64,000 bases of DNA from Methylobacterium sp. J-026 (lineage in GTDB: Bacteria; Pseudomonadota; Alphaproteobacteria; Rhizobiales; Beijerinckiaceae). The DNA lies in NCBI RefSeq assembly GCF_022829585.1, contig NZ_JAKSYC010000065.1, positions 1-64,000 on the forward strand. Direction: 5' to 3'. Within the stretch, counting starts at the first letter, position 1. Each line of letters opens with the position of its first letter. The notes below the pieces were generated by a model. It was not told the origin of the DNA. It made no database searches and saw nothing but the letters and a program-made list of their open reading frames with translations. Of this stretch, positions 1 to 64,000 are shown one piece after another. The translations under genes were made by a program, and so were the position numbers.

Positions 1-77
1 TGGAGGCGGTCACGCACGAGGGCGCCCGCGCGGCGCTGATCGGCGAGATCGAGGCCTGGCTGAAAGCGCGGGGCTGA
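1..77 (+). CDS. sufD: SufD C-terminal end (partial)
   Basis: This is the last 24 codons of a gene that enters from the left edge and stops at TGA 75-77. The peptide ends in IEAWLKARG, an acidic and Trp/Arg-containing tail like the C-terminus of SufD, the scaffold partner of SufB and SufC in Fe-S cluster assembly. The call leans mainly on position: sufS and sufT follow on the same strand, and sufB-C-D-S is the usual alphaproteobacterial order. The sequence alone is too short for proof. Confidence 0.6.
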   Translation, partial: EAVTHEGARAALIGEIEAWLKARG

Positions 78-83
78 CTACAC

Positions 84-263
84 TCGACCCTCCCCCCTTT
101 GCGGGGGAGGGTGCCGAACGGAGTGAGGCGGGAGAGGTGAGCGACGGTGCAGGATGGGGCGATGCCCTTCGCACGCGCAGATCTTTCCGGCGGCCGGGCT
201 CCCCTCTCCCGACCCTCGCTGACGCGAGGGCCACCCTCCCCCACAGAGGGGGAGGGAGATCCG
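84..263. repeat. GC-rich intergenic repeat, family A, copy 1
   Basis: The whole sufD-sufS gap is one repeat-like element. It opens with a 10-bp perfect stem (ACCCTCCCCC at 87-96 with GGGGGAGGGT at 103-112) and closes with another CCCTCCCCC/GGGGGAGGG stem (234-242 with 248-256); the middle holds further short inverted repeats such as CCTCGCTGACGCGAGG. A second element with the same pair of C-run/G-run hairpins at its ends lies at 21413-21525. It codes for nothing convincing. It probably belongs to a dispersed intergenic repeat family of this genome. Within a suf operon it could attenuate or stabilise mRNA, but that is inference. Confidence 0.6.
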
Positions 264-276
264 CGAGCGTGACCCG

Positions 277-1521
277 ATGAACGCACACGTCCTCACCCCC
301 ACCTACGATGTCGCGGCGGTCCGGAAGGATTTCCCGATCCTGGCGCAGCAGGTCTACGGCAAACCGCTCGTGTATCTCGATAACGCCGCCTCGGCGCAGA
401 AGCCGAAGGCCGTGATCGATGCGATGGTTTCCTGCATGGAGACCGGCTACGCCAACGTCCATCGCGGCCTGCACTACATGGCCAACGCCGCCACCGAAGG
501 GTTCGAGGGCGCCCGCGAGACCACGCGGCAATTCCTCAACGCGGCGTCCACGGACGAGATCATCTTCACCCGCAACGCCACAGAGGCCTACAACCTCGTG
601 GCCTCGTCCATGGGCTGGGGCGGCCTGATCGGGGAGGGGGACGAGATCATCCTCTCGATCATGGAGCACCACTCCAACATCGTGCCCTGGCACTTCCTGC
701 GCGAACGCCGCGGCGCCGTGATCAAGTGGGCGCCGGTGGACGATGAGGGCAACTTCCTGGTCGAGGAATACGAGAAGCTGTTCTCACCCCGCACCAAGAT
801 GGTGGCGATCACCCACATGTCGAACGTGCTCGGCACCGTGACGCCGGCCGCCGAGATCGTGCGCATCGCCCATGCCCACGGCGTACCGGTCCTCCTGGAC
901 GGGGCGCAGAGCGCGGTGCACCAGCCCGTCGATGTGCAGGCGCTCGACTGCGACTTCTTCGTGTTCACCGGCCACAAGGTCTACGGTCCGACCGGGATCG
1001 GCGTGCTCTACGGCAAGAAAGAGTGGCTGGAGCGCCTGCCGCCCTACCAGGGCGGCGGCGAGATGATCCGGACGGTGAGCGCGGATTCGGTCACCTACAA
1101 CGACCCGCCGCACAAGTTCGAGGCCGGGACGCCGGCGATCATCGAGGCGGTCGGCCTCGGGGCGGCGCTGGAATACATGATGACCATCGGGCGTGACGCC
1201 ATCGCGGCGCACGAGGCCAAGCTCACCGCCTACGCACAGGAGCGGCTCGGGGCGATGAATTCTGTGCGCCTGATCGGTACCGCCGCCGGCAAGGGCGGTG
1301 TGATCGCCTTCGAGATGAAGGGCGCGCATGCCCACGATATCGCCACGGTGATCGACCGGCAGGGCGTCGCGGTGAGGGCCGGAACGCATTGCGCGATGCC
1401 GTTGCTGACGCGCTTCGGCGTCACCTCGACCTGCCGCGCCTCGTTCGGCCTCTACAACACCACCGCCGAGATCGACACACTTGTCGAGGCGCTCGGCAAA
1501 GCAGAGATGTTGTTCAGATGA
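277..1521 (+). CDS. sufS: Cysteine desulfurase SufS
   Basis: This 414-residue PLP enzyme takes sulfur from cysteine, giving alanine and a persulfide that feeds Fe-S cluster assembly on SufBCD. FTGHKVYGP carries the PLP lysine (about K234). RAGTHCAMPLL carries the catalytic cysteine (about C372), with the short loop typical of SufS (group II) rather than IscS. Length and the N-terminal DFPIL and YLDNAASAQKP motifs fit the family. It lies between sufD and sufT in one direction, about 200 bp after sufD because of the repeat, and 52 bp before sufT. SufE or SufU, the usual sulfur acceptor, is not visible here. Confidence 0.95.
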   Translation: MNAHVLTPTYDVAAVRKDFPILAQQVYGKPLVYLDNAASAQKPKAVIDAMVSCMETGYANVHRGLHYMANAATEGFEGARETTRQFLNAASTDEIIFTRNATEAYNLVASSMGWGGLIGEGDEIILSIMEHHSNIVPWHFLRERRGAVIKWAPVDDEGNFLVEEYEKLFSPRTKMVAITHMSNVLGTVTPAAEIVRIAHAHGVPVLLDGAQSAVHQPVDVQALDCDFFVFTGHKVYGPTGIGVLYGKKEWLERLPPYQGGGEMIRTVSADSVTYNDPPHKFEAGTPAIIEAVGLGAALEYMMTIGRDAIAAHEAKLTAYAQERLGAMNSVRLIGTAAGKGGVIAFEMKGAHAHDIATVIDRQGVAVRAGTHCAMPLLTRFGVTSTCRASFGLYNTTAEIDTLVEALGKAEMLFR

Positions 1522-1573
1522 CGATCTGCGATAAGGCGGGTTGCGACCGTGTGGGCCCGGGGAGAGTGAAACG

Positions 1574-1957
1574 ATGAGCACCGACGCCACCATCACGGGC
1601 GGCATGAACGCCCCGGACGTCGCGGGCGCTTCCGCGATCCCGCCGGCGGAGATGGACCGCCTGACCGATGACATCGTGGCCGCGCTGAAGAGCGTCTACG
1701 ATCCCGAAATCCCGGCGGACATCTACGAACTCGGTCTGATCTACAAGGTCGATATCGGCGACGACCGGAAGGTCGCCATCGATATGACGCTGACCGCACC
1801 CGGCTGCCCGGTGGCGGGCGAGATGCCCGGATGGGTTGAGAACGCCGTGAGCGCCGTGCCGGGTGTCCAGTCCTGCGCGGTCACCATGGTGTTCGACCCG
1901 CCGTGGGATCAGAGCCGCATGTCGGACGAGGCCCGCGTCGCCCTCGACATGTGGTAG
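1574..1957 (+). CDS. sufT: SufT, DUF59/MIP18-family Fe-S maturation protein
   Basis: This is a 127-residue protein started at the ATG after a GGAGAG ribosome site; an upstream in-frame start at 1541 lacks one. After a variable N-terminal 30 residues it is a DUF59 domain: VYDPEIPADIYELGLIYKV, then MTLTAPGCPVAGEMP with the conserved cysteine, then FDPPWDQSRMSDEARVALDMW at the end. SufT-type proteins help mature Fe-S proteins. The link to sufS is operonic, with a 52-bp gap. The A-type carrier gene sufA, which often follows sufT in this class, is not next to it. Confidence 0.9.
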   Translation: MSTDATITGGMNAPDVAGASAIPPAEMDRLTDDIVAALKSVYDPEIPADIYELGLIYKVDIGDDRKVAIDMTLTAPGCPVAGEMPGWVENAVSAVPGVQSCAVTMVFDPPWDQSRMSDEARVALDMW

Positions 1958-2016
1958 GCCCACCCGAGCGCATCGCATTATTCCGAACGCCTGCAGCAAA
2001 CGTTCGGGACGATGCA

Positions 2017-2340
2017 TCAGGGGATCGCGCGTGCCGGCTCGAAGGCGATAGCGTCGTAGATATCGGCAAGGGCCAGCCGGGCGCTGATCTCGGGGAGGTC
2101 GATGATGTCTCTGGTCGATTCGTAGGGTTCTGCTGCCGGATCGGCTTCGATCCGCCGGTACAGCAATACGCTTGCGAACCGCGCCTCGACCAGGCGGATG
2201 CCGTTTGTACTCGTCGCGCTGGCGGATCCGGTCGACACTGCCGGTCGAGGGCGACAGAATCTCTACGATGAGGCGGGGGCGCGGGTCTCATGCTTCCGAC
2301 GGACATCCGCGTTCGTGAAGCCTGAGCGCGCGGACGATAC
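2017..2340 (-). pseudogene. Decayed Uma2-family gene
   Basis: Reading the minus strand, one frame around 2290-2205 gives PRLIVEILSPSTG followed by DRIRQRDEYKR, the hallmark centre of Uma2 (DUF820) proteins. The normal continuation, IRLVEARFASVLLYRR, is in a different frame (from about 2200 down to 2017). An in-frame TGA lies directly before the first block. So the gene has a frameshift, probably with a few codons lost, plus a stop, and no recognisable N-terminal half. Uma2 proteins have a PD-(D/E)XK nuclease-like fold and unknown roles. An intact member lies at 7581-8180. Confidence 0.7.
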
Positions 2341-2425
2341 CGTGACCGCGCGACGGAACACAACGCGAAGCCGTGCCACGCCGCGGGTACGAGCCGGCCG
2401 CAAACTGCGGCGATCTACGTAGCCG

Positions 2426-2440
2426 TTAAGCCCCCACTAA
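2426..2440. promoter_or_regulatory. Candidate CtrA-like box
   Basis: The sequence reads TTAA-N7-CTAA followed by CCAT. This differs by one base from the full CtrA site TTAA-N7-TTAA, and its right half CTAACCAT is one base from the TTAACCAT half-site. It lies 70 bp upstream of the small membrane-protein gene at 2510. The match was made by eye against known Caulobacter/rhizobial consensus. Functional use is inferred. Confidence 0.35.
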
Positions 2441-2509
2441 CCATAGCGGCGCAGACCGGAACGTGCCGCCACGGGAGCGGTCTCTTCCCCACGCGCTCGG
2501 TGAAATCGA

Positions 2510-2836
2510 ATGGCTTCGGGCTACGTGATCGCGGCCGTGTTGGAGGCGGCGGGCTTGATCGGGCTCGCGATCGCCCTCGTCACGATGCGGGCGGAACGGC
2601 GGGCCAAGGCCGCCGAATTGCGAAGCTTCCTGCGGTCGGGTCAGAGCGCGTCATCGGCCTTCGACACGGCCGGCTCGTACCGCCAGACCGACTCCGGTAC
2701 GCGCGTCATTGCCATTCCCTACACGTCGAAACGCCGTGACGGCGTTCCCGCCCCCGAGACGGCGGCCCGCTCGGCCCTTGGGCGGGCGATCCAGCAATTC
2801 CGCACCGACATCCCCGTGCCGGTCAGCGCAGGATGA
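2510..2836 (+). CDS. Small single-pass membrane protein, unknown function
   Basis: This is a 108-residue hypothetical protein. Residues 5-25 (VIAAVLEAAGLIGLAIALVTM) form one hydrophobic helix followed by RAERRAKAAELR, so the long C-terminal part should be cytoplasmic by the positive-inside rule. That part is polar, rich in Ser/Arg, and has no motif I recognise. The ribosome site is weak. Its last 14 bases overlap the tail of a convergent 29-codon gene. It may be a lineage-specific protein; coding status is likely but not certain. Confidence 0.5.
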   Translation: MASGYVIAAVLEAAGLIGLAIALVTMRAERRAKAAELRSFLRSGQSASSAFDTAGSYRQTDSGTRVIAIPYTSKRRDGVPAPETAARSALGRAIQQFRTDIPVPVSAG

Positions 2837-2912
2837 TGTCGAGGCCGCTGCCGAACAGCACGACGACGCTGAGCGTCAGCATGAATTTCAGATCTTCGAG
2901 ACGGGCGCTCAT
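2823..2912 (-). CDS. 29-residue putative membrane peptide
   Basis: This tiny frame has a GGAGAGG ribosome site at proper spacing before its ATG (2912). It encodes a charged start (MSARLEDLK) followed by a hydrophobic helix, FMLTLSVVVLFGSGLDIIL, ending in Arg. That layout fits a single-pass inner-membrane micropeptide. It converges on the gene at 2510 and overlaps its last 14 bases. No family is recognised. The strong ribosome site and clean amphipathic-to-hydrophobic design are the evidence; expression is not shown. Confidence 0.5.
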   Translation of the reverse strand: MSARLEDLKFMLTLSVVVLFGSGLDIILR

Positions 2913-2959
2913 GGTCGATCCTCTCCGATCGGCGGCTGCATCGCCGCCCGGCCATCGCA

Positions 2960-3053
2960 TTACCAACTCATTAACGGAATTTCCGCGAGTCCTTTCAGCT
3001 TCTGTTAGGGATTTACGGACGCTTTCCATTCGGTAAGGTTAGTTCTTGGTTAA
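2960..3053. promoter_or_regulatory. Two candidate CtrA-like boxes
   Basis: TTAC-N7-TTAA lies at 2960-2974 and TTAG-N7-TTAA at 3039-3053, each one base off the TTAA-N7-TTAA consensus. They sit between the minus-strand micropeptide gene (start 2912) and the plus-strand membrane-protein gene (start 3149), so they could serve a divergent promoter pair. The region is visibly AT-richer than its surroundings. CtrA control is inferred from the match only. Confidence 0.35.
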
Positions 3054-3148
3054 GAAGCGCGGCGCTTCGGCTCAACCGGCTTAAGGCCGGAGGGACGGCT
3101 TGCCGGTGTGGCAGAGCACCGGCGCATGCGCTCAGAAAGGCCTCGATC

Positions 3149-3460
3149 ATGGACGAGCGACGGAGCGGCGCCCTCGCGAGGACGGTCGACTGGGTGTTCA
3201 GGAACCGAAGCACCGGGGCGATCACGGTCGCGCAATGGCCGAACCTGCCGCTCTGGCTGTTCGGCGGGTTCTCCCTGGCGGCGTGGTGGGCGCAGGCGAA
3301 TCCGTCCCTGGCGCCGTGGCTCTCGTTCGGCGCGGACCTCGCCCTGGCGTGGTGGGCGCTCGACGAACTCCTGCGCGGCGTCAATCCGTGGCGTAGATTC
3401 CTCGGAGCCGCCACCCTCGTCGGCCTCGTCGCGCTCATCACGCTTCGGCGATCAGCTTAG
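3149..3460 (+). CDS. Small multi-pass membrane protein, unknown function
   Basis: This is a 103-residue protein. After a polar N-terminus (MDERRSGALARTVDWVFRN) come about three hydrophobic stretches: LPLWLFGGFSLAAWWAQ near 33-49, APWLSFGADLALAWWALDELL near 55-75, and FLGAATLVGLVALITL near 84-99. The segment DELLRGVNPWRRFLG between the last two helices looks conserved in style with other small hypothetical membrane proteins of this order. An AAAGG ribosome site precedes the ATG. No function is recognised. Confidence 0.7.
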   Translation: MDERRSGALARTVDWVFRNRSTGAITVAQWPNLPLWLFGGFSLAAWWAQANPSLAPWLSFGADLALAWWALDELLRGVNPWRRFLGAATLVGLVALITLRRSA

Positions 3461-3701
3461 ATACAGCACGATCCGCTCGATTGCAGAACAAATCGGTGAA
3501 TACGCATTCGTCATGTTGTAATACTTGTTCGACGGTCACCGACGGAACGAACCGGATCGCCTAGACATGACATTCCGAGCGCGATGCGCAGTTTGCGACC
3601 CGGCAGAAACATAACGGTAGGTTGCACCGGCGGGAATTTTGTGAATGGTCGCGCCGGGCGTCGGCGCGAGCGCCCGGTCGAGGGTCGGTGTTGAAGCCAT
3701 C

Positions 3702-3956
3702 ATGACGGAAGCAGGGGGATGCGATCAGATGGGCGCCGCTTCGTCCACTGACGAGCGGGCGCGGCTGCTGGCCCAGATCGCTGAGGCCTTGCAGATCCCC
3801 GTCTCGACCTTTCGCCTCAGGAACGCCGGCGATGCGCTGCGCAACGGACCGGCCGCGACGGAATGCGCAGCGCTGTTGGCCGCCTTCTCCCGAATCGACG
3901 ATCCGGATCGGCGCGCGAAGTGCCTTTTGATGGTCGAGGGTTTCAGCGAGCGCTGA
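3702..3956 (+). CDS. Small conserved-type cytoplasmic protein, possible regulator fragment
   Basis: This is an 84-residue protein (an in-frame start at 3645 would add 19 residues of low-complexity sequence). The stretch LLAQIAEALQIPVSTFR resembles a short helix-turn-helix-like segment. The C-terminal part (ALLAAFSRIDDPDRRAKCLLMVEGF) resembles the tail helix seen after HTH domains in small alphaproteobacterial regulators. It is too short for a full HTH-XRE domain, so DNA binding is only a guess. It lies alone, before the ABC exporter genes. Confidence 0.6.
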   Translation: MTEAGGCDQMGAASSTDERARLLAQIAEALQIPVSTFRLRNAGDALRNGPAATECAALLAAFSRIDDPDRRAKCLLMVEGFSER

Positions 3957-4104
3957 CGCCCCGCGCGCTCGGCCGTGCGCCGGCGCACACAGGAACGGTC
4001 CGGGACGGGGACGCGGCGTGCTATAGCGCCGACCTCTCAGAGCCGGCTCGAAGCCGCGGCAAGGCCGCCGGCGCTGGACTGCCCCCCGTTCCGCTCAGGC
4101 CCTG

Positions 4105-5037
4105 ATGCCAATCATCTCCATTTCGAAGCTGTCAAAGACCTACACGTCGGGGTTCAAGGCTCTGCGCGACATCGACCTCGCCATCGAGCGGGGGGAGATC
4201 TTCGCGCTCCTCGGCCCGAACGGCGCCGGCAAATCGACCCTGATCAATATCGTCTGCGGCATCGTCACGCCGAGTTCCGGCACGGTGCTGATCGATGGTC
4301 ACGACATCGCGGGTGACTACCGCGCCGCGCGCCGGGCGATCGGGCTCGTGCCGCAGGAATTGACCACCGACGCGTTCGAGACGGTGCTGAACACGGTGAG
4401 CTTCTCCCGCGGCCTGTTCGGGATGCGACCCGACCCGGGCCATATCGAGCGGATCCTGCGGGCCTTGTCCCTGTGGGACAAGCGCGACAGCCGCCTGATG
4501 ACCTTGTCCGGCGGGATGAAGCGCCGGGTGCTGATCGCCAAGGCCCTGTCGCACGAGCCCCGGATCCTGTTCCTCGACGAGCCTACGGCGGGCGTCGATG
4601 TCGAGCTACGCCAGGACATGTGGGGCCTCGTGCGCGACCTGCGCCAGCAGGGCGTCACCGTCATCCTCACCACCCACTACATCGAGGAAGCCGAGGAGAT
4701 GGCCGACCGTATCGGGGTGATCCGCCGGGGTGAGATCATCCTGGTGGAGGAGAAGGCCGCGCTGATGCAGAAGCTCGGGCGCAAGCGCCTCACCCTGCAC
4801 CTCCAGCAGCCGATCGAGACGGTCCCACCGGAACTCGCCGATCACGGGCTGGCGCTGTCCGGCGATGGCCGCGAACTGGTCTACACCTACGACACCCGGG
4901 CTGGGCGGACGGGGATCACCGGTCTGCTCACCGGGCTCGCCGCAGCGGGCATCCGCTTCAACGACCTGCATACCGAGCAGAGTTCGCTGGAGGATATCTT
5001 CGTCGGCCTCGTGCGCGAGGAAGGAGCCCCGGCATGA
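4105..5037 (+). CDS. ABC-2 type exporter, ATP-binding subunit
   Basis: This 310-residue ATPase has a Walker [10 protein letters not shown] at about residues 37-45, Q-loop VPQELTT, signature LSGGMKRR, Walker [13 protein letters not shown] and H-loop [11 protein letters not shown]. The C-terminal 80 residues are the accessory region of the CcmA/YadG-type exporters (drug, polysaccharide or lipid export). It partners with the permease that starts inside its stop region (ATGA overlap at 5034-5037), so the two are translationally coupled. Substrate cannot be told. Confidence 0.93.
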
Positions 5038-5813
5038 ACGGATCGCACAGCATGAATTGGCCGGCGGTCCGTGCCATCTACCGGTTCGAGATGGGCCGGT
5101 TCTGGCGCACCGCCGGGCAGAGCATCCTCGCTCCGGTCATCTCCACCACCCTGTATTTCGTTGTCTTCGGCGCCGCGATTGGCTCCCGGGTCTCGGCGGT
5201 CGACGGCGTTCCCTACGGGCTGTTCATCGTGCCCGGGCTGATCATGCTCTCGCTGCTGACCCAGAGCATCGCGAACGCCTCGTTCGGCATCTACTTTCCG
5301 CGCTTCGCCGGGACGATCTACGAGATCCTGTCGGCGCCGATCTCGCCGCTGGAGGTGGTGCTCGGCTTCGTCGGCGCGGCGGCGTCCAAGTCGATCCTGA
5401 TCGGTCTGATCATCCTGGCGACTTCGGCCTTGTTCGTGCCGCTGCGGATCGACCATCCCCTCTGGATGATCGGCTTCCTGCTGCTCACCGCGGTGACGTT
5501 CAGCCTGTTCGGCTTCGTGATCGGCCTCTGGGCGGATGGGTTCGAGAAGCTGCAGCTGGTTCCGCTCCTCGTGGTGACGCCGCTGACCTTCCTGGGCGGG
5601 AGCTTCTACGCCATCGGCATGCTGCCGCCGTTCTGGCACGCGGTGAGCCTGCTCAATCCGGTGGTCTACCTGATCAGCGGCTTCCGCTGGGCCTTCTTCG
5701 GCAAGGGGGATGTCAGCATCGCGATCAGCCTGGGCATGACCGCGTTGTTCCTGGTCATCTGCCTCGGGCTCGTCGCCTACATCTTCCGCACCGGCTACCG
5801 GCTGAAGAGCTGA
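5034..5813 (+). CDS. ABC-2 type exporter, permease subunit
   Basis: This is a 259-residue integral membrane protein with six hydrophobic segments and the ABC-2 family motifs: FVVFGAAIG near the first helix, [21 protein letters not shown], and the C-terminal [19 protein letters not shown] followed by [13 protein letters not shown], which is diagnostic of YadH/NodJ-like permeases. It overlaps the ATPase gene by four bases. It ends four bases before the stop of the convergent hydrolase gene. Confidence 0.93.
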
Positions 5814-5817
5814 ACCG

Positions 5818-6582
5818 TTAGGGCTGCGCCGCCAGGAAAGCCAGCACACCGTCCCGGTGCGGCTTGGCGCCGACCGCGGCGGAGTGGTCCTTGCCCTCGA
5901 TCTCGAGCGCCCGCGCGTCCGGCATCAGCGCAGCCAGAGCCGGGCCGGAGCCCGCAACGGTATCGAGGGTCCCGACCGAGACCAGCACCGGTACCTCGAT
6001 CTGCGCGAGTTCCGCCCGGCTGAGCGTCTGGCGCGAGCCGCGCATGCAGGCGGCCAAGGCCCGCAGGTCGCTCCGGGTCTGTTCGGCGAAGATGCGGAAG
6101 GCCGCGGCTGTCGGGTTCGGAGCCGGCGTCCCGGCGGGGGCCTCGAGCGCCTCGGCGATGCCGGAGGGCAGCCCCTTGCCCTCGACGAGGTGCATCCCGA
6201 GCCCGCCGATCAGCGCCGAGCGGACCCGGTCCGCGTGGTCCAGGGCGATATGGGCGGTGATCCGGCCACCCATCGAGTAGCCCATCACGTGGGCGCGTGC
6301 GATGCCGAGATGGTCGAGCAGCCGCACCGCGTCGCCCGCCATCGCCTCCGAGCTGTAGGCGGCCGAGTCGTAGAGCTTCTCGCTCTCGCCGTGACCGCGA
6401 TTGTCCAGGGCGATCGCCCGGTAGCCGGCCTGGGTCAGGGACTTCACCCACTGCGTGTTGACCCAGTTGACCGCGTGGTTCGATGCGAAGCCGTGGATCA
6501 GAAGGATCGGCTGCCCGGCCCCCTGAGTCGGCGGAACGTCGATATAGGCGATCCGCACGCCGTCGGAATTGAAGGATTCCAT
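5818..6582 (-). CDS. Alpha/beta hydrolase
   Basis: This 254-residue alpha/beta-fold hydrolase was started at the ATG giving MESFNSDGVRIAYIDVPP; a GTG 33 bases upstream would add 11 residues. LLIHGFASN forms the oxyanion-hole HG motif. GYSMGGR is the nucleophile elbow with the catalytic serine, LDNRGHGES is the usual strand after helix B, and GKDHSAAVG near the end supplies the histidine. The acid is probably in SVGTLDTVAG. The substrate is unknown; the family includes esterases and C-C hydrolases. It converges with the ABC exporter pair. Confidence 0.85.
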   Translation of the reverse strand: MESFNSDGVRIAYIDVPPTQGAGQPILLIHGFASNHAVNWVNTQWVKSLTQAGYRAIALDNRGHGESEKLYDSAAYSSEAMAGDAVRLLDHLGIARAHVMGYSMGGRITAHIALDHADRVRSALIGGLGMHLVEGKGLPSGIAEALEAPAGTPAPNPTAAAFRIFAEQTRSDLRALAACMRGSRQTLSRAELAQIEVPVLVSVGTLDTVAGSGPALAALMPDARALEIEGKDHSAAVGAKPHRDGVLAFLAAQP

Positions 6583-6698
6583 GCCGCGCAACCCGTGCTC
6601 CTCAAGCTCGGCCACGGCTTAGACCACGCGGCCACGCCGGGGCAACGCGGATCGCGCCGCTTGCCGGGCAGGACGCCGGCTGGCAAACCGCCCCGGTC

Positions 6699-7541
6699 AT
6701 GATGGACACGCAGCCTTACGGCACCTACGAACCGGCCGGCCTCGTAGCGGCGATCACCCGCCGGACGAACCGGATCCCGGCCCAATCCTGGTATGGGCGG
6801 CGCCTCGCGCTGTTCCTCCGCCGCATCGCGATCGCGCGCCTCGGCGGCAAACCCCTCGATGTGACCCGCTACGGCGCACGGATGCGGCTGCACCCGTACA
6901 ACAACAATTGCGAGAAGAAGGTGCTGTTCACGCCGCAATTCTTCGATCCCGAGGAGCGTGCGCTCCTGCAGGAGCGTCTACCGAAGGATTGCGTGTTCCT
7001 CGATATCGGCGCCAATATCGGCGCCTATGCCCTGTGCGTGGCCGCGTTCTCCGGGCCGGCCGCGCGGATCGTCGCCGTCGAGCCGCAGCCCGACGTGTTC
7101 GACCGCCTGACCTACAACATCGCCCAGAATCCGTTCCACACCGTCAAGGCGGTCGCGTGCGCGGTCGCCGACAAGGCCGGCGAGTTGACCCTGTTCATCG
7201 ATCCGAGGAACCGCGGTGAGTCGAGCCTGCGCATCGTCGGCACGAACGAGGGCGCCCGGATCACCGTGCCGGCGGTGACGCTCCTCGACCTCCTGCGCAG
7301 AGAGGGGCTGTCGCGGGTGGACGCCGTCAAGCTCGACGTGGAGGGTGCCGAGGATCTGATCCTGGAGCCATTCCTGCGCGAGGCCCCGGAGCCGCTGCTG
7401 CCGCGCATCCTGCTGATCGAGAACGGCACCGGGCAGTGGCAGCTCGACCTGCCGCAGCACCTGAAGGGCTACGGCTACCGCGAGATCGCGCGGTCGCGGC
7501 TGAACCTGATGTTCGAACGCGCGGGCGGTAGGACACTATAA
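6699..7541 (+). CDS. FkbM-family methyltransferase
   Basis: This is a 280-residue SAM-dependent methyltransferase of the FkbM type. CVFLDIGANIGAYALCVAA holds the glycine-rich SAM loop (about residues 90-108), VAVEPQPDVFDRL the acidic loop after strand 2, and VDAVKLDVEGAEDLILEPFL the diagnostic FkbM motif. Relatives methylate hydroxyl groups on sugars or natural products and are often linked with glycan synthesis, but there is no glycan gene next to it. Start is at one of two adjacent ATGs (6699 or 6702). Confidence 0.88.
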   Translation: MMDTQPYGTYEPAGLVAAITRRTNRIPAQSWYGRRLALFLRRIAIARLGGKPLDVTRYGARMRLHPYNNNCEKKVLFTPQFFDPEERALLQERLPKDCVFLDIGANIGAYALCVAAFSGPAARIVAVEPQPDVFDRLTYNIAQNPFHTVKAVACAVADKAGELTLFIDPRNRGESSLRIVGTNEGARITVPAVTLLDLLRREGLSRVDAVKLDVEGAEDLILEPFLREAPEPLLPRILLIENGTGQWQLDLPQHLKGYGYREIARSRLNLMFERAGGRTL

Positions 7542-7580
7542 GATCCCGCTCACGCGGTCCGAAGAGCTGCGATCCTGGCG

Positions 7581-8180
7581 TTAAGGCCATCGCTGCGGGT
7601 CTAGATGCGTATCGGCGTAGATTTCGACCACGCGGCAGATCGGGCCGAGATCCCCAAGCAGGATGGTCTCGTCGGCGGTCGAGAGGGTGCGGACCGCCCA
7701 CGCCGACGCATCGACTCGCTCGTGAACCGTCACGGCCATCTTGTCCTGATCCGCAACCACGATGAAACGGTTGTGCGGATGAGCCCGATAGAAGGTAATC
7801 TTATTCGCCAGGATCCTGCCACGATCACTGCCCGAGGGCACCTCCATCACGAGGTAGAAGCGATCCGCGAAGCTGCGCTCCGTGTCGGTGCGGGCGTCGA
7901 TGACCGTGACCTCGGGTTCAGGCCGGTAAGTCGCTGTGTCCGACACCTCAATGCCGATCTCGCGGTCGGCCCGCCATTCGGGCCGAATGTGCCGGAGCAC
8001 GGCATTCAGATGCCGCTCGAAATTGCTTGCGATCCGCTGGTGCGCAATCCTCGGGGCGGGTGATTGCACCGGATCACCGTCGATAAGCTCCCAGCGCTCG
8101 TGAAGCGGGCGCGTCTCGAGGAAGGCGCGGAAAGCGGCCACGTCCAGGAAACGGTATGCCAACTGCGCAGAGTCTGCCAT
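7581..8180 (-). CDS. Uma2-family protein (DUF820)
   Basis: This is an intact 199-residue Uma2 protein. The N-terminal WELIDGDPVQSPAPRIAHQRI, the central EPEVTVIDARTD acid motif, FYLVMEVPSGSDRGR in place of the usual VEVLSPST, and NKITFYRAHPHNRFIVVADQD are all in family order. Uma2 domains share the PD-(D/E)XK nuclease fold and are abundant in Methylobacterium and cyanobacteria without a settled role. It stands alone on the minus strand between a methyltransferase and sfsA. Confidence 0.85.
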   Translation of the reverse strand: MADSAQLAYRFLDVAAFRAFLETRPLHERWELIDGDPVQSPAPRIAHQRIASNFERHLNAVLRHIRPEWRADREIGIEVSDTATYRPEPEVTVIDARTDTERSFADRFYLVMEVPSGSDRGRILANKITFYRAHPHNRFIVVADQDKMAVTVHERVDASAWAVRTLSTADETILLGDLGPICRVVEIYADTHLDPQRWP

Positions 8181-8252
8181 CGGGCTGCGTCGGATCCACG
8201 GCGGTCAGACATAGACGCTAGCACATTCCCGCCGCGCGAGCGACGAACGGCG

Positions 8253-8966
8253 TCAGGGCGGCGTGATGACCGGGATCTCGTCGGCGATCGTCACGCCCTT
8301 CGGCCCGACGGCGCAGCGATAGGCGCGGACAGCCACGCCAGCCGCCCGCGCATCGCGGAAAGCGCGATCGAACACCGGATCGATGTCGCGGGCGACGTCG
8401 AACGCCTCCGCCTGCATCTGGACCACGATCACGACGAGGGCTCGGCCCCCCTCCGTCACCACCTGGGCGAGGTCCCGCATGTGCCGTGCGCTGCGGGCGG
8501 CCTTACAGTCGGGGAACTCCGCGAGCCCCGCTCGGCGCATCAGGTGGCAGTTCTTCACCTCCACGTGGCACGGACCGCCCGCCGCGCCGCTCGCCAGGAA
8601 GTCGACCCGGCTCGCCTGGGCGTAGCGAACCTCCGGCCTGAGCGTGTCGTGACCTTCGAGGGCCGCGATGGCGCCCGACCGGAAGGCCTCGGCGACGAGG
8701 GCGTTCGGGCGCAACGTGTTGAGGCCGACCCATTGCCGCCCGCCCGGCAGGTCGGCCTCCACGAGTTCCCAGGTCAGCGGCAGCTTCCGCGCCGGATTGC
8801 CCGAGCGAGAGAGCAGCACGCGCGCGCCGGGCGTGTTGAGACCGAGCATCGCGCCCGGGTTCGGGCAATGCGCGGTGACGAGCCCCTCGTCGGTCTCGAT
8901 ATCGGCCAGGAAGCGTTTGTAGCGCTGGACGAGCCGTCCCGGCAGGAGCGGCGCGGCGAACTGCAT
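8253..8966 (-). CDS. sfsA: SfsA-family protein
   Basis: This 237-residue protein matches SfsA: RLVQRYKRFLADIE at the N-terminus, TAHCPNPGAMLGL, ELVEADLPGGRQWVGLNTLRPNAL, the nuclease-like VDFLASG and CHVEVKNCHLMRR motifs, then FPDCKAARSARHMRDLAQV and RAYRCAV near the end. The family has a PD-(D/E)XK-like core (EVK motif visible). It was named for its effect on maltose use in E. coli, while its molecular role is unsettled. It is divergent from the next gene, with about 80 bp between starts. Confidence 0.93.
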   Translation of the reverse strand: MQFAAPLLPGRLVQRYKRFLADIETDEGLVTAHCPNPGAMLGLNTPGARVLLSRSGNPARKLPLTWELVEADLPGGRQWVGLNTLRPNALVAEAFRSGAIAALEGHDTLRPEVRYAQASRVDFLASGAAGGPCHVEVKNCHLMRRAGLAEFPDCKAARSARHMRDLAQVVTEGGRALVVIVVQMQAEAFDVARDIDPVFDRAFRDARAAGVAVRAYRCAVGPKGVTIADEIPVITPP

Positions 8967-9043
8967 CGGATCCTCGGGGTTTGCGTAGTCTCAGGCGGCC
9001 GTTGCGCTATCTGCCTGCGAGACCCGCCCGACACCAGAGTTCC

Positions 9044-9784
9044 ATGACCCAGCCTTCCGATTCCGTCACCGCCGCGATCCTCGTCATCGGCGACGAGATT
9101 CTCTCGGGTCGCACCAAGGACAAAAATATCGGCACCATCGCCGATTTCCTCACCGCCGCCGGCATCGACCTGCGCGAGGTGCGGATCGTGCCCGACGAGG
9201 CCGCCATGATCGTCGAGGCGGTGAACGCGCTCCGAAGCCGTTACACCTACCTGTTCACCACCGGCGGGATCGGGCCGACCCATGACGACATCACCGCCAA
9301 TTGCGTGGCCGAGGCCTTCGGCGTCGGGATCGACATCGACGAACGTGCCCGGGCCATGCTGCTGGAGCGGCACAAACTGGAGGATCTGAACGAAGCGCGC
9401 CTGCGCATGGCGCGGATCCCGTTCGGCGCCGATCTGATCGCCAACCCGGTTTCCAAGGCGCCGGGCTTCCGCATCGGCAATGTCCACGTGATGGCGGGCG
9501 TGCCGGGCATCATGCAGGCCATGCTCGACGCGGTCGCCCCGACCCTGACGGGCGGGACCGCGATGATCTCCGAGACGATCGAGGCGGCCGGCCTGCCCGA
9601 GGGCAGCTACGCGGGCGAACTCGGTGCCATCGCCAAGGCGCGCCCCACGGTCGCCATCGGGTCGTATCCGGCCATGACGCCGGAGGGGTTCCGCAACCGG
9701 ATCGTGGTGCGCAGCCGGGATCCGGACGCGCTCGCCGAGGCGCGGGGCGCGGTTGAGGCCCTGCTGGCGCGGCTGTCGGCCTGA
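9044..9784 (+). CDS. CinA/MoaB-like molybdopterin-binding domain protein
   Basis: The 246-residue protein is one MoCF-biosynthesis (MoaB/Mog-like) domain plus a short tail. AAILVIGDEILSGRTKDKN opens the domain, YLFTTGGIGPTHDDIT is the signature, and ANPVSKAPGFRIGNVHVMAGVPGIM follows. It lacks the C-terminal nicotinamide-nucleotide amidase domain of full CinA. Such stand-alone proteins are common in alphaproteobacteria; the likely activity is ADP-ribose or NMN-related pyrophosphatase, by family analogy. The start is the ATG giving MTQPSDSV, as an upstream frame extension is arginine-rich and family-unlike. Confidence 0.85.
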   Translation: MTQPSDSVTAAILVIGDEILSGRTKDKNIGTIADFLTAAGIDLREVRIVPDEAAMIVEAVNALRSRYTYLFTTGGIGPTHDDITANCVAEAFGVGIDIDERARAMLLERHKLEDLNEARLRMARIPFGADLIANPVSKAPGFRIGNVHVMAGVPGIMQAMLDAVAPTLTGGTAMISETIEAAGLPEGSYAGELGAIAKARPTVAIGSYPAMTPEGFRNRIVVRSRDPDALAEARGAVEALLARLSA

Positions 9785-9834
9785 ACGAAAGTCGGGCCTC
9801 CGATCGGATCGAGTAGCGTAGCGAGGCTGAGCGG

Positions 9835-10704
9835 ATGGTGCGGGACAAGAACAAGCGGGCCGATCAGGCGGCCCGCCGGGACGAATTGCTCAAGGAAGTC
9901 TCCGAGATCGGACGGCCGGATGCCTACGTCTTGCACGAGGTGATCCGCCTCGAAGGCGACGAGGAATTGCGGCGGCAGGGTCTCGCGCTGTTCCTGTCCG
10001 CCTTCTCAGCCGGCCTCAGCATCGCCCTGTCGCTGATCGTGCCGGGCGTGCTGCGCAGCCACCTGCCGGACACCGACTGGGCGAAGATCGTCAGCTCGAT
10101 GGGCTACGCGGTCGGATTCCTTGTCGTCGTCCTGGGCCGGCAGCAGCTCTTCACCGAGAACACCATCACGCCGATTCTTCCGCTGCTGCACGACCGATCG
10201 GTGAAGACGGCCCAACGGGTGGTGCGGCTCTGGCTGATCGTCCTATCCGGCAATATCCTCGGCACGCTGGCTATCGCAACAGTCATCGCCCATTCCGGCG
10301 CGTTCGAGCCGCCGGTGCTCAAGGCCTTCGCCGAGATCAGCCACGACGCCATCGCGCACGACTTCTGGGCGACCTTCGTGAAGGCGATCTTCGCCGGCTG
10401 GATGGTTGCCCTGATGGTCTGGTTCCTCCCGGCCACCGGCAGCGCGGCGCCCTTCGTGATCCTGCTGATGACCTGGCTCGTGGCGCTCTGCAGCCTGGCG
10501 CACATCGTCGCCGGCTCCGTGGAGGCCTTCTATCTCGTCGTCACCGGTGCGGCCTCCATGGGCGATTACGGGATGAAATTCTTCCTGCCGACCCTGTTGG
10601 GCAACGCCTTCGGAGGGGCGACCCTGGTGGCGGTGCTCAATTACGGGCAGGTGGCGCCGGAGGTCGAGGAGACGAAGGCGGTCGAGGGCGAGCGTCCTGA
10701 CTGA
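9835..10704 (+). CDS. Formate/nitrite transporter family channel (YfdC-like)
   Basis: This is a 289-residue integral membrane protein of the FNT fold with six helices. A polar N-terminal 60 residues is followed by GLALFLSAFSAGLSIALSLIVPGV, VVLGRQQLFTENTITPILPLL, WLIVLSGNILGTLAIATVIA, FVKAIFAGWMVALMVWFLP, HIVAGSVEAFYLVVTGAASMGDY and LLGNAFGGATLVAVLNYGQV. The Q-L-F-T-E-N motif and paired half-helices are FNT features; the extended N-terminus is like YfdC. The ion carried is not clear. It converges on the ndh-like gene with a 22-bp gap. Confidence 0.88.
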   Translation: MVRDKNKRADQAARRDELLKEVSEIGRPDAYVLHEVIRLEGDEELRRQGLALFLSAFSAGLSIALSLIVPGVLRSHLPDTDWAKIVSSMGYAVGFLVVVLGRQQLFTENTITPILPLLHDRSVKTAQRVVRLWLIVLSGNILGTLAIATVIAHSGAFEPPVLKAFAEISHDAIAHDFWATFVKAIFAGWMVALMVWFLPATGSAAPFVILLMTWLVALCSLAHIVAGSVEAFYLVVTGAASMGDYGMKFFLPTLLGNAFGGATLVAVLNYGQVAPEVEETKAVEGERPD

Positions 10705-10726
10705 CGCTTGACGTGGGCGGCCCGGC

Positions 10727-12007
10727 TCAGTCGAGGCGGACGGTTGGGCTGATCAGGCGGTCGAGATCATCGAGGAGCCATGTCAGGGTCCCGCGCAGCG
10801 GCCCGTAGAGGCCGATCTGGTGCTGGCGATACAGCAGGTCGTGGGTCAGCCGCGCGGAGAGCCCGTTCAGGCGACCGCCGCCGAACGTGTAGCGGCCCAG
10901 CGTACCCCACCCGTTGAAATCGGCCAGCGAGACGATGGCGCCCTTCTCGACGTAGTGGAACGGCGGAAGCTCCGCCGCGACCGCGTCACTGCGGGCCAGC
11001 GCGCGGCCGAGATGGCGGGCGAGATGCTGGGCCATCTGCCGCGCAGCCTGAGCGGTCGCCGGGACAGGCTTGCCGGAGCGCGGGTCGCTGAGGCTCGCGC
11101 AGTCACCCAGCGCGATGATGGCTGGATCGCGGGTCGTACGCAGGTCGGGGCCGACGATGAGTTGCCCGGTCCGCGAGCGGTCCAGACCATCGAGGCTGGC
11201 GAGCACGTCCGGCGCCTTCACACCCGCCGCCCAGACTTTCAGCCCCGCCGGGATGTGGGACCCGTCCTTCAACGAGAAGCCGGCGGCATCCGCCCCCGTG
11301 ACCATCGCGTTCGTCTGCACCGCGACGCCGAGATCCGAAAGGGTGCGGGCGGCCGCCCGCGAGACCGCCTCGGGAAACGCGGGCAGCAGGCGCGGGCCAC
11401 TCTCGATCAGTGTCAGGCGCAGGCGCTCCGGAAGATCCGGCGAGCCGTAGGCCGAGAGCAGGTTGATGGCGTGCTTCAGCTCGGCGGCCAGCTCGACCCC
11501 GGTGGCGCCCCCGCCCACGATGGCGATCCCCAGCATCCCGCCGCGATCGAGCCGCGCCAGCAAATGACGCCGCAGTTGGGTGTGGAACTGCTCGGCCTCG
11601 GTCAGATCGTCGATGGTCAGGCAGTGCTCGGCCACCCCCGGCGTACCGAAATCGTTGGCACGGCTGCCGATGGCAAGGACGAGCAGGTCGTAGGCAAGAT
11701 CGACCTGCGGGTGCCCGTCCGCAGCCTCGACGGCCAAGCGTGCGCGCCGCGACCGCAGGTCGATGCCGACCAGGGCCCCGGGCTGAAAGCGGAAGCCGTT
11801 GCGGCGGGCCTGGGCGAAGAAATCCACCTTCTGCCGGTCGACCCGGGCCGTCCCGGCCGCGAAGGTGTGCAGCATCGGCTTCCAAACGTGGGACAGGCTG
11901 CGGTCGGCCAAGGTCACGTCTGCGTGGCCGCCCCGCCCGAGGCTGGTGGCAACCTCGATGCCGGCGACGCCGCCACCGATGATCACGATCCGCGCCCGAT
12001 CCGTCAT
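10727..12007 (-). CDS. ndh: Type II NADH dehydrogenase-like FAD oxidoreductase
   Basis: This is a 426-residue two-dinucleotide-fold flavoprotein. IVIIGGGVAGIEVATSLGRGG binds FAD, GIAIVGGGATGVELAAELKHA binds NAD(P)H, VWAAGVKAPDVLASLDGL and IALGDCASL complete the FAD site. The C-terminal segment HQIGLYGPLRGTLTWLLDDL is an amphipathic membrane anchor as in NDH-2. NDH-2 passes electrons from NADH to quinone without pumping protons. It follows the Fo operon on the same strand, but a terminator at 12191-12213 separates them. Confidence 0.85.
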   Translation of the reverse strand: MTDRARIVIIGGGVAGIEVATSLGRGGHADVTLADRSLSHVWKPMLHTFAAGTARVDRQKVDFFAQARRNGFRFQPGALVGIDLRSRRARLAVEAADGHPQVDLAYDLLVLAIGSRANDFGTPGVAEHCLTIDDLTEAEQFHTQLRRHLLARLDRGGMLGIAIVGGGATGVELAAELKHAINLLSAYGSPDLPERLRLTLIESGPRLLPAFPEAVSRAAARTLSDLGVAVQTNAMVTGADAAGFSLKDGSHIPAGLKVWAAGVKAPDVLASLDGLDRSRTGQLIVGPDLRTTRDPAIIALGDCASLSDPRSGKPVPATAQAARQMAQHLARHLGRALARSDAVAAELPPFHYVEKGAIVSLADFNGWGTLGRYTFGGGRLNGLSARLTHDLLYRQHQIGLYGPLRGTLTWLLDDLDRLISPTVRLD

Positions 12008-12190
12008 GATGTCTCCGCGTTCACACGGGTCGGGAACGCGGTCACCGTCGCCGATGTTCGCGCCAAGCGGCGTCGTTCCTCATCGTGCGCGCAGCGGGGC
12101 GACCCGACGAAGCGCTCCACGTCCCGGTACACGCGGCGCCCCGGGGATTGGTTCGCTCACGATCGCAAAGAGATCGGTGGTCGTAAAATG

Positions 12191-12213
12191 AAAAAGCCGC
12201 CCGGAGGCGGCTT
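12191..12213 (-). terminator. Intrinsic terminator of the atp Fo operon
   Basis: An 8-bp perfect stem AAGCCGCC/GGCGGCTT with a 4-base CGGA loop is followed, read on the minus strand, by a run of five T and then CATTTT. It begins 27 bases past the atpF stop codon (12240) and points the right way. It should separate atpF from the ndh-like gene. Confidence 0.85.
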
Positions 12214-12239
12214 CTCGAAAACGCGTTGCCGGGACTGGA

Positions 12240-12728
12240 TCAGGACCGCAGACGAGTCCGGACCTCGCCGAGGCTCGCGCGGATCAAGCCCTGCGCGGCC
12301 TCGCCCTGCATCCGCTCCCGCAGGATCGTCTCCGATACCTTCACGGCGGCTTCCGCCGCAGCGGCGCGAACCTGGGCCTCGGCCTGCGCCTCGGCTTGGG
12401 CGATCTTGGTCTCGGCGGCCTTCGTGCGCCGGGCCAGGAAGTCGTCGAGCTTGCGGTGACCCTCCTCGGCGGCGCGCTCGGCCTCCTCGCGGGCGCTGGC
12501 GACGATCGACTCGGCCTCCTTCTCGGCCTCGGCGCGGCGGCGCATGTAGTCGGCCAACACGGCGGCCGCCTCCTCGCGCAGGCGCTTGGCCTCGTCGAGC
12601 TCGTGACGGACGCGGTTGGCGCGGCCGTCCAGGCCCTTGGTCATCGCGGTGAAGCCGCCGACCTTCCAGGCGATGCCCACGAAGATCACGAATGCGACGG
12701 CGACCCAGAATTCGGCTTCGAGCAGCAT
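12240..12728 (-). CDS. atpF: F0F1 ATP synthase subunit b
   Basis: This is the 162-residue peripheral-stalk subunit. Residues 5-24 ([20 protein letters not shown]) form the membrane helix. The rest is a long charged helix rich in A, E, K and R ([26 protein letters not shown] and on) that dimerises with b'. It is the last gene of the operon atpI-B-E-F'-F, 13 bp after b'. The F1 genes are expected elsewhere, as is usual in alphaproteobacteria. Confidence 0.95.
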
Positions 12729-12741
12729 CGGGGGGTTCCGT

Positions 12742-13320
12742 CTAGTGTGCGGTGGCGTCGAGGGCGCGGTCGAGGCTGGCCCGGTCCGGGGCCTGACCCG
12801 TCAGGCGCTCGACGATCGCCGTCGCGGCCTCCCCCGCGATGGAACGGACGTTGCCCATCGCGGACTCGGTCCGGGCGCGGATCGTCGTCTCGGCGGCGGC
12901 GATCTTCCCGTTGAGCTCCTGCTCCAACGCCTTGCGCTTGGTCTCGGCCTCGGCAGCCAGCGTGTTGCGGGTGGTCTGCGCGATGTCACGGGCCTTGCCC
13001 TGGGCATCCCGGAGAGCCGTCTCGAAGGCCACGCCGGCGGCATCCGCCTCGGTCTTCATCGCCTGGGCCTGATCCAGATCGGCACGCAGGCGCTGGGCAC
13101 GGGCGTGCAGGATCGACTGGATCCGCGGCAGCGCGACCTTGTCCATCAGGTAGTAGAGGAGGCCGAAGGCCAGGGCGAGCCAGATCAGCTGCGCCAGATA
13201 GCCGGAGGTCTCGAAGGGCGGAAAGGCGCCGGTATGCGCCTCCGTGTGCTCGACGTGGCCCGGCACGATCTGCGTGTCGTTGCCCGGAGGCGGCGTGGTG
13301 AGGGGATTGGGCTGCGCCAT
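12742..13320 (-). CDS. atpF': F0F1 ATP synthase subunit b'
   Basis: This 192-residue b-type stalk subunit was started at the ATG giving [13 protein letters not shown]; the reading frame runs on upstream but into sequence unlike the family. A Pro-rich N-terminus precedes the membrane helix [18 protein letters not shown] and the motif [19 protein letters not shown], then a long charged helix. Presence of both b and b' is typical of alphaproteobacteria, cyanobacteria and plastids. It lies between atpE and atpF. Confidence 0.94.
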
Positions 13321-13452
13321 GAGACCGCTACACTGACACCGTTCGCTGAGGCCACCGCCGGGGCGGTGACGGACCAGGGCGGACACCCATTGAGAGCGTC
13401 CACCCGTTCACCGGCCGGAGGTCGCGGTCAACCGCGGCCTCCGGCGCGCCGA

Positions 13453-13680
13453 TCAGACGGCGAAGAGCAGCAGCAGCGCGATCAGCAGCGAGAAGATGCC
13501 GAGCGCCTCGGTGAGGGCGAAGCCCAGGAGCAGGGTGGCGCGCTGGCCGTCGGCCGCGGACGGGTTGCGAAGGGCGCCGGCGAGGAACTGACCGAACAGG
13601 TTGCCGAGGCCGATGCCCGCACCCGCCATGCCAAGGCAGGCGAGGCCGGCGCCGATGTACTTCGCAGCGACGGGATCCAT
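13453..13680 (-). CDS. atpE: F0F1 ATP synthase subunit c
   Basis: This 75-residue hairpin of two membrane helices builds the rotating c-ring. [26 protein letters not shown] is the glycine-patterned first helix, [13 protein letters not shown] the polar loop, and [24 protein letters not shown] the second helix with the proton-carrying glutamate in ALTEALG. A GGAG ribosome site lies just before the ATG, fitting high expression. Confidence 0.97.
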
Positions 13681-13754
13681 GGTAACTCCTGAGGTCTCTT
13701 CAGATCGAAACGTGCGGTGACGTTCGCGGCGGGTGGAGCGGCCGGGTCTAGGGT

Positions 13755-14510
13755 CTAGTGGCCGGGGTGAAGGGCATCGTTGAGGTAGATCGCCGTCAGC
13801 GTCGCGAAGACGTAGGCCTGAAGCGCCGCAACGAGGAACTCGAGAGCGGTCAGCGCGATCGTCAGGAACAGCGGAAGCGGCGATAGCACGCTCCAGGCGC
13901 CCGCGAGAAGAAGCTGGACCACGAAGAACGCGAAGATCTTCATCGCGATGTGGCCGGCCAGCATGTTGGCGAACAGACGCACCGACAGGCTGATCGGACG
14001 CGAGATGAACGAGATGATTTCGATCGGCACCAGGATCGCCAACAGCGGCTTCGGCACGCCCGACGGCACGAACAGGCCGAAGAAGTGGGTGCCGTGCTTC
14101 ATCACGCCGAAGATCACCACGGTGCTAATCACCAGGGCGGCGAGGCCGAAGGTGATGATCAGGTGGCTTGTGACCGCGAAGGCGTAGGGGATCATCCCGA
14201 ACAGGTTCAGGATGAGAACGAACATGAACAGCGAGAATACGAGCGGCATGAAGCGCTTGCCGCCGTCGCCGGTCGCCTGGTGGAGCGTGTCGGCGATGAA
14301 TTCGTAGAATACCTCGGCCAGCGACTGCATCCGGCCCGGAACGATCGAGCGCGAGGCGGTCGCCACGATCGTGATCAGCGCGATGACGCCGACGGCGGCG
14401 AACATGTACAGGGCGGATTGCGTGAACGCGAGCTGCTGATGGCCGATATGGCCGAGCGACACGAGTGGCTTCAGCTCGAACTGCTCGATCGGGTCGATCG
14501 TGACCGCCAT
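13755..14510 (-). CDS. atpB: F0F1 ATP synthase subunit a
   Basis: This 251-residue stator subunit carries the proton half-channels. The start [16 protein letters not shown] is chosen; an in-frame extension of 17 residues upstream is arginine-rich and unlike the family. Key motifs are [36 protein letters not shown] with the essential arginine (SVRLFANM), and [25 protein letters not shown] at the C-terminus. Confidence 0.96.
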
Positions 14511-14582
14511 TCCCGCTCCCACCCCTCTTGTCCGGCGCGCCGACGCAGTCGGCCGCCTCACATTTCCTCAGACCGGCGCGCC

Positions 14583-14957
14583 TTATGGCTCCTGCCGGTC
14601 GCGTCGCCCAGGACGCGCGCCGGCGAAACCCGACACCCGCATCACGTTGTAGACCCCCGCGACGAACCCAAGCATCAGAAGGACGATCATGCCCCAGGGT
14701 TTGGTCCCGAAGACATGATCGACGATCCAGCCGAGTATGCCCCCCGCGATCACGCCGGCGACGAACTCGGTCGAGAGCGTCATGGCCTGGCCCAGCGAGG
14801 ACGATCCGCCGTTCCGAGGTCGCGTGGAAGGATCGGCAGTGGCCTGCGGCCGCTTCCGTTCGATCTGCGTCTCGAGACGTCTGAGCCTCGCGGAGAGGTC
14901 GCTGTCCGTCGGCGTCCCCTCGGTCCCGTTCCCATCCCGTGCGTCGTCGCCGTTCAC
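14583..14957 (-). CDS. atpI: AtpI/AtpZ-like ATP synthase accessory protein
   Basis: This 124-residue first gene of the Fo operon starts at GTG. A polar N-terminal 55 residues with RLRRLETQIERK is followed by two hydrophobic helices, MTLSTEFVAGVIAGGILGWIVDHVF and WGMIVLLMLGFVAGVYNVMRV, the usual AtpI hairpin. AtpI assists c-ring assembly or Mg2+ supply in other bacteria and is not essential. It precedes atpB by about 70 bp. Confidence 0.9.
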   Translation of the reverse strand: MNGDDARDGNGTEGTPTDSDLSARLRRLETQIERKRPQATADPSTRPRNGGSSSLGQAMTLSTEFVAGVIAGGILGWIVDHVFGTKPWGMIVLLMLGFVAGVYNVMRVSGFAGARPGRRDRQEP

Positions 14958-15020
14958 GGCTTAAAACTCACAGGGCGGGAGGATCCGGGGCCGGCTGGAC
15001 GCCCCCAGCAAGCGGGCCGC

Positions 15021-15049
15021 ACCATAGTTTCGCCTACCTTGGGTGTCAA
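15021..15049 (-). promoter_or_regulatory. atpI: Sigma70-type promoter of the atp Fo operon
   Basis: On the minus strand TTGACA (15049-15044) and TATGGT (15026-15021) are separated by exactly 17 bases. This is a near-consensus housekeeping promoter about 65 bp upstream of the atpI GTG. It is the clearest promoter by eye in the window. Confidence 0.75.
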
Positions 15050-15146
15050 GGCGAAGCCCATTCACCATAAGCCATTGAATTTTAACTGGTATTCCAGTCC
15101 CGGCGATCCCGTCGGTACAGCGCTTCCGGCGAGGTCGACCGAACGA

Positions 15147-15791
15147 TCAGGCCCCCAGGATCGGCTTGATCACCTTCTCCATGCCCTCGACCGTCATCTC
15201 GCCGGTGTAGCGCTCGCCGTTGATGAAGAAGGTCGGTGTCGAGTCGACCTTGAACACGTCGAGCCCGCGCTGCTTCACGGCATTGACCGCGGCGTAGACC
15301 TTCTGGTCCTTCAGGCAGGCCTCGAAGGTCTGCTTGCTGTAGCCGGCCTGGCGGAGCATCTGCTCCAGCGCATCCACCGGCTTCGGCGTGAAGGCCCAGC
15401 CCGCCTGCTGATCGAACAGCAGATCGGTGATCGGGTAGTACTTCGCCTCACCCTCGCACCGCGCCAGCATGAAGGCCGCGGTGGCGAGCGGATCGAGGGG
15501 GAACTCGCGGAGCGTGAAGCGCACCTTGCCGGTGTCGATGTAGCGTTCCTTCAGCACCGGCCAGGTGGTGCGGTGGAAGGCGGCGCAGTGCGAGCAGGTC
15601 ATCGAGGCGTATTCGATGATCGTACATTTGGCGTCCGGCGGGCCGAGCCAGACATCGCCGAGGGGACCCGGCTGAAGCAGCGCGGCCGTCTCGGCATTCT
15701 GTGCCAGGGCGCCGCGGGAGAGAGAGGGCAGGGCGAGGCCGGCGCCGAGGGCGAGGCCGGAGAACTTCAGAGCGTCGCGTCGCGTCGTCAT
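15147..15791 (-). CDS. DsbA-like thiol:disulfide oxidoreductase, Tat-exported
   Basis: This 214-residue protein has a thioredoxin fold with a helical insert. The N-terminus MTTRRDALKFSGLALGAGLALP has twin arginines before a hydrophobic core and an ALAQ-type cleavage site near residue 31, suggesting Tat export. The active site is TCSHCAAFH (CSHC), and TPTFFINGERY carries the cis-proline. Such BdbD/DsbA proteins oxidise or isomerise cysteines in the periplasm. It is a second-gene partner to the DUF721 gene upstream on the same strand (90 bp apart). Confidence 0.88.
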   Translation of the reverse strand: MTTRRDALKFSGLALGAGLALPSLSRGALAQNAETAALLQPGPLGDVWLGPPDAKCTIIEYASMTCSHCAAFHRTTWPVLKERYIDTGKVRFTLREFPLDPLATAAFMLARCEGEAKYYPITDLLFDQQAGWAFTPKPVDALEQMLRQAGYSKQTFEACLKDQKVYAAVNAVKQRGLDVFKVDSTPTFFINGERYTGEMTVEGMEKVIKPILGA

Positions 15792-15881
15792 CGGGCTGGC
15801 TCCGCCGGAATGATCAATCTTGGCGTCCCGATGCGGGTAACCGGGCGCGACCGTCCTGGCAAGGTGACCGATTCGCTCCGA

Positions 15882-16364
15882 TCACCGCTCCGGACGCGTG
15901 GCCACGGCCGCGGTGCCGAGGCGGTCGAGGGCGGCGCGCAGCTTGTCGTCGGCGATGCCCGCCACCGCCTTCTGCACCTCGACGGCCCGGGCCGGATCGA
16001 CGTGGGCACGCGGCGCCGTCCGGCCGCCGCGGCCGACCCGGTCCTGCTGCAGCACGATCCGCGACACGCAGGCCCAGCCGTAATGCGCGTTGATGCGCTG
16101 GATCACCACCGGGGCCAGGTGCTGGAGTTCGATGGCGAAGACACCCTCGACGCGTACCACCAACGTGCCGGAATCCGGCGCCTCGGAGCCCGTGCGGCGG
16201 CGCTTGGGCCATTCGAGCTTGGACGGCCGGCAGTAGCGGGCGAGCCGCTCGCCGACGATCTCCGGCCAGGCGGCCAGGATGTCGGTCGACGCGAAGCCCT
16301 GCGCGGCGAAGGCCGGGCCGATGCAACCCTCGATCAGCTCGGCCAGCGGTTTGACGCGCGCCAT
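15882..16364 (-). CDS. DUF721-family (DciA-like) protein
   Basis: This 160-residue protein is started at the ATG giving MARVKPLAELIEGCIGPAF. The DUF721 core is visible: ILAAWPEIVGERLARYCRPSKLEWPK, then GTLVVRVEGVFAIELQHLAPVVIQRINAHYG. DUF721 proteins relate to DciA, the loader of replicative helicase DnaB in bacteria without DnaC. It is divergent from mutY, with 139 bp between starts, a pairing also seen in other Hyphomicrobiales. Confidence 0.85.
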   Translation of the reverse strand: MARVKPLAELIEGCIGPAFAAQGFASTDILAAWPEIVGERLARYCRPSKLEWPKRRRTGSEAPDSGTLVVRVEGVFAIELQHLAPVVIQRINAHYGWACVSRIVLQQDRVGRGGRTAPRAHVDPARAVEVQKAVAGIADDKLRAALDRLGTAAVATRPER

Positions 16365-16503
16365 GGTGGTTTCGGCTCCGCCCCTGTGGATCCGGAAACA
16401 GTACAGCAGGATGGTTGACGAAGGGAGCATGCGGCCGCGCCGTCGCCGCCCTATGATCGCCGCGCCCCTCCGGCTATGCAGCGCGGTCCCTCTCGACCTG
16501 CCC

Positions 16504-17832
16504 ATGCCAGCCCGCACAGAAACGGAACCCGGACCCAGCGCCGCCGACCTGCTCGCCTGGTATGACCGGCACCGCCGGGTCCTGCCCTGGCGCGCGCTGG
16601 CGGGCACAATGCCCGACCCCTATCGGGTCTGGCTGTCCGAAGTGATGCTGCAGCAGACCACGATCGCGGCCGTGCGGCCGTATTTCGAGCGCTTCCTCAC
16701 GCGCTTCCCCGACGTCTTCGCCCTCGCGGCCGCCCCCGAGGAGGCGGTCATGTCAGCCTGGGCCGGGCTCGGCTACTATTCCCGCGCCCGCAATCTCCAC
16801 GCCTGTGCGAAGGCGGTGGCGGCCGCCGAGGGGCGCTTTCCCGATACCGCCGAGGGCCTGCGCCGGCTTCCGGGGATCGGCGCCTACACCGCCGGGGCGA
16901 TCGCCGCGATCGCCTTCGGGCGTCCCGAGGCCGCCGTCGACGGCAATGTCGAGCGGGTGCTGAGCCGGGCCTACGCGATCGAGGCGCCGCTGCCGGGGAG
17001 CCGACCGGAGATCCGCCGGCTGACGCAGGCCCTGGTCCCGCCGGACAGGCCCGGCGACTTCGCCCAGGCGCTCATGGATCTCGGGGCGACGATCTGCACA
17101 CCCAAGCGCCCCGCCTGCGCCCTCTGCCCCTGGATGCGGCCCTGCCACGCCCGGGCCCAGGGCACCCAGGAGACGTTCCCGCACAAGATCCGGGTCGCCA
17201 AGGGGGCGTTGCGCCGCGGTGCCGCCTTCGTGGCGATCCGCAGCGGCGACGAGGCGGTTCTGCTGCGGACGCGGGCGCCGGAGGGTCTGCTCGGCAACAT
17301 GGCCGAACCGCCGGGCAGCGCCTGGGATCCGGATTACGACGTGGCCGCCGCCCTGCTGGACGCCCCCCTCGACGCCCGCTGGCGGCGCCTGCCGGGCCTC
17401 GTGCGCCACGGCTTCACGCATTTCCCCCTGGAACTGACCGTGTTCTCGGCCCGGGTGGCACTCTCGACACCGATTCCGGCCGGGATGCGGTTCACGCCGC
17501 GCGCCGCCCTCGACGATGAGCCGCTGCCGGGGTTGATGCGGAAGGTCCTGGCCCACGCCTTCGACCCGAAGCCGGAGCCCGAGAAGAAGCCGCGGGGGCG
17601 CCCGAAGAAGGAGCCGCCGCCGATGCCGCTGCTCGCGGCGATCGAGCCGCCGATCTCGATGCCGGATCCCCCGCCACGCCCGCTCGTGCGGGCGGTCCCC
17701 AAGCCGCAGCCGAAACCGGCGCCCGCGCCGCCCCCGGATGCGGACGATCTCCCGGAGGACGCGGATGAGCCGCCGGCGACGGTGCGGCCGAAGCCGCCGG
17801 CGCATCGGACCCGATCGGCGTGGAAGCGCTGA
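16504..17832 (+). CDS. mutY: A/G-specific adenine DNA glycosylase MutY with AT-hook tail
   Basis: This 442-residue MutY removes adenine mispaired with 8-oxoguanine. The start MPARTETEPG is chosen; longer in-frame starts add family-unlike sequence that overlaps the divergent gene. VWLSEVMLQQTTIAAV holds the catalytic glutamate region, LPGIGAYTAGAIAAIAFG the helix-hairpin-helix, and VDGNVERVLSR the catalytic aspartate. Cysteines near 198, 205, 208 and 214 (C-x6-C-x2-C-x5-C) bind a 4Fe-4S cluster. A NUDIX-like 8-oxoG-recognition domain covers about 230-345. Beyond that, about 90 extra residues are Pro/Lys-rich and include KKPRGRPKK (361-369), a textbook AT-hook core. Confidence 0.95.
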   Translation: MPARTETEPGPSAADLLAWYDRHRRVLPWRALAGTMPDPYRVWLSEVMLQQTTIAAVRPYFERFLTRFPDVFALAAAPEEAVMSAWAGLGYYSRARNLHACAKAVAAAEGRFPDTAEGLRRLPGIGAYTAGAIAAIAFGRPEAAVDGNVERVLSRAYAIEAPLPGSRPEIRRLTQALVPPDRPGDFAQALMDLGATICTPKRPACALCPWMRPCHARAQGTQETFPHKIRVAKGALRRGAAFVAIRSGDEAVLLRTRAPEGLLGNMAEPPGSAWDPDYDVAAALLDAPLDARWRRLPGLVRHGFTHFPLELTVFSARVALSTPIPAGMRFTPRAALDDEPLPGLMRKVLAHAFDPKPEPEKKPRGRPKKEPPPMPLLAAIEPPISMPDPPPRPLVRAVPKPQPKPAPAPPPDADDLPEDADEPPATVRPKPPAHRTRSAWKR

Positions 17833-17861
17833 CGCCGCGTTCGGGAAGCCGCGAGCTGGCG

Positions 17862-18788
17862 TCAGGGACGCGCCAGCCAATCGCCGACGCCCGTCAGCGA
17901 ACGAAATTCCTCCAGCGCGTGGACCCGGGCGGCCGGGAGCGCGGACCGGGCCATCGTGGCGAGGGCGTGCCCGGGACCGAGTTCCAGAACCCGGTCGGCG
18001 CCGTATTCGCGGCAGGCCTCCAGGCAGGCGGCCCAGTCGATGGTCCGCGAGATCTGCGCCGCCAGCTTGTCCAACCCGTCCGCGGCCCGGAAGACGGCCG
18101 CGCCGTCGAGCCCGCTCAGGAGCCGCGGCGCGCCGGGGGGCGGGCGGTGCGGGGTGGTCCCGGCGAGAGCGCCCCGGAATGCATCCGTCGCCCCCGCCAG
18201 CAGGGGCGTATGCGAGGGCGTATGGACCGGCAGGACCACCGCCCGCTGCGCCCCATGCTGGCTGGCGTCCCGGCAGAGCGCTTCGAGGGCGTCCCGCGCT
18301 CCGCCGACCACCCCGCTATCCGCGGCGTTGCGGATGGCGAGATGGCAACCGTGCCCGGCCGCGAGGGCGGCCAGCGTGTCGAGCCCCAGGCCCCGGATCC
18401 CCGCCAGCCCGAAACCGGCTCCCGTGACGGCGTCCATGGCCTCCGCCCGCTCGGCCGCGAGTCTCAGCACGTCGGCCGCATCGAGCCGCCCGGCGACGCC
18501 CCAGGCCGCGAGATCGCCGATGCTGTAGCCCGCCACGACGGTACGGCCCGCCGCGGCGGTGCCCAGCGTCCGCCAGCCGGTGAGCGCGGACACGCAGCAC
18601 AGGATCTGACCGGTCCGGTTTCCGTGCAGGGCGTCGCCGCCGGTCCGGACGAGGTCGCGCGGGTCGATGCCCCCGAGGAGGGGCGTAGCGGCGGCGAAGA
18701 TTTCCTGCGCCGCAGGGTGGTCGGCCGTCAGGTCGAACATGCCCGGGTGCTGGCCGCCCTGGCCGGACAGGAGGATGGCGAGGGTCAT
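17862..18788 (-). CDS. mdcH: Malonate decarboxylase malonyl-CoA:ACP transferase MdcH (epsilon)
   Basis: This 308-residue FabD-like acyltransferase charges the decarboxylase ACP (MdcC) with malonyl groups during activation. LLSGQGGQHPGMF is the N-terminal acyltransferase motif, VVAGYSIGDLAAWGV the nucleophile elbow with the catalytic serine, and PVHTPSHTPLLAGA the histidine motif. It overlaps mdcG by four bases (ATGA), so the two are coupled. It is the last gene of the mdc operon and converges on mutY, with 29 bp between stops. Confidence 0.93.
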   Translation of the reverse strand: MTLAILLSGQGGQHPGMFDLTADHPAAQEIFAAATPLLGGIDPRDLVRTGGDALHGNRTGQILCCVSALTGWRTLGTAAAGRTVVAGYSIGDLAAWGVAGRLDAADVLRLAAERAEAMDAVTGAGFGLAGIRGLGLDTLAALAAGHGCHLAIRNAADSGVVGGARDALEALCRDASQHGAQRAVVLPVHTPSHTPLLAGATDAFRGALAGTTPHRPPPGAPRLLSGLDGAAVFRAADGLDKLAAQISRTIDWAACLEACREYGADRVLELGPGHALATMARSALPAARVHALEEFRSLTGVGDWLARP

Positions 18789-19459
18789 GCGGTCGGCGGT
18801 TCGCGCATTGGGCCGACGGGTCTGAGGCAAACCCGATCGCGGCTCTTGGCCAGCACCGACCCGCCTTCGGGGGCATCGTGCAACTCGCGCCAGTGCAGGC
18901 CGGCTCCGTCGGGCAGCAGGATCTCGCCGTCGATGCGCATCGGCGCCGCCCTTGCGATGGCGTCGAGTCCGGCGAGCAGACCGGTCGGCACCGGCACCGG
19001 ACAGGACCAGAGCAGATCGAGGTCGGACGTCGCGCTCAGGTAGGTCAGGCCGGTGACGGCCTGCCAGAGCAGCGCACCGAACGGGCGCGGAGCGATACCG
19101 TGGCGGTGCCCAAGCGCGACCAGCGCGGTGACGGTCTGGCCCCAGGCCGCAGGCGCGTGCTCGGCAACGTCCGCCAGGCCGGGGGCCGTCATCGGCGTCA
19201 GCGCGTCCATGGGCAGTGCGAGACCGATCCGGCGCTTGCCATCGGATGGCGGCATCGGCACGCCCAGGGGGACGGCGTCGCCCGTCTCCCCCGGTAGGCG
19301 CCGCCGCACGATCAGCGGGCGGCTCGCCTCGGCCCAGCGGCCGAGATGCGGATGGCCGGCGAGGTCGGATCGGGTCCCGAGCCACGCTGCCCAGGCCGCC
19401 GGATCGGCCCGGACGAGGTCGTGGCGGCGGAGGCCCTTAGCCGAGACGGTCTCAGTCAA
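18785..19459 (-). CDS. mdcG: Malonate decarboxylase holo-ACP synthase MdcG
   Basis: This 224-residue phosphoribosyl-dephospho-CoA transferase attaches the special prosthetic group to MdcC. TSDLDLLW is its nucleotidyltransferase Asp-x-Asp motif, and RHDLVRADPAAWAAWL and RPLIVRRRLPG match the family N-terminus. Start is TTG at 19459, overlapping the mdcE stop by eight bases. The substrate, triphosphoribosyl-dephospho-CoA, is normally made by MdcB, whose gene is not in this locus. Confidence 0.93.
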   Translation of the reverse strand: MTETVSAKGLRRHDLVRADPAAWAAWLGTRSDLAGHPHLGRWAEASRPLIVRRRLPGETGDAVPLGVPMPPSDGKRRIGLALPMDALTPMTAPGLADVAEHAPAAWGQTVTALVALGHRHGIAPRPFGALLWQAVTGLTYLSATSDLDLLWSCPVPVPTGLLAGLDAIARAAPMRIDGEILLPDGAGLHWRELHDAPEGGSVLAKSRDRVCLRPVGPMREPPTA

Positions 19460-20168
19460 GGCGGGCCTGATCGACCACCGCCCGTGCGACGTCGCGCGCC
19501 ACCGGACGGCCGCCGCGCTCCGCGCCGAGGCGGTCGCGGAGGTCGCCCGGCTGGATCCCGGCGACGAGGTCGCGGATCTGCCCGTCCAGGGGCCTGTCCG
19601 GATCGAGGACGACGTGGACGGCGCCGGTGGCCACCATGTTGTCGAGCCCGGGCGCGAAGACGGGGGTCGATTTCGCCATCTCCTCGAGCCGGTCCAGGGG
19701 CAGCTTGGTCACCCGGGCCACCGACGGCAGGTCCATCACGCTCGGGTTCGCCCCGGGCAGCGCGGCCAGCACCCGCGTCGCCAGGGCGGTGGCGATGAAG
19801 GCGCCCGCCGCCGAGTGCCCGTAGATCAGCCCGACGGTCGGGTGGCCCGAAAGGTCCGCCAGCAGCAGCGCTTTGGCGAGGTGGGCGAGGCATTCGTTCA
19901 GCCCAAGAAGTTCGTCCCGGCGGCTCATGCGCTGGCTGTCTGAATCGACCGCCACCAGGATCGGCGCCTTGTCGCCGGCCCGGACGGCATCGAGCACGGC
20001 CCGCGACAGGGTGAGCGCCCCGTCGACGCCCAGCGGGGTATCGCCGTCGATGCCGACGACCGTGGCCTGCCCCCCGGCGAAGGGCCCGGTTCCACGCACC
20101 AGCCCGTCCTCGACCGTGACGGAATGCCCATCCGGGAACAGGGAGCCGAGGATCTCAGCGAGCGTCAT
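19452..20168 (-). CDS. mdcE: Malonate decarboxylase gamma subunit MdcE
   Basis: This 238-residue crotonase/carboxyltransferase-fold subunit pairs with MdcD to decarboxylate malonyl-S-ACP to acetyl-S-ACP, regenerating the enzyme. VGIDGDTPLGVDGALTLSRAVL, PILVAVDSDSQRMSRRDELLG and VGLIYGHSAAGAFIATALAT are family features. The start overlaps mdcD by 14 bases. Confidence 0.93.
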   Translation of the reverse strand: MTLAEILGSLFPDGHSVTVEDGLVRGTGPFAGGQATVVGIDGDTPLGVDGALTLSRAVLDAVRAGDKAPILVAVDSDSQRMSRRDELLGLNECLAHLAKALLLADLSGHPTVGLIYGHSAAGAFIATALATRVLAALPGANPSVMDLPSVARVTKLPLDRLEEMAKSTPVFAPGLDNMVATGAVHVVLDPDRPLDGQIRDLVAGIQPGDLRDRLGAERGGRPVARDVARAVVDQARLD

Positions 20169-21084
20169 GGTCGGCCTCCCTGATCCGGGTCACGATCTGG
20201 TCGAAGGCGTCCGTATCCATCGCCGGCACCGCCTCCGGGTCGTTGACGCCGAGCCGGCTCCAGATCTCCGTCGCATCGCGGCAATCGCCGAAGCGCGCGA
20301 TCCGGTCCTGGAGCCGGGCCTGCTCGGCCTCCAGGGTCGCGAGGTCGAAGGCCGGCGCCCGGCCGATCAGGTCCAGCGCCGCCCGCCGGAAGGCCGCGAC
20401 GGTGTCGGCGCAGAAGGCGTCGGCGCCTCCGGTCAGCCGGCGGTGCTTGCCGCCCATGGTGCGCCAGACGAGCGCCCGGTCGCGGGAATCGAACTCCTCG
20501 GCGCCCTTGTTGGTCTCGATCACCTCCGGACCTGACACCGAGATGCGACCGCCCTCGGAGACCGCGAGCCGTGAACAGGTGCCGGCGATGAGGCCACCGC
20601 CGCCGTAGCAGCCGGCCCGGCCGCCGATCAGCCCGATCACTGGGATGCCCGCCGCGCGGACCTCGATGATCGCCCGCATCGTCTCGGCGATGGCGGTCTC
20701 GCCGGCATTGGCCTCCTGAAGCCGCACGCCGCCGGTGTCGAACAGGATCAGCACCGCCCGGGGCTTCAGGTCGAGGGCTGCGCGCAGCAGGCCGACCAGC
20801 TTGGCGCCGTGGACCTCGCCGAAGGCGCCGCCCATGAACCGGCCCTCCTGGGCGGCGATCAGGACCGGGTCGCCGTCGAGGGTGGCGCGGGCGACCACGA
20901 TGCCGTCGTCGAAGGCGCGGGGCAGGTCGAACAGCGGCAGGTGCGGGCTCATCCGCCGCTCGGTGGGCGGCAGGAACTCGCGGACGCTTCCCGGATCGGC
21001 GAGCGCGACCACGCGCTGGCGGGCGGTGGCCTCGTACCAGCTCAGGGCGTCCGGATCGGTGCTCGCCGCGCGGTCGACAGCCAT
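20155..21084 (-). CDS. mdcD: Malonate decarboxylase beta subunit MdcD
   Basis: This 309-residue carboxyltransferase-fold subunit was started at ATG 21084 giving MAVDRAASTDPDALSWYEATARQRV. FMGGAFGEVHGAKLVGLLRAAL, FDTGGVRLQEANAGETAIAE, GCYGGGGLIAGTCSRLAVSE and ISVSGPEVIETNKGAEEFDS are characteristic of MdcD. It forms the catalytic pair with MdcE. Its ATG is two bases from the mdcC stop codon, so it is almost certainly translated from the same message. Confidence 0.95.
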   Translation of the reverse strand: MAVDRAASTDPDALSWYEATARQRVVALADPGSVREFLPPTERRMSPHLPLFDLPRAFDDGIVVARATLDGDPVLIAAQEGRFMGGAFGEVHGAKLVGLLRAALDLKPRAVLILFDTGGVRLQEANAGETAIAETMRAIIEVRAAGIPVIGLIGGRAGCYGGGGLIAGTCSRLAVSEGGRISVSGPEVIETNKGAEEFDSRDRALVWRTMGGKHRRLTGGADAFCADTVAAFRRAALDLIGRAPAFDLATLEAEQARLQDRIARFGDCRDATEIWSRLGVNDPEAVPAMDTDAFDQIVTRIREADHDAR

Positions 21085-21086
21085 GG

Positions 21087-21395
21087 TCAGGCCTCCATCA
21101 GCCGGGCGCCCTGGAGCAGGCGCAGGAACACGGTGTCGGGGCGGGCGCCGCCATCGTTGATGCTGATGCGGATCCCGCCGGGCTGGGCCCGCGCGACGAA
21201 ATCCGCCACCACCGCCTCCCAGACGTCGCCGTAGCCGGCGATGGGCGTCGCGATGGCGATCTCGCAGGCATCCGGCGGCAGCACGCGCTCCAGCAGGATC
21301 TCCAGGTTGCCGGAGGCAACCACGCCGGTGATCGCGCTCGGCACCGCGCCGGGCAGCGGTCTCTTCGTGCTGTGGCGGAAGGTCAGGGATTCCAT
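21087..21395 (-). CDS. mdcC: Malonate decarboxylase acyl-carrier protein MdcC (delta)
   Basis: This 102-residue ACP starts MESLTFRHST, with an AAGGA ribosome site eight bases before the ATG. The motif VVASGNLEILLER holds the serine that receives the phosphoribosyl-dephospho-CoA arm. CEIAIATPIAGYGDVWEAVVADF and GIRISINDGGARPDTVFLRLLQG complete the family pattern. It is separated from mdcA by 141 bp containing a repeat; in many bacteria mdcB lies here. Confidence 0.94.
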   Translation of the reverse strand: MESLTFRHSTKRPLPGAVPSAITGVVASGNLEILLERVLPPDACEIAIATPIAGYGDVWEAVVADFVARAQPGGIRISINDGGARPDTVFLRLLQGARLMEA

Positions 21396-21412
21396 CCGAC
21401 GGTTCCTTGAAA

Positions 21413-21525
21413 GGCGCCTCTCCCCACCCCGTGGGGAGGAGGTGGGGGTGGTGCGAGATGAGTTGCTGCGGTGCCTTCTGCACCCCCCATCCCTGGCCCC
21501 TCCCCACAAGGGGGAGGGGAAATTT
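21413..21525. repeat. GC-rich intergenic repeat, family A, copy 2
   Basis: A short hairpin CTCCCCAC/GTGGGGAG (21420-21427 with 21431-21438) and a longer one CCCCTCCCC/GGGGAGGGG (21497-21505 with 21511-21519) bracket about 60 bases. The layout, with C-run/G-run hairpins at both ends, is like the element at 84-263. It fills the mdcA-mdcC gap in the malonate operon and could act as a partial terminator or RNA-processing site. Confidence 0.6.
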
Positions 21526-21536
21526 CGCAATGCAAT

Positions 21537-23183
21537 CTACCAGTTCCGGAACTTCGCCGGAGGCTCGTAGAGCCCGCCCGACCAATGCACCAAGTCCTTG
21601 ATTGACTTCGCGGCGAGCAGCGCCCGGTCGGCGTCGAGGGGTTCGATGCCGAGATCCTCGGGGCGGCGGATGATGCCCCGGGCACGCAAAGCCTCGACCT
21701 TTGTTCGATCGCGGCCGCGGCCGACCTCCGTGTAGCCCGCGACCCCGCGGATCGCCTGCTCGCGCTCGTCGGCGTCCCGGCAGAGCAGGAGGTTGGCGAT
21801 GCCCTCTTCCGTGACGATGTGGGTGACGTCGTCGCCGTAGATCATCACCGGCGCGAGTTCGAGACCGATCTTCCTGGCGAGTTCCAGGGCGTCGAGCTTC
21901 TCTACGAAGGTCGGAACCAGCTTCTCCCCAAACGTCTCGACCAGCTGGACCACCAGCTTGCGCCCGCGCATCAGGGCCGGATCGCCCACGATCTGGCCCT
22001 CGCGCCCCGCCTTCATCCAAGGATCGGAGGGATGGCGGCGTCCGTGCGGGTCGGACCCCATGTTGGGCGCGCCGCCGAATCCGGCGACCCGCGACTGGGT
22101 CACCGTGGAGGAATGGCCCATCAGGTCGATCTGGAGGGTCGCGCCGATGAACATGTCGCAGGCGTAGAGCCCGGCCGTCTGGCAGAAGGCCCGGTTCGAT
22201 CGCAGGGAGCCGTCGGGGCCGGTGAAGAAGATGTCCGGCCGCGCGCGGATGTAGCGGTCCATACCGACTTCCGAGCCGAAGCAGTGGACTTGGCTGACCC
22301 AGCCCGACTCGATCGCCGGGATCAGGGTCGGGTGCGGATTGAGCGCCCAGTGGGTGGCGATCTTGCCCTTGAGGCCGAGCTTCTCGCCGTAGGTCGGCAA
22401 CAGCAGCTCGATGGCCGCCGTCCCGAACCCGATCCCATGGTTGAGCCGGCGGATGCCGTATTCCGCATAGATTCCCTTGATCGCCATCATGGCGATCAGG
22501 ATCTGCGTCTCCGTCATGGCGGCCGGGTCGCGGGTGAACAGCGGCTCGACGTAGAACGGTGTGTCGGCCTCGACAACGAAGTCGATCCGGTCGCCCGGGA
22601 TGTCGACCCGCGGGACCTTCTCCACGATCTCGTTCACCTGCGCGACCACGACGCCGTTCTTGAAGGCGGTCGCCTCGACGACGGTGGGCGTGTCCTCGGT
22701 GTTCGGGCCCGTATAGAGATTGCCGTCCCGGTCGGCCGAGACGCCGGCGATCAGCGCCACGTTGGGCGTGAGGTCGATGAAGTAGCGGGCGAACAGTTCG
22801 AGATAGGTGTGGACCGCCCCGAGCTCGATCTGCCCGCCGTAGAGCATCTTGGCGATGCGCCCACCCTGCGGGCCGGAATACGAGTAGTCGAGCCGCTTGG
22901 CGATCCCAGTCTCGAACACGTCGAGATGCTCCGGAAGCACGATGCCCGACTGCACCATGTGCAGATCGTGAATCCTGTCCGGGTCGCAGGCACTCAGCCC
23001 CCGGGCGAGACAATCGGCCTGCTTCTGATTATCGCCCTCGAGGCAGACCCGGTCCCCCGGCCGCAGGATCGCTTCCAGGAGTTGGACGACGGCGGCGGCC
23101 GGCACGACCTTGCCGTCGGCATGGGCACGACCCGCCTGAAGGCGGGCGTCCCGGGCCTCCCTCTCACCGCGCCACTCGGTCAT
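21537..23183 (-). CDS. mdcA: Malonate decarboxylase alpha subunit MdcA
   Basis: This 548-residue acetyl-S-ACP:malonate ACP-transferase swaps acetate for malonate on MdcC. The ATG at 23183 (MTEWRGERE) is preceded by GAGGG at good spacing; a GTG at 23255 has no ribosome site and would overlap the likely promoter. LEGDNQKQADCLARGLSA, GTAAIELLLPTYGEKLGL, LNPHPTLIPAIESGWV and VAGFGGAPNMGSDPHGRRHPS are typical. First gene of the operon mdcA-C-D-E-G-H, divergent from madL-madM. Confidence 0.95.
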   Translation of the reverse strand: MTEWRGEREARDARLQAGRAHADGKVVPAAAVVQLLEAILRPGDRVCLEGDNQKQADCLARGLSACDPDRIHDLHMVQSGIVLPEHLDVFETGIAKRLDYSYSGPQGGRIAKMLYGGQIELGAVHTYLELFARYFIDLTPNVALIAGVSADRDGNLYTGPNTEDTPTVVEATAFKNGVVVAQVNEIVEKVPRVDIPGDRIDFVVEADTPFYVEPLFTRDPAAMTETQILIAMMAIKGIYAEYGIRRLNHGIGFGTAAIELLLPTYGEKLGLKGKIATHWALNPHPTLIPAIESGWVSQVHCFGSEVGMDRYIRARPDIFFTGPDGSLRSNRAFCQTAGLYACDMFIGATLQIDLMGHSSTVTQSRVAGFGGAPNMGSDPHGRRHPSDPWMKAGREGQIVGDPALMRGRKLVVQLVETFGEKLVPTFVEKLDALELARKIGLELAPVMIYGDDVTHIVTEEGIANLLLCRDADEREQAIRGVAGYTEVGRGRDRTKVEALRARGIIRRPEDLGIEPLDADRALLAAKSIKDLVHWSGGLYEPPAKFRNW

Positions 23184-23238
23184 CCGTGCGCCCTCAAGAC
23201 GTTCTCCAACCCCATCTAGACCGGCAGGCGGTATTTTC

Positions 23239-23299
23239 AAACCGGTTTCGATCACGGTTTCGTATACGGGATTGCCGAAGTGTCAATATCCTGCATACT
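23239..23299. promoter_or_regulatory. Divergent mdcA/madL control region with palindromes
   Basis: This gap contains AAACCGGTTT (23239-23248, perfect palindrome), CGTATACG (23261-23268, perfect palindrome), and a direct repeat CGGTTTCG (23243-23250 and 23255-23262). On the minus strand TTGACA lies at 23286-23281, so CGTATACG sits where an mdcA -10 element would be. On the plus strand TTGCCG (23272-23277) and CATACT (23294-23299), 16 bases apart, could be the madL promoter. GntR proteins of the FCD type often bind sites centred on GTATAC, and such a gene lies at 24770. Operator function is inferred. Confidence 0.5.
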
Positions 23300-23409
23300 G
23301 GTGGAAACGGCCGACGAGCCGGTCCGGGAGGGAGACGGGTCATGCCGAGCGCGTCGAGACGGCCGCCGCGATGCGCCGGGAATCCGGTGCGGCAGAAGGA
23401 ACAACGCCG

Positions 23410-23862
23410 ATGATCGTGCTCGGTGTCGCCCTGCTCGCCGCCTGCACGTTGATCGGCGTGTATCTCGGCGATCTGCTCGGCGTCGCGCTCGGCGTGAAGG
23501 CCAATGTCGGCGGCGTCGGGATCGCCATGATCCTGCTCATCGCGGCCCGCCTGTGGCTGTCCCGCCGGGGCCGCTTGACCAAGGGCGTCCAGTTCGGGGT
23601 CGAATTCTGGGCCGGCATGTACATCCCGATCGTCGTCGCCATGGCGGCGCAGCAGAACGTCGTCGCCGCGATGAGCGGCGGCCCGATCGTGCTGATCGCC
23701 GCCACGGGCTCCCTGGTGCTGTGTTTCGGCGCGGTGGCGCTCCTCAGCCGGATCGGTCGCCGCGATCCGGGCAGCGGCGCGGTCGAGCATGGCGGATCGG
23801 TGATCGGCGGCGAGACCGAACCGGCCAGCGGGCCCGCTGCATCCAGTGTCGGGAAGGGGTGA
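23410..23862 (+). CDS. madL: Malonate transporter subunit MadL
   Basis: This 150-residue membrane protein has about four helices: MIVLGVALLAACTLIGVYLGDLLG, ANVGGVGIAMILLIAARLWL, FGVEFWAGMYIPIVVAMAAQQNVV and GPIVLIAATGSLVLCFGAVALL. It is the small subunit of the sodium-dependent malonate carrier MadLM. The next gene madM starts a few bases after (or at a GTG overlapping) its stop. It supplies malonate to the divergently encoded decarboxylase. Confidence 0.93.
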   Translation: MIVLGVALLAACTLIGVYLGDLLGVALGVKANVGGVGIAMILLIAARLWLSRRGRLTKGVQFGVEFWAGMYIPIVVAMAAQQNVVAAMSGGPIVLIAATGSLVLCFGAVALLSRIGRRDPGSGAVEHGGSVIGGETEPASGPAASSVGKG

Positions 23863-23867
23863 ACGCC

Positions 23868-24656
23868 ATGGACCAGGCAACGGGACACGCGATCTGGCAC
23901 GGGATCGAGCACGTCTTCGTCGAGCAGAGCCTCGTGGCCGCCTTCGCGGTGGTGGGGGCGCTGATCCTCGTCTCGAATTTCGCCGCCAAGCGCCTGACCA
24001 ACGGGCGCGTCCACGGCTCGGCCATCGCCATCGTGCTGGGCTTGGTGCTGGCCTATGTCGGCGGGGTCTATACCGGCGGTAAGAAAGGGCTGGCCGACAT
24101 CCCGGCGCTCGCCGGCATCGGGCTCATGGGCGGGGCGATGCTGCGGGACTTCGCCATCGTCGCCACGGCTTTCGAGGTCGACGTGGTCGAGGCCCGGCGC
24201 GCCGGCCTACTGGGCGTCCTCGCCCTCGCGCTGGGTACGATCCTGCCCTTCATCGTCGGCACCCTGACGGCCGTGGCTTTCGGGTATCACGATGCGGTCT
24301 CGATCACGACGATCGGGGCGGGCGCGATCACCTACATCGTCGGTCCCGTCACCGGAGCGGCCATCGGCGCCGATTCCACCGTGATGGCGCTGTCCATCGC
24401 GACGGGGGTGACCAAGGCCGTCATGGTGATGGTTGGGACGCCGCTCGTGGCGCGGCTGATCGGGCTCGACAATCCGCGCTCGGCCATGGCCTATGGCGGG
24501 CTGATGGGCACGGTGAGCGGCGTGGCCGGCGGCCTCGCGGCGACCGATCCGAAGTTGGTGCCCTACGGGGCGCTGACGGCGACGTTCCATACCGGACTCG
24601 GCTGCCTAGTCGGCCCGTCGATCCTGTTCCTGGCAGTGCGGGCCCTCGTCGGCTGA
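23868..24656 (+). CDS. madM: Malonate transporter subunit MadM
   Basis: This 262-residue membrane protein is the large subunit of the MadLM carrier. The ATG at 23868 follows a GGAAGGGG ribosome site; a GTG at 23859 overlaps the madL stop and would add three residues. Helices include LVAAFAVVGALILVSNFAAKRL, HGSAIAIVLGLVLAYVGGVYTGGKKGL, GVLALALGTILPFIVGTLTAVAFGY and AITYIVGPVTGAAIGADS, all in family order. Confidence 0.93.
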   Translation: MDQATGHAIWHGIEHVFVEQSLVAAFAVVGALILVSNFAAKRLTNGRVHGSAIAIVLGLVLAYVGGVYTGGKKGLADIPALAGIGLMGGAMLRDFAIVATAFEVDVVEARRAGLLGVLALALGTILPFIVGTLTAVAFGYHDAVSITTIGAGAITYIVGPVTGAAIGADSTVMALSIATGVTKAVMVMVGTPLVARLIGLDNPRSAMAYGGLMGTVSGVAGGLAATDPKLVPYGALTATFHTGLGCLVGPSILFLAVRALVG

Positions 24657-24671
24657 GCGTCTGTCCGCTGC

Positions 24672-24716
24672 GGCCGACAGCATCCGCCGCGACGGATGAG
24701 GATGGCCGACAGCATC
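24672..24716. repeat. 13-bp direct repeat flanking a small inverted repeat
   Basis: GGCCGACAGCATC occurs at 24672-24684 and again at 24704-24716, 32 bp start to start (about three helical turns). The inverted repeat CATCCG/CGGATG lies between and partly within them. The element lies in the madM-gntR gap, 54 bp before the regulator start, where an autoregulatory operator would be expected. It could equally be a local duplication. Confidence 0.55.
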
Positions 24717-24769
24717 GTTTGCCTTGAGAACCGGAAGCCGCAGCCTGCGGAAGGGTCTAGGATCGGTCG

Positions 24770-25438
24770 ATGCACGGCGATTTCCAGAAGATCGACACGG
24801 GATTGCTCTCGGACCGGATCCGCGACGCGCTCACCGATGAAATCGCGTCGGGGACGATGGCGGCCGGCACCGCCCTCGATGAGCAGAACCTCGCACAGCG
24901 CTACGGCGCGTCGCGCACGCCCGTCCGCGAGGCCCTGCGGCAGCTCGCCTCGTCGGGGCTCGTGGAGATCCGGCCGCGCCGGGGCGTCGTCGTCGCGCGC
25001 CTGACGCCGCAGCGCATCGCCGACATGTTCGAGACGACTGCGGAGATCGAGGCGATGTGCGCGCGGCTCGCGACCTACCGGATGACACCCCTCGAACGCG
25101 GCGAGCTGATGGAGCTCCACGCGGACTCCGCCCGCGCCGTGTCGGAGGGCGACGTCGATGCCTACGACCGCTTCAACCGCACCTTCCACGAGGCGCTCTA
25201 CACGGCGACCCACAACGGATTCATGGCCGAGCAGGCGCTGGCGATCCGGGAGCGTCTCGCCGCCTTCCGCCGGACGCAGCTGCGCCACGCCGATCGGATC
25301 CGCCGCTCCCACGAGGAGCACGGCGAGATCCTGACGGCGATCGCGGAGGGCGATGGCGAGATGGCCGCCCGGCGGATGCGGGCGCATATGCTCCGGGCGG
25401 CAGCCGCGCTGGGGCGCTACATCGCGGAGATTGGGTGA
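24770..25438 (+). CDS. GntR-family (FCD) regulator of malonate genes
   Basis: This 222-residue regulator has a winged HTH at about 10-75 (IRDALTDEIASGTMAAGTAL, NLAQRYGASRTPVREALRQL, IRPRRGVVVARL) followed by an all-helical FCD ligand domain (about 85-215; EIEAMCARLATYRMT, NRTFHEALYTATHNGF, HEEHGEILTAIAEGD with the usual metal-binding histidines). Such regulators (MdcY type) control malonate genes elsewhere by sensing malonate. It follows madLM on the same strand, consistent with a repressor of the locus. Confidence 0.9.
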   Translation: MHGDFQKIDTGLLSDRIRDALTDEIASGTMAAGTALDEQNLAQRYGASRTPVREALRQLASSGLVEIRPRRGVVVARLTPQRIADMFETTAEIEAMCARLATYRMTPLERGELMELHADSARAVSEGDVDAYDRFNRTFHEALYTATHNGFMAEQALAIRERLAAFRRTQLRHADRIRRSHEEHGEILTAIAEGDGEMAARRMRAHMLRAAAALGRYIAEIG

Positions 25439-25603
25439 GGGCGGCGCCGGGTGGGCGTCCCACTGCTCGGGGATCTGGATTGCGGTGCCGAGATTGCGGC
25501 CACGGCGCCCCAGGATCGGGGTGGCTCAGTGGGCATTTGGATGGGCCGACCCGATTGAAGCAGGCCGCGGATCCGGGCCCCGGATCGTGTGCCCGACGTG
25601 TCC

Positions 25604-26764
25604 TCAGACCTGCCACTGCGGCATGAATTCCGTGCGGTACGCCGAAGGGGCGAATCCCCAGACCGGATCGAGCATCTTGCCGAGTGCCTCGCGGGACAGC
25701 TTCGCGATCCTCTCGCGAACGTCGACCGGCAGGTCCGGATGCCCGAGGATGTCGAGGCAGTTCGCCAGACAGGCGCGGTATTGGCCCGTGCAGTACGCGT
25801 TGACCGCGTACTCATCCTGTAATCCGTATTGGTAGATCCACGGTTGGAGGAACAGGCCCTCGCTGGGCATGTTTGGAGGCAGCCCGGCCTCGGCGTAGTG
25901 AAAGCCTTCCACGAACTTGCGTAAGTGTCTGTAATACCGGCTGGCGCCGTGGCGCGCCTCCGCTCGTTCCGGGCAGATCGCGATCGCGCGGTCGTATAGG
26001 GCTTTGATCTTGTCCTCGGGCTCTCGGATGGCTTCCATGATGTAGGCGGCGCTGAGTAGGCTGATGTAGACCTCTTCATGCCAGAAGCGATACTCCGTAC
26101 GCTGCAAATAATATTTTAGCGAATTCTCAAAGTCATTAGAATCTCGGTAGCTTTGAGCAAGATAAAATGTATAGCGCGCGATCAGGAACGGATCCTTCTC
26201 GGTCTTCAGCGCCGTCTCGAGGATGACAGCGTCGCGCTTGTACGTGTCCGGATCGCGATGCCGTGCACCGTCTTCCCCGCGGCGCATGGCCAGCGGCAGC
26301 GAGCCGCGGCTGGCCTTGACCTTACAGTCGAGGAACTCGTGAAGGACACCGCGATAATGCCACGGCAAGGCGTTGCTGACGATCTGTAGGCGCTGGTAGC
26401 GGGTGAAGCTGTCCACGATGGTGAGGTGGTAGGCCGAAGCTTCAAGCTTCGGCATCGTGAAGCCCGCTGGAATGACCAACTCGTCGTCGGCGTCGATGAT
26501 CAGCGAATAGTGTCCATGGGGACGCGCCAGGCGCAGCGCTTCGCTCCGGTTATAGGCGAAGTCGACCCATGGCCGTTCCACGAGCCTGCCCGGGATATCC
26601 GCCATCGCGGCACGGATCACATCCTGAGTTCCGTCGGTCGATCCGGTGTCGACGATGATCCAGTGATCGATGATCGGCCTGACGGAATCAAGACATCGAC
26701 GGATGACATGTGCCTCGTTCTTGACAATTATCGATAGACAGATTGTCTGTGTAGACGATTTCAT
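25604..26764 (-). CDS. Family 2 glycosyltransferase with TPR-like C-terminus
   Basis: This 386-residue protein is started at the ATG giving MKSSTQTICLSIIVKNEAHVI; a GTG 39 bases upstream would read through a perfect palindrome. CLSIIVKNEAHVIRRCLDSV and WIIVDTGSTDGTQDVI are GT2 nucleotide-sugar motifs and IIDADDELVIP is the DxD equivalent. From about residue 190 helical repeats (DPFLIARYTFYLAQSYRDSND, LSAAYIMEAIREPEDKIKALYDRA) look like TPRs, as in SunS/tetratricopeptide glycosyltransferases. The gene is visibly AT-richer than its neighbours and suggests transfer. The acceptor is unknown. Confidence 0.85.
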   Translation of the reverse strand: MKSSTQTICLSIIVKNEAHVIRRCLDSVRPIIDHWIIVDTGSTDGTQDVIRAAMADIPGRLVERPWVDFAYNRSEALRLARPHGHYSLIIDADDELVIPAGFTMPKLEASAYHLTIVDSFTRYQRLQIVSNALPWHYRGVLHEFLDCKVKASRGSLPLAMRRGEDGARHRDPDTYKRDAVILETALKTEKDPFLIARYTFYLAQSYRDSNDFENSLKYYLQRTEYRFWHEEVYISLLSAAYIMEAIREPEDKIKALYDRAIAICPERAEARHGASRYYRHLRKFVEGFHYAEAGLPPNMPSEGLFLQPWIYQYGLQDEYAVNAYCTGQYRACLANCLDILGHPDLPVDVRERIAKLSREALGKMLDPVWGFAPSAYRTEFMPQWQV

Positions 26765-26785
26765 GCCGCGAAGACTCTCTGCTGC

Positions 26786-26801
26786 GAAACCGCGCGGTTT
26801 C
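26786..26801. promoter_or_regulatory. 16-bp perfect palindrome in the glycosyltransferase leader
   Basis: GAAACCGCGCGGTTTC is a perfect 16-bp palindrome ending 22 bases upstream of the glycosyltransferase ATG. It could be an operator or an mRNA hairpin affecting translation. No matching regulator gene is adjacent. Confidence 0.5.
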
Positions 26802-26803
26802 AC

Positions 26804-27534
26804 ATTTTAGCCTTTCGCCCCATAACGTAGCGCTGACAAATTTGCAAAGTTCAATCTTCGATCATTTATGCATCGTATGCGGCATTGAGAGCAAAAGTAC
26901 TGTTTCCAATTTAATTAATACAAGTCGTTGAAAGCAATAAATTTGTATCCTTGGCGAGGTTTGGCAGTGAAAACTGAATTTTAAACGTGACTAACCGGCA
27001 TCTCGGCATCCCGGGGATCGATAACGATCCGGGTCCAGATGGGCGGCGTCGATCAACGCCGCCGGCGCGTGCTGGAAATGTCAGGGGCACTGCGCGACGG
27101 ATCGGCGACATCGCAGGTCGCTGCGAAACCGATCGGAGGGTCTAAAATTGAGACGCATCAGTCGAACCGCAGTCGGTCGGTTCGGCGCGCGGGATAGGCC
27201 GCTATGTTCGGGGGCGTGATGCGCGGCCCGGGATCGCATCATTCTTCCGAGCCAAACACCCCGTCATGTCTGTTCGCGCGACAAAGCCCTGCATGGCACA
27301 GGGTCACGATACCGACGCGTGTCTGACCGCCATCGAGACCGACGATGCGCAGCTGCGGTGGTTCCTCGGGTAGCGGGCGCAGAGGTTGGCTGCGCCAACG
27401 CCTGCGCGACCCCATGGCCACGTTCCGCAGGGTCCAGCGCCGCTCAGCCGACACCGCAGGGCGCGTCGAGGGCGACGCGACCCTTGGGACGATGGGCGGC
27501 GCCGGAGGGGCCGGTTGCCCGCGCCGGGTCCGGG
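26804..27534. other. Intergenic region, AT-rich then GC-rich, no convincing gene
   Basis: From 26804 to about 27000 the sequence is strikingly AT-rich for this genome (for example TTTAATTAATAC near 26920) and probably holds the glycosyltransferase promoter. The rest returns to normal composition. Small frames exist on both strands (for example a 35-codon ATG frame at 27266) but lack ribosome sites and recognisable motifs. No RNA gene is seen. Confidence 0.5.
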
Positions 27535-29019
27535 TCAGCCCATGGACCGCGTGGCGTCCCGTACGTGGCGCGTCGCCTGGTCGAGCCGCGTGCTCGCCTG
27601 GGCGATCGTGTCCATGCCGGCCGCGATGGCCGAGACCCCCCCGGAGGCGGTCTGCAGGCTGCCCGACATCTCGCGCGTCACCACCGATTGCTCTTCCACC
27701 GCCGACGCAATGGCGGACGAGACCGCATTCAGCGTGCCGATCGTGGCCCGGATGGCGCCGATGGCATCCACCGCCTCGCGGGTCGTCGATTGGGTGGCGG
27801 CGATCTGACCGCGGATCTGGTCGGTCGCGCGCCCGGTCTGCAGGGCCAGGGTCTTCACCTCGCTGGCGACCACCGCGAAACCGCGGCCGGCGTCGCCCGC
27901 GCGGGCCGCCTCGATCGTGGCGTTGAGCGCGAGCAGGTTGGTCTGGGCGGCGATACCGGAGATCAGGCCGACGACGTCGCCGATCTGCGTCGCCTGCGCG
28001 CTCAGGCCGGCGACGATCTGACCGGTGCGCTGGGCCTGGTCCACGGCCTGACCGGCGATCCCGGCGGCATGGCTCACCTGCTCGCTGATCTCGTTCACGG
28101 AGAGCGACAGCTGCTCCGCCCCCGTGGCCATCGACCTGATATCGTGTGAGACCCGGCCGACCGTGTCGGCCGCCTCGCCGGTCTGGCGGCTCACATCCGC
28201 CACGGCGTCGCCGATCGCGTCGATCTCGTCGCCCACCGCCTTCTGCGCCTGCGCCCTTCGCTCGCGCTCGTCCACCTGCGCGGTGATGTCGGTGGCGAAC
28301 TTGACGACGCGAACGGGTCGGCCATCCGCGTCGGTGATCGGATTGTAGGTCGCCTGGATCCAGACGGCCCGGCCACCCTTACCCATCCGCTTGAACGCAC
28401 CGGACTGGTATTCGCCGCGGGCGAGCGCCGCCCAGAACGCGCGATAGGCCTCTCCCGAACGCTCGGCCTCGCCGACGAACAGGCTGTGGTGGCGGCCGAC
28501 GATCTCGTCGAGCCGATACCCCACCGCGTCCAGGAAGTTCTGGTTGGCGCTGAGGATCGTGCCATCGAGGGCGAAGGCGATCACCGCCTGCGAGCGGTGC
28601 AGCGCCGTGATCTGCCCTTCGAGATCCAGGGTCCGCAGCTTGTCGGCGGTGACGTCGGTGGCGAACTTGACGATCTTCGTCGGCTTGCCGGCCGGGTCGA
28701 GCACGGGATTGTAGGTCGCCTGGATCCAGACCTCGCGCCCCCCTTTGGCGATGCGCTTGTACTCGGCCGTCTGGAACTCGGCCCGCCGCAGCTTCTCCCA
28801 GAACTGACGATAGGCCTGACTGTCCCGCGCAGCCGGCTCCACGAACAGGCTGTGATGGCGGCCGCGAATCTCCTCGAGGGTGTAGCCCATGGCCGCCAGG
28901 AAGTTCGGGTTGGCATCCAGGATGGTGCCATCCAGCGCGAATTCGATCGTCGCCAGCGAGCGGCTCAAGGCTGCAAGTTTGGCGTGCTGATCCCGCCGGC
29001 CGTGCAGGCGCGCGAACAT
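27535..29019 (-). CDS. Soluble methyl-accepting chemotaxis protein with two PAS domains (BdlA-like)
   Basis: This 494-residue protein is started at the ATG giving [11 protein letters not shown], with GGAGA just upstream. Two PAS domains, each with a DGTIL-x-AN-x-NFL start and HHSLFV, occupy about 20-125 and 142-247; each ends in the PAC-like W-I-Q-A-T-Y-N-P strand. The MCP signalling domain follows, with hairpin motif [43 protein letters not shown] (written here in two parts). There is no membrane helix, so it senses an internal cue, possibly redox through a bound cofactor. The layout is that of BdlA, the Pseudomonas biofilm-dispersal receptor. Not next to any che genes. Confidence 0.92.
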
Positions 29020-29617
29020 CGATGTCTCCACATGTCGGGCGGATGCGCGCGCCGGACAGGCGCGTTCGTCCGAGGGGGGCAGGGCTTTCGGTGACCGTTA
29101 AAACGCAACCTAAGATACTTTATTGATTGCGTTTGCGGCCCTTATTTCGCATTCCTGTATGATGTGCTTCTTATTTCTTAGGGGTTAAGATAGCACTTTG
29201 CTCAACAAATATTGATCTGTCCTGTGCGCGAGTTGAGCTCACATGAATTCACCTGGAGATTGTATCGATCTAGCCCCTCCGTCATCCCACTGACCGTCTG
29301 TCATTGACGGTGGGCGGATCCCGCGCGGACTCGACGCCCGTTGGCTCACGCACATAGGCCGATCGTCGCCTCGATCCGCGAGCGGGCGGACGGTTCCCGC
29401 GTTCGCCATTGCGAAGACTGGGGCAGGATCGCGACGATCCGGGCGTCGACCACCCCCAGTGAGCCGTCGCCGATCACAGGGCCGCCGGCAGCGGCTCGGG
29501 GCTCGCCTCTCGATACCCTCGCTTCTACCGGGCGCGCACACGGACTCCTGACCGGGCCCGCGGGCCGGCACGCATAGTGCGTGGCCGGGTCCCCCGGTGC
29601 CCAGATGACGAGCGCGC
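29020..29617. other. Intergenic region upstream of chemoreceptor and molybdenum hydroxylase genes
   Basis: About 600 bp without a convincing gene. 29095-29240 is AT-rich and contains an 8-bp inverted repeat AAACGCAA/TTGCGTTT (29101-29108 with 29127-29134), probably within the chemoreceptor promoter. The GC-rich part, 29240-29617, leads to the hydroxylase genes and has several short frames on both strands but no ribosome site or motif supporting them. Confidence 0.5.
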
Positions 29618-30451
29618 ATGGACCTCATCGCCGTCGAGACCGTCCTTCGGCCCCGCAGCCGTTCCGAATTACCGGCCTGGCAGGCTGGCGACGCCTGTCT
29701 GGCGGGGGGAACCTGGCTGTTCTCCGAGCCGCAGCCCGGCACGCGGCGCCTCGTCGACCTCGCCGGCCTCGGATGGCCGCCATCCGCGCTCGGCCCGGAG
29801 GGTCTGATGCTCGCGGCGACCTGTACCATCGCGCAGCTCGATCGCCTCGATCTGCCGCCTTCATGGGTCGCGGCGCCGCTGGTCCGGCAATGCTGCCGCG
29901 CCCTGCTCGGCTCGTTCAAGATCTGGAACACCGCCACGGTCGGCGGCAATCTCTGCCTGGCCCTTCCGGCCGGCCCGATGATCGCCCTGGCAACGGCGCT
30001 GGAGGCCAGTTGCGCGATCTGGTCCGCCGACGGTGCGGAGCGGTCTCTATCCGCCACCGATTTCGTCCTCGATCCCGGGCGCAACGCCCTGCGCCCGGGC
30101 GAGATCCTGCGCAGCCTGTCGATCCCGGCGGCCGCGCTGACCCGGCGGACGGCGTTCCGGCGCATCAGCCTCAGCCCCAACGGCCGGTCCGGCGCGTTGC
30201 TGATCGGGACCCGGGACGCGTGGGGCGGCTTCGCGCTCACCGTCACGGCCTCGGTGCGGCGCCCCCTGCGCCTCATCTTCGACGCCCTGCCCGACAGGGC
30301 GGCTCTGATGCAGGTCCTCGACGAGGCGATCCCCGAGACCCTCTACCACGACGACGTACACGGCCGACCCGACTGGCGCCGACACGTCACCCGGCACCTC
30401 GCCGAGGAGATCCGCGAGGCCCTGTCGGGAGAGGCCGGCCGATGCAGCTGA
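29618..30451 (+). CDS. Molybdenum hydroxylase FAD-binding subunit
   Basis: This is the 277-residue FAD subunit of the xanthine dehydrogenase/CO dehydrogenase family (CoxM-like). [25 protein letters not shown] is the first FAD loop, [21 protein letters not shown] the second (the ATVGGN signature), and [20 protein letters not shown] the CODH-type C-terminal domain. It passes electrons from the Fe-S clusters of the next gene to an acceptor. The stop overlaps the next start by 10 bases, so the two form one enzyme. Confidence 0.88.
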
Positions 30452-33180
30452 CGGTCAATGGCGCCCCGCACGAGGGTGAGGCGCGGCCGGGCCAGTGCCT
30501 GCGCACGTTCCTGCGCGAGGCCGGCTGGTTCGGCGTCAAGAAGGGCTGCGACGCGGGGGATTGCGGCGCCTGCACGATCCATCTCGACGGCGAGCCGGTG
30601 CACAGCTGCCTGATCCCGGCCTTCCGCGCCGAGGGGCGTTGCGTGACCACCATCGAGGGGCTTGCCGGCCCCTGCCGCACGGACGACCCGGAACCCCGCG
30701 ATTTCCATCCGATGCAGGCCGCCTTCCTGGCTGCGCAGGGCTTCCAGTGCGGCTTCTGCACGCCGGGCATGATCATGACGGCCGCCGCCCTCGATCAGGG
30801 CCAGCGGCGTGATCTCGGTGCAGCCCTGAAGGGCAATCTCTGCCGCTGCACCGGCTACCGGGCCATCCGCGACGCCATCGCGGGGATCGCCCATACGGAG
30901 GGTGGAGCCGGCGACCCGGTGGGCCGGAACCTGCCCGCTCCGGAGGCGCCCCTGGTGGTGTCCGGACGGGCGCGCTTCACCCTCGACAGGGCGGCCTCCG
31001 ACGCGCTCCACCTGAAGGTCCTGCGCTCGCCGCACGCCCATGCCCGCATCGCGGCGATCGACACCGCGGCCGCGGAGGCGATCCCCGGCGTCGTGGCGAT
31101 CCTCACCCACGCGGACGCGCCGCCGGGCCGCTTCTCCACCGGGCGCCATCAGGATCCCCGGGACGACGCCGCCGACACACGGGTGCTTGACCCGATCCTG
31201 CGTTTCGTCGGCCAGCGGGTCGCCGCCGTGATCGCGGAGACGGAAGCGGCCGCCGAGGCCGGGTGCCGGGCCTTGCGGGTCACCTACGAGATCCGCCAGG
31301 CTTTGCTCGATCCGGACCGCGCCCTCGAACCCGGCGCCCCGCCTGTCCACGACCCGGGCGACCGCCCCGGCGCGGACGCGCCGCCGCTCGCGTGCCACCC
31401 GAATCTCGCCGCCGAGGTCCGCGGCGAGGTCGGCGACGTGGCGGCGGGTTTCGCGGCGGCCGATATCGTCTACGCGGAGACGTTCCGATCGCAGCGGGTC
31501 CAGCACGCGGCCCTCGAGACCCATGGCTGCATCGGCTGGCGCGGGCCGGACGGCCGGCTGACGCTGCGCACGAGCAGCCAGGTGCCGTTCCTGACCCGGG
31601 ACGCGCTCTGCGACCTGTTCGGCCTGGAGCGGGCGGCCGTGCGCGTCGTCTGCGGCCGGGTCGGCGGCGGCTTCGGCGGCAAGCAGGAGATGCTCACGGA
31701 GGATCTCGTCACCCTGGCGGTGCTGCGCACCGGCCGGCCGGTGCGCTGGGAACTGACCCGCCAGGAGCAGTTCGCCGCGACCACGACGCGTCACCCGATG
31801 CGGGTCGCCGTCACGGTCGGCGCCCGCCGGGACGGGACGCTCACGGCGATCAGCCTCGACGTCCTGTCCGACACCGGGGCCTACGGCAATCATGCGGGCG
31901 GCGTGATCCACCACGGCTGCAACGAGGTGCTCGCCGCCTATGCCTGCCCGAACAAGCGGGTAGCCGGCCGGGCGGTCTACACCAACACGGTCCCGGCCGG
32001 GGCCTTCCGGGGCTACGGCCTGAGCCAGACCATCTTCGCCGTCGAATCCGCCCTGGACGAGGTCGCCCGGCGCCTCGGGCTCGATCCGTTCGCCCTGCGC
32101 CGCCGCAACGCCGTGAGGCCGGGCGATGCCCTGGTATCGAACAGCCTTGAGCCCCACGACGTGGTGTTCGGCAGCTACGGCCTCGACCAGTGCCTGACCC
32201 TGGTGGAGGAGGCGCTGCAGGCCGATCCGGGGCCGGACCCGGAGCCCGGTTGGCGGAGCGGCACCGGGATGGCGATGGCGATGATCGACACGATCCCGCC
32301 CCGGGGCCATCACGCCGAGGCGCGGGTGAGCCTGGAGGCGGACGGGTGCTACACCGTCCGGGTCGGCACCGCCGAGTTCGGCAATGGCACCAGCACGGTG
32401 CATCGTCAGATCGCGGCGTCCGCGCTGGGCGCCGATCCCGCGCAGGTGCGCATCCTCGGCGCGGATACCGACGCGGTCGGCCACGATACCGGCGCCTACG
32501 GCAGCACCGGCACCGTGGTGGCGGGCCTGGCGACGCTGCGCGCCGCCGAGGCCCTCGCCGAGCGAATCCGCGCCCGGGCTGCGGCGCTGTCCGGCGCGGA
32601 ACCAGAATCCTGCCGCCTCGCCGGCGATGCGGTGGAGACGCCCAGGGGCCCGCGCGCGCTCACCGCCCTCGGGCCGCTGGCCGCTGAGGGCCGCGCCGAC
32701 GGCAGCCCGCGCTCGGTGTCGTTCAACGTCCAGGCCTTCCGGGTGGCGGTCCACCCGGTGACCGGCGAGCTCCGCATCCTCCGAAGCGTCCACGCCGCCG
32801 ATGCCGGGCGGGTGATCAACCCAATGCAGTGCCGCGGCCAGGTCGAGGGCGGCGTCGCGCAGGCGATCGGCGCCGCGCTCTACGAGGATTTTCGGATCGA
32901 CGGCGCGGGCCGCGTGATCACGCAGGCGTTCCGCGACTACCACATCCCCGCCTGCGCCGGCGTCCCGGACACGCAGGTCCTGTTCGCCGACAGCCATGAC
33001 AGCGTCGGTCCGCTCGGGGCCAAATCGATGAGCGAATCGCCCTACAATCCGGTCGCGGCCGCCCTGGGCAACGCCATCCGCGACGCCACCGGGGCGCGCC
33101 TGACCGCGACGCCCTTCGCGGCCGACAGGATCTACCGGGCCGTGGCGGCCGGGCGGGGCGGGGACGCGGCAGCGCCCTGA
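30442..33180 (+). CDS. Molybdenum hydroxylase, fused 2Fe-2S and Moco catalytic subunit
   Basis: This is a 912-residue fusion. Residues 1-75 are a plant-type 2Fe-2S domain ([18 protein letters not shown]), about 80-150 the second 2Fe-2S domain ([25 protein letters not shown]), and 160-905 the molybdopterin domains ([52 protein letters not shown]). [12 protein letters not shown] carries the catalytic glutamate (GAKSMSE in place of GVKGxGE). The layout is that of Desulfovibrio aldehyde oxidoreductase (Mop), but paired with a separate FAD subunit as in xanthine dehydrogenases. No XdhC-like maturation gene is adjacent; the substrate (purine, aldehyde or heterocycle) is open. Confidence 0.9.
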
Positions 33181-33264
33181 AGCGCGGCGCGCCCCCGGCG
33201 GGCGGGTAGCGCCGCCGGCCGGAGCGTACCGTCCAGTTCGCCGCGCCCCGCACCACCGTGCGCG

Positions 33265-35982
33265 TCAGGCGGCGACGTCCTTCGGTGCGCTCCGGGCCGG
33301 GACCGGGAGGGTGATGGTGAAGCAGGCGCCGCTGCGGTCGCGCCGGTTCGCGGCCGTGACCGTGCCACCCATCGCTTCGACGAAGCCGCGGGAGATCGCC
33401 AGACCCAGGCCGGTCCCGGCCCGGACCCGGTCGCCCTTGCGGGCCCGGTAGAACTTGTCGAACACCCGCTCGAGGTCGGCATCCGGTAGGCCGTCGCCCT
33501 CGTCCAGAACCGCGATGCGCAGCTCGGCCCCCGCGCGCAGCGCCCGGATCGTCACGGTCGAGCCCTCCGGGGCATACTTGGCCGCGTTGTCGAGGAGGTT
33601 GACCAGGACCTGCTCGAACAGCACCGGATCGAGCGCCAGGGCCGGCAGGTCGGGGGCGATGTCCACGGTGACGCGATGGCCGGCCAGGATCGTCTGCGTC
33701 CGCCGCAGGGCGGTATCGACCGTCTCGCCGATGTCCTGCGCCGACAGATTCGGCGCCACCGCCCCGGCCTCGAGGCGGGTCATGTCGAGCAGGTTGGCGA
33801 TGAAGCGGTTGAGCCGCTCCGCCTCCTCGATGATCGTGCCGAGCAGCTCCGCCTTCGCCTCGGGCGGCAGGGCGGCGTCGAGGTCGCGCAGCGTGCTCGC
33901 CGCCCCCAGGACCGAGGCCAGCGGTGTGCGCAGGTCGTGGCTGATGGAGGTGAGCAGCGCCTGGCGCAGCCGGTCGGTCTCGGCGGCCCGCTCGGCGCGG
34001 TCGAGATCCTCCACGAGCCGCACCCGCTCGATGGCGAGCGCACCCATGTCAGCCAGGGCATCGAGGAGGCGCCGGGCCTCGGGCGTCAGGATCGGCCCGG
34101 TCCCGTCCGCATCGAGGCCGATCACCCCGATCGTGCCGCGCCCGGTGCGCATCGGCAGGAACAGGCGCTTGGCCCCCGGCAGGGTGTCGGCACCGCGGCC
34201 GGCGGGCCGGTCGTTGTCGAAGGCCCACTGGGCCGCCGCGACGTCGGCCGCGTCGAGCCGGTCCTCCGGCGGGTAGCCGGCATGGACCGTGACGGCCTTG
34301 CCGTCGGGCAGGAGGAGGACGACGCGGACTCTCAGCATCGCCGCCACCTGGGCGCAGGTGGCCCAGAGCACGTCGTCGAGCGTCCCGCAGGCGGCGAGCT
34401 TCCGGGAGAAGCCGAACAGGCGCTCCGTCGCCCGGGCGCGGCCCTGGCTGACCATCGCGATCCGCCGGGTCCGGGCGGCGAGATTCGAGACTAGGACCGC
34501 CACCAGGGTGAAGAGCAGGAAGGCCGCGACGTTGGTCGGGTCGGCGATCGTGAACGTGTAGACCGGCGGAAGGAAGAAGAAGTTGTAGGCCAGCGAGGCC
34601 GCCAGGACGGCCGCCAGGGCCGGCCCGAGGCCCGACCGCACCGCCACCGCCACGACGGCGGTCAACAGGAACAGGTCGGCATTCTCCACGCCCGCATAGG
34701 GCTGTGCCAGGAGCGCGGCGCCGAGTCCGACCGCGATGGCGACGATCGCGATGCCGTAGGGCCGGACGGCGAAGCCGGTCCGCGGCGCCGCCGCCGTGAC
34801 GGTGCGGCGGGGCTGTCTCTCATCCGGAACGGCCTCCCCGGGCACCACATGCACGCTGATATTGCCGCTGCGGCGCACGAGGTCGTGCACCACCGAGCCG
34901 TTGACGAGCTCGAACAGCCACGACCGGTTCGCCTTGCCCACGACGATGTGGTTCACGTTCGCCGAGCGGGCGTAGTCGATCACGTCGTCGGCCAGGCGCC
35001 GGCCGCCGGGCAGGGTCACGGCGTCCCCCCCGAGCCGGTCGGCCAAGCGCAGGGCCTCGGCGATCCGGTCACGCTCCGCCTCCCGCAGGGACGCCGCGCG
35101 GGCGCCCTCGATCGACAGCGCCGTCCACGGGGCGTGCAGGCGGTCGGCAAGGCGCTTGGCGTAGCGCACGAGGCCGGCCGAGCGGGGGTCCTCGTTCACG
35201 CAGACCAGCACCCGCTCGCCCGCCGCCCAGGGCCCGGCGATGGCGTTGGCCCGCATGTGGCCGAGGAGTTCGTCGTCGACCCGGTCCGCCGTGCGACGCA
35301 GCGCCAGTTCCCGCAGGGCGGTCAGGTTGCCGCGCGAGAAGTAATGCTTCAGGGCGCGCTCGGCATTCGTCGGGACGTAGACCTTGCCGTCCTTCAGGCG
35401 CTGGATCAGGTCGTCCGGGTTGAGGTCGACCACCTCGATATCGTCCGCCCGGTCGAGGATGCCGTCCGGGACGGTCTCGCGCACGCGGATGCGGGTGATC
35501 TGCGCCACGACGTCGTTGAGGCTGTCGACGTGCTGGATGTTGAGCGTGGTGTAGACGTCGATGCCGGCGTCGAGCAGTTCCTCGACATCCTGATAACGCT
35601 TCGGGTGGCGCGAGCCCGGTGCGTTGGTGTGGGCGAGTTCGTCCACCAGCGCCAGGGCCGGCCGGCGGGCGAGCAGGGCGTCGAGGTCCATCTCCTCCAG
35701 CACGGCGCCGTGATAGGGCACCGCCCGGCGGGGGATCACCGCGAACCCGTCGAGCAGGGCCTCGGTCTCGGCCCGGCCATGGGTCTCGACGACCCCGATG
35801 ACCACGTCGGTCCCGGCCTTCAGCCGGGCCCGCCCGATGGTCAGCATCTCGTAGGTCTTGCCGACGCCGGGGGCGGCCCCGAGGAACACCTTGAGCCGGC
35901 CGAGCGTCCGTTCTTCCCGGCGCGCCGCTTCGAGCAGGGCGTCGGGGGAGGGGCGGTTCGGGTCGCGGCCGGTCTCGGGCAT
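33265..35982 (-). CDS. kdpD: Potassium-sensing histidine kinase KdpD
   Basis: This 905-residue kinase has the KdpD N-terminal domain with Walker [16 protein letters not shown] near residue 34, a universal-stress-like domain (about 235-370), four membrane helices of the DUF4118 type (about 400-500), a GAF-like domain, the histidine box [15 protein letters not shown], and the ATPase motifs [28 protein letters not shown] and [13 protein letters not shown]. It senses potassium or ion stress and phosphorylates KdpE. It is the last gene of the kdp operon, 18 bp after kdpC. No kdpE follows: only 84 bp remain before the convergent hydroxylase gene stop. Confidence 0.96.
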
Positions 35983-36000
35983 GATCCCCCTATACGCCGC

Positions 36001-36606
36001 TCAGCGGCGGACGAGATCCTCGAGGGCGAGGTTCAGCGCCAGGACGTTGACGCGCGGCTCGCCGAGGAGCCCGAGGGTGCGGCCCTCGACGTGGGACGCG
36101 ACGAGTTCGCGCAGCCTGTCCTGCGGCAGGTTCCGGGCCTTGGCGATGCGGGGAATCTGGAAGTCGGCGGCCTGCGGCGAGATCTCCGGATCGAGGCCGG
36201 ACCCGCTGGTGGTGACCAGATCGACCGGCACCGGGGCGGCCGCGTTCTCCGCCTTCAGGGTGTCGCGGTCGCCCTTGACCCGCTCGGCCAGCGCGGCACT
36301 GGTCGGGCCGAGGTTCGAACCCGAGGAGTTCGCCGCGTTGTAGGGCGCCGGCACCGTCTTCGAGGCGTCGGCCGGGTCGGGTGCTGTCGTAGCCGAGGGC
36401 CGCCCGTGGAAATATCCGGCGCCCGCGAAGGTCTGCCCGATCAGGCGGGAGCCGACGATCGTACCGTCGCGCTCGATCAGGCTGCCCGCGGCTTTGGCCG
36501 GGAAGATGACCCCGGCGAGGCCGGTCATGGCGAGGGGGTAGGCGAGCCCGGTGACCACCGTGAGCGCGGTGAGGAGGACCAGGGCGGGGCGGATCTGTTT
36601 GAGCAT
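36001..36606 (-). CDS. kdpC: Potassium-transporting ATPase subunit KdpC
   Basis: This 201-residue chaperone-like subunit of the high-affinity potassium pump has one N-terminal membrane helix (IRPALVLLTALTVVTGLAYPLAMTGLAGVIFP) and a periplasmic domain. SRLIGQTFAGAGYFHGRPSA, NLGPTSAALAERV, PVDLVTTSGSGLDPEISPQAA and the C-terminal VNVLALNLALEDL are the standard KdpC motifs. Lies 22 bp after kdpB. Confidence 0.96.
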   Translation of the reverse strand: MLKQIRPALVLLTALTVVTGLAYPLAMTGLAGVIFPAKAAGSLIERDGTIVGSRLIGQTFAGAGYFHGRPSATTAPDPADASKTVPAPYNAANSSGSNLGPTSAALAERVKGDRDTLKAENAAAPVPVDLVTTSGSGLDPEISPQAADFQIPRIAKARNLPQDRLRELVASHVEGRTLGLLGEPRVNVLALNLALEDLVRR

Positions 36607-36628
36607 GGCGGGTCTCCCAGGGACCGGT

Positions 36629-38719
36629 TCAGGCGAGGCGCAGGGCGGTGACGGCGAGGTCGATGGCCTTGATGCCGATGAAGGGCACGATCACGCCGCC
36701 GAGCCCGTAGATCAGGAGGTTGCGGCGCAGGAGCGCGGCCGCGCCCACGGCCCGGTAGGTCACGCCGCGGAGCGCCAGCGGGATCAGGGCCACGATGATC
36801 AGCGCGTTGAAGATGATCGCCGACAGGATCGCGCTCTGCGGCGAGGCGAGATGCATGACGTTCAGCGCCTGCAGCTGCGGGTAGAGCGTCAGGAACATCG
36901 CCGGGATGATGGCGAAGTACTTGGCCACGTCGTTGGCGATCGAGAAGGTCGTCAGCGCGCCGCGGGTCATCAGCAACTGCTTGCCGATGCCGACGATCTC
37001 GATGAGCTTGGTCGGATCGCTGTCGAGGTCGACCATGTTGCCCGCCTCGCGGGCCGCCACCGTGCCGGTGTTCATGGCGACGCCGACATCGGCCTGGGCC
37101 AGCGCCGGGGCGTCGTTGGTGCCGTCGCCGCACATGGCGACGAGCTTGCCCTCGGCCTGCTCCTTGCGGATCAGCGCCAGCTTGTCCTCGGGTGTGGCCT
37201 GGGCGAGGAAATCGTCGACGCCGGCTTCCGCCGCGATGGCCGCCGCGGTCATCGGGTTGTCGCCGGTGATCATCACCGTGCGGATGCCCATCCGCCGCAG
37301 CTCCGCGAAGCGCTCGCGGATGCCACCCTTCACGATGTCCTTCAGGTAGACGATTCCGAGCAACCGGCCGTCGCGGGCGACGGCCAGGGGCGTGCCGCCG
37401 GCCTTGGCGATCGTCTCCGCGATGGCGCGGATCTCGCCGACCACGCGTGATTCCGGATCGGGCTGGAAGGCGAGGGCGGCGTTCGAGCCCCGGCTCGCCA
37501 TGGGCTGCGCGGCGAGCGAGGCGATCACGGCCTCCACGGCGCCCTTGCGGATCGAGGCCCCGTTGAGATCCACGCCGGACATCCGCGACTGCGCGGTGAA
37601 CGGCACGAAGGTGGCGTTGAGCCCCGCCATGTCGCGGGCGCGGATGCCATAGGTCTCCTTGGCGAGGACCACGATGGAGCGGCCCTCGGGGGTCTCGTCC
37701 GCCAGGGAGGCGAGTTGCGCCGCGTCGGCCAGTTCCTGCTCCGAGACCCCGGAGACCGGGCGGAACTCGGTCGCCTGCCGGTTGCCCAGGGTGATCGTGC
37801 CGGTCTTGTCGAGGAGCAGCGTGTCCACGTCGCCCGCCGCCTCGACGGCCCGGCCCGACATGGCGAGCACGTTGAAGCGCACCAGCCGGTCCATGCCGGC
37901 GATGCCGATGGCCGAGAGCAGGGCACCGATGGTGGTCGGGATCAGGGTGACGAACAAGGCGACCAGCACGATCACCGGAATCGCGCCGCCCGCATAGCTG
38001 GCAAAGCTCGGGATCGAGGCCACCGCGAAGACGAACACGAGGGTCAGCCCGGCGAGCAGGATATTGAGGGCGATCTCGTTCGGGGTCTTCTGCCGGGAGG
38101 CACCCTCGACCAGGGCGATCATCCGATCGACGAAGGTCGAGCCCGCGGCCGCGGTGATGCGGACCTTGATCTGGTCGGAGAGCACCTGCGTGCCCCCGGT
38201 GACAGCCGAGCGGTCGCCGCCGGATTCGCGGATCACCGGGGCCGATTCGCCGGTGATGGCGGCCTCGTTCACCGAGGCGACGCCCTCGATCACCTCGCCG
38301 TCGGAGGGGATCAGATCGCCGGCCTCGACCAGGACGACGTCGCCGACCTTGAGGGTCGTGCCAGGCACCGTCTCGTAGCCCCCGCCCGGCCCCTTGAGGC
38401 GCTTGGCGGTCATCTCGGTGCGGGTGCGCCGCAGGCTGTCGGCCTGGGCCTTGCCGCGGCCCTCGGCGAGCGCCTCGGCAAAGTTGGCGAAGATCAGGGT
38501 AAACCACAGCCAGAGGATGATCTGGCCGGAGAAGGCGAGGTCGTTGCCCCCGGTGACGAGGTCGCGGGCGAACAGCACGGTGGTCAGCGCCGCCACGACC
38601 TCGACCACGAACATGACCGGGTTGCGGATCATGGCGCGGGGATCGAGCTTCCTGACCGAGCCGAGGAGGGCCGGCCCGACCAGGGCGGCGCTGAACAGGG
38701 ATGACGTCTGACGAGACAT
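36629..38719 (-). CDS. kdpB: Potassium-transporting P-type ATPase subunit KdpB
   Basis: This 696-residue catalytic subunit of the pump carries the phosphorylation motif [14 protein letters not shown] (about residue 307), the dephosphorylation loop [15 protein letters not shown], the P-domain [18 protein letters not shown], and KdpB-specific [19 protein letters not shown]. It works with KdpA (channel), KdpC and KdpF. A separate small membrane gene lies between it and kdpA. Confidence 0.97.
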
Positions 38720-38775
38720 GGATGATGTCCGAAGCGGTGAGGGAGCCCGGCGCGGCGCGCCGGGCGCTGTCTTGG

Positions 38776-38967
38776 TCAGGGAACGAGGGTGCCGGTGGTC
38801 AGCGCGATCGCGGCCAGGAGGGCGAAGCCGCCGAGCAGCACGACGCCGAGGAGCGCCAGCACCAGGTCCGAAGTCCGCACCGGCGGTGCGCGCCCGGGCC
38901 GCTGCGGTTGCCGGTGCAGCACGAGGTGGTGGCGCGGCATGCGCCGGGACGGGAGGGCGCGCGGCAT
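38776..38967 (-). CDS. 63-residue membrane protein in the kdp operon, unknown function
   Basis: This 63-residue protein lies between kdpA and kdpB on the same strand. Its ATG comes one base after the kdpA stop (TGAGATG), so it is likely translated by reinitiation, with a G-rich ribosome site inside the kdpA end. A strongly basic, histidine-rich N-terminus ([18 protein letters not shown]) is followed by one helix, [22 protein letters not shown]. It is not KdpF, which is intact upstream. I know of no named Kdp subunit like it. Confidence 0.7.
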
Positions 38968-38968
38968 C

Positions 38969-40684
38969 TCAGCCCCCCGTCGCGAAGGTCTGGCCGGCCG
39001 CGCCCGCGAGGTGCTCGACCACGGGGCCGAGCGCCAGGGACGGGAAGAAGGTCAGGCCGCCGATGATCAGGATCACGCCGACGAGGAGACCGACGAACAG
39101 GCCGCCATGGGTCGGGAACGTGCCCGCCGAGGCCGGGACCGTCTTCTTGGCGGCGAGCGAGCCCGCGATGGCCAGAACCGGGATCTTCACGAAGAACCGA
39201 CCCACCAGCATCCCGATGGCCAAGGTGCTGTTGTAGAACAGCGTGTTGGCAGAGAGACCGCCGAAGGCCGAGCCGTTATTGGCCGCCGCCGACGTGTAGG
39301 CGTAGAGGATCTCCGAGAAGCCGTGCGGGCCGGCATTGGCCGGGCCGGCGAGCCCGGCCGGCAGCACGGTCGCCAGCGCGGTGAAGCCCAGCATCATCAG
39401 GGGCAGGCACAGGATGCCGAGCATGGCCATCTTCACCTCCTTGGCCTCGATCTTCTTGCCGAGGTATTCCGGGGTGCGCCCGACCATGAGCCCGGCCACG
39501 AAGATCGCCACGATCACGAAGATCAGCATGCCGTAGAGGCCGGCGCCGACGCCGCCGATGATGATCTCGCCGAGCTGCATGTTGATAAGCGGGATCAGGC
39601 CGCCCAGCGCCGTGAACGAATCGTGCATGGCGTTGACGGCGCCGCAGGAGGCCGCGGTTGTGATCACCGCGAACAGCGCCGAGGCCGCGATGCCGAAGCG
39701 CGTCTCCTTGCCCTCCATGTTGCCGCCGGTGAGACCCAGGCCGTTGAGGACCGAGCTGCCGTTGGCTTCGGCCCAGTAGGTGACCCATACGCCAGCCAGG
39801 AACAGCACGCCCATGGCGCCCAGGATCGCCCAGCCCTGGCGCTCGTCGCGGACCATCCGGCCGAAGACGTTGGTGAGCGCGGCGCCGATCACGAAGATCG
39901 AGACCATCTGGACGAAGTTCGACAGGGCGGTGGGGTTCTCGAACGGGTGCGCGGCGTTGGCGTTGAAGAACCCGCCGCCGTTGGTGCCGAGCATCTTGAT
40001 CGCCACCTGGCTGGCCACCGGCCCCAGCGCGATGGTCTGGTGCGCACCCTCCAGCGTCGTCGCATCAACGTAGGCGCTGAACGTCTGCGGCATGCCCTGC
40101 CAGACCAGGAACAGCGTGTAGGGCACGCAGATCGGCAGCAGCACGTAGAGGGTCGCCCGGGTGACATCGACCCAGAACGAGCCGATCGTGCCGGTGGAGG
40201 CCCGGGCGAAGCCCCGGATCAGCGCCACCGCCACCGCGATGCCGGTGGCCGCCGACAGGAAGTTCTGGTGCGTCAGCCCGAGCATCTGGGACAGGTACGA
40301 GAGCGTGGTCTCGCCGCCGTAGGACTGCCAGTTGGTGTTGGTGATGAAGCTGGTCGCGGTGTTGAACGCGAGGTCCGGCGCCACCGCGGCCTGATCGGCC
40401 GGGTTGAGCGGCAGGACCGCCTGCAGGCGCAGGATCGCGTAGAGGACGGCAAAGCCCAGCACGTGGAACAGGATGACCGCGCCCGTATAGGCGAGCCAGT
40501 GCTGCTCCTGCCGGGCGTCGATGCCCGACACACGGTAGAGCCCGCGCTCGACGGGGCCGAGCACGGGCGAGAGGAGGGCGCGCTCTCCGGTGAAGACGCG
40601 GGTCATGTACGACCCGAGGGGCTTCACGAGCGCCAGCACGACCGCGCAGTAGAGCGCGATCTGGATCCAGCCGTTGAGGGTCAT
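38969..40684 (-). CDS. kdpA: Potassium-transporting ATPase subunit KdpA
   Basis: This 571-residue channel-like subunit has ten or so membrane helices. [42 protein letters not shown] and [24 protein letters not shown] are its selectivity-filter-type loops. [28 protein letters not shown] is a further filter loop, given here by its start and end. It starts 23 bp after the kdpF stop. Confidence 0.97.
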
Positions 40685-40707
40685 GGGAGGAGGTCCACGA
40701 GGGCCGC

Positions 40708-40797
40708 TCAGAACCGCTCGGGGCGGACGAGGGCGTAGGTGAGGTAGACGAGGAGCCCGGCCGTCACGAGGGCGCCGAGGGCGAGGTCGAAGGTCAT
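40708..40797 (-). CDS. kdpF: Potassium-transporting ATPase small subunit KdpF
   Basis: This 29-codon gene encodes one helix ([21 protein letters not shown]) ending VRPERF, the typical KdpF tail. GAGGGG lies at good spacing before the ATG. KdpF is a lipid-like stabiliser of the KdpABC complex. It lies directly upstream of kdpA, the expected place, 10 bp after a still smaller gene. Confidence 0.9.
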
Positions 40798-40807
40798 GGC
40801 GGGCCCC

Positions 40808-40891
40808 TCAGAGGCGTTCGCAGAGGACGGCGTAGCCCTCGGCGAGGCCGAAGAAGGCGAGCGCCCCGGCGATGAAGACGATGTCGAGCAT
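40808..40891 (-). CDS. 27-residue membrane peptide leading the kdp operon
   Basis: This 27-codon frame begins MLDIVFIAGALAFFGLAEGY and ends in a short charged tail (CERL). It is one hydrophobic helix carrying one glutamate. A GGAGCGG ribosome site lies before the ATG. It is the first gene of the kdp transcript, 10 bp before kdpF, so it is co-translated with the pump. Similar tiny frames at this place exist in other alphaproteobacterial kdp operons as far as I recall, without a defined role. Confidence 0.7.
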   Translation of the reverse strand: MLDIVFIAGALAFFGLAEGYAVLCERL

Positions 40892-41090
40892 GGCGATCCG
40901 CTCCGGTTCGGCGGACCGGCCGCGGAAGCGCCGCGCCCGGCCTTGGCCAGGCGGGATTGTGGCCGGAAACCGCGTTAGGGTTCGAGCGCGAGCGAGGGCC
41001 CTCCGCATAAGGGCCGTGTTAGGATCGGCTGCCTGTGGCGGTCCGCGCGATCCCGGCCCGCATTCCGCTCCTGCAAGGACCTCGACGATT

Positions 41091-41786
41091 ATGCGCCCCG
41101 TCCATACCGAGCGTCATCTCATCGACCGGATCGGCTGGCTGCGCGCCGCCGTCCTCGGGGCCAATGACGGCCTCGTCTCCACCGCAAGCCTGATCGTCGG
41201 GGTCGCCGCCTCCGCCGCCAATCCCAACGAGATCCTGGTCGCGGGATCCGCCGGGCTCGTGGCCGGCGCGATGTCCATGGCCGCCGGCGAGTACGTCTCG
41301 GTAAGTTCGCAGGCCGATACCGAACGGGCCGACCTCGACCGGGAGCGCGGCGAGCTGGCGGCCGATCCGGCGGCGGAGCGGGAGGAACTCGCCCGGATCT
41401 ACATCGATCGGGGCCTCGACCCGACGCTGGCCCGGCAGGTCGCCGATCAGCTCATGGCCAAGGACGCGCTCGGCGCCCATGCCCGTGACGAGCTCGGCAT
41501 CTCGGAAGTCACGACGGCGCGCCCAGTTCAGGCGGCGCTGACCTCGGCGGCGACTTTCTCAGCCGGCGCGGCCCTGCCGCTGCTGGTGGCGGCGCTCGCC
41601 CCCGGAGCGTCAGCGGCCTACAGGGTGTCGGCCGCCTCGCTGGTGTTCCTGGCTGTCCTCGGCGCCCTGGGCGCCAAGGCGGGCGGCGCCCCCCTGGTCC
41701 GGGCCACGGCCCGCGTGACCTTCTGGGGGGCGCTCGCCATGGCGGTCACCGCGGGGATCGGCAGCCTCGTCGGCAAGGCCGTCTGA
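41091..41786 (+). CDS. VIT1/CCC1-family divalent metal transporter
   Basis: This 231-residue membrane protein starts RPVHTERHLIDRIGWLRAAV, then LGANDGLVSTASLIVGVAA and AGSAGLVAGAMSMAAGEYVSVSSQ, the family motifs with conserved acidic, Gly and Met residues. A cytoplasmic helical domain (ERADLDRERGELAADP to AHARDELGI) carries glutamates that bind metal in plant VIT1. Three more helices follow. Plant and yeast relatives move iron or manganese into vacuoles; the bacterial role is likely metal efflux. Divergent from the kdp operon with 199 bp between starts. Confidence 0.92.
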   Translation: MRPVHTERHLIDRIGWLRAAVLGANDGLVSTASLIVGVAASAANPNEILVAGSAGLVAGAMSMAAGEYVSVSSQADTERADLDRERGELAADPAAEREELARIYIDRGLDPTLARQVADQLMAKDALGAHARDELGISEVTTARPVQAALTSAATFSAGAALPLLVAALAPGASAAYRVSAASLVFLAVLGALGAKAGGAPLVRATARVTFWGALAMAVTAGIGSLVGKAV

Positions 41787-41801
41787 CGCGCACAGGCCGC
41801 G

Positions 41802-43025
41802 TCAGCGTGCGGTGCCGGCCCCGGTCGATCCGGTGACATCGCCCTGGCTTGGCTTGATCGCCCAGAGTTCCGTCGGAAGGCTGATCGGTGCGCCGGGCTT
41901 GTAGTCCGCGGAATCTTGGATGTGCGACGTCGTCACGTAGACCGTGCCGTCCGGCCCCTCGCTGAACGTGTCCGGCCACCGCAACTGCGGATCCTGGACC
42001 AGCGTCGTCAGGCCCGCTCCGGTACGGGAGAGATCGCGGACCTTCACGGCGTTGTCCTGCGGCGACGTCACGTACATCCGGCCGTCCTCGCGGGAGATCA
42101 TCAGGCCGTCGGCGGGGCCGTTCTCACCGACGGTGACGATCTTGCCGCTCAGCGTCCGGTCGCTGAGCGACTCGGGCACGAAGGACGCGGTCGCCCAGCC
42201 GGTGAGCGCATCGGTCGGCAGGCTGTAGAGCGTCTTGCCCTTGATCGCCTGCCAGTACAGCGTCTTGCCGTCCGGCGAGAGGGCAATGCCGTCCGCCGCG
42301 AAGTCGACGCCGCGCCCGTCCGGGCGGCGCAGGGGCTTGCCGTCGTACTGCACGGTCACGCTCGTGTCCGGCATCGTCGAGGCGTGGCCCGAGAGCAGGC
42401 GCTTGGCCGATCCACTGTCGAGATCAACCACGATCAGCGCGCCCTCGGCGCCGGAATCGGTGAGGTAGGCGGTCTTCCCGTCCGGCGCGATGCGCACGTC
42501 GTTGATGTAGGACGCCTGCAGCACGGTGCTGCTGTCGAACGGGATGGTTTTCACGACCTGGTTGGTCTTCAGGTCGATCCCGACGAGCTTCGGCCCATCC
42601 TTGATCACGTGGGCCATCGCGGGGGCCGCGGCATCGACCACCCAGAGGCGGTCCTGCTGGTCGGCCACGACGCTCTGCACGCAGACGAAATGAGTCTTCG
42701 GATCGACCGTGTCCGCCTTCGCGTTGCGCCAGCTGTTCCACCCGAGATCCGGGAAGGGCACCGGCTTGCCGTCCTTTAACTCGGCCACGGAAACGGGGGC
42801 GTCCTCGCTCCAGCGGGGAAAGTTGACGAACATGCGCCCGTCGCGGCTCACGGTGATGCCGGTGACCTGATGCTCGAAGCTCGCGATCTTGGTGAGCGGT
42901 GCTTGCCCGGCGGCAGACCCTTGCCCGGGGGTCCGATCCTGGGCGGAAGCGAGCGTCGGCAGACTGGCCACGCCGGACATCAGCGAGAGGGCGAGTCCGA
43001 AACGGATGCCGGCGGAAGACGTCAT
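41802..43025 (-). CDS. Secreted royal-jelly/SMP-30-like beta-propeller protein
   Basis: This 407-residue protein has a Sec signal (MTSSAGIRFGLALSLMSGVASLPTLASAQ) and a beta-propeller built from repeats such as KIASFEHQVTGITVSRDGRMFVNFPRWS, SVVADQQDRLWVVDAAA, YINDVRIAPDGKTAYLTDSG and DGIALSPDGKTLYWQAIKG. WPDTFSEGPDGTVYVTTSHI near the end is typical of the major royal jelly protein/yellow group; bacterial members are often annotated as dopachrome tautomerase-related. Enzyme activity is unproven. Periplasmic or secreted. Converges on the VIT gene. Confidence 0.85.
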   Translation of the reverse strand: MTSSAGIRFGLALSLMSGVASLPTLASAQDRTPGQGSAAGQAPLTKIASFEHQVTGITVSRDGRMFVNFPRWSEDAPVSVAELKDGKPVPFPDLGWNSWRNAKADTVDPKTHFVCVQSVVADQQDRLWVVDAAAPAMAHVIKDGPKLVGIDLKTNQVVKTIPFDSSTVLQASYINDVRIAPDGKTAYLTDSGAEGALIVVDLDSGSAKRLLSGHASTMPDTSVTVQYDGKPLRRPDGRGVDFAADGIALSPDGKTLYWQAIKGKTLYSLPTDALTGWATASFVPESLSDRTLSGKIVTVGENGPADGLMISREDGRMYVTSPQDNAVKVRDLSRTGAGLTTLVQDPQLRWPDTFSEGPDGTVYVTTSHIQDSADYKPGAPISLPTELWAIKPSQGDVTGSTGAGTAR

Positions 43026-43175
43026 TGTGCACACTCCTGGGATTCGGCGGGGCAACGCGTCAGCGGGCGCGGGGGTCCCGGGAGCGATCGGCTGTGCCGT
43101 CCGCGGCCGCCCCGAGCATCGGGTCGCCACTCCCGATCGGACCTGCCGCCATTCCACCAGGGACGTTGAATCAAA

Positions 43176-43199
43176 CGGGCGGCTCTCACGAGCCGCCCG
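43176..43199 (-). terminator. Hairpin, second terminator after nrdJ
   Basis: CGGGCGGCTC/GAGCCGCCCG forms a 10-bp perfect stem with a 4-base loop. Read on the minus strand it is followed by TTTGATT, a weak T-run. It follows the hairpin at 43233-43262 in the nrdJ direction, so it may be a back-up terminator that also shields the next gene. Confidence 0.6.
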
Positions 43200-43232
43200 C
43201 TTGCCGTCCGATCGAACCAAGTGACGCGTCGA

Positions 43233-43262
43233 GATAGCGGCCCGTCACTGCGGGCCGCTATC
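43233..43262 (-). terminator. Strong hairpin just after nrdJ
   Basis: GATAGCGGCCCG/CGGGCCGCTATC is a perfect 12-bp stem with a 6-base loop, about 16 bp after the nrdJ stop codon. It lacks a T-run, so it may stabilise the message end or act with the second hairpin downstream. Confidence 0.6.
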
Positions 43263-43277
43263 ATCCCTCCAAAGGGG

Positions 43278-46200
43278 CTACGAGCAACCGGTCGTGGACC
43301 CGCAGGTGTCGCATTTCAGGCAGGTGCCGTTCCGGACCAGTGTGAAGTTCGCGCATTCCGGACAGGCCTCGCCGACATAGCCTTTCATCTTCGCCTCGGC
43401 ACGGCGGTCGGCGACGCTCCGTTCCCCCTTGGCGAAGGGCAGGCTGTCGGCGATCGTCTCGGCCAGGCCCGCGGTAACGGGCTCCGCCTTCAGCGCCGTG
43501 CTGCCGCGGATCGCGTGGACCGTGCCGCCGGCCGGCGTCGTCTGACCGGCGCTCGCCGCCCCGATGCCGAGGCTCGCCCCGGCCGGGCCGCCCTGGATCA
43601 GGGTGAGCCGGTCGGCGGAGCCCCGGAGCAGGCCCCGGGAGACGACCGAGGACGCCGGGGCGGGCTTGGGACCCTCGCGGGTCGTGTCGCCGCTCTCGCC
43701 GCCGCCGATCACCGTCCCGCCGATCTCGGAGGGGCTGACATGGGCGAGATCGGCGCGGCCGAGATACGACACCGCCAGCTCCCGGAACACGTAGTCGAGG
43801 AGCGAGGTGGCGTTCTTGATCGCGTCGTTGCCCTGCACGAAGCCCGCCGGCTCGAACCGCGTGAAGGTGAAGGCCTCCACGTACTCCTCCAGCGGCACGC
43901 CGTACTGGAGCCCGAGCGAGATCGCGATGGCGAAGTTGTTCATCAGGCTCCGGAAGGTCGCGCCCTCCTTGTGCATGTCGATGAAGATCTCGCCGAGGCG
44001 TCCGTCGTCGTACTCGCCGGTCCGCAGGTAGACCTTGTGCCCGCCGACCACCGCCTTCTGGGTGTAGCCCTTGCGCCGGGTCGGGAGCTTCTCACGGGAA
44101 CGGATCCGTTCCACCCGCTCGATCACCCGCTCGACGATCTTCTCCGCGACCTGGGCGGCCCGGGCCGCGGCCGGCGCCTGCAGCACGGCCTCCAGGGCGT
44201 CGTCGGCCTCGTCATCCTCGTCGACGATCAGGGCCGAGTTCAGCGGCTGCGACAGCTTCGAGCCGTCGCGGTAGAGGGCGTTCGCCTTGAGGGCGAGGCG
44301 CCAGGACAGCAGGTAGGCCGCCTTGCAATCCTCCACCGTGGCGTCGTTGGGCATGTTGATGGTCTTGGAGATCGCCCCCGAGATGAAGGGCTGCGCCGCC
44401 GCCATCATGTGGATGTGGCTCTCCACCGAGAGGTAGCGCTTGCCGATCCGGCCGCACGGGTTGGCGCAGTCGAACACCGCGTAATGCTCGAGCTTGAGGA
44501 AGGGCGCGCCCTCCAGCGTCATCGCCCCGCAGATATGGGTGTTGGCGACTTCGATGTCCTTTTTCGTGAAGCCGAGAAACGGCAGCAGCTCGAAGGTCGG
44601 GTCCGCGAGCTTCTCCGCCGGCACGTTGAGGGTCTGGGTGAGGAAGTCGTCGCCGAGCGTCCAGCGGTTGAACACGAACTTGATGTCGAAAGCCGACTTC
44701 AGCCCCTTCTCCACCGCGGCGATCTTGTCGTCGGGGAACCCTTTGGCGCGCAGGGTCGTCGGGTTGATCGCCGGTGCCTGGCCCATCGAGCCGTGGCCGA
44801 CCGCGTAGGCTTCGATCTCCGCGATCTCGGATTCCCGGTAGCCGAGTGCCCGCAGGGCGTCGGGCGCCGCCTGGTTGATGATCTTGAAGTAGCCGCCGCC
44901 GGCGAGCTTCTTGAACTTCACCAGGGCGAAGTCTGGCTCGATTCCGGTCGTGTCGCAATCCATCACCAGCCCGATCGTGCCGGTCGGCGCGATCACGGTG
45001 GCTTGGGCGTTGCGGTAACCGTGCGCCTCGCCGAGCCTCAGCGCCTTGTCCCAGGCCGCCCGGGCATGGTCGCCGAGATCCGCCTGCGGGATGTTGGCAT
45101 GGTCGAGGGCGACCGGGGCGACGTTGAGGAACTCGTAGCCCGCGGTCTCGCCGTGGGCGGCCCGGCGGTGGTTGCGGATGACCCGCAGCATCGCATCGGC
45201 GTTCTCGTCATAGCCCGGGAAGGTGCCGAGTTCCGCGGCCATCTCGGCCGAGGTGGCATAGGCGATTCCGGTCATGATCGCGGTGAGCGCGCCGGCCAGC
45301 GCCCGGCCCGCGTCGGAATCGTAGGGCAGGCCCATGGTCATCAGCAGGCCGCCGATATTGGCGTAGCCGAGGCCGAGGGTCCGGTAGCGGTAGGACAGCT
45401 CCGCGATCTCCTTCGAGGGGAACTGCGCCATCATCACGGAGATCTCAAGCACCACCGTCCAGAGGCGGTTCAAGTGCTCGAAGGCGTCCACGTCGAAGCG
45501 CTTGGTCTCCCGATCGTACATCGTCAGAAGGTTCGCCGAGGCGAGATTGCAGGCGGTGTCGTCGAGGAACATGTACTCGGAGCACGGGTTCGAGGCCCGG
45601 ATCCGCCCGCCCGCCGGGCAGGTGTGCCAGTCGTTCATCGTGGTGTTGAAGTGCAGGCCCGGATCCGCCGAGGCCCAGGCGGCCTCGCTGATCCGCTCCC
45701 ACAGCTCCCTGGCCTTCAGGGTCTTGGTGACCTTGCCGGTGGTGCGCGCCGTCAGCCGCCAGTCCGCATCCGCCTCGACCGCGCGCAGGAAGTCGTCGGT
45801 CAGCGAGACCGAGTTGTTGGAGTTCTGGCCGGCGACGGTGAGATAGGCCTCTGAATCCCAGTCGGTGTCGTAGACGGGGAAGTCGATCTTGGTGAAGCCC
45901 TGCCGGGCGAACTGCACCACGCGCTTGATGTAGGCGTCCGGAACGGAGGCGCGGCGCGCAGCCTTGATCTCGCGCTTGAGGGCCGGGTTACGCTCCGCGT
46001 CGAAACAGGCATCGCCCTCGGCTTCGCACTGGGTGCAGGCCTTCATCACCAAGCTCAAGTGCTTGGAGACGACCTTCGAGCCGGTCACCAGGGCGGCGAC
46101 CTTCTGCTCTTCCTTGACCTTCCAATCGATGAAGGCCTCGATGTCCGGGTGGTCGATGTCGACGATCACCATCTTGGCGGCGCGCCGGGTGGTGCCGCCG

Positions 46201-47009
46201 GACTTGATCGCGCCGGCCGCCCGGTCGCCAATCTTCAGGAAGCTCATCAGGCCCGACGACTTGCCGCCGCCGCCGAGTTTCTCGTTCTCGGCCCGGAGAT
46301 GCGAGAAGTTCGAGCCGGTGCCGGAGCCGTACTTAAACAGGCGCGCCTCCCGCACCCACAGGTCCATGATGCCGCCCTCGTTGACGAGGTCGTCCTGGAC
46401 CGACTGGATGAAACAGGCGTGCGGCTGCGGGTGCTCGTAGGCCGAGGCCGACTTGGTCAGCGCGCCCGTGTGCGGATCGCAGTAATAGTGACCCTGGCTC
46501 GGGCCATCGATACCGTAGGCCCAGTGCAGGCCGGTGTTGAACCATTGCGGCGAGTTCGGCGCTACCATCTGCCGGGCGAGCATGAAGCGCAGCTCGTCCA
46601 GGAAGGCCGAGGCGTCCTGTTCGGACGAGAAGTAGCCACCCTTCCAGCCCCAGTAGGTCCAGCAGCCGGCGAGCCGGTCGAACACCTGGGTGGCGGAGGA
46701 TTCGGAGACGAAACGCTCCTCCTCGGGGAGCGCGGCGAGCGCCGCCTCGTCCGGCACCGACCGCCAGAGGAAGGACGGGACCGCGTTCTCCTCGATGCGG
46801 CGGAGCCGGGCTGGGATACCGGCCTTGCGGAAGTATTTCTGCGCGAGCACGTCGCTCGCCACCTGGCTCCAGCTCTCGGGCACGTCGATGCCGTCCAGAC
46901 GGAACACCACCGATCCATCCGGATTGCGGATCTCGCTCAGCGCCTTCCGGAACGGGATACCGGCATAGGGCGATTGCCCGGCCGTGGTGTAGCGACGCTC
47001 GAACCGCAT
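43278..47009 (-). CDS. nrdJ: Vitamin B12-dependent ribonucleotide reductase (class II)
   Basis: This 1243-residue adenosylcobalamin-dependent enzyme makes deoxyribonucleotides. The ATG giving MRFERRYTT is chosen, with GGAGAGG upstream. [59 protein letters not shown] and [20 protein letters not shown] are family motifs; the last holds active-site residues. [22 protein letters not shown] follows in the barrel. The C-terminus has zinc-like Cys pairs ([22 protein letters not shown]) for reducing the enzyme. It works in air or without oxygen, provided B12 is available. Single-gene transcript with hairpins after it. Confidence 0.97.
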
Positions 47010-47524
47010 GAAACACACCTCTCCGACGGGACACGACGGTCCCGGCCCCGCTGGAGGCGGGGATGTTGGCCCGATGATGGGGGTGAATCCGGCCGTATCC
47101 CTGGAAGGGGCGGCAGTCGGATTCGCAAACGTGAATTAAGGTTGGTCGAACCTGCCGAATAACACCACAGGGGCGGCGCGACCGATGGAGGAACCTTACC
47201 GCCGTCCGCGTTCTCACGTCAACAAGTGGTGTGTGAGGCCTCGGTTCCCCGCTAGATGTTGTGCCGGCTCCCAAAAACCTGTGGATATCCGGGCGGGACT
47301 CGATAAGTGTCCTTCCGGTATTCCAGAATCGGGTCGGGAAAATTTTTGCTCCACACCCAGAAGTGGAGACAGTTTATCGCAGTTGGCGAAGCACCCGGGT
47401 ATCGCCGGGGACGGGCGTGGCCGCGGGGCGACAGTTGGACCACGTGGCTGGACTCGTGCGCGCACGACCACCATAACGACCCCGGAAAGCGTCCTGGCGG
47501 CGCGGCACGATTCCGGGACCGACG
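47010..47524. other. Intergenic region between nrdJ and the NDUFA12 gene
   Basis: This 515-bp divergent promoter region has no convincing gene. Its 47220-47360 part is AT-richer. One site at 47249-47264 resembles an NrdR box (separate entry). I looked for the conserved cobalamin riboswitch box in the nrdJ leader and do not see it. GAATTAAGG and similar AT tracts near 47130-47145 may hold the nrdJ promoter. Confidence 0.5.
47249..47264. promoter_or_regulatory. Candidate NrdR box
   Basis: The core CTAGATGTTGTG matches 10 of 12 core positions of the NrdR box (acaCwAtATaTwGtgt). A weaker match (about 9 of 16) is centred some 30 bp away near 47226, the three-turn spacing usual for NrdR pairs. It is about 240 bp from the nrdJ start, farther than usual. 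NrdR represses ribonucleotide reductase genes when dATP is high. Confidence 0.35.
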
Positions 47525-47941
47525 ATGGCGCTGAAGGACACTTTGCTGCGCGTCTTCACGTGGTGGAACGGCCAGACCGTCTCCCTGGCGCTCCAGACCG
47601 CACGGACCGGCATCTTCGTCGGCGAGGACGATTTCGGGAACAAGTACTACAAGGCGGAAGGGGCGCTGATCGACCGATCGGTCGGCTCCGAGCGGCGCTG
47701 GGTGGTCTACAACGGCTACGCCGACGCTTCGAAGGTGCCGCCCGGCTGGCGCGGCTGGCTGTGCCACAACGTCGACCTCGCGCCGAGCGAGGAAAACTAC
47801 ACGCCCCACGCCTGGCAGAAGCCGCATCTGGAGAACCAGACCGGGACGCCGAACGCCTACCGGCCGCAGGGCTCGCAGCTGTCCTGGGGGCAGCGGCCCG
47901 CCGCGACCGGCGATTACGTGTCCTGGACGCCGGGCGAGTAG
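47525..47941 (+). CDS. NDUFA12-family complex I accessory subunit
   Basis: This 138-residue protein matches the NADH:ubiquinone oxidoreductase 17.2-kDa (B17.2/NDUFA12) family. FVGEDDFGNKYYKAEGALID, ERRWVVYNGYADASKVPPGWRGWL, and the Pro-rich WQKPHLENQTGTPNAYRPQGS are in family order. It is one of the few supernumerary complex I subunits shared by mitochondria and alphaproteobacteria, where it binds the outer arm. It is followed by a DUF2155 gene, a conserved alphaproteobacterial neighbour. Confidence 0.94.
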   Translation: MALKDTLLRVFTWWNGQTVSLALQTARTGIFVGEDDFGNKYYKAEGALIDRSVGSERRWVVYNGYADASKVPPGWRGWLCHNVDLAPSEENYTPHAWQKPHLENQTGTPNAYRPQGSQLSWGQRPAATGDYVSWTPGE

Positions 47942-48069
47942 CGCGGCCGACCCCGGCTTCGGGGCGCCCTTTTGCCGCCACCGTTCCGGTGTTCAAGGCG
48001 AACCCATCCCGACCGCCCGCCGCGCAGTCCGACGGCGCGGACGGCCACCCTCGTTCCGGGGTTCGAGCC

Positions 48070-48726
48070 TTGAGCCGCATCACAGCCCTCGTACGCCGCG
48101 CGCTCATCCCGAGCTTGGCGCTCGCCCTCTGGGCCGGTCCGGCCGCAGCCGACAAGATCAAGAACCCGACCGCCGTCTTCTCCGGCCTCGACAAGATTAC
48201 CGGCCGGATCGTGTCCTTCGAGGTCGCGGTGGATGAGACCGTCCAGTTCGGCGCGCTGCAGCTCACCCCGCGGGTCTGCTACACGCGGCCCCCGACCGAG
48301 AGCGCCAAGACAACGGCCTTCCTGGAAGTCGACGAAGTCACCCTCGACAACAAGTATCGCCGGATCTTCACCGGGTGGATGTTCGCGTCGAGCCCCGGCC
48401 TGCACGCGATCGAGCATCCGATCTACGACGTCTGGTTGGTCGACTGCAAAGGCGGCAGCGACGTGATCGCCGAAGCGAAGGAGCAGGAGGACATCCCCGC
48501 CGTCGCGGCCAAGCCCGAGAAGACCAGGCGTGCCAACAAGGACGCGACCAAGACCGCGCAGCAGATCAACGCCGCCGGCCAGGTGGATGTCGAGGCGCCG
48601 CGCGGCGTGCCGGTCCAGCCGCGCCAGAAGCCCTCGCGCAAGTTCTTCCCGTCGAACGAGGGCCCGGCACCGGCCCCTGCGCCCCCGCCGCAGCCGCAGA
48701 ACCTGTTCGACGCGCTGTTCCGCTGA
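48070..48726 (+). CDS. DUF2155-family exported protein
   Basis: This 218-residue protein is started at TTG 48070 since no ATG or GTG fits; it opens a signal peptide ending AAADK after LVRRALIPSLALALWAGPA. The DUF2155 core follows: NPTAVFSGLDKITGRIVSFEVAVDE, VRFG-like LQFGALQLTPRVCYTRPPTE-type segment (here VQFGALQLTPRVCYTRPPTE), IFTGWMFASSPGLHAIEHPIYDVWLVDC. The C-terminal third is Lys/Pro-rich and disordered (EKTRRANKDATK to APPPQPQNLF). Role unknown; conserved next to NDUFA12 and aat genes. Confidence 0.88.
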   Translation: MSRITALVRRALIPSLALALWAGPAAADKIKNPTAVFSGLDKITGRIVSFEVAVDETVQFGALQLTPRVCYTRPPTESAKTTAFLEVDEVTLDNKYRRIFTGWMFASSPGLHAIEHPIYDVWLVDCKGGSDVIAEAKEQEDIPAVAAKPEKTRRANKDATKTAQQINAAGQVDVEAPRGVPVQPRQKPSRKFFPSNEGPAPAPAPPPQPQNLFDALFR

Positions 48727-48730
48727 GGCG

Positions 48731-49414
48731 CTAAGCCCCGTCGTCGGCGCCTAAGGCTTCCAGCACCCGGGCGCCCGGCACCGAGCCGTCGCCGGGCCAG
48801 ACATGCCAGTCGGCCACGTGGTCGAGGGCATCGGCAAGGCGCCGCTTGTAGACGTGGCGCGGCAGTTCCTCCGCGCCGAACTGCGTGAGGTGCTCCGTCA
48901 CGAACTGCGTGTCGGCCAACCGGTACCGCCCGGCGCGCAGGCGTCCCATCAGGTGGACCAGGGCGACCTTCGAGGCGTCGCGGACCTCGTGGAACATGCT
49001 CTCGCCGAAGAACGCCGCCCCGAGGGAGACGCCGTAGAGGCCGCCCACGAGCCGCCGGTCGTCGCCCGCATAGACCTCCACCGTGTGGACGTGCCCGAGG
49101 TCGTAGAGCGCGCCGTAGAGTTCGCGGATGCGGCCGTTGATCCAGGTGCGCTCGCTGTCCCGGCGGGGCGCGGCGCAGCCGTCGATCACGCCGTCGAAAT
49201 CCGTATCGCACCGGACCTCGAACTGGTCGGACCGCACCGTCCGGGCGAGGCGCCGGGGCACGCGGAACGCGTCGAGGGGCAGGACGCCGCGCGCCTTGGG
49301 CTCGACCCAGTAGAGGGTCGGGTCCTGCGCGTCCTCGGCCATCGGGAAGATGCCCGCCGCGTAGGCCTTCAGCAGGATCTCGGGGGTGATGTCCACGCGG
49401 GTGGGGTCGTGCAT
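48731..49414 (-). CDS. aat: Leucyl/phenylalanyl-tRNA--protein transferase
   Basis: This 227-residue enzyme adds Leu or Phe to proteins with N-terminal Lys or Arg, marking them for ClpAP (N-degron pathway). Start [18 protein letters not shown] is chosen; an in-frame start 45 bases upstream is possible. [49 protein letters not shown] and [22 protein letters not shown] are diagnostic. The gene converges on the DUF2155 gene and is 79 bp downstream of accC. Confidence 0.95.
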
Positions 49415-49493
49415 GGGGTGAGTGTCGCGCGGAGCCGGCCCGAAGACCAGAGGGCTCACGCGGCCTTCACGCCGCGGGGGAGGCCGCTCGGGG

Positions 49494-50846
49494 TCAGGCC
49501 TTCATGCCGCCATCGGCGAGGAAATGCTCCAGCCAATGGATGTCGTAGAGGCCGTTCTGCACGTCCGCATTGCGGACGAGGGTGCGGAACAGCGGCAGCG
49601 TCGTGTCGATGCCGTCGATCACGAACTCGTCCAGTGCCCGGCGCAATCGCATCAAGCACTCGTTGCGGGTGCGGCCGTGGACGATCAGCTTGCCGATCAG
49701 GGAATCGTAGTGCGGCGGGATCCGGTAGCCCTGGAAGGCAGCCGAATCGACGCGGACACCGAGGCCGCCGGGCGTGTGGTAGTGGGTGATCTCGCCCGGG
49801 GAGGGGCGGAAGGTCTCCGGGTGCTCGGCGTTGATCCGGCACTCGATGGCATGGCCCTCGACCTTGATGTCCGACTGCGACACCGAGAGGGCACCGCCCG
49901 AGGCCACCTGGATCTGCTCGATCACGAGGTCGATGCCGGTGATCATCTCGGTGACCGGGTGCTCGACCTGGATCCGGGTGTTCATCTCGATGAAGTAGAA
50001 CCGCCCGTCCTCGTACAGGAACTCGACGGTGCCGGCGCCGAGATAGCCGAGTTCCTTCATGGCGTTGGCGCAGATGCCGCCGATCTCGGCGCGCATCGAT
50101 TCGTTGAGCGCGGGCGAGCCGCCTTCCTCCCAGACCTTCTGGTGGCGGCGCTGGAGCGAGCAATCGCGCTCGGCCAGGTGCACCGCGCCGCCGCGCCCGT
50201 CGCCCAGAACCTGCACCTCGATGTGGCGGGGCTTCTCCAGATACTTCTCGAGATAGACCGCGTCGTCGCCGAAGGCGGCCTTGGCCTCGGACTTGGCCAT
50301 GCCGATTGCCTGCTCCAGCTCGGCCTCGGTGCGCGCGACCTTCATGCCGCGGCCGCCGCCGCCCGCCGCAGCCTTGACCAGGACCGGGTAGCCGATCTCG
50401 GCGGCCACGCGCTTGGCGTCAGTCGGGTCGTCGACGCCGCCGTCCGAGCCCGGCACGCAGGGGATCCCGAGCTTGAGCGCCGTGCGCTTCGCCTCGATCT
50501 TGTCGCCCATGGTGCGGATGTGCTGCGCCTTGGGGCCGATGAAACCGATCTGGTGGTGGGCCAGCACCTCGGCGAAGCGGGCATTCTCCGACAGGAAGCC
50601 GTAGCCCGGATGGACCGCATCCGCCCCGGTGATCTCGCAGGCCGCGATGATGGAGGGGATGTTCAGGTAGCTGTCGCGCGCCGCCGGCGGTCCGATGCAG
50701 ACGCTCTCGTCGGCGAGCCGCACGTGCATCGCATCGGCGTCGGCGGTGGAGTGGACCGCCACGGTGGCGATCCCGAGCTCCTTCGCCGCCCGCAGGATGC
50801 GCAGGGCGATCTCGCCGCGGTTCGCGATCAGGATCTTGTCGAACAT
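49494..50846 (-). CDS. accC: Acetyl-CoA carboxylase, biotin carboxylase subunit
   Basis: This 450-residue ATP-grasp enzyme carboxylates biotin on AccB with bicarbonate and ATP, the first step of fatty-acid synthesis. [23 protein letters not shown] opens the biotin carboxylase N-domain, [17 protein letters not shown] and [12 protein letters not shown] (ATP loop) follow, and [24 protein letters not shown] is the catalytic Glu/Arg block. [15 protein letters not shown] matches the family. Sits 102 bp after accB. Confidence 0.97.
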
Positions 50847-50948
50847 CGGATCCGTTAGGGCGTCCGCGCGGTCAGGAGCGCGCAGGAGGCTCTATCCTCT
50901 TGTTATGCGGCGGCGTCCAGGCGCGGCGCGACCGCCCGGGCGGACATC

Positions 50949-51413
50949 CTAGCTGATGACGAGCAGGGCCTCGCCGAACTCCACCGGCTGCCCGTCCTCC
51001 ACGAATATGGCACTCACCGTACCGGCGCGGGGCGCCACGATCTCGTTGAAGGTCTTCATCGCCTCGATGAGCAGCAGCTTGTCGCCGACCTCGACCCGCG
51101 CGCCGACATCCACGAAGGACTTGGCGTCCGGCGAGGGCCGGAGATACGCGGTCCCGACCATGGGGGAGGGGACGGTGCCCGGCTGCGTCCGCGGCGGCTC
51201 GGCCGGGGCGGCGGCCGGAGCCGCCGCGGCCGGCGGCGCGAGGGCCGCCACGGGCGCCGGTGCCGCGACCTGGACGCTCGCGGGTTCGAGCCGGCGTACC
51301 ACGCGGATGCGCAGGTCGCCCTTCTCGACCTCGATCTCGGACAGGCCGGTCTCGGTTACGAGGTTGGCGAGCTCGCGGACGAGCTCGGGATCGATGGCAT
51401 CGTTCTTTGACAT
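50949..51413 (-). CDS. accB: Biotin carboxyl carrier protein of acetyl-CoA carboxylase
   Basis: This 154-residue carrier has a helical N-terminus ([34 protein letters not shown]), a flexible Ala/Pro linker (about 50-85), and the biotinyl domain with [12 protein letters not shown], whose lysine takes biotin. [18 protein letters not shown] ends the fold. It starts the accB-accC operon. Confidence 0.96.
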
Positions 51414-51552
51414 CCGGCCTACTTCGTATCGCGGCGCGTCGGTCCGGCCGTGCGAGTCGGCGCCGGACCACGGCCCTGCGGCTGGCGGCTCTTAGACGAA
51501 GGCGCCCCGGCGCGACAAGGCCGCGCGGGTCACGCCTCCTCCGCCCGGCGGC

Positions 51553-52326
51553 TCAGCAGGCGGCGTGACCGCATTGACGCACGTCGGCAATGGTCTTGCG
51601 CATCGGATCGACGCCGACCGCGCCGGGGATGACCTCGTCGCCGATGATGAAGGCCGGCGTGCCCGACAGGCCGAGCCGGTCGCCGAGGCCGCGGTTCTCG
51701 CTGAGCGCCGCCTTCACCTCGGGGGAGGCCATGTCCTTTTGAAGCTTGGTCGTATCAACGCCGAGATCCTTGGCGACCTGGATCGCCCGGGCGCCGTTCA
51801 CCCGGCCCTTGGTCTCCAAGAGCTTCTGGTGGAACTCGAACAGCTTGTCGCCCTTGAGCTGCTGGCGCACCGCGATGGCGACCTGGCTGGCCTCCAGGGA
51901 TTCCGGGCCGAGGACCGGGAAGTCCTTGATCACCACCCGGAGCTTCGGATCGGACTTGATCAGCGCCTGGACGTCGCCCAGCGCCTTGCGGCAGTAGCCG
52001 CAATTGTAATCGAAGAACTCGACCATCGTGACGTCGCCCGAGGGGTTGCCGGCGACCACGTCGTGCGGGCCGTTGTTCAGCGCTTCGCGGGCATCCTTCA
52101 GGGCGGAGGCCTGGGCGAGACGTTGCGTCTCCGCCTGCTGCTTCTCGGCCTCCGCCAGGGCCTCCTGGAGCACCTCGGGGTGCTTGATCAGGTAATCCTT
52201 GACGATGACCTCGATGCCGGCGCGCTGCGCATCCGTGAAGGGCGCGGCGGGTGTCTGGGCGAGCGCCGGAGCGGCGACGAGGCCAAGCGCCAGGATCAGC
52301 GCGGGCAGGGGGCGGATGAACGGCAT
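51553..52326 (-). CDS. DsbA-family periplasmic thiol oxidoreductase
   Basis: This 257-residue protein has a signal peptide (PLPALILALGLVAAPALAQ) and a DUF-like helical N-region (YLIKHPEVLQEALAEAEKQQAE) found in ScsC/BdbD-like oligomeric DsbA proteins. The active site is FDYNCGYCRKALGD (CGYC); SGTPAFIIGDEVI carries the cis-proline. The last six residues, CGHAAC, add two extra cysteines. It probably oxidises or isomerises periplasmic thiols. Alone on the minus strand downstream of a divergent aminotransferase. Confidence 0.9.
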   Translation of the reverse strand: MPFIRPLPALILALGLVAAPALAQTPAAPFTDAQRAGIEVIVKDYLIKHPEVLQEALAEAEKQQAETQRLAQASALKDAREALNNGPHDVVAGNPSGDVTMVEFFDYNCGYCRKALGDVQALIKSDPKLRVVIKDFPVLGPESLEASQVAIAVRQQLKGDKLFEFHQKLLETKGRVNGARAIQVAKDLGVDTTKLQKDMASPEVKAALSENRGLGDRLGLSGTPAFIIGDEVIPGAVGVDPMRKTIADVRQCGHAAC

Positions 52327-52536
52327 GGATCCTCGCTTGCGGGGCAAGCCGGCCCGCGCTGGGCGCGAGCGGTAGGGGACGGGTTTGGCGTTTTCGCGGC
52401 ACCGGGTCAATCGCGCCGCCGTCCGGCGAATCGGCCCCAGGCCGATAAGCGATCGGGCTCGGGCGGTTGAGGCGGTGGCGGCGGCGCTCTACCCTGCCGG
52501 TCCCGGCCGGCCGCTTCCGGTTCCGAGAAGGACCGC

Positions 52537-53691
52537 ATGACCCCGATCTCCCGACGGGCCGCCGCCGTGCGGCCGTTCCTCGCCATGGATGTGATGGCCG
52601 CCGCCGCCGCCAAGGCCCGCGACGGCGCCGACGTGGTCCGGATGGAGGTCGGCCAGCCCTCGGCGCCGGCCCCCCGCGCGGCGATCGCGGCCGCGCAGGA
52701 GGCGCTCGCGACCGGGCGCGTGCCCTATACGGAGGCCCTGGGCCTGCCCGCGCTGCGCGCGCGCATCGCCCGGGACTACCGGGAGCGACACGGTGTCCCG
52801 GTCGGCCCGGAGCGGGTGGTGATCACCACCGGATCCTCGGCGGGCTTCGTCCTGGCGTTCATGAGCCTGTTCGATGCCGGAGCCCGGGTCGCGGTGCCGC
52901 AGCCCGGCTACCCGGCCTATCGCAGCATCCTCGCCGCCCTCGACCTCGTGCCCGCTCCGATGGTCCTGCGCGCCGAGGACCGCTTTGCTCCGACCGCGGC
53001 GCTCTTGCGCGAGACCCACGCCCGGGACCCCGTGGCCGGCGCCCTGGTGATGAGCCCGGCCAACCCTTCGGGCACCGTGATCACGGAGGCCGCCCTGCAG
53101 GATGTCTGCGCCGCGGCGCGGAGCCTCGGTCTGCCGCTGATCTCGGACGAGATCTATCACGGGCTCAGCTACGGGCCGGCCACCGTCACGGCCCTGCGCT
53201 TCGACCCCGACGCAGTGGTGATCAACTCGTTCTCCAAATACCATTGCATGACCGGCTGGCGCGTGGGCTGGATGGTGGTGCCGGAGGCGCTGGTCCGCCC
53301 GATCGAGCGTCTGGCGCAGAACCTCTACATCTCGGCCCCGTACCTGTCGCAGGTCGGGGCGCTGGCCGCCCTCGACGCGGCGGAAGAACTCGACGCCGTG
53401 CGCGACGGCTACGCCCGCAACCGCGCTATCCTGCTCGATGCGTTCCCCGGCCTCGGCCTCGGGCACATCCATCCGGCCGACGGGGCCTTCTACCTCTACG
53501 CCGATGTCGGCAACCTCACCGACAACGCCGCGGATTTCTGCCGGCGGATGCTCGACGAGGCGCATGTGGCGGCGACCCCGGGCCTGGATTTCGACCCCGA
53601 CCAGGGCGGCCACCACGTCCGGTTCTCCTTCGCGGGCGCCGAGGCGGAGTGCCATGCGGCGGTATCCCGGCTGCGCCGCTGGCTCGGCTGA
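52537..53691 (+). CDS. Class I/II PLP aminotransferase
   Basis: This 384-residue fold-type-I aminotransferase has VVRMEVGQPSAPAP at its N-terminus, SPANPSGTVI, SDEIYHGLSYG, and the PLP lysine in NSFSKYHCMTGWRVGWMV. GAFYLYADVGNLTDNAADF resembles the C-domain of aspartate/aromatic aminotransferase-like proteins of alphaproteobacteria. Substrate not certain. Converges with the gph-like gene, four bases between stops. Confidence 0.9.
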   Translation: MTPISRRAAAVRPFLAMDVMAAAAAKARDGADVVRMEVGQPSAPAPRAAIAAAQEALATGRVPYTEALGLPALRARIARDYRERHGVPVGPERVVITTGSSAGFVLAFMSLFDAGARVAVPQPGYPAYRSILAALDLVPAPMVLRAEDRFAPTAALLRETHARDPVAGALVMSPANPSGTVITEAALQDVCAAARSLGLPLISDEIYHGLSYGPATVTALRFDPDAVVINSFSKYHCMTGWRVGWMVVPEALVRPIERLAQNLYISAPYLSQVGALAALDAAEELDAVRDGYARNRAILLDAFPGLGLGHIHPADGAFYLYADVGNLTDNAADFCRRMLDEAHVAATPGLDFDPDQGGHHVRFSFAGAEAECHAAVSRLRRWLG

Positions 53692-53695
53692 GCGC

Positions 53696-54394
53696 TCAGG
53701 CGGTGCCCGCCGGGACCAGGGCGCGGACGGCCGCGGGCAGCTCCGCGAAATGCCCGATCACCCGGTCGGGCCCCAGCTCGGTCACCGGCCGGTCGGTGTA
53801 GCCGAAGGTCACGGCGACCACCGGGATGCCGGCGGCCTTGGCGGTGTCGATGTCGGTCCGGGAATCGCCGACCATCACCGCGCGCGCCGGATCGCCGCCG
53901 GCCCGTTCGATCGTACCGGTGAGGTGGCGCGGATCCGGCTTGGATTGCGGGAAGGTGTCGCGGCCGCAGATCGCCGCGAAGCGGTGGCCGATCCCGAGCA
54001 GCCGCAGCAACTCGACGGACTGGTCCTCGTACTTGTTCGTACAGACCGCGAGGCGGAACCCTTCCGCCTCAAGCGTGTCGAGCGCTTCGGACACCCCCGG
54101 GAACAGGTGCGACGTGTCGGCGAGATGCGCGCCGTAATGGGCGATGAAGGCGTCGAACAGCCGGTCGTGGTCCTCCGGCGCGAGCGCGCGTCCCTCCGCC
54201 TCGAAGCCCCGCCGGATCAGCGCCTTGGCACCGGCGCCGATCAACCCGCGGGCCTGCGACAGGGGCAGTTCCGGCAGGCCCTCGCGCGCCATCAGCACAT
54301 TGAGCGTGGCGATGAGGTCTCCAGCGGTCTCCGCGAGGGTTCCGTCGAGGTCGAACACGGCGATGGGCGGTCGGGTCGTCGGGGCGGCGGACAT
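53696..54394 (-). CDS. gph: HAD phosphatase, phosphoglycolate phosphatase-like
   Basis: This 232-residue HAD hydrolase is started at MSAAPTTRPPIAVFDLDGTL; an in-frame start 72 bases upstream adds an Arg-rich stretch. Motif I is FDLDGTLAE, motif II VCTNKYEDQSV, motif III lies in QSKPDPRHL, motif IV in VMVGDSRTDIDTAKAAG. These fit Gph, which removes 2-phosphoglycolate made by DNA repair or oxidation. Substrate by family. Confidence 0.85.
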   Translation of the reverse strand: MSAAPTTRPPIAVFDLDGTLAETAGDLIATLNVLMAREGLPELPLSQARGLIGAGAKALIRRGFEAEGRALAPEDHDRLFDAFIAHYGAHLADTSHLFPGVSEALDTLEAEGFRLAVCTNKYEDQSVELLRLLGIGHRFAAICGRDTFPQSKPDPRHLTGTIERAGGDPARAVMVGDSRTDIDTAKAAGIPVVAVTFGYTDRPVTELGPDRVIGHFAELPAAVRALVPAGTA

Positions 54395-54624
54395 TGTTTC
54401 AGAAGGCTCCTGCTGGCTTCCGGCCTCGCTAGCGGATCGGTGTGAAAACCGGAACCCGCGGGGCACGACGCCGGTGTCGGTCCGGGGGCAGCTTCGAGGC
54501 TACGCCGTCCTGGCGTGGTGCCGCGACCATACGATCGCCCGAACGGCCCCGGCTAGGCCCTGGTCCCGGGTCGCGGGGAGGGCGCCTTGGACGGTCACGC
54601 AAGCGTGCGGGAACAGGCGTGGCC

Positions 54625-54825
54625 CTAAACACCCGCGGCGGCGCTGAAATGCTCGCGTTTCCAGCACTCGCCCGAGATGCGCGCGCCGTTGGACGTCGCG
54701 AAGGCGTAGGGTGAGGCTTCCAGCACGGCTCCGCCGCGGGCGCGGATGATCCAACGGTAGCAGCGGGACTCGTCCGCGCAGGGGACGATCTCGACCAGAT
54801 GGGTACGTACGGAAGGCATCGACAT
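54625..54825 (-). CDS. Small conserved-type cytoplasmic protein, unknown function
   Basis: This 66-residue protein has VEIVPCADESRCYRWIIRARGGAVLEASPYAFATSNGAR, an RWxIR...GGxVLExSPYxF pattern like small beta-hairpin domains of hypothetical proteins. It may be one of the short stand-alone proteins common in Methylobacterium. No motif gives a role. The two ATGs at 54825 and 54819 are both possible. Confidence 0.6.
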   Translation of the reverse strand: MSMPSVRTHLVEIVPCADESRCYRWIIRARGGAVLEASPYAFATSNGARISGECWKREHFSAAAGV

Positions 54826-55004
54826 GGCCCGTTAACGCGCGGGCGAGCGCTTCCGCCTCAACGTCCCTGCGCGCACGGTTACCGAGACCCGCGTCCCGCC
54901 GCCTGTGCGCGGCCCAACGCCCTGTCGCCGGAACGCGCGATGCCGTAATCCGTTCGGGCGGTGGGACTATCGGCCGGCGCCGAGATGGAGAGCAAGGACG
55001 CAGT

Positions 55005-55247
55005 ATGGCGATCAAGGCCCTGAACGACCGGAAGAAGCTGTCGAACGACTTCAACGAAGCCAACGACGCCTTCATCGACGAGGTGCTGAACGCCCTTCAA
55101 TCCGGGAAAATCCCCTTGGATCTGGCCCGCGCCTATCTCGCGCATCCCGTCGCGATGATGCACACGGACGGGGCCCAGGCCGTGGCCGACTATTTCGAGC
55201 GCATTCTGGCGCAGCGGCCGAACATCGACTGGATGCCCGGGGATTGA
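55005..55247 (+). CDS. Small helical protein, unknown function
   Basis: This 80-residue protein is preceded by AAGGA at good spacing. It is mostly helical (NDAFIDEVLNALQSGKIPLDLARAYLAHP, AQAVADYFERILAQRPNIDW). The phrase DGAQAVADYFERI is like a dimerising helix of small hypothetical proteins. No family is recognised. It is followed 28 bp later by another small gene on the same strand, so they may share a message. Confidence 0.65.
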   Translation: MAIKALNDRKKLSNDFNEANDAFIDEVLNALQSGKIPLDLARAYLAHPVAMMHTDGAQAVADYFERILAQRPNIDWMPGD

Positions 55248-55275
55248 CCGGCACCGGTCCGGAAAGGAAGTGCGG

Positions 55276-55491
55276 ATGACCGCCGACGAGATCCAGGACC
55301 TGAACCGCGCCCGCGCGGCGCTCGCGCGGCAGCGGAACGCCATCGCCCGGCGGATCGGCGGCCTCGAAGTGGCGCCGATCTCCATGTCCGAGGACTTGAC
55401 CCGGACGCTCGTGGCGATCGAGGCCGTGGACCGGGCCCTAGTCGAGGCCGGCCAGCCGCATGTCGACATCGGTTCGGCATCGGACATGTAG
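55276..55491 (+). CDS. Small coiled-coil-like protein, unknown function
   Basis: This 71-residue frame (GTG at 55270 also possible) follows a GGAAAGGAAG ribosome site. It begins MTADEIQDLNRARAALARQRNAIARRIGG, a likely coiled-coil, then MSEDLTRTLVAIEAVDRALVEAG. It lies between the 80-residue gene and metY on the same strand. No family is recognised. Confidence 0.6.
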   Translation: MTADEIQDLNRARAALARQRNAIARRIGGLEVAPISMSEDLTRTLVAIEAVDRALVEAGQPHVDIGSASDM

Positions 55492-55576
55492 GCGCGTCCG
55501 GACCGCGGCGGCGCCATCGCTTGCGCCAGATTCACGGGCGGGCGTACAGGCTCGCGTGCTCGGAGGAGACCCGACG

Positions 55577-56857
55577 ATGACCGACCGCCTGCCCGGCTTC
55601 AACACCCTGGCGATCCACGCGGGCGCCGCCCCCGACGCGGCCACGGGTGCGCGGGCCACGCCGATCTACCAGACCACGAGCTTCGTGTTCGACGATGTCG
55701 ACCACGCCGCCTCGCTGTTCGGGCTCCAGGCCTTCGGCAACATCTACACGCGGATCACGAACCCGACCAACGCGGTCTTGGAGGAGCGCATCGCCGCCCT
55801 CGAAGGCGGTACGGCGGCCCTGGCCGTCGCCTCCGGCCATGCCGCCGAGTTCCTGACCCTGCACGCGCTGATGCAGCCGGGTGACGAGTTCGTGGCCTCG
55901 AACAAGCTCTATGGCGGCTCGATCAACCAGTTCAGCCATTCCTACAAGAACTTCGGCTGGACGGTGGTCTGGGCCGACAACGACGATCCCGCCTCCTTCG
56001 AGGCGGCGATCACGCCGCGGACCAAGGCGATTTTTTGCGAATCCATCGCCAATCCGGGCGGGGTCATCACCGACCTCGCGGCGCTGTCGCAGGTGGCGAA
56101 AAAACACAACATCCCGCTCATCGTCGACAACACCATGGCGACGCCGTACCTGATCCGGCCGTTCGAGCACGGGGCCGACATCGTCGTGCACTCGGCCACC
56201 AAATTCCTCGGCGGCCACGGTAACTCGATCGGCGGCCTGATCGTCGACGGCGGCTCGTTCCAATGGGCGGGGGACGCGCGCTACCCGATGATGAGCCAGC
56301 CGCGGCCGGAATATTCCGGCATGGTGCTCGCCGAGACCTTCGGCAATTTTGGTTTCGCCATCGCCTGCCGGGTGCTGGGCCTGCGCGACCTGGGCCCGGC
56401 CCTGTCGCCGTTCAACGCCTTCCTGATCCTCACCGGCATCGAGACCCTGCCGCTGCGGATGCAGCGCCATTCCGACAACGCCCTGGTGGTCGCCCTGCAC
56501 CTGTCGCAGCACCCTGCGGTGTCCTGGGTGAGCTATCCGGGCCTGGAGACCGACCGGTACCATGCGCTCGCGCAGCGCTACACGCCGAACGGGGCCGGCG
56601 CGGTCTTCACCTTCGGGTTGAAGGGCGGCTACGAGGCCGGGGTCAAGCTGGTCTCGAACCTGCAGCTATTCTCGCACCTCGCCAATATCGGCGATACCCG
56701 CTCGCTGATCATCCACCCGGCCTCGACCACGCACCGCCAGCTCACCGACGCGCAGAAGACCGCCGCCGGCGCCGGGCCGGAGGTGGTGCGGCTGTCGATC
56801 GGCCTGGAGGATCCGGCCGACCTGATCGACGATCTGGATACGGCGCTCCGAGCCTGA
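55577..56857 (+). CDS. metY: O-acetylhomoserine sulfhydrylase
   Basis: This 426-residue PLP enzyme of the Cys/Met-metabolism family converts O-acetylhomoserine plus sulfide to homocysteine. The start [21 protein letters not shown] follows a GGAGGAG site. [51 protein letters not shown]-type segment (here [17 protein letters not shown], with the PLP lysine), and [17 protein letters not shown] identify the family; length is right for MetY rather than the shorter cystathionine synthases. Confidence 0.93.
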
Positions 56858-56927
56858 GCGCGGTGCGGTACCCACGCGGCACGGGATAGAGTTCTCGACC
56901 CTGCGCTGAGGGCTGACCCAACCAATA

Positions 56928-57036
56928 CCCCTCATCCTGAGGCGCCAGAACGCAGCGCAGGCTTCGAAAAAGGGCTCCGGGGATCGCGCCGACCCCAGGG
57001 GCTCCTTCGAGGGTGCTTCGCACCCCCTCAGGATGA
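56928..57036. repeat. GC-rich intergenic repeat, family B, copy 1
   Basis: The element opens CCTCATCCTGAGGCGCC and ends CCCCCTCAGGATGACGG, so the ends are inverted (TCATCCTGAGG against CCTCAGGATGA). The middle includes GGGGATCGCGC and GGGGCTCCTTCGAGGGTGC. A related element is at 63191-63303. It fills the gap between two convergent genes, as such elements usually do, and could form a long hairpin ending both messages. Confidence 0.75.
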
Positions 57037-57064
57037 CGGCGCGGGTGGGATAGCCGGCCAGCGC

Positions 57065-58852
57065 TCAGAACGCCTCCGCCTCCAGCGCCATGGTGCTCTC
57101 CGCCCCCGCCTTGATCCGCGCGAGCCGCAAGCCCGTCTCCGGCAGCATCCGCTCCATGAAGAACCGGCCGCCGGTCAGCTTGGACTCCCAGCGCGGGGCG
57201 GGTGCCTCCGCGTTCCGGGCCAGCGCGGCCTTGGCGATCCGCGCCCACATGTAGCCGAGCGCCACCAGACCGAAGAGATGCATGAAGTCGGTGGCGCCGG
57301 CGCCGGCATTGTCGGGCTTCGAGAAGGCGTTCTGCATCAGCCACATGACGGCGCCCTGGAGGTCGTTCACCCCGGCGAGGAGCGGCTTGACGAAGGCGGC
57401 CATCGCCGGATCCTCGCCGTGGTCCTTCAGGAAGGTCTGGACCTCGCTAAGGAACGTCATCATCGCCCGGCCGCCGTCCTTCGGGAGCTTGCGGCCGATC
57501 AGGTCCATGGCCTGGATGCCGTTGGCGCCCTCGTAGATCATGGCGATGCGGGCATCGCGCACGAACTGCGACATGCCCCATTCCTCGATGTAGCCGTGGC
57601 CGCCCAGCAGCTGCTGCGCCTCGACCGCGTTGGCGAAGCCGCGGTCGGTGAAGACCCCCTTCACCACCGGCGTCATCAGCCCGAGGTAATCGTCGGCCGC
57701 CTGACGCTCCTTGGCGTCCTCGGAGCGGTGCAGGATGTCGGCCTGGAGCGCGGTCCACAGCATCAGGGCGCGGGCCGCCTCGTTGAAGGCGCGGATCTGC
57801 AACAGCGTGCGCCGCACGTCCGGATGCACGATGATCGGGTCGGCGGCCTTCTCGGGCGCCTTCGCGCCGGTGAGCGCCCGGCCCTGGAGGCGGTCCTTCG
57901 CGTAGGCGGCGGCGTTCTGGTAGGCGACCTCGGACTGGCCGAGCCCCTGGACGCCCACCGCGAGGCGCGCCTCGTTCATCATCACGAACATGGCGTTGAG
58001 GCCGCGATTCTCCTGGCCGACCAGCCAGCCCGTCGCGCCGTCGTAGTTCATCACGCAGGTGGCGTTCCCGTGGATGCCCATCTTGTGCTCCAGGGAACCG
58101 CAGGAGACGCCGTTGCGGCTGCCGAGCGAGCCGTCCGGATTCACCAGGAACTTCGGCACCACGAACAGCGAGATGCCCTTTGTGCCGGCGGGCGCGCCCT
58201 CGATCCGGGCGATGACCAAGTGGACGATGTTCTCGGCGAGGTCGTGCTCGCCGGCCGAGATGAAGATCTTGGTGCCGGTCAGGCTGTAGGAGCCGTCGCC
58301 GTTGGGCACGGCCTTGGTCTTCAGGAGCCCGAGATCCGTGCCGCAATGCGGCTCGGTAAGGTTCATGGTGCCGGTCCAGGCGCCCTCGACCATCCTGGGC
58401 AGATAGAGCGCCTTCTGCGCCTCCGTGCCGTGGACCAGCAGCGCCGCCATCGCGCCCTGGGTCAGGCCCGGATACATCCCGAAGGCGAGATTTGCCCCCG
58501 AGGCGAATTCCTGAATGGCGGTGTTGAGGGTGTGCGGCAGGCCCTGGCCGCCATAGGCCTCGGGGACCGAGAGGCCCATCCAGCCGCCGCTGGCATAGGT
58601 GTCGTAGGCGCCCTTGAAGCCGGTGGGCGTGCGCACGGTGCCGTCCGCCTCCCGGCGGCAGCCCTCGAGGTCCCCCGTCCGGTTGAGCGGCGCCAGCACG
58701 GCCTCGGCGAGCTTCGCGCCCTCGCGCAGCACCGCCTCGACCACGTCGGGCGACGCGTCGGCGAAGCCCGCCAGGTTGTCCCGGGCATGGAAGCCCAACA
58801 CGTCGGAGAGCAGGAACAGCGTGTCGTCGACCGGTGCGCGATACTGCGGCAT
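57065..58852 (-). CDS. Acyl-CoA dehydrogenase, DmdC-like long form
   Basis: This 595-residue FAD enzyme was started at ATG 58852 giving MPQYRAPVDDTLFLLSDVLGF. LTEPHCGTDLGLLKTKA is the FAD/acyl site, YSLTGTKIFISAGEHDLA follows, and LGGHGYIEEWGMSQFVRDARIAMIYEGANGIQAMDLIG has the catalytic glutamate (YEG). The C-terminal 130 residues match the extra domain of DmdC-like and related 590-600 residue dehydrogenases, which act on methylthiopropanoyl-CoA or medium/long acyl-CoA. The substrate is not clear. Lone gene. Confidence 0.93.
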   Translation of the reverse strand: MPQYRAPVDDTLFLLSDVLGFHARDNLAGFADASPDVVEAVLREGAKLAEAVLAPLNRTGDLEGCRREADGTVRTPTGFKGAYDTYASGGWMGLSVPEAYGGQGLPHTLNTAIQEFASGANLAFGMYPGLTQGAMAALLVHGTEAQKALYLPRMVEGAWTGTMNLTEPHCGTDLGLLKTKAVPNGDGSYSLTGTKIFISAGEHDLAENIVHLVIARIEGAPAGTKGISLFVVPKFLVNPDGSLGSRNGVSCGSLEHKMGIHGNATCVMNYDGATGWLVGQENRGLNAMFVMMNEARLAVGVQGLGQSEVAYQNAAAYAKDRLQGRALTGAKAPEKAADPIIVHPDVRRTLLQIRAFNEAARALMLWTALQADILHRSEDAKERQAADDYLGLMTPVVKGVFTDRGFANAVEAQQLLGGHGYIEEWGMSQFVRDARIAMIYEGANGIQAMDLIGRKLPKDGGRAMMTFLSEVQTFLKDHGEDPAMAAFVKPLLAGVNDLQGAVMWLMQNAFSKPDNAGAGATDFMHLFGLVALGYMWARIAKAALARNAEAPAPRWESKLTGGRFFMERMLPETGLRLARIKAGAESTMALEAEAF

Positions 58853-59018
58853 CTCTGGCTTCCCCCGTCTGCGCGGACCTCTCGGTTCGATCCGCTGTGC
58901 GCGCAGCATGTAACGACGCGGCCGGGCCCGGGGCAACGGCGCCGCCTCCGCACGCGATGACACGCGGCGGAGCCTGCGACGCCCTGTCTGCCAAGACGAT
59001 TACCAAGTCAGTAGGCCC

Positions 59019-59033
59019 TTAACCTCGTGTTTA
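59019..59033 (+). promoter_or_regulatory. Candidate CtrA-like box upstream of the PodJ-like gene
   Basis: TTAA-N7-TTTA, one base off TTAA-N7-TTAA, lies about 120 bp upstream of the large Sel1-repeat gene. The octamer TTACCAAG occurs at 59000-59007 and again at 59031-59038, 31 bp apart, overlapping the site. Polarity genes are often under CtrA or GcrA; functional use is inferred. Confidence 0.35.
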
Positions 59034-59151
59034 CCAAGAATGTTAATGGTCAGGCTCGAACGATCCGAGGCGGACTCCGCGGATACCCATTTGGGGACGC
59101 GGCCACCGTGCACAGGATTGAACGCCGAACGCTGCCGACCACAGGCCCCCG

Positions 59152-62100
59152 ATGACCCGCACCGCGATGCCGCAGCTCGACAGTTTCGATCCCGAAGTGC
59201 TCGACGCCGCCCGCGACGTCGCCGCCCGGGCCGGGGTTCCGCTGGAGACGTGGATCGCCTCGGTCGTGCCGCAGCCGCAATCCGGCGCGCCGGGCAACCG
59301 GCGGCACCGCCGCCGCCTCCGGGCGGAGCAGCCCGACCGGCCGGTGACCCGCCCGGAGACCGCGATTCGGTCGGAGCCGCTCGCCGACCGGGCGGTGGCC
59401 CATCACGGCGCGGTCTCCCCCGAGGATCGCCCGTCCGCCCGCCCGGCGCCGGCGACCGAGACCTACCCCGTCGCCGAGACCTACGGTGACGGCATCGCCG
59501 CGCTGATGAACCGGCTCGACGGGCTCGACCGGGCCTTGGACGCGGACCGGCGCGAGTCGCAGGTGGCTGAGGCGCAGCGGCTCGCCGAGATCGAGGCCCG
59601 GATCGAGCGCGCCCTCAAGGGCGCCCCGGTCCAGCAGGTGACCGAGCGGCTCGGCGACATCGAGCGCCGGATGTCGCAGCTCGGCGAGCAGGTCGCCGCC
59701 ACGCGTCAGCCCAGCCGCCGTGCGCGTCCGGCCGCCGCCGACATCCGCAGCGCGGTCCAGGACATCCGCCAGCGCCAGCGGGAGCTGTCGCAGGAGGTGG
59801 CGGGCGACGTCGCGACCCGTGCCGCCGCCGATGGCGGGGTCGTCGCGAGCATGCGCCTGGACCTCGCCCGGCGCCTCGTGGTCCGCACCGAGGACGGGGC
59901 CGCTTCGGCCGATGTTCTGTCCGAGCTGCAATACGAGATCGTGCGCCTGCGCGCGGCGATCGACCGGCTCGCCACGAGCCGCGACATCGGCGCCCTGGAG
60001 GAGGCCGTCGTCACGCTCGCGGGCGGCATCGAGCGGGCCCGGGCCGGGGCCGATCTGACCGCCGTCGCCCAGCCGATCGAGGAGATCCGAGCCCAGGTCG
60101 CGCACCTGTCCGATGAGGTCGCCGAGAACGCCCACGCCCGCGTCGAAGAGGATGTCCGGCGGCTGGGCGAGCGCCTGGACGGCCTCGCGGCGACCGCCCC
60201 CGCCGATGCCGATGGACGGATTCTGGCCGGGCTGTTCACGGACCTCGAGGAGATCCGTGACCGGACCGGTGCGCTCGCCGGCCCGGAGCGGATTCAGGAC
60301 CTCGCGGAGAGCCTGGACTCGGTGAGCGCGCAGGTTGCGCAGCTGCGGCGGATCCGCGGCGATGCGGATCTGCGCCCGCAGCTGGAGGAGATCCGCAGCG
60401 CCGTGACGGTCGCCGCGCCGGCCGCCCTGGCCGAGCAGATTCAGATGCTGGCCGCAGAGGTCGATAACCTCTGCGCGCAGGAGGAGGGGGCCGCGCAGGC
60501 CGGCACCGCGGACATCGCCCATCCCGGCGAGCCGGCCTCGATCGACGCCATGCTGCACACCCTCGCCGAGGAGGTCGACCACGTCGGCACCCGCTCGGAG
60601 CACGAGGGCCTCGACGCCCTCGAACAGCAGGTGGTGACGCTGGCCGGCCGCCTGGACGCGCCGCGCGGCGTCGACCCGGCGCTGGTCGGTCTCGAACGCA
60701 CCATGAGCGACCTGCTGCAGCAGGTCACCGCCCTCCGGGAAGCGGCTCCGAGCGAGGCCGCGGTGGAGCGCGCTGCCCGGAACGCCGTCGCCCAGACCCT
60801 CAGCGGGTCCGGTCTTGCCGCCGAGACGGGGGAGATCGGCCTCCTACGTGCGAGCCTCGCCGACATGCAGGCGCGGCAGGCAGTGTCGGATCAGCGCCTC
60901 GGCGCCACACTGGAGGGCGTCCAGACCGCCCTCGAACGCCTCCTCGTCCGGCTCGGCCCCGTGGAGGCCGTCGACCCGCGGGCGCCCTCGCTGAGCGAGC
61001 GCCTGATGTCCTCGACGAGCCCGGAGGTGTCGCTCGCCGCCGCGGATACGAGCCCGGCCGCCCGGCGGGAGGGTGCCGAGACCCCGCGGATCGCCGACGA
61101 TCTGCTCGAACCCGGCAGCGGGCGTCCGACGCGGGCGGGCCGTGGCCTCCCCGGCCGCCGGTCCGGCAAGGAGCGCCCGGCCGATCCGGTCCGCGCCCGC
61201 CCGACCGTCGAGCCCGGCGCCGAGAGCGACATCAAGACGAGCTTCATCGCGGCGGCCCGCCGGGCCGCGCAGGCCGCGCAGGCCGAGCTGGCTGCCGAGG
61301 CGCCGACCGAGCGCCGCGACACGCGCGCCGCGAAGGTGGCGCCGCAGCTTTCGGGCGAGCCGGGCCGCCTCGAGCGGTTGCGGAGCGAAGTCGATCGCCG
61401 CCGCCGGCCGTTGCTGCTCGGACTCGCGGCGATCGTGCTGGCGCTGGGCGCGCTCCAGGCGATCAACCTGCGCAATCCGGAGGAGCCGAAGCCGGTCGTG
61501 GCCGCGAACCCGGCGCCGACCGTCCGCCCGGACTCGGCCGGCGACCCGGCGCGCGGGGCCATCAAGCCCGAGACCGGCGAGACCGCCAAGGAGACCACGA
61601 AGGACATCCAGAAGGAGCTCTCTAAGGAGAGTGCCAAGGAGTCCCGGGCGGAGACCTGGAAGGACGCGCCGGGCGCGAAGCCGCCCCTGGCCGATCCGAC
61701 GACCACCCAGGCCCTGCCGAACCCGGTTCCGGCCGACGCCCGTACGCCCACCGCCAAGGCCCCGGTGCCACAGGTCTCGGGGATGAACACCCTGCAGGCC
61801 GATCTCGGCAACCTGCCGCCGGCGCTCGCCAAGGTGAAAGCCGCCGCCCTCGACGGCGATGGTACGGCGATCTGGGACATCGCCACCCGGGAGAGCGATG
61901 GACGCGGCATGCCCCGCGACCCCGCCGTGGCGGCCAAGCTGTTCGAGAAGCTTGCTTCGGCGGGCTACGCCCCGGCCCAGTACAAGATCGCGGGCCAGTA
62001 CGAGAAGGGGACCGGCGTGGTCCGCGACCTCGACAAGGCCAAGGCCTGGTACGGCCGCGCCGCCGAGCAGGGCCACGCCCGGTCGATGCACAATCTGGCC

Positions 62101-62517
62101 GTGCTCTACGCCGAGAACCCGGCCGCCAACGGGAAGCCGGACTTCGCCTCCGCGGCCTCCTGGTTCCGCCAGGGCGCCGAGTTCGGTGTCCGCGACAGCC
62201 AATACAACCTCGGCGTGCTGTACGCCCGGGGAATGGGCCTCGCGCAGGACCTGGTGCAATCCTACGCTTGGTTCGCGGCCGCCGCGGCGCAAGGTGACGA
62301 CGATGCCGCCAAGAAGCGCGACGACGTGGCGAACAAGCTCAGCACCGCCGATCTGGCCAGCGCGAAGACCCTGGCGGCCGGGTTCAAGCCGCGAAAGATT
62401 GACGCGGCGGTGAACGAGCCCCCCAGCCAGAAGGCCGCCGCCACGGCGCCGATGTCGCTCCTCGGCGCTCCCGCGCCCAGTCCGGTCGCCTTCACCGCCC
62501 CGCCGCGGCGGTCATAG
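59152..62517 (+). CDS. PodJ-like polar scaffold with coiled coil and Sel1 repeats
   Basis: This 1121-residue protein has a large acidic and alpha-helical N-terminal part (about 100-560) with coiled-coil phrases such as RLDGLDRALDADRRESQVAEAQRLAEIEARIERAL and ERLGDIERRMSQLGEQVAATR. A basic, disordered stretch follows; one membrane helix (LLLGLAAIVLALGALQAI) lies at about 754-772. The periplasmic end has Sel1/TPR-like repeats (KLFEKLASAGYAPAQYKIAGQYEKG, AKAWYGRAAEQGHARSMHNLAVLYAENP, SWFRQGAEFGVRDSQYNLGVLYARGMG). This is the layout of PodJ-type polarity factors and their rhizobial relatives. Confidence 0.85.
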   Translation: MTRTAMPQLDSFDPEVLDAARDVAARAGVPLETWIASVVPQPQSGAPGNRRHRRRLRAEQPDRPVTRPETAIRSEPLADRAVAHHGAVSPEDRPSARPAPATETYPVAETYGDGIAALMNRLDGLDRALDADRRESQVAEAQRLAEIEARIERALKGAPVQQVTERLGDIERRMSQLGEQVAATRQPSRRARPAAADIRSAVQDIRQRQRELSQEVAGDVATRAAADGGVVASMRLDLARRLVVRTEDGAASADVLSELQYEIVRLRAAIDRLATSRDIGALEEAVVTLAGGIERARAGADLTAVAQPIEEIRAQVAHLSDEVAENAHARVEEDVRRLGERLDGLAATAPADADGRILAGLFTDLEEIRDRTGALAGPERIQDLAESLDSVSAQVAQLRRIRGDADLRPQLEEIRSAVTVAAPAALAEQIQMLAAEVDNLCAQEEGAAQAGTADIAHPGEPASIDAMLHTLAEEVDHVGTRSEHEGLDALEQQVVTLAGRLDAPRGVDPALVGLERTMSDLLQQVTALREAAPSEAAVERAARNAVAQTLSGSGLAAETGEIGLLRASLADMQARQAVSDQRLGATLEGVQTALERLLVRLGPVEAVDPRAPSLSERLMSSTSPEVSLAAADTSPAARREGAETPRIADDLLEPGSGRPTRAGRGLPGRRSGKERPADPVRARPTVEPGAESDIKTSFIAAARRAAQAAQAELAAEAPTERRDTRAAKVAPQLSGEPGRLERLRSEVDRRRRPLLLGLAAIVLALGALQAINLRNPEEPKPVVAANPAPTVRPDSAGDPARGAIKPETGETAKETTKDIQKELSKESAKESRAETWKDAPGAKPPLADPTTTQALPNPVPADARTPTAKAPVPQVSGMNTLQADLGNLPPALAKVKAAALDGDGTAIWDIATRESDGRGMPRDPAVAAKLFEKLASAGYAPAQYKIAGQYEKGTGVVRDLDKAKAWYGRAAEQGHARSMHNLAVLYAENPAANGKPDFASAASWFRQGAEFGVRDSQYNLGVLYARGMGLAQDLVQSYAWFAAAAAQGDDDAAKKRDDVANKLSTADLASAKTLAAGFKPRKIDAAVNEPPSQKAAATAPMSLLGAPAPSPVAFTAPPRRS

Positions 62518-62667
62518 GGAACGCGTCCGGGGAGGCGCGACGCCGCGGCGTCCCGGGCAATCCGAGCTTGACCGCGGTACGGCGATGCGGGAACCCTCCG
62601 GCCGGCTCGCGACTGAGTGGGATCGGATCGCACGGGTCTCCGACCCTTGCCGCTGCTCGGAGGAAGG

Positions 62668-63105
62668 ATGGCGCGCCGGAACACCGTCCCGATCGGGGCC
62701 CTCGTGCTCGGCGTGGCCGGCCTGATCCCGTTCCTGGGTTTTGCGGCGCTGGCGGTCTCGGGCAGCGACGGCGGCTTGAGCAGCCTCGGGCTGGCGCCGC
62801 GCACGATCCTCTCGGCCTACGGGGCGGTCATCGCCTCGTTCCTCGGCGGGATCCGCTGGGGTGCCGCGGCAGCGCGCAATGCCGGCAACGCCGATTACCT
62901 CATCGCCATCATCCCCTCCCTGGTAGCCTGGGCCGCGCTGGCGGCGCCGGCACCCTGGGACCTGCGCATCCTCGGCGTCCTGGTCCTCGCCTGGGGCCTG
63001 ATCGACCAGGATCTGCCCCGACGTGGCCTCTCCCCGCTCTGGCTCGGCCGGCTGCGACTGGTCCTGTCCGGCGTGGCCGGGGCGGCCCTGCTGGTCGCCG
63101 CCTGA
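62668..63105 (+). CDS. DUF3429-family membrane protein
   Basis: This 145-residue protein is started at ATG 62668 after AGGAAGG. It has about four membrane helices: IGALVLGVAGLIPFLGFAALAV, ILSAYGAVIASFLGGIRWGAAA, YLIAIIPSLVAWAALAAP and RLRLVLSGVAGAALLVAA. The motif YGAVIASFLGGIRWG is the DUF3429 signature. Role unknown. Confidence 0.9.
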   Translation: MARRNTVPIGALVLGVAGLIPFLGFAALAVSGSDGGLSSLGLAPRTILSAYGAVIASFLGGIRWGAAAARNAGNADYLIAIIPSLVAWAALAAPAPWDLRILGVLVLAWGLIDQDLPRRGLSPLWLGRLRLVLSGVAGAALLVAA

Positions 63106-63190
63106 GACGGCTCGACGGGACGATCACGCGCCAAGACCGTGATCGATACACGGCCCGCTCCAGGGCCAGCGCCCATCCCATCCGGGCCCA

Positions 63191-63303
63191 GATCCTGAGG
63201 CGCCGGCTGCAGCTTGCCTTCAGGCGGGCGCCCGGGATCGCGCAGCCGGGTTGAGGGCTCCTTCGAGGCCTGCGCTGCGCTCCGTCGCGTCAGGATGAGG
63301 GGG
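63191..63303. repeat. GC-rich intergenic repeat, family B, copy 2
   Basis: It opens ATCCTGAGGCGCC and ends TCAGGATGAGGGG, with CGGGATCGCGC and GAGGGCTCCTTCGAGGCC inside, matching in order the blocks of the element at 56928-57036. It lies in the 339-bp gap between the DUF3429 and icd genes, which converge. Confidence 0.75.
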
Positions 63304-63354
63304 ATGGGTGGGATCCTCGTGATTTTCTCACGGTGCTCGGTCGTGCCCGGCGGC

Positions 63355-63365
63355 GGGGGGGGGGG
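63355..63365. repeat. Run of 11 G
   Basis: A homopolymer of 11 G, the longest in the window, lies in the DUF3429-icd gap after the family-B repeat and before the icd terminator. Such tracts slip in replication and sequencing, so its length may vary or be in error. Confidence 0.8.
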
Positions 63366-63393
63366 CAGCGCCGGCGGTCCTGGATGGCAAAAC

Positions 63394-63418
63394 GGCGGAC
63401 GTCCCGGGGACGCCCGCC
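63394..63418 (-). terminator. icd: Intrinsic terminator of icd
   Basis: Read on the minus strand, GGCGGGCGTCC pairs with GGACGTCCGCC (one G-U) with a 3-base loop and is followed by GTTTTG. It begins 27 bases beyond the icd stop codon and points the right way. Confidence 0.75.
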
Positions 63419-63444
63419 ATCCGTCGTGTCGCTGCAGAGCCGCG

Positions 63445-64000
63445 TCAGGCACCCATCGCGGATTTCAGGTTCTGGTCGACCTTGTCGAGGAAGCCGGTGG
63501 TCGAGAGCCACTTCTGCTCCGGCCCGACCAGCAGCGCGAGGTCCTTGGTCATGTGCCCGGCCTCGACGGTGTCGACGCAGACCTTCTCGAGGGTGGCCGA
63601 AAACTTCGCCAGATCGTCGTTGCCGTCGAGCTTGGCCCGGTGCGAGAGGCCGCGGGTCCAGGCGAAGATCGAGGCGATCGAGTTGGTCGAGGTCTCGCGG
63701 CCCTTCTGGTGCTCGCGGTAGTGGCGCGTCACGGTGCCGTGGGCGGCCTCGGCCTCGACGGTCTGGCCGTCCGGGGTCATCAGCACGGAGGTCATCAGAC
63801 CGAGCGAGCCGAAGCCCTGCGCGGCGGTGTCCGACTGGACGTCGCCGTCGTAGTTCTTGCAGGCCCAGACATAGCCGCCCGACCACTTGAGGCACGAGGC
63901 GACCATGTCGTCGATCAGGCGGTGCTCGTAGGTGATCCCGAGTGGCTTGAACTTGGCCTCGAACTCCTCCTCGTAGACCTTCTGGAACAGGTCCTTGAAC
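63445..64000 (-). CDS. icd: NADP-dependent isocitrate dehydrogenase, C-terminal part (partial)
   Basis: The gene runs off the right edge; about 185 residues are seen. [70 protein letters not shown]-type order (in pieces), [37 protein letters not shown] (NADP site, in pieces), and a C-terminal [21 protein letters not shown] mark the eukaryote-type NADP enzyme of the TCA cycle. Terminator just after it. Confidence 0.96.

Follow-up and report, generated by a model that had tools for sequence, protein, structure and literature searches.

KdpFABC is a textbook high-affinity potassium pump that combines a channel-like half with a P-type ATPase half. Within it KdpF spans the membrane once, with its C-terminus inside, and work by Gassel in 1999 reportedly found that the Escherichia coli protein belongs to the complex and has a stabilising effect on it in vitro. 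A PDB search returned three distinct KdpA sequences of 557 aa, which we take, like the solved KdpFABC structures, to be those of E. coli. Extra genes are known inside kdp operons, kdpG of Anabaena among them, and a 1997 paper on Clostridium is said to describe kdpZ and kdpY as both encoding hydrophobic peptides. The transcript kdpZYABCXDE of C. acetobutylicum is cited in the accessible part of PMC5401905, which also places a 120-bp 5′UTR ahead of kdpF in Mycobacterium smegmatis, and the accessible part of PMC8552747 describes in Caulobacter an unannotated kdpF behind a structured 5′UTR of about 100 nt.

The operon described here holds two small frames besides kdpF, denoted ORF1 and ORF63. In C. 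acetobutylicum too, two small frames, kdpZ and kdpY, stand ahead of kdpA in the place taken here by ORF1 and kdpF, and from this likeness of position, with the hydrophobic nature of their products, ORF1 may correspond to kdpZ; Anabaena kdpG, compared by description only, is likewise an extra kdp gene but has another position. The 5′UTRs of Caulobacter and M. smegmatis are long enough to hold a predicted ORF1, and an alternative reading of these 100-120 nt ahead of kdpF is that they contain a candidate ORF1.

The kdp operon of Methylobacterium sp. J-026

The window, the whole 64,000-nt stretch of Methylobacterium sp. J-026 DNA that was analysed, carries on its minus strand the order ORF1 (27 aa), kdpF, kdpA, ORF63 (63 aa), kdpB and probable kdpC, and the nearest named relatives of its KdpA are those of Methylobacterium sp. 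J-070 (97%) and M. longum (96%). The features are:

40808..40891, minus strand: ORF1, a predicted 27-aa single-span membrane peptide 5′ of kdpF (from its translation, a conserved family and a pN/pS of 0.34)
40708..40797, minus strand: kdpF, 29 aa (PF09604, E 2.1e-11; NF011342, E 1.1e-19)
38969..40684, minus strand: kdpA, 571 aa (PF03814, E 2e-248; TIGR00680)
38776..38967, minus strand: ORF63, 63 aa, with an Arg/His-rich N-terminus and one predicted membrane helix, starting 1 nt past the kdpA stop
36629..38719, minus strand: kdpB, 696 aa (TIGR01497, E 0)
36001..36606, minus strand: probable kdpC, 201 aa (from the list of open reading frames, named from its position only)

Both small frames had been pointed out in a first-pass annotation of the window, as a 27-residue frame ahead of kdpF and a 63-residue frame between kdpA and kdpB with its ATG one base past the kdpA stop, each encoding one hydrophobic stretch. 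Their coordinates and lengths are exactly as it gave them, each peptide has the single hydrophobic stretch, and AlphaFold2 predicts one helix in ORF63. The ORF1 peptide, MLDIVFIAGALAFFGLAEGYAVLCERL, is 27 aa long and its frame is separated from kdpF by 10 nt. Neither ORF1 nor ORF63 of the window matches a Pfam or NCBIfam model at E up to 10, and a search of positions 36000-42000 against Rfam gave 0 matches at the gathering threshold. Frames at both positions that show purifying selection, as that annotation anticipated for real genes, recur in related genomes, for ORF63 within Methylobacterium; that they are conserved, under purifying selection, found together with kdpA and placed next to kdpF or kdpA supports the reading, made from sequence, that both are genuine small genes tied to the pump.

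Conservation of ORF1 and its linkage to kdpA

The comparison drew on 364 kdpA loci with 345 distinct kdpA sequences. They comprise a genus set of 96 loci (kdpA is present in 94 of the 99 genus genomes), a named set of 64 loci of other genera, mostly Bradyrhizobium, a plasmid set of 12 named loci, and loci from genome samples taken at the levels of family, order, class and phylum, in which kdpA occurs in 64/119, 51/150, 29/153 and 91/249 genomes, respectively; the loci of these last four sets are a subset of the listed places, with 140 regions taken. A further 8 regions and 15 named records served for comparison beyond the 345. A pattern search located kdpF in 317 of the 345 loci.

A profile of 27 positions built from 61 ORF1 peptides (A1), applied with a cut-off of 14 bits to 343 of the 345 loci (the two with less than 150 nt upstream were left out), found ORF1 upstream of kdpA in 309, a count that excludes false picks in four phylum loci (L330, L332, L353 and L365). 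By set, it was found in 95/95 genus, 64/64 named, 12/12 plasmid, 43/44 order, 51/56 family, 28/34 class and 16/38 phylum loci, while at the same cut-off reverse-strand frames gave 0/343 matches and shuffled frames 0. Because 60 of the 61 rows of A1 come from the tested loci themselves, the result was repeated with independent rows, each time with 0 decoys matched. Built from 94 Methylobacterium peptides and no others, a profile recovered ORF1, at 12 bits, in 157 of the 248 loci outside the genus (named 64/64, order 34/44, family 35/56, class 17/34, plasmid 6/12, phylum 1/38); rows from the genus, family, order and named sets recovered it in 25/34 class loci, and 49 alphaproteobacterial rows in 12/38 phylum loci, which are from other Pseudomonadota.

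The consensus of the peptide is MxDxxxLxxGxxFFAxxxxYxxxCxRL. Of 305 picked peptides, chosen by a start-picking rule that itself favours 27 aa, 249 are 27 aa long with D or E at position 3; within these 249, D3 is found in 247, F14 in 229, Y20 in 235, C24 in 218, R26 in 229 and L27 in 217, and the conserved residues include those at the boundaries (D3, Y20, C24, R26, L27). Pooled over 74 nearest Methylobacterium pairs, pN/pS is 0.34 for ORF1 versus 1.29 and 1.70 in the other frames, and 0.30 for kdpF over 73 pairs; these values, like those for ORF63 below, are uncorrected proportions from overlapping nearest pairs and not a likelihood test. Changes in ORF1 at the three codon positions number 131, 98 and 255.

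The reach of ORF1 beyond the Proteobacteria rests on Deinococcus, since Methylobacterium rows match the single phylum locus mentioned above and the one frame from Listeria drops far below threshold. With alphaproteobacterial rows only, the frames of Deinococcus radiodurans and D. ficus score 21.7 and 16.8 bits. The frame of a Listeria innocua plasmid was rejected: it scores 28.2 bits with its own row in the profile, and 2.0 and 1.5 bits without it. A Parabacteroides frame, alike by eye, was also set aside, at 4.9 bits once the Listeria and Deinococcus rows are removed, and on a Streptomyces plasmid a frame overlapping kdpF stays below threshold at 9.0-11.7 bits. The profile found no match in the kdp operon of E. 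coli K-12, nor in records of Deinococcus sp. D7000, Halobacterium, L. monocytogenes, Lactiplantibacillus, Enterococcus, Staphylococcus, Acinetobacter and Tsukamurella. In many misses of the phylum sample KdpF is of the E. coli type, with an AEAF end, or has the LDGVSL start known from Pseudomonas; in five others (L161, L153, L349, L354 and L355) a similar frame lies below threshold. The 12 plasmid records, for which the gene table is given as incomplete, carry no annotation of ORF1. The frame is present in a Sinorhizobium meliloti pSymA record, and on a plasmid of Phenylobacterium, of the same family as Caulobacter, it lies directly 5′ of kdpF.

The tie of ORF1 to Kdp is very strong. In the genus it was found in 93 of the 94 genomes with kdpA, the single miss (G059) having kdpA at a contig end, and in 0 of the 5 without. 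In the phylum sample 53 of the 54 genomes with ORF1, out of 249, also have kdpA (Fisher p 4e-28), the contig of the remaining one ending after ORF1-kdpF, and in the class sample all 23 genomes with ORF1, out of 153, have kdpA (23/23). The matches are close to the gene as well, 54 of the 56 in the phylum sample lying 129-386 nt ahead of the kdpA match. Off-kdp matches in the genus comprise ten at E 0.004-0.1 plus one at 9e-5 near a contig start (G064:C213), and the phylum sample gave one at E 0.003 (G127:C9); no kdpA was found in the regions around these last two (L378 and L383). The reverse association is looser, as 38 of the 91 phylum and 6 of the 29 class genomes with kdpA have no ORF1 match, and from these misses, along with E. 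coli K-12 and several Gram-positive records, it follows that a Kdp pump can work without ORF1.

ORF1 keeps beside kdpA when gene order changes: the order is kdpF-ORF1-kdpA in L361 and L377, and in both Deinococcus records kdpB stands in front of ORF1-kdpF-kdpA. If a small kdp-operon membrane gene is defined by co-occurrence with kdpA and a fixed neighbourhood, both features are found for ORF1, and for ORF63 the neighbourhood is fixed within the genus only. As a separate observation, the kdpA of L377 is a second, divergent copy in its Methylobacterium genome (G083), with 52% identity and one in-frame TGA.

Both peptides had also been credited with good ribosome sites. For ORF1 of the window this stands, with a GGAG at -13 to -10, but it does not extend to the genus, where 6 of 95 ORF1 copies have a core Shine-Dalgarno 4-mer and 89 lack one, compared with a background of 184 among 1845 ATGs inside kdpA (about 10%). 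ORF63 has a core site in 33/90. Since kdpB has such a site in 0/95, its lack is not evidence against translation here. Methylobacterium ORF1 may start on a leaderless or weakly led message, going by positions 40892-40967 of the window and the upstream sequences of the genus loci. Elsewhere ORF1 has a Shine-Dalgarno site in 60/64 named, 42/44 order, 20/21 class, 41/49 family, 13/20 phylum and 8/12 plasmid loci.

ORF63 between kdpA and kdpB

ORF63 is complete in 91 of the 96 Methylobacterium loci. In one more (L274), outside this count, no stop interrupts its frame over the 71 codons that precede the contig end, and in four it is lost or broken: it is gone from L027 and L226, where gaps of 41 and 51 nt are left, a start-like N-terminus alone remains, by eye, in L277, and the membrane part is disrupted in L285. 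The start lies 1-4 nt past the kdpA stop in 89 of 90 loci, and exactly 1 nt past it in 63, with ATG as start codon in 83 and GTG in 7. Lengths range over 58-83 aa without loss of frame, so its many indels are in-frame. Over 54 pairs pN/pS is 0.46, versus 1.17 and 1.65 in the other frames, on which ground a chance open frame in G+C-rich DNA was rejected, and the value is similar in the tail (0.48) and the membrane part (0.40). In 28 aligned genus sequences R19, R31 and L45 are invariant and R9, S33, D34, L37, G41 and A52 nearly so. The AlphaFold2 model has residues 1-31 unstructured (block pLDDT 57-64) and a helix over residues 32-61, with block pLDDT of 91 and 97 over residues 31-50 and 83 over 51-60. 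One of the loci with a complete ORF63 (L271, genome G084) has, upstream of it, a kdpA with an in-frame TAG at codon 88; either the pump gene is broken there, or the TAG comes from a sequencing error or is recoded.

Frames of similar plan were seen by eye in the kdpA-kdpB gap of other loci in which kdpB was located, namely 8/53 family, 10/44 order, 3/64 named and 1/11 plasmid loci, and in 0/33 class and 0/37 phylum loci; Rhizobium lusitanum has one as well. The best of these gap frames outside the genus matches a Methylobacterium ORF63 profile at E 1.3e-4 among 886 targets, and unrelated ORF1 peptides reach 1.2e-4, so that relatives outside the genus are not statistically secure, hydrophobic decoys scoring equally. 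In Rhizobium, Xanthobacter and other Hyphomicrobiales the frames in this gap share with ORF63 its position and its plan (a basic tail, R-x-S-[DEST] and one helix), a suggestive likeness for which we do not claim homology. ORF63 is a real but lineage-bound gene, secure only within Methylobacterium, and dispensable.

Possible roles at the pump and rival readings

ORF1 and KdpF are alike as single-span peptides of 27-30 aa, encoded early in the operon and with a similar predicted topology. ORF1 differs in that it lacks the RPE-x-F end and stands beside a separate, real kdpF. That it is a second KdpF was rejected: the KdpF models (PF09604, TIGR02115 and NF011342) match 0 of the 61 ORF1 members, and hhalign gives no usable alignment of the two profiles (probability 3% over 1 column, with short profiles limiting its power). 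Some members match unrelated hydrophobic families weakly, the best being PF16020 (4 members, E 0.0011), and PsbT models at E 0.025.

The first-pass annotation proposed that the two peptides are extra subunits or assembly factors. Conservation, selection, co-occurrence and synteny bear out the part of this that concerns two real, pump-linked genes, and it is from these that we infer a subunit or assembly role, as well as translation, topology and membership of the complex. The explanation that we favour, with moderate confidence, is that both are membrane-protein genes of the kdp operon, ORF1 encoding a further pump subunit or an assembly or stability factor and ORF63 a lineage-specific accessory protein or regulator. 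A partnership with the pump seems somewhat probable for ORF1, and less so for ORF63. The persistence of ORF1 beside kdpF or kdpA through rearrangements, its absence where kdpA is absent and the selection on its peptide together argue that it is a partner of KdpA or KdpF. ORF1 would be made together with KdpF and KdpA and would span the membrane once, N-terminus outside and C-terminus inside, as predicted by the positive-inside rule from its conserved N-terminal acid and C-x-R-L end; it would most likely pack against KdpA or KdpF as a small subunit or as an assembly or stability factor, such that an ORF1-KdpFABC complex would be built in the bacteria that bear it and KdpFABC in E. coli. ORF63 would be translated by coupling from kdpA, its basic tail probably cytoplasmic, and would most likely bind the KdpA-KdpB part of the complex or the surrounding lipid, an accessory of these two subunits being the simplest interpretation. 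Phospholamban, sarcolipin and the FXYD proteins are small single-span regulators of P-type ATPases, and ORF63 resembles them, by analogy only, in joining a basic tail to one helix beside such an ATPase.

The main rival for ORF1 is a regulatory role as an upstream frame or leader peptide, whose translation would control the expression of kdpF and kdpA and whose product would have no job at the pump. Its usual place as the first frame ahead of kdpF, ending about 10 nt before it, would suit such a role, as would the structured Caulobacter 5′UTR of ~100 nt before kdpF, after which gene reads drop and Rho-dependent termination has been proposed (PMC8552747, accessible part). We nevertheless consider a leader unlikely, as conservation of the ORF1 amino acids extends through the final residue, changes being mainly at third codon positions, and in L361 and L377 it sits after kdpF; the lack of any Rfam match in the region also speaks against a leader, and led us to reject the idea that a known RNA element explains the conservation. 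A leader could also have become a subunit, and both readings may be true. About equally doubtful is that the peptides act on regulators or membrane insertion (for example KdpD, YidC or the lipid environment) and not as pump subunits. Sensor kinases can have membrane peptides as interaction partners, and the cording and intramacrophage growth of BCG change when KdpF is overexpressed (PMC3618439, accessible part), yet the conserved neighbourhood is that of kdpF-kdpA and persists when kdpB moves. Less probable still is that ORF63, as a young gene or as a neutral frame held open by high G+C, is tolerated between kdpA and kdpB and has no function: its being secure in one genus only and its loss or breakage in four loci would fit, but the ratio in its coding frame is far below those in the other two and under 0.5 in both halves, and almost every genus locus retains both the position of its start and its reading frame despite indels.

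Between the two, ORF1 is the more interesting: a micropeptide that is widespread, is covered by no family model and goes with a textbook pump, and for which a Clostridium small-gene precedent exists. The majority of the sampled alphaproteobacterial kdp operons carry it alongside kdpF and kdpA, as do operons of other groups, and the E. coli operon is without it. A tentative and rather speculative extension is that ORF1 was, in ancient Kdp, a fifth subunit of 27 residues that Proteobacteria and Deinococcus have retained, that the E. coli pump is a reduced form which lost it, and that some lineages (Methylobacterium and Bradyrhizobium) added further membrane peptides. Were this so, the known Kdp mechanism and structures would describe a derived complex, and a pump component would have been overlooked because genes of 27 codons are rarely annotated. 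The literature searched, a search that most subscription papers lay beyond, held no description of ORF1 or ORF63 and no ribosome-profiling, proteomic or mutant data on them, and the main text, as distinct from the supplements beyond our reach, of a Ribo-seq paper on the S. meliloti small proteome (PMC10117765) does not mention kdp.

Other small frames also occur in kdp operons. The kdpF-kdpA gap is at least 75 nt in 39 of the 64 named loci, and nearly all of these (L049, L054, L058 and other Bradyrhizobium) have there a third small hydrophobic frame of about 31-34 aa, of at least two sequence types; the kdpA-kdpB gap of these operons is short, with no ORF63. Three phylum loci (L195, L327 and L328) have a frame of ~84 aa between kdpF and kdpA that overlaps the stop codon of kdpF; these frames start with hydrophobic residues and resemble one another at the end (PPF-x-R-x-x-x-P). 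On an Acidiphilium cryptum plasmid (L121) the space between kdpF and kdpA holds, at 839-979, an annotated hypothetical protein of 46 aa that has a single hydrophobic stretch.
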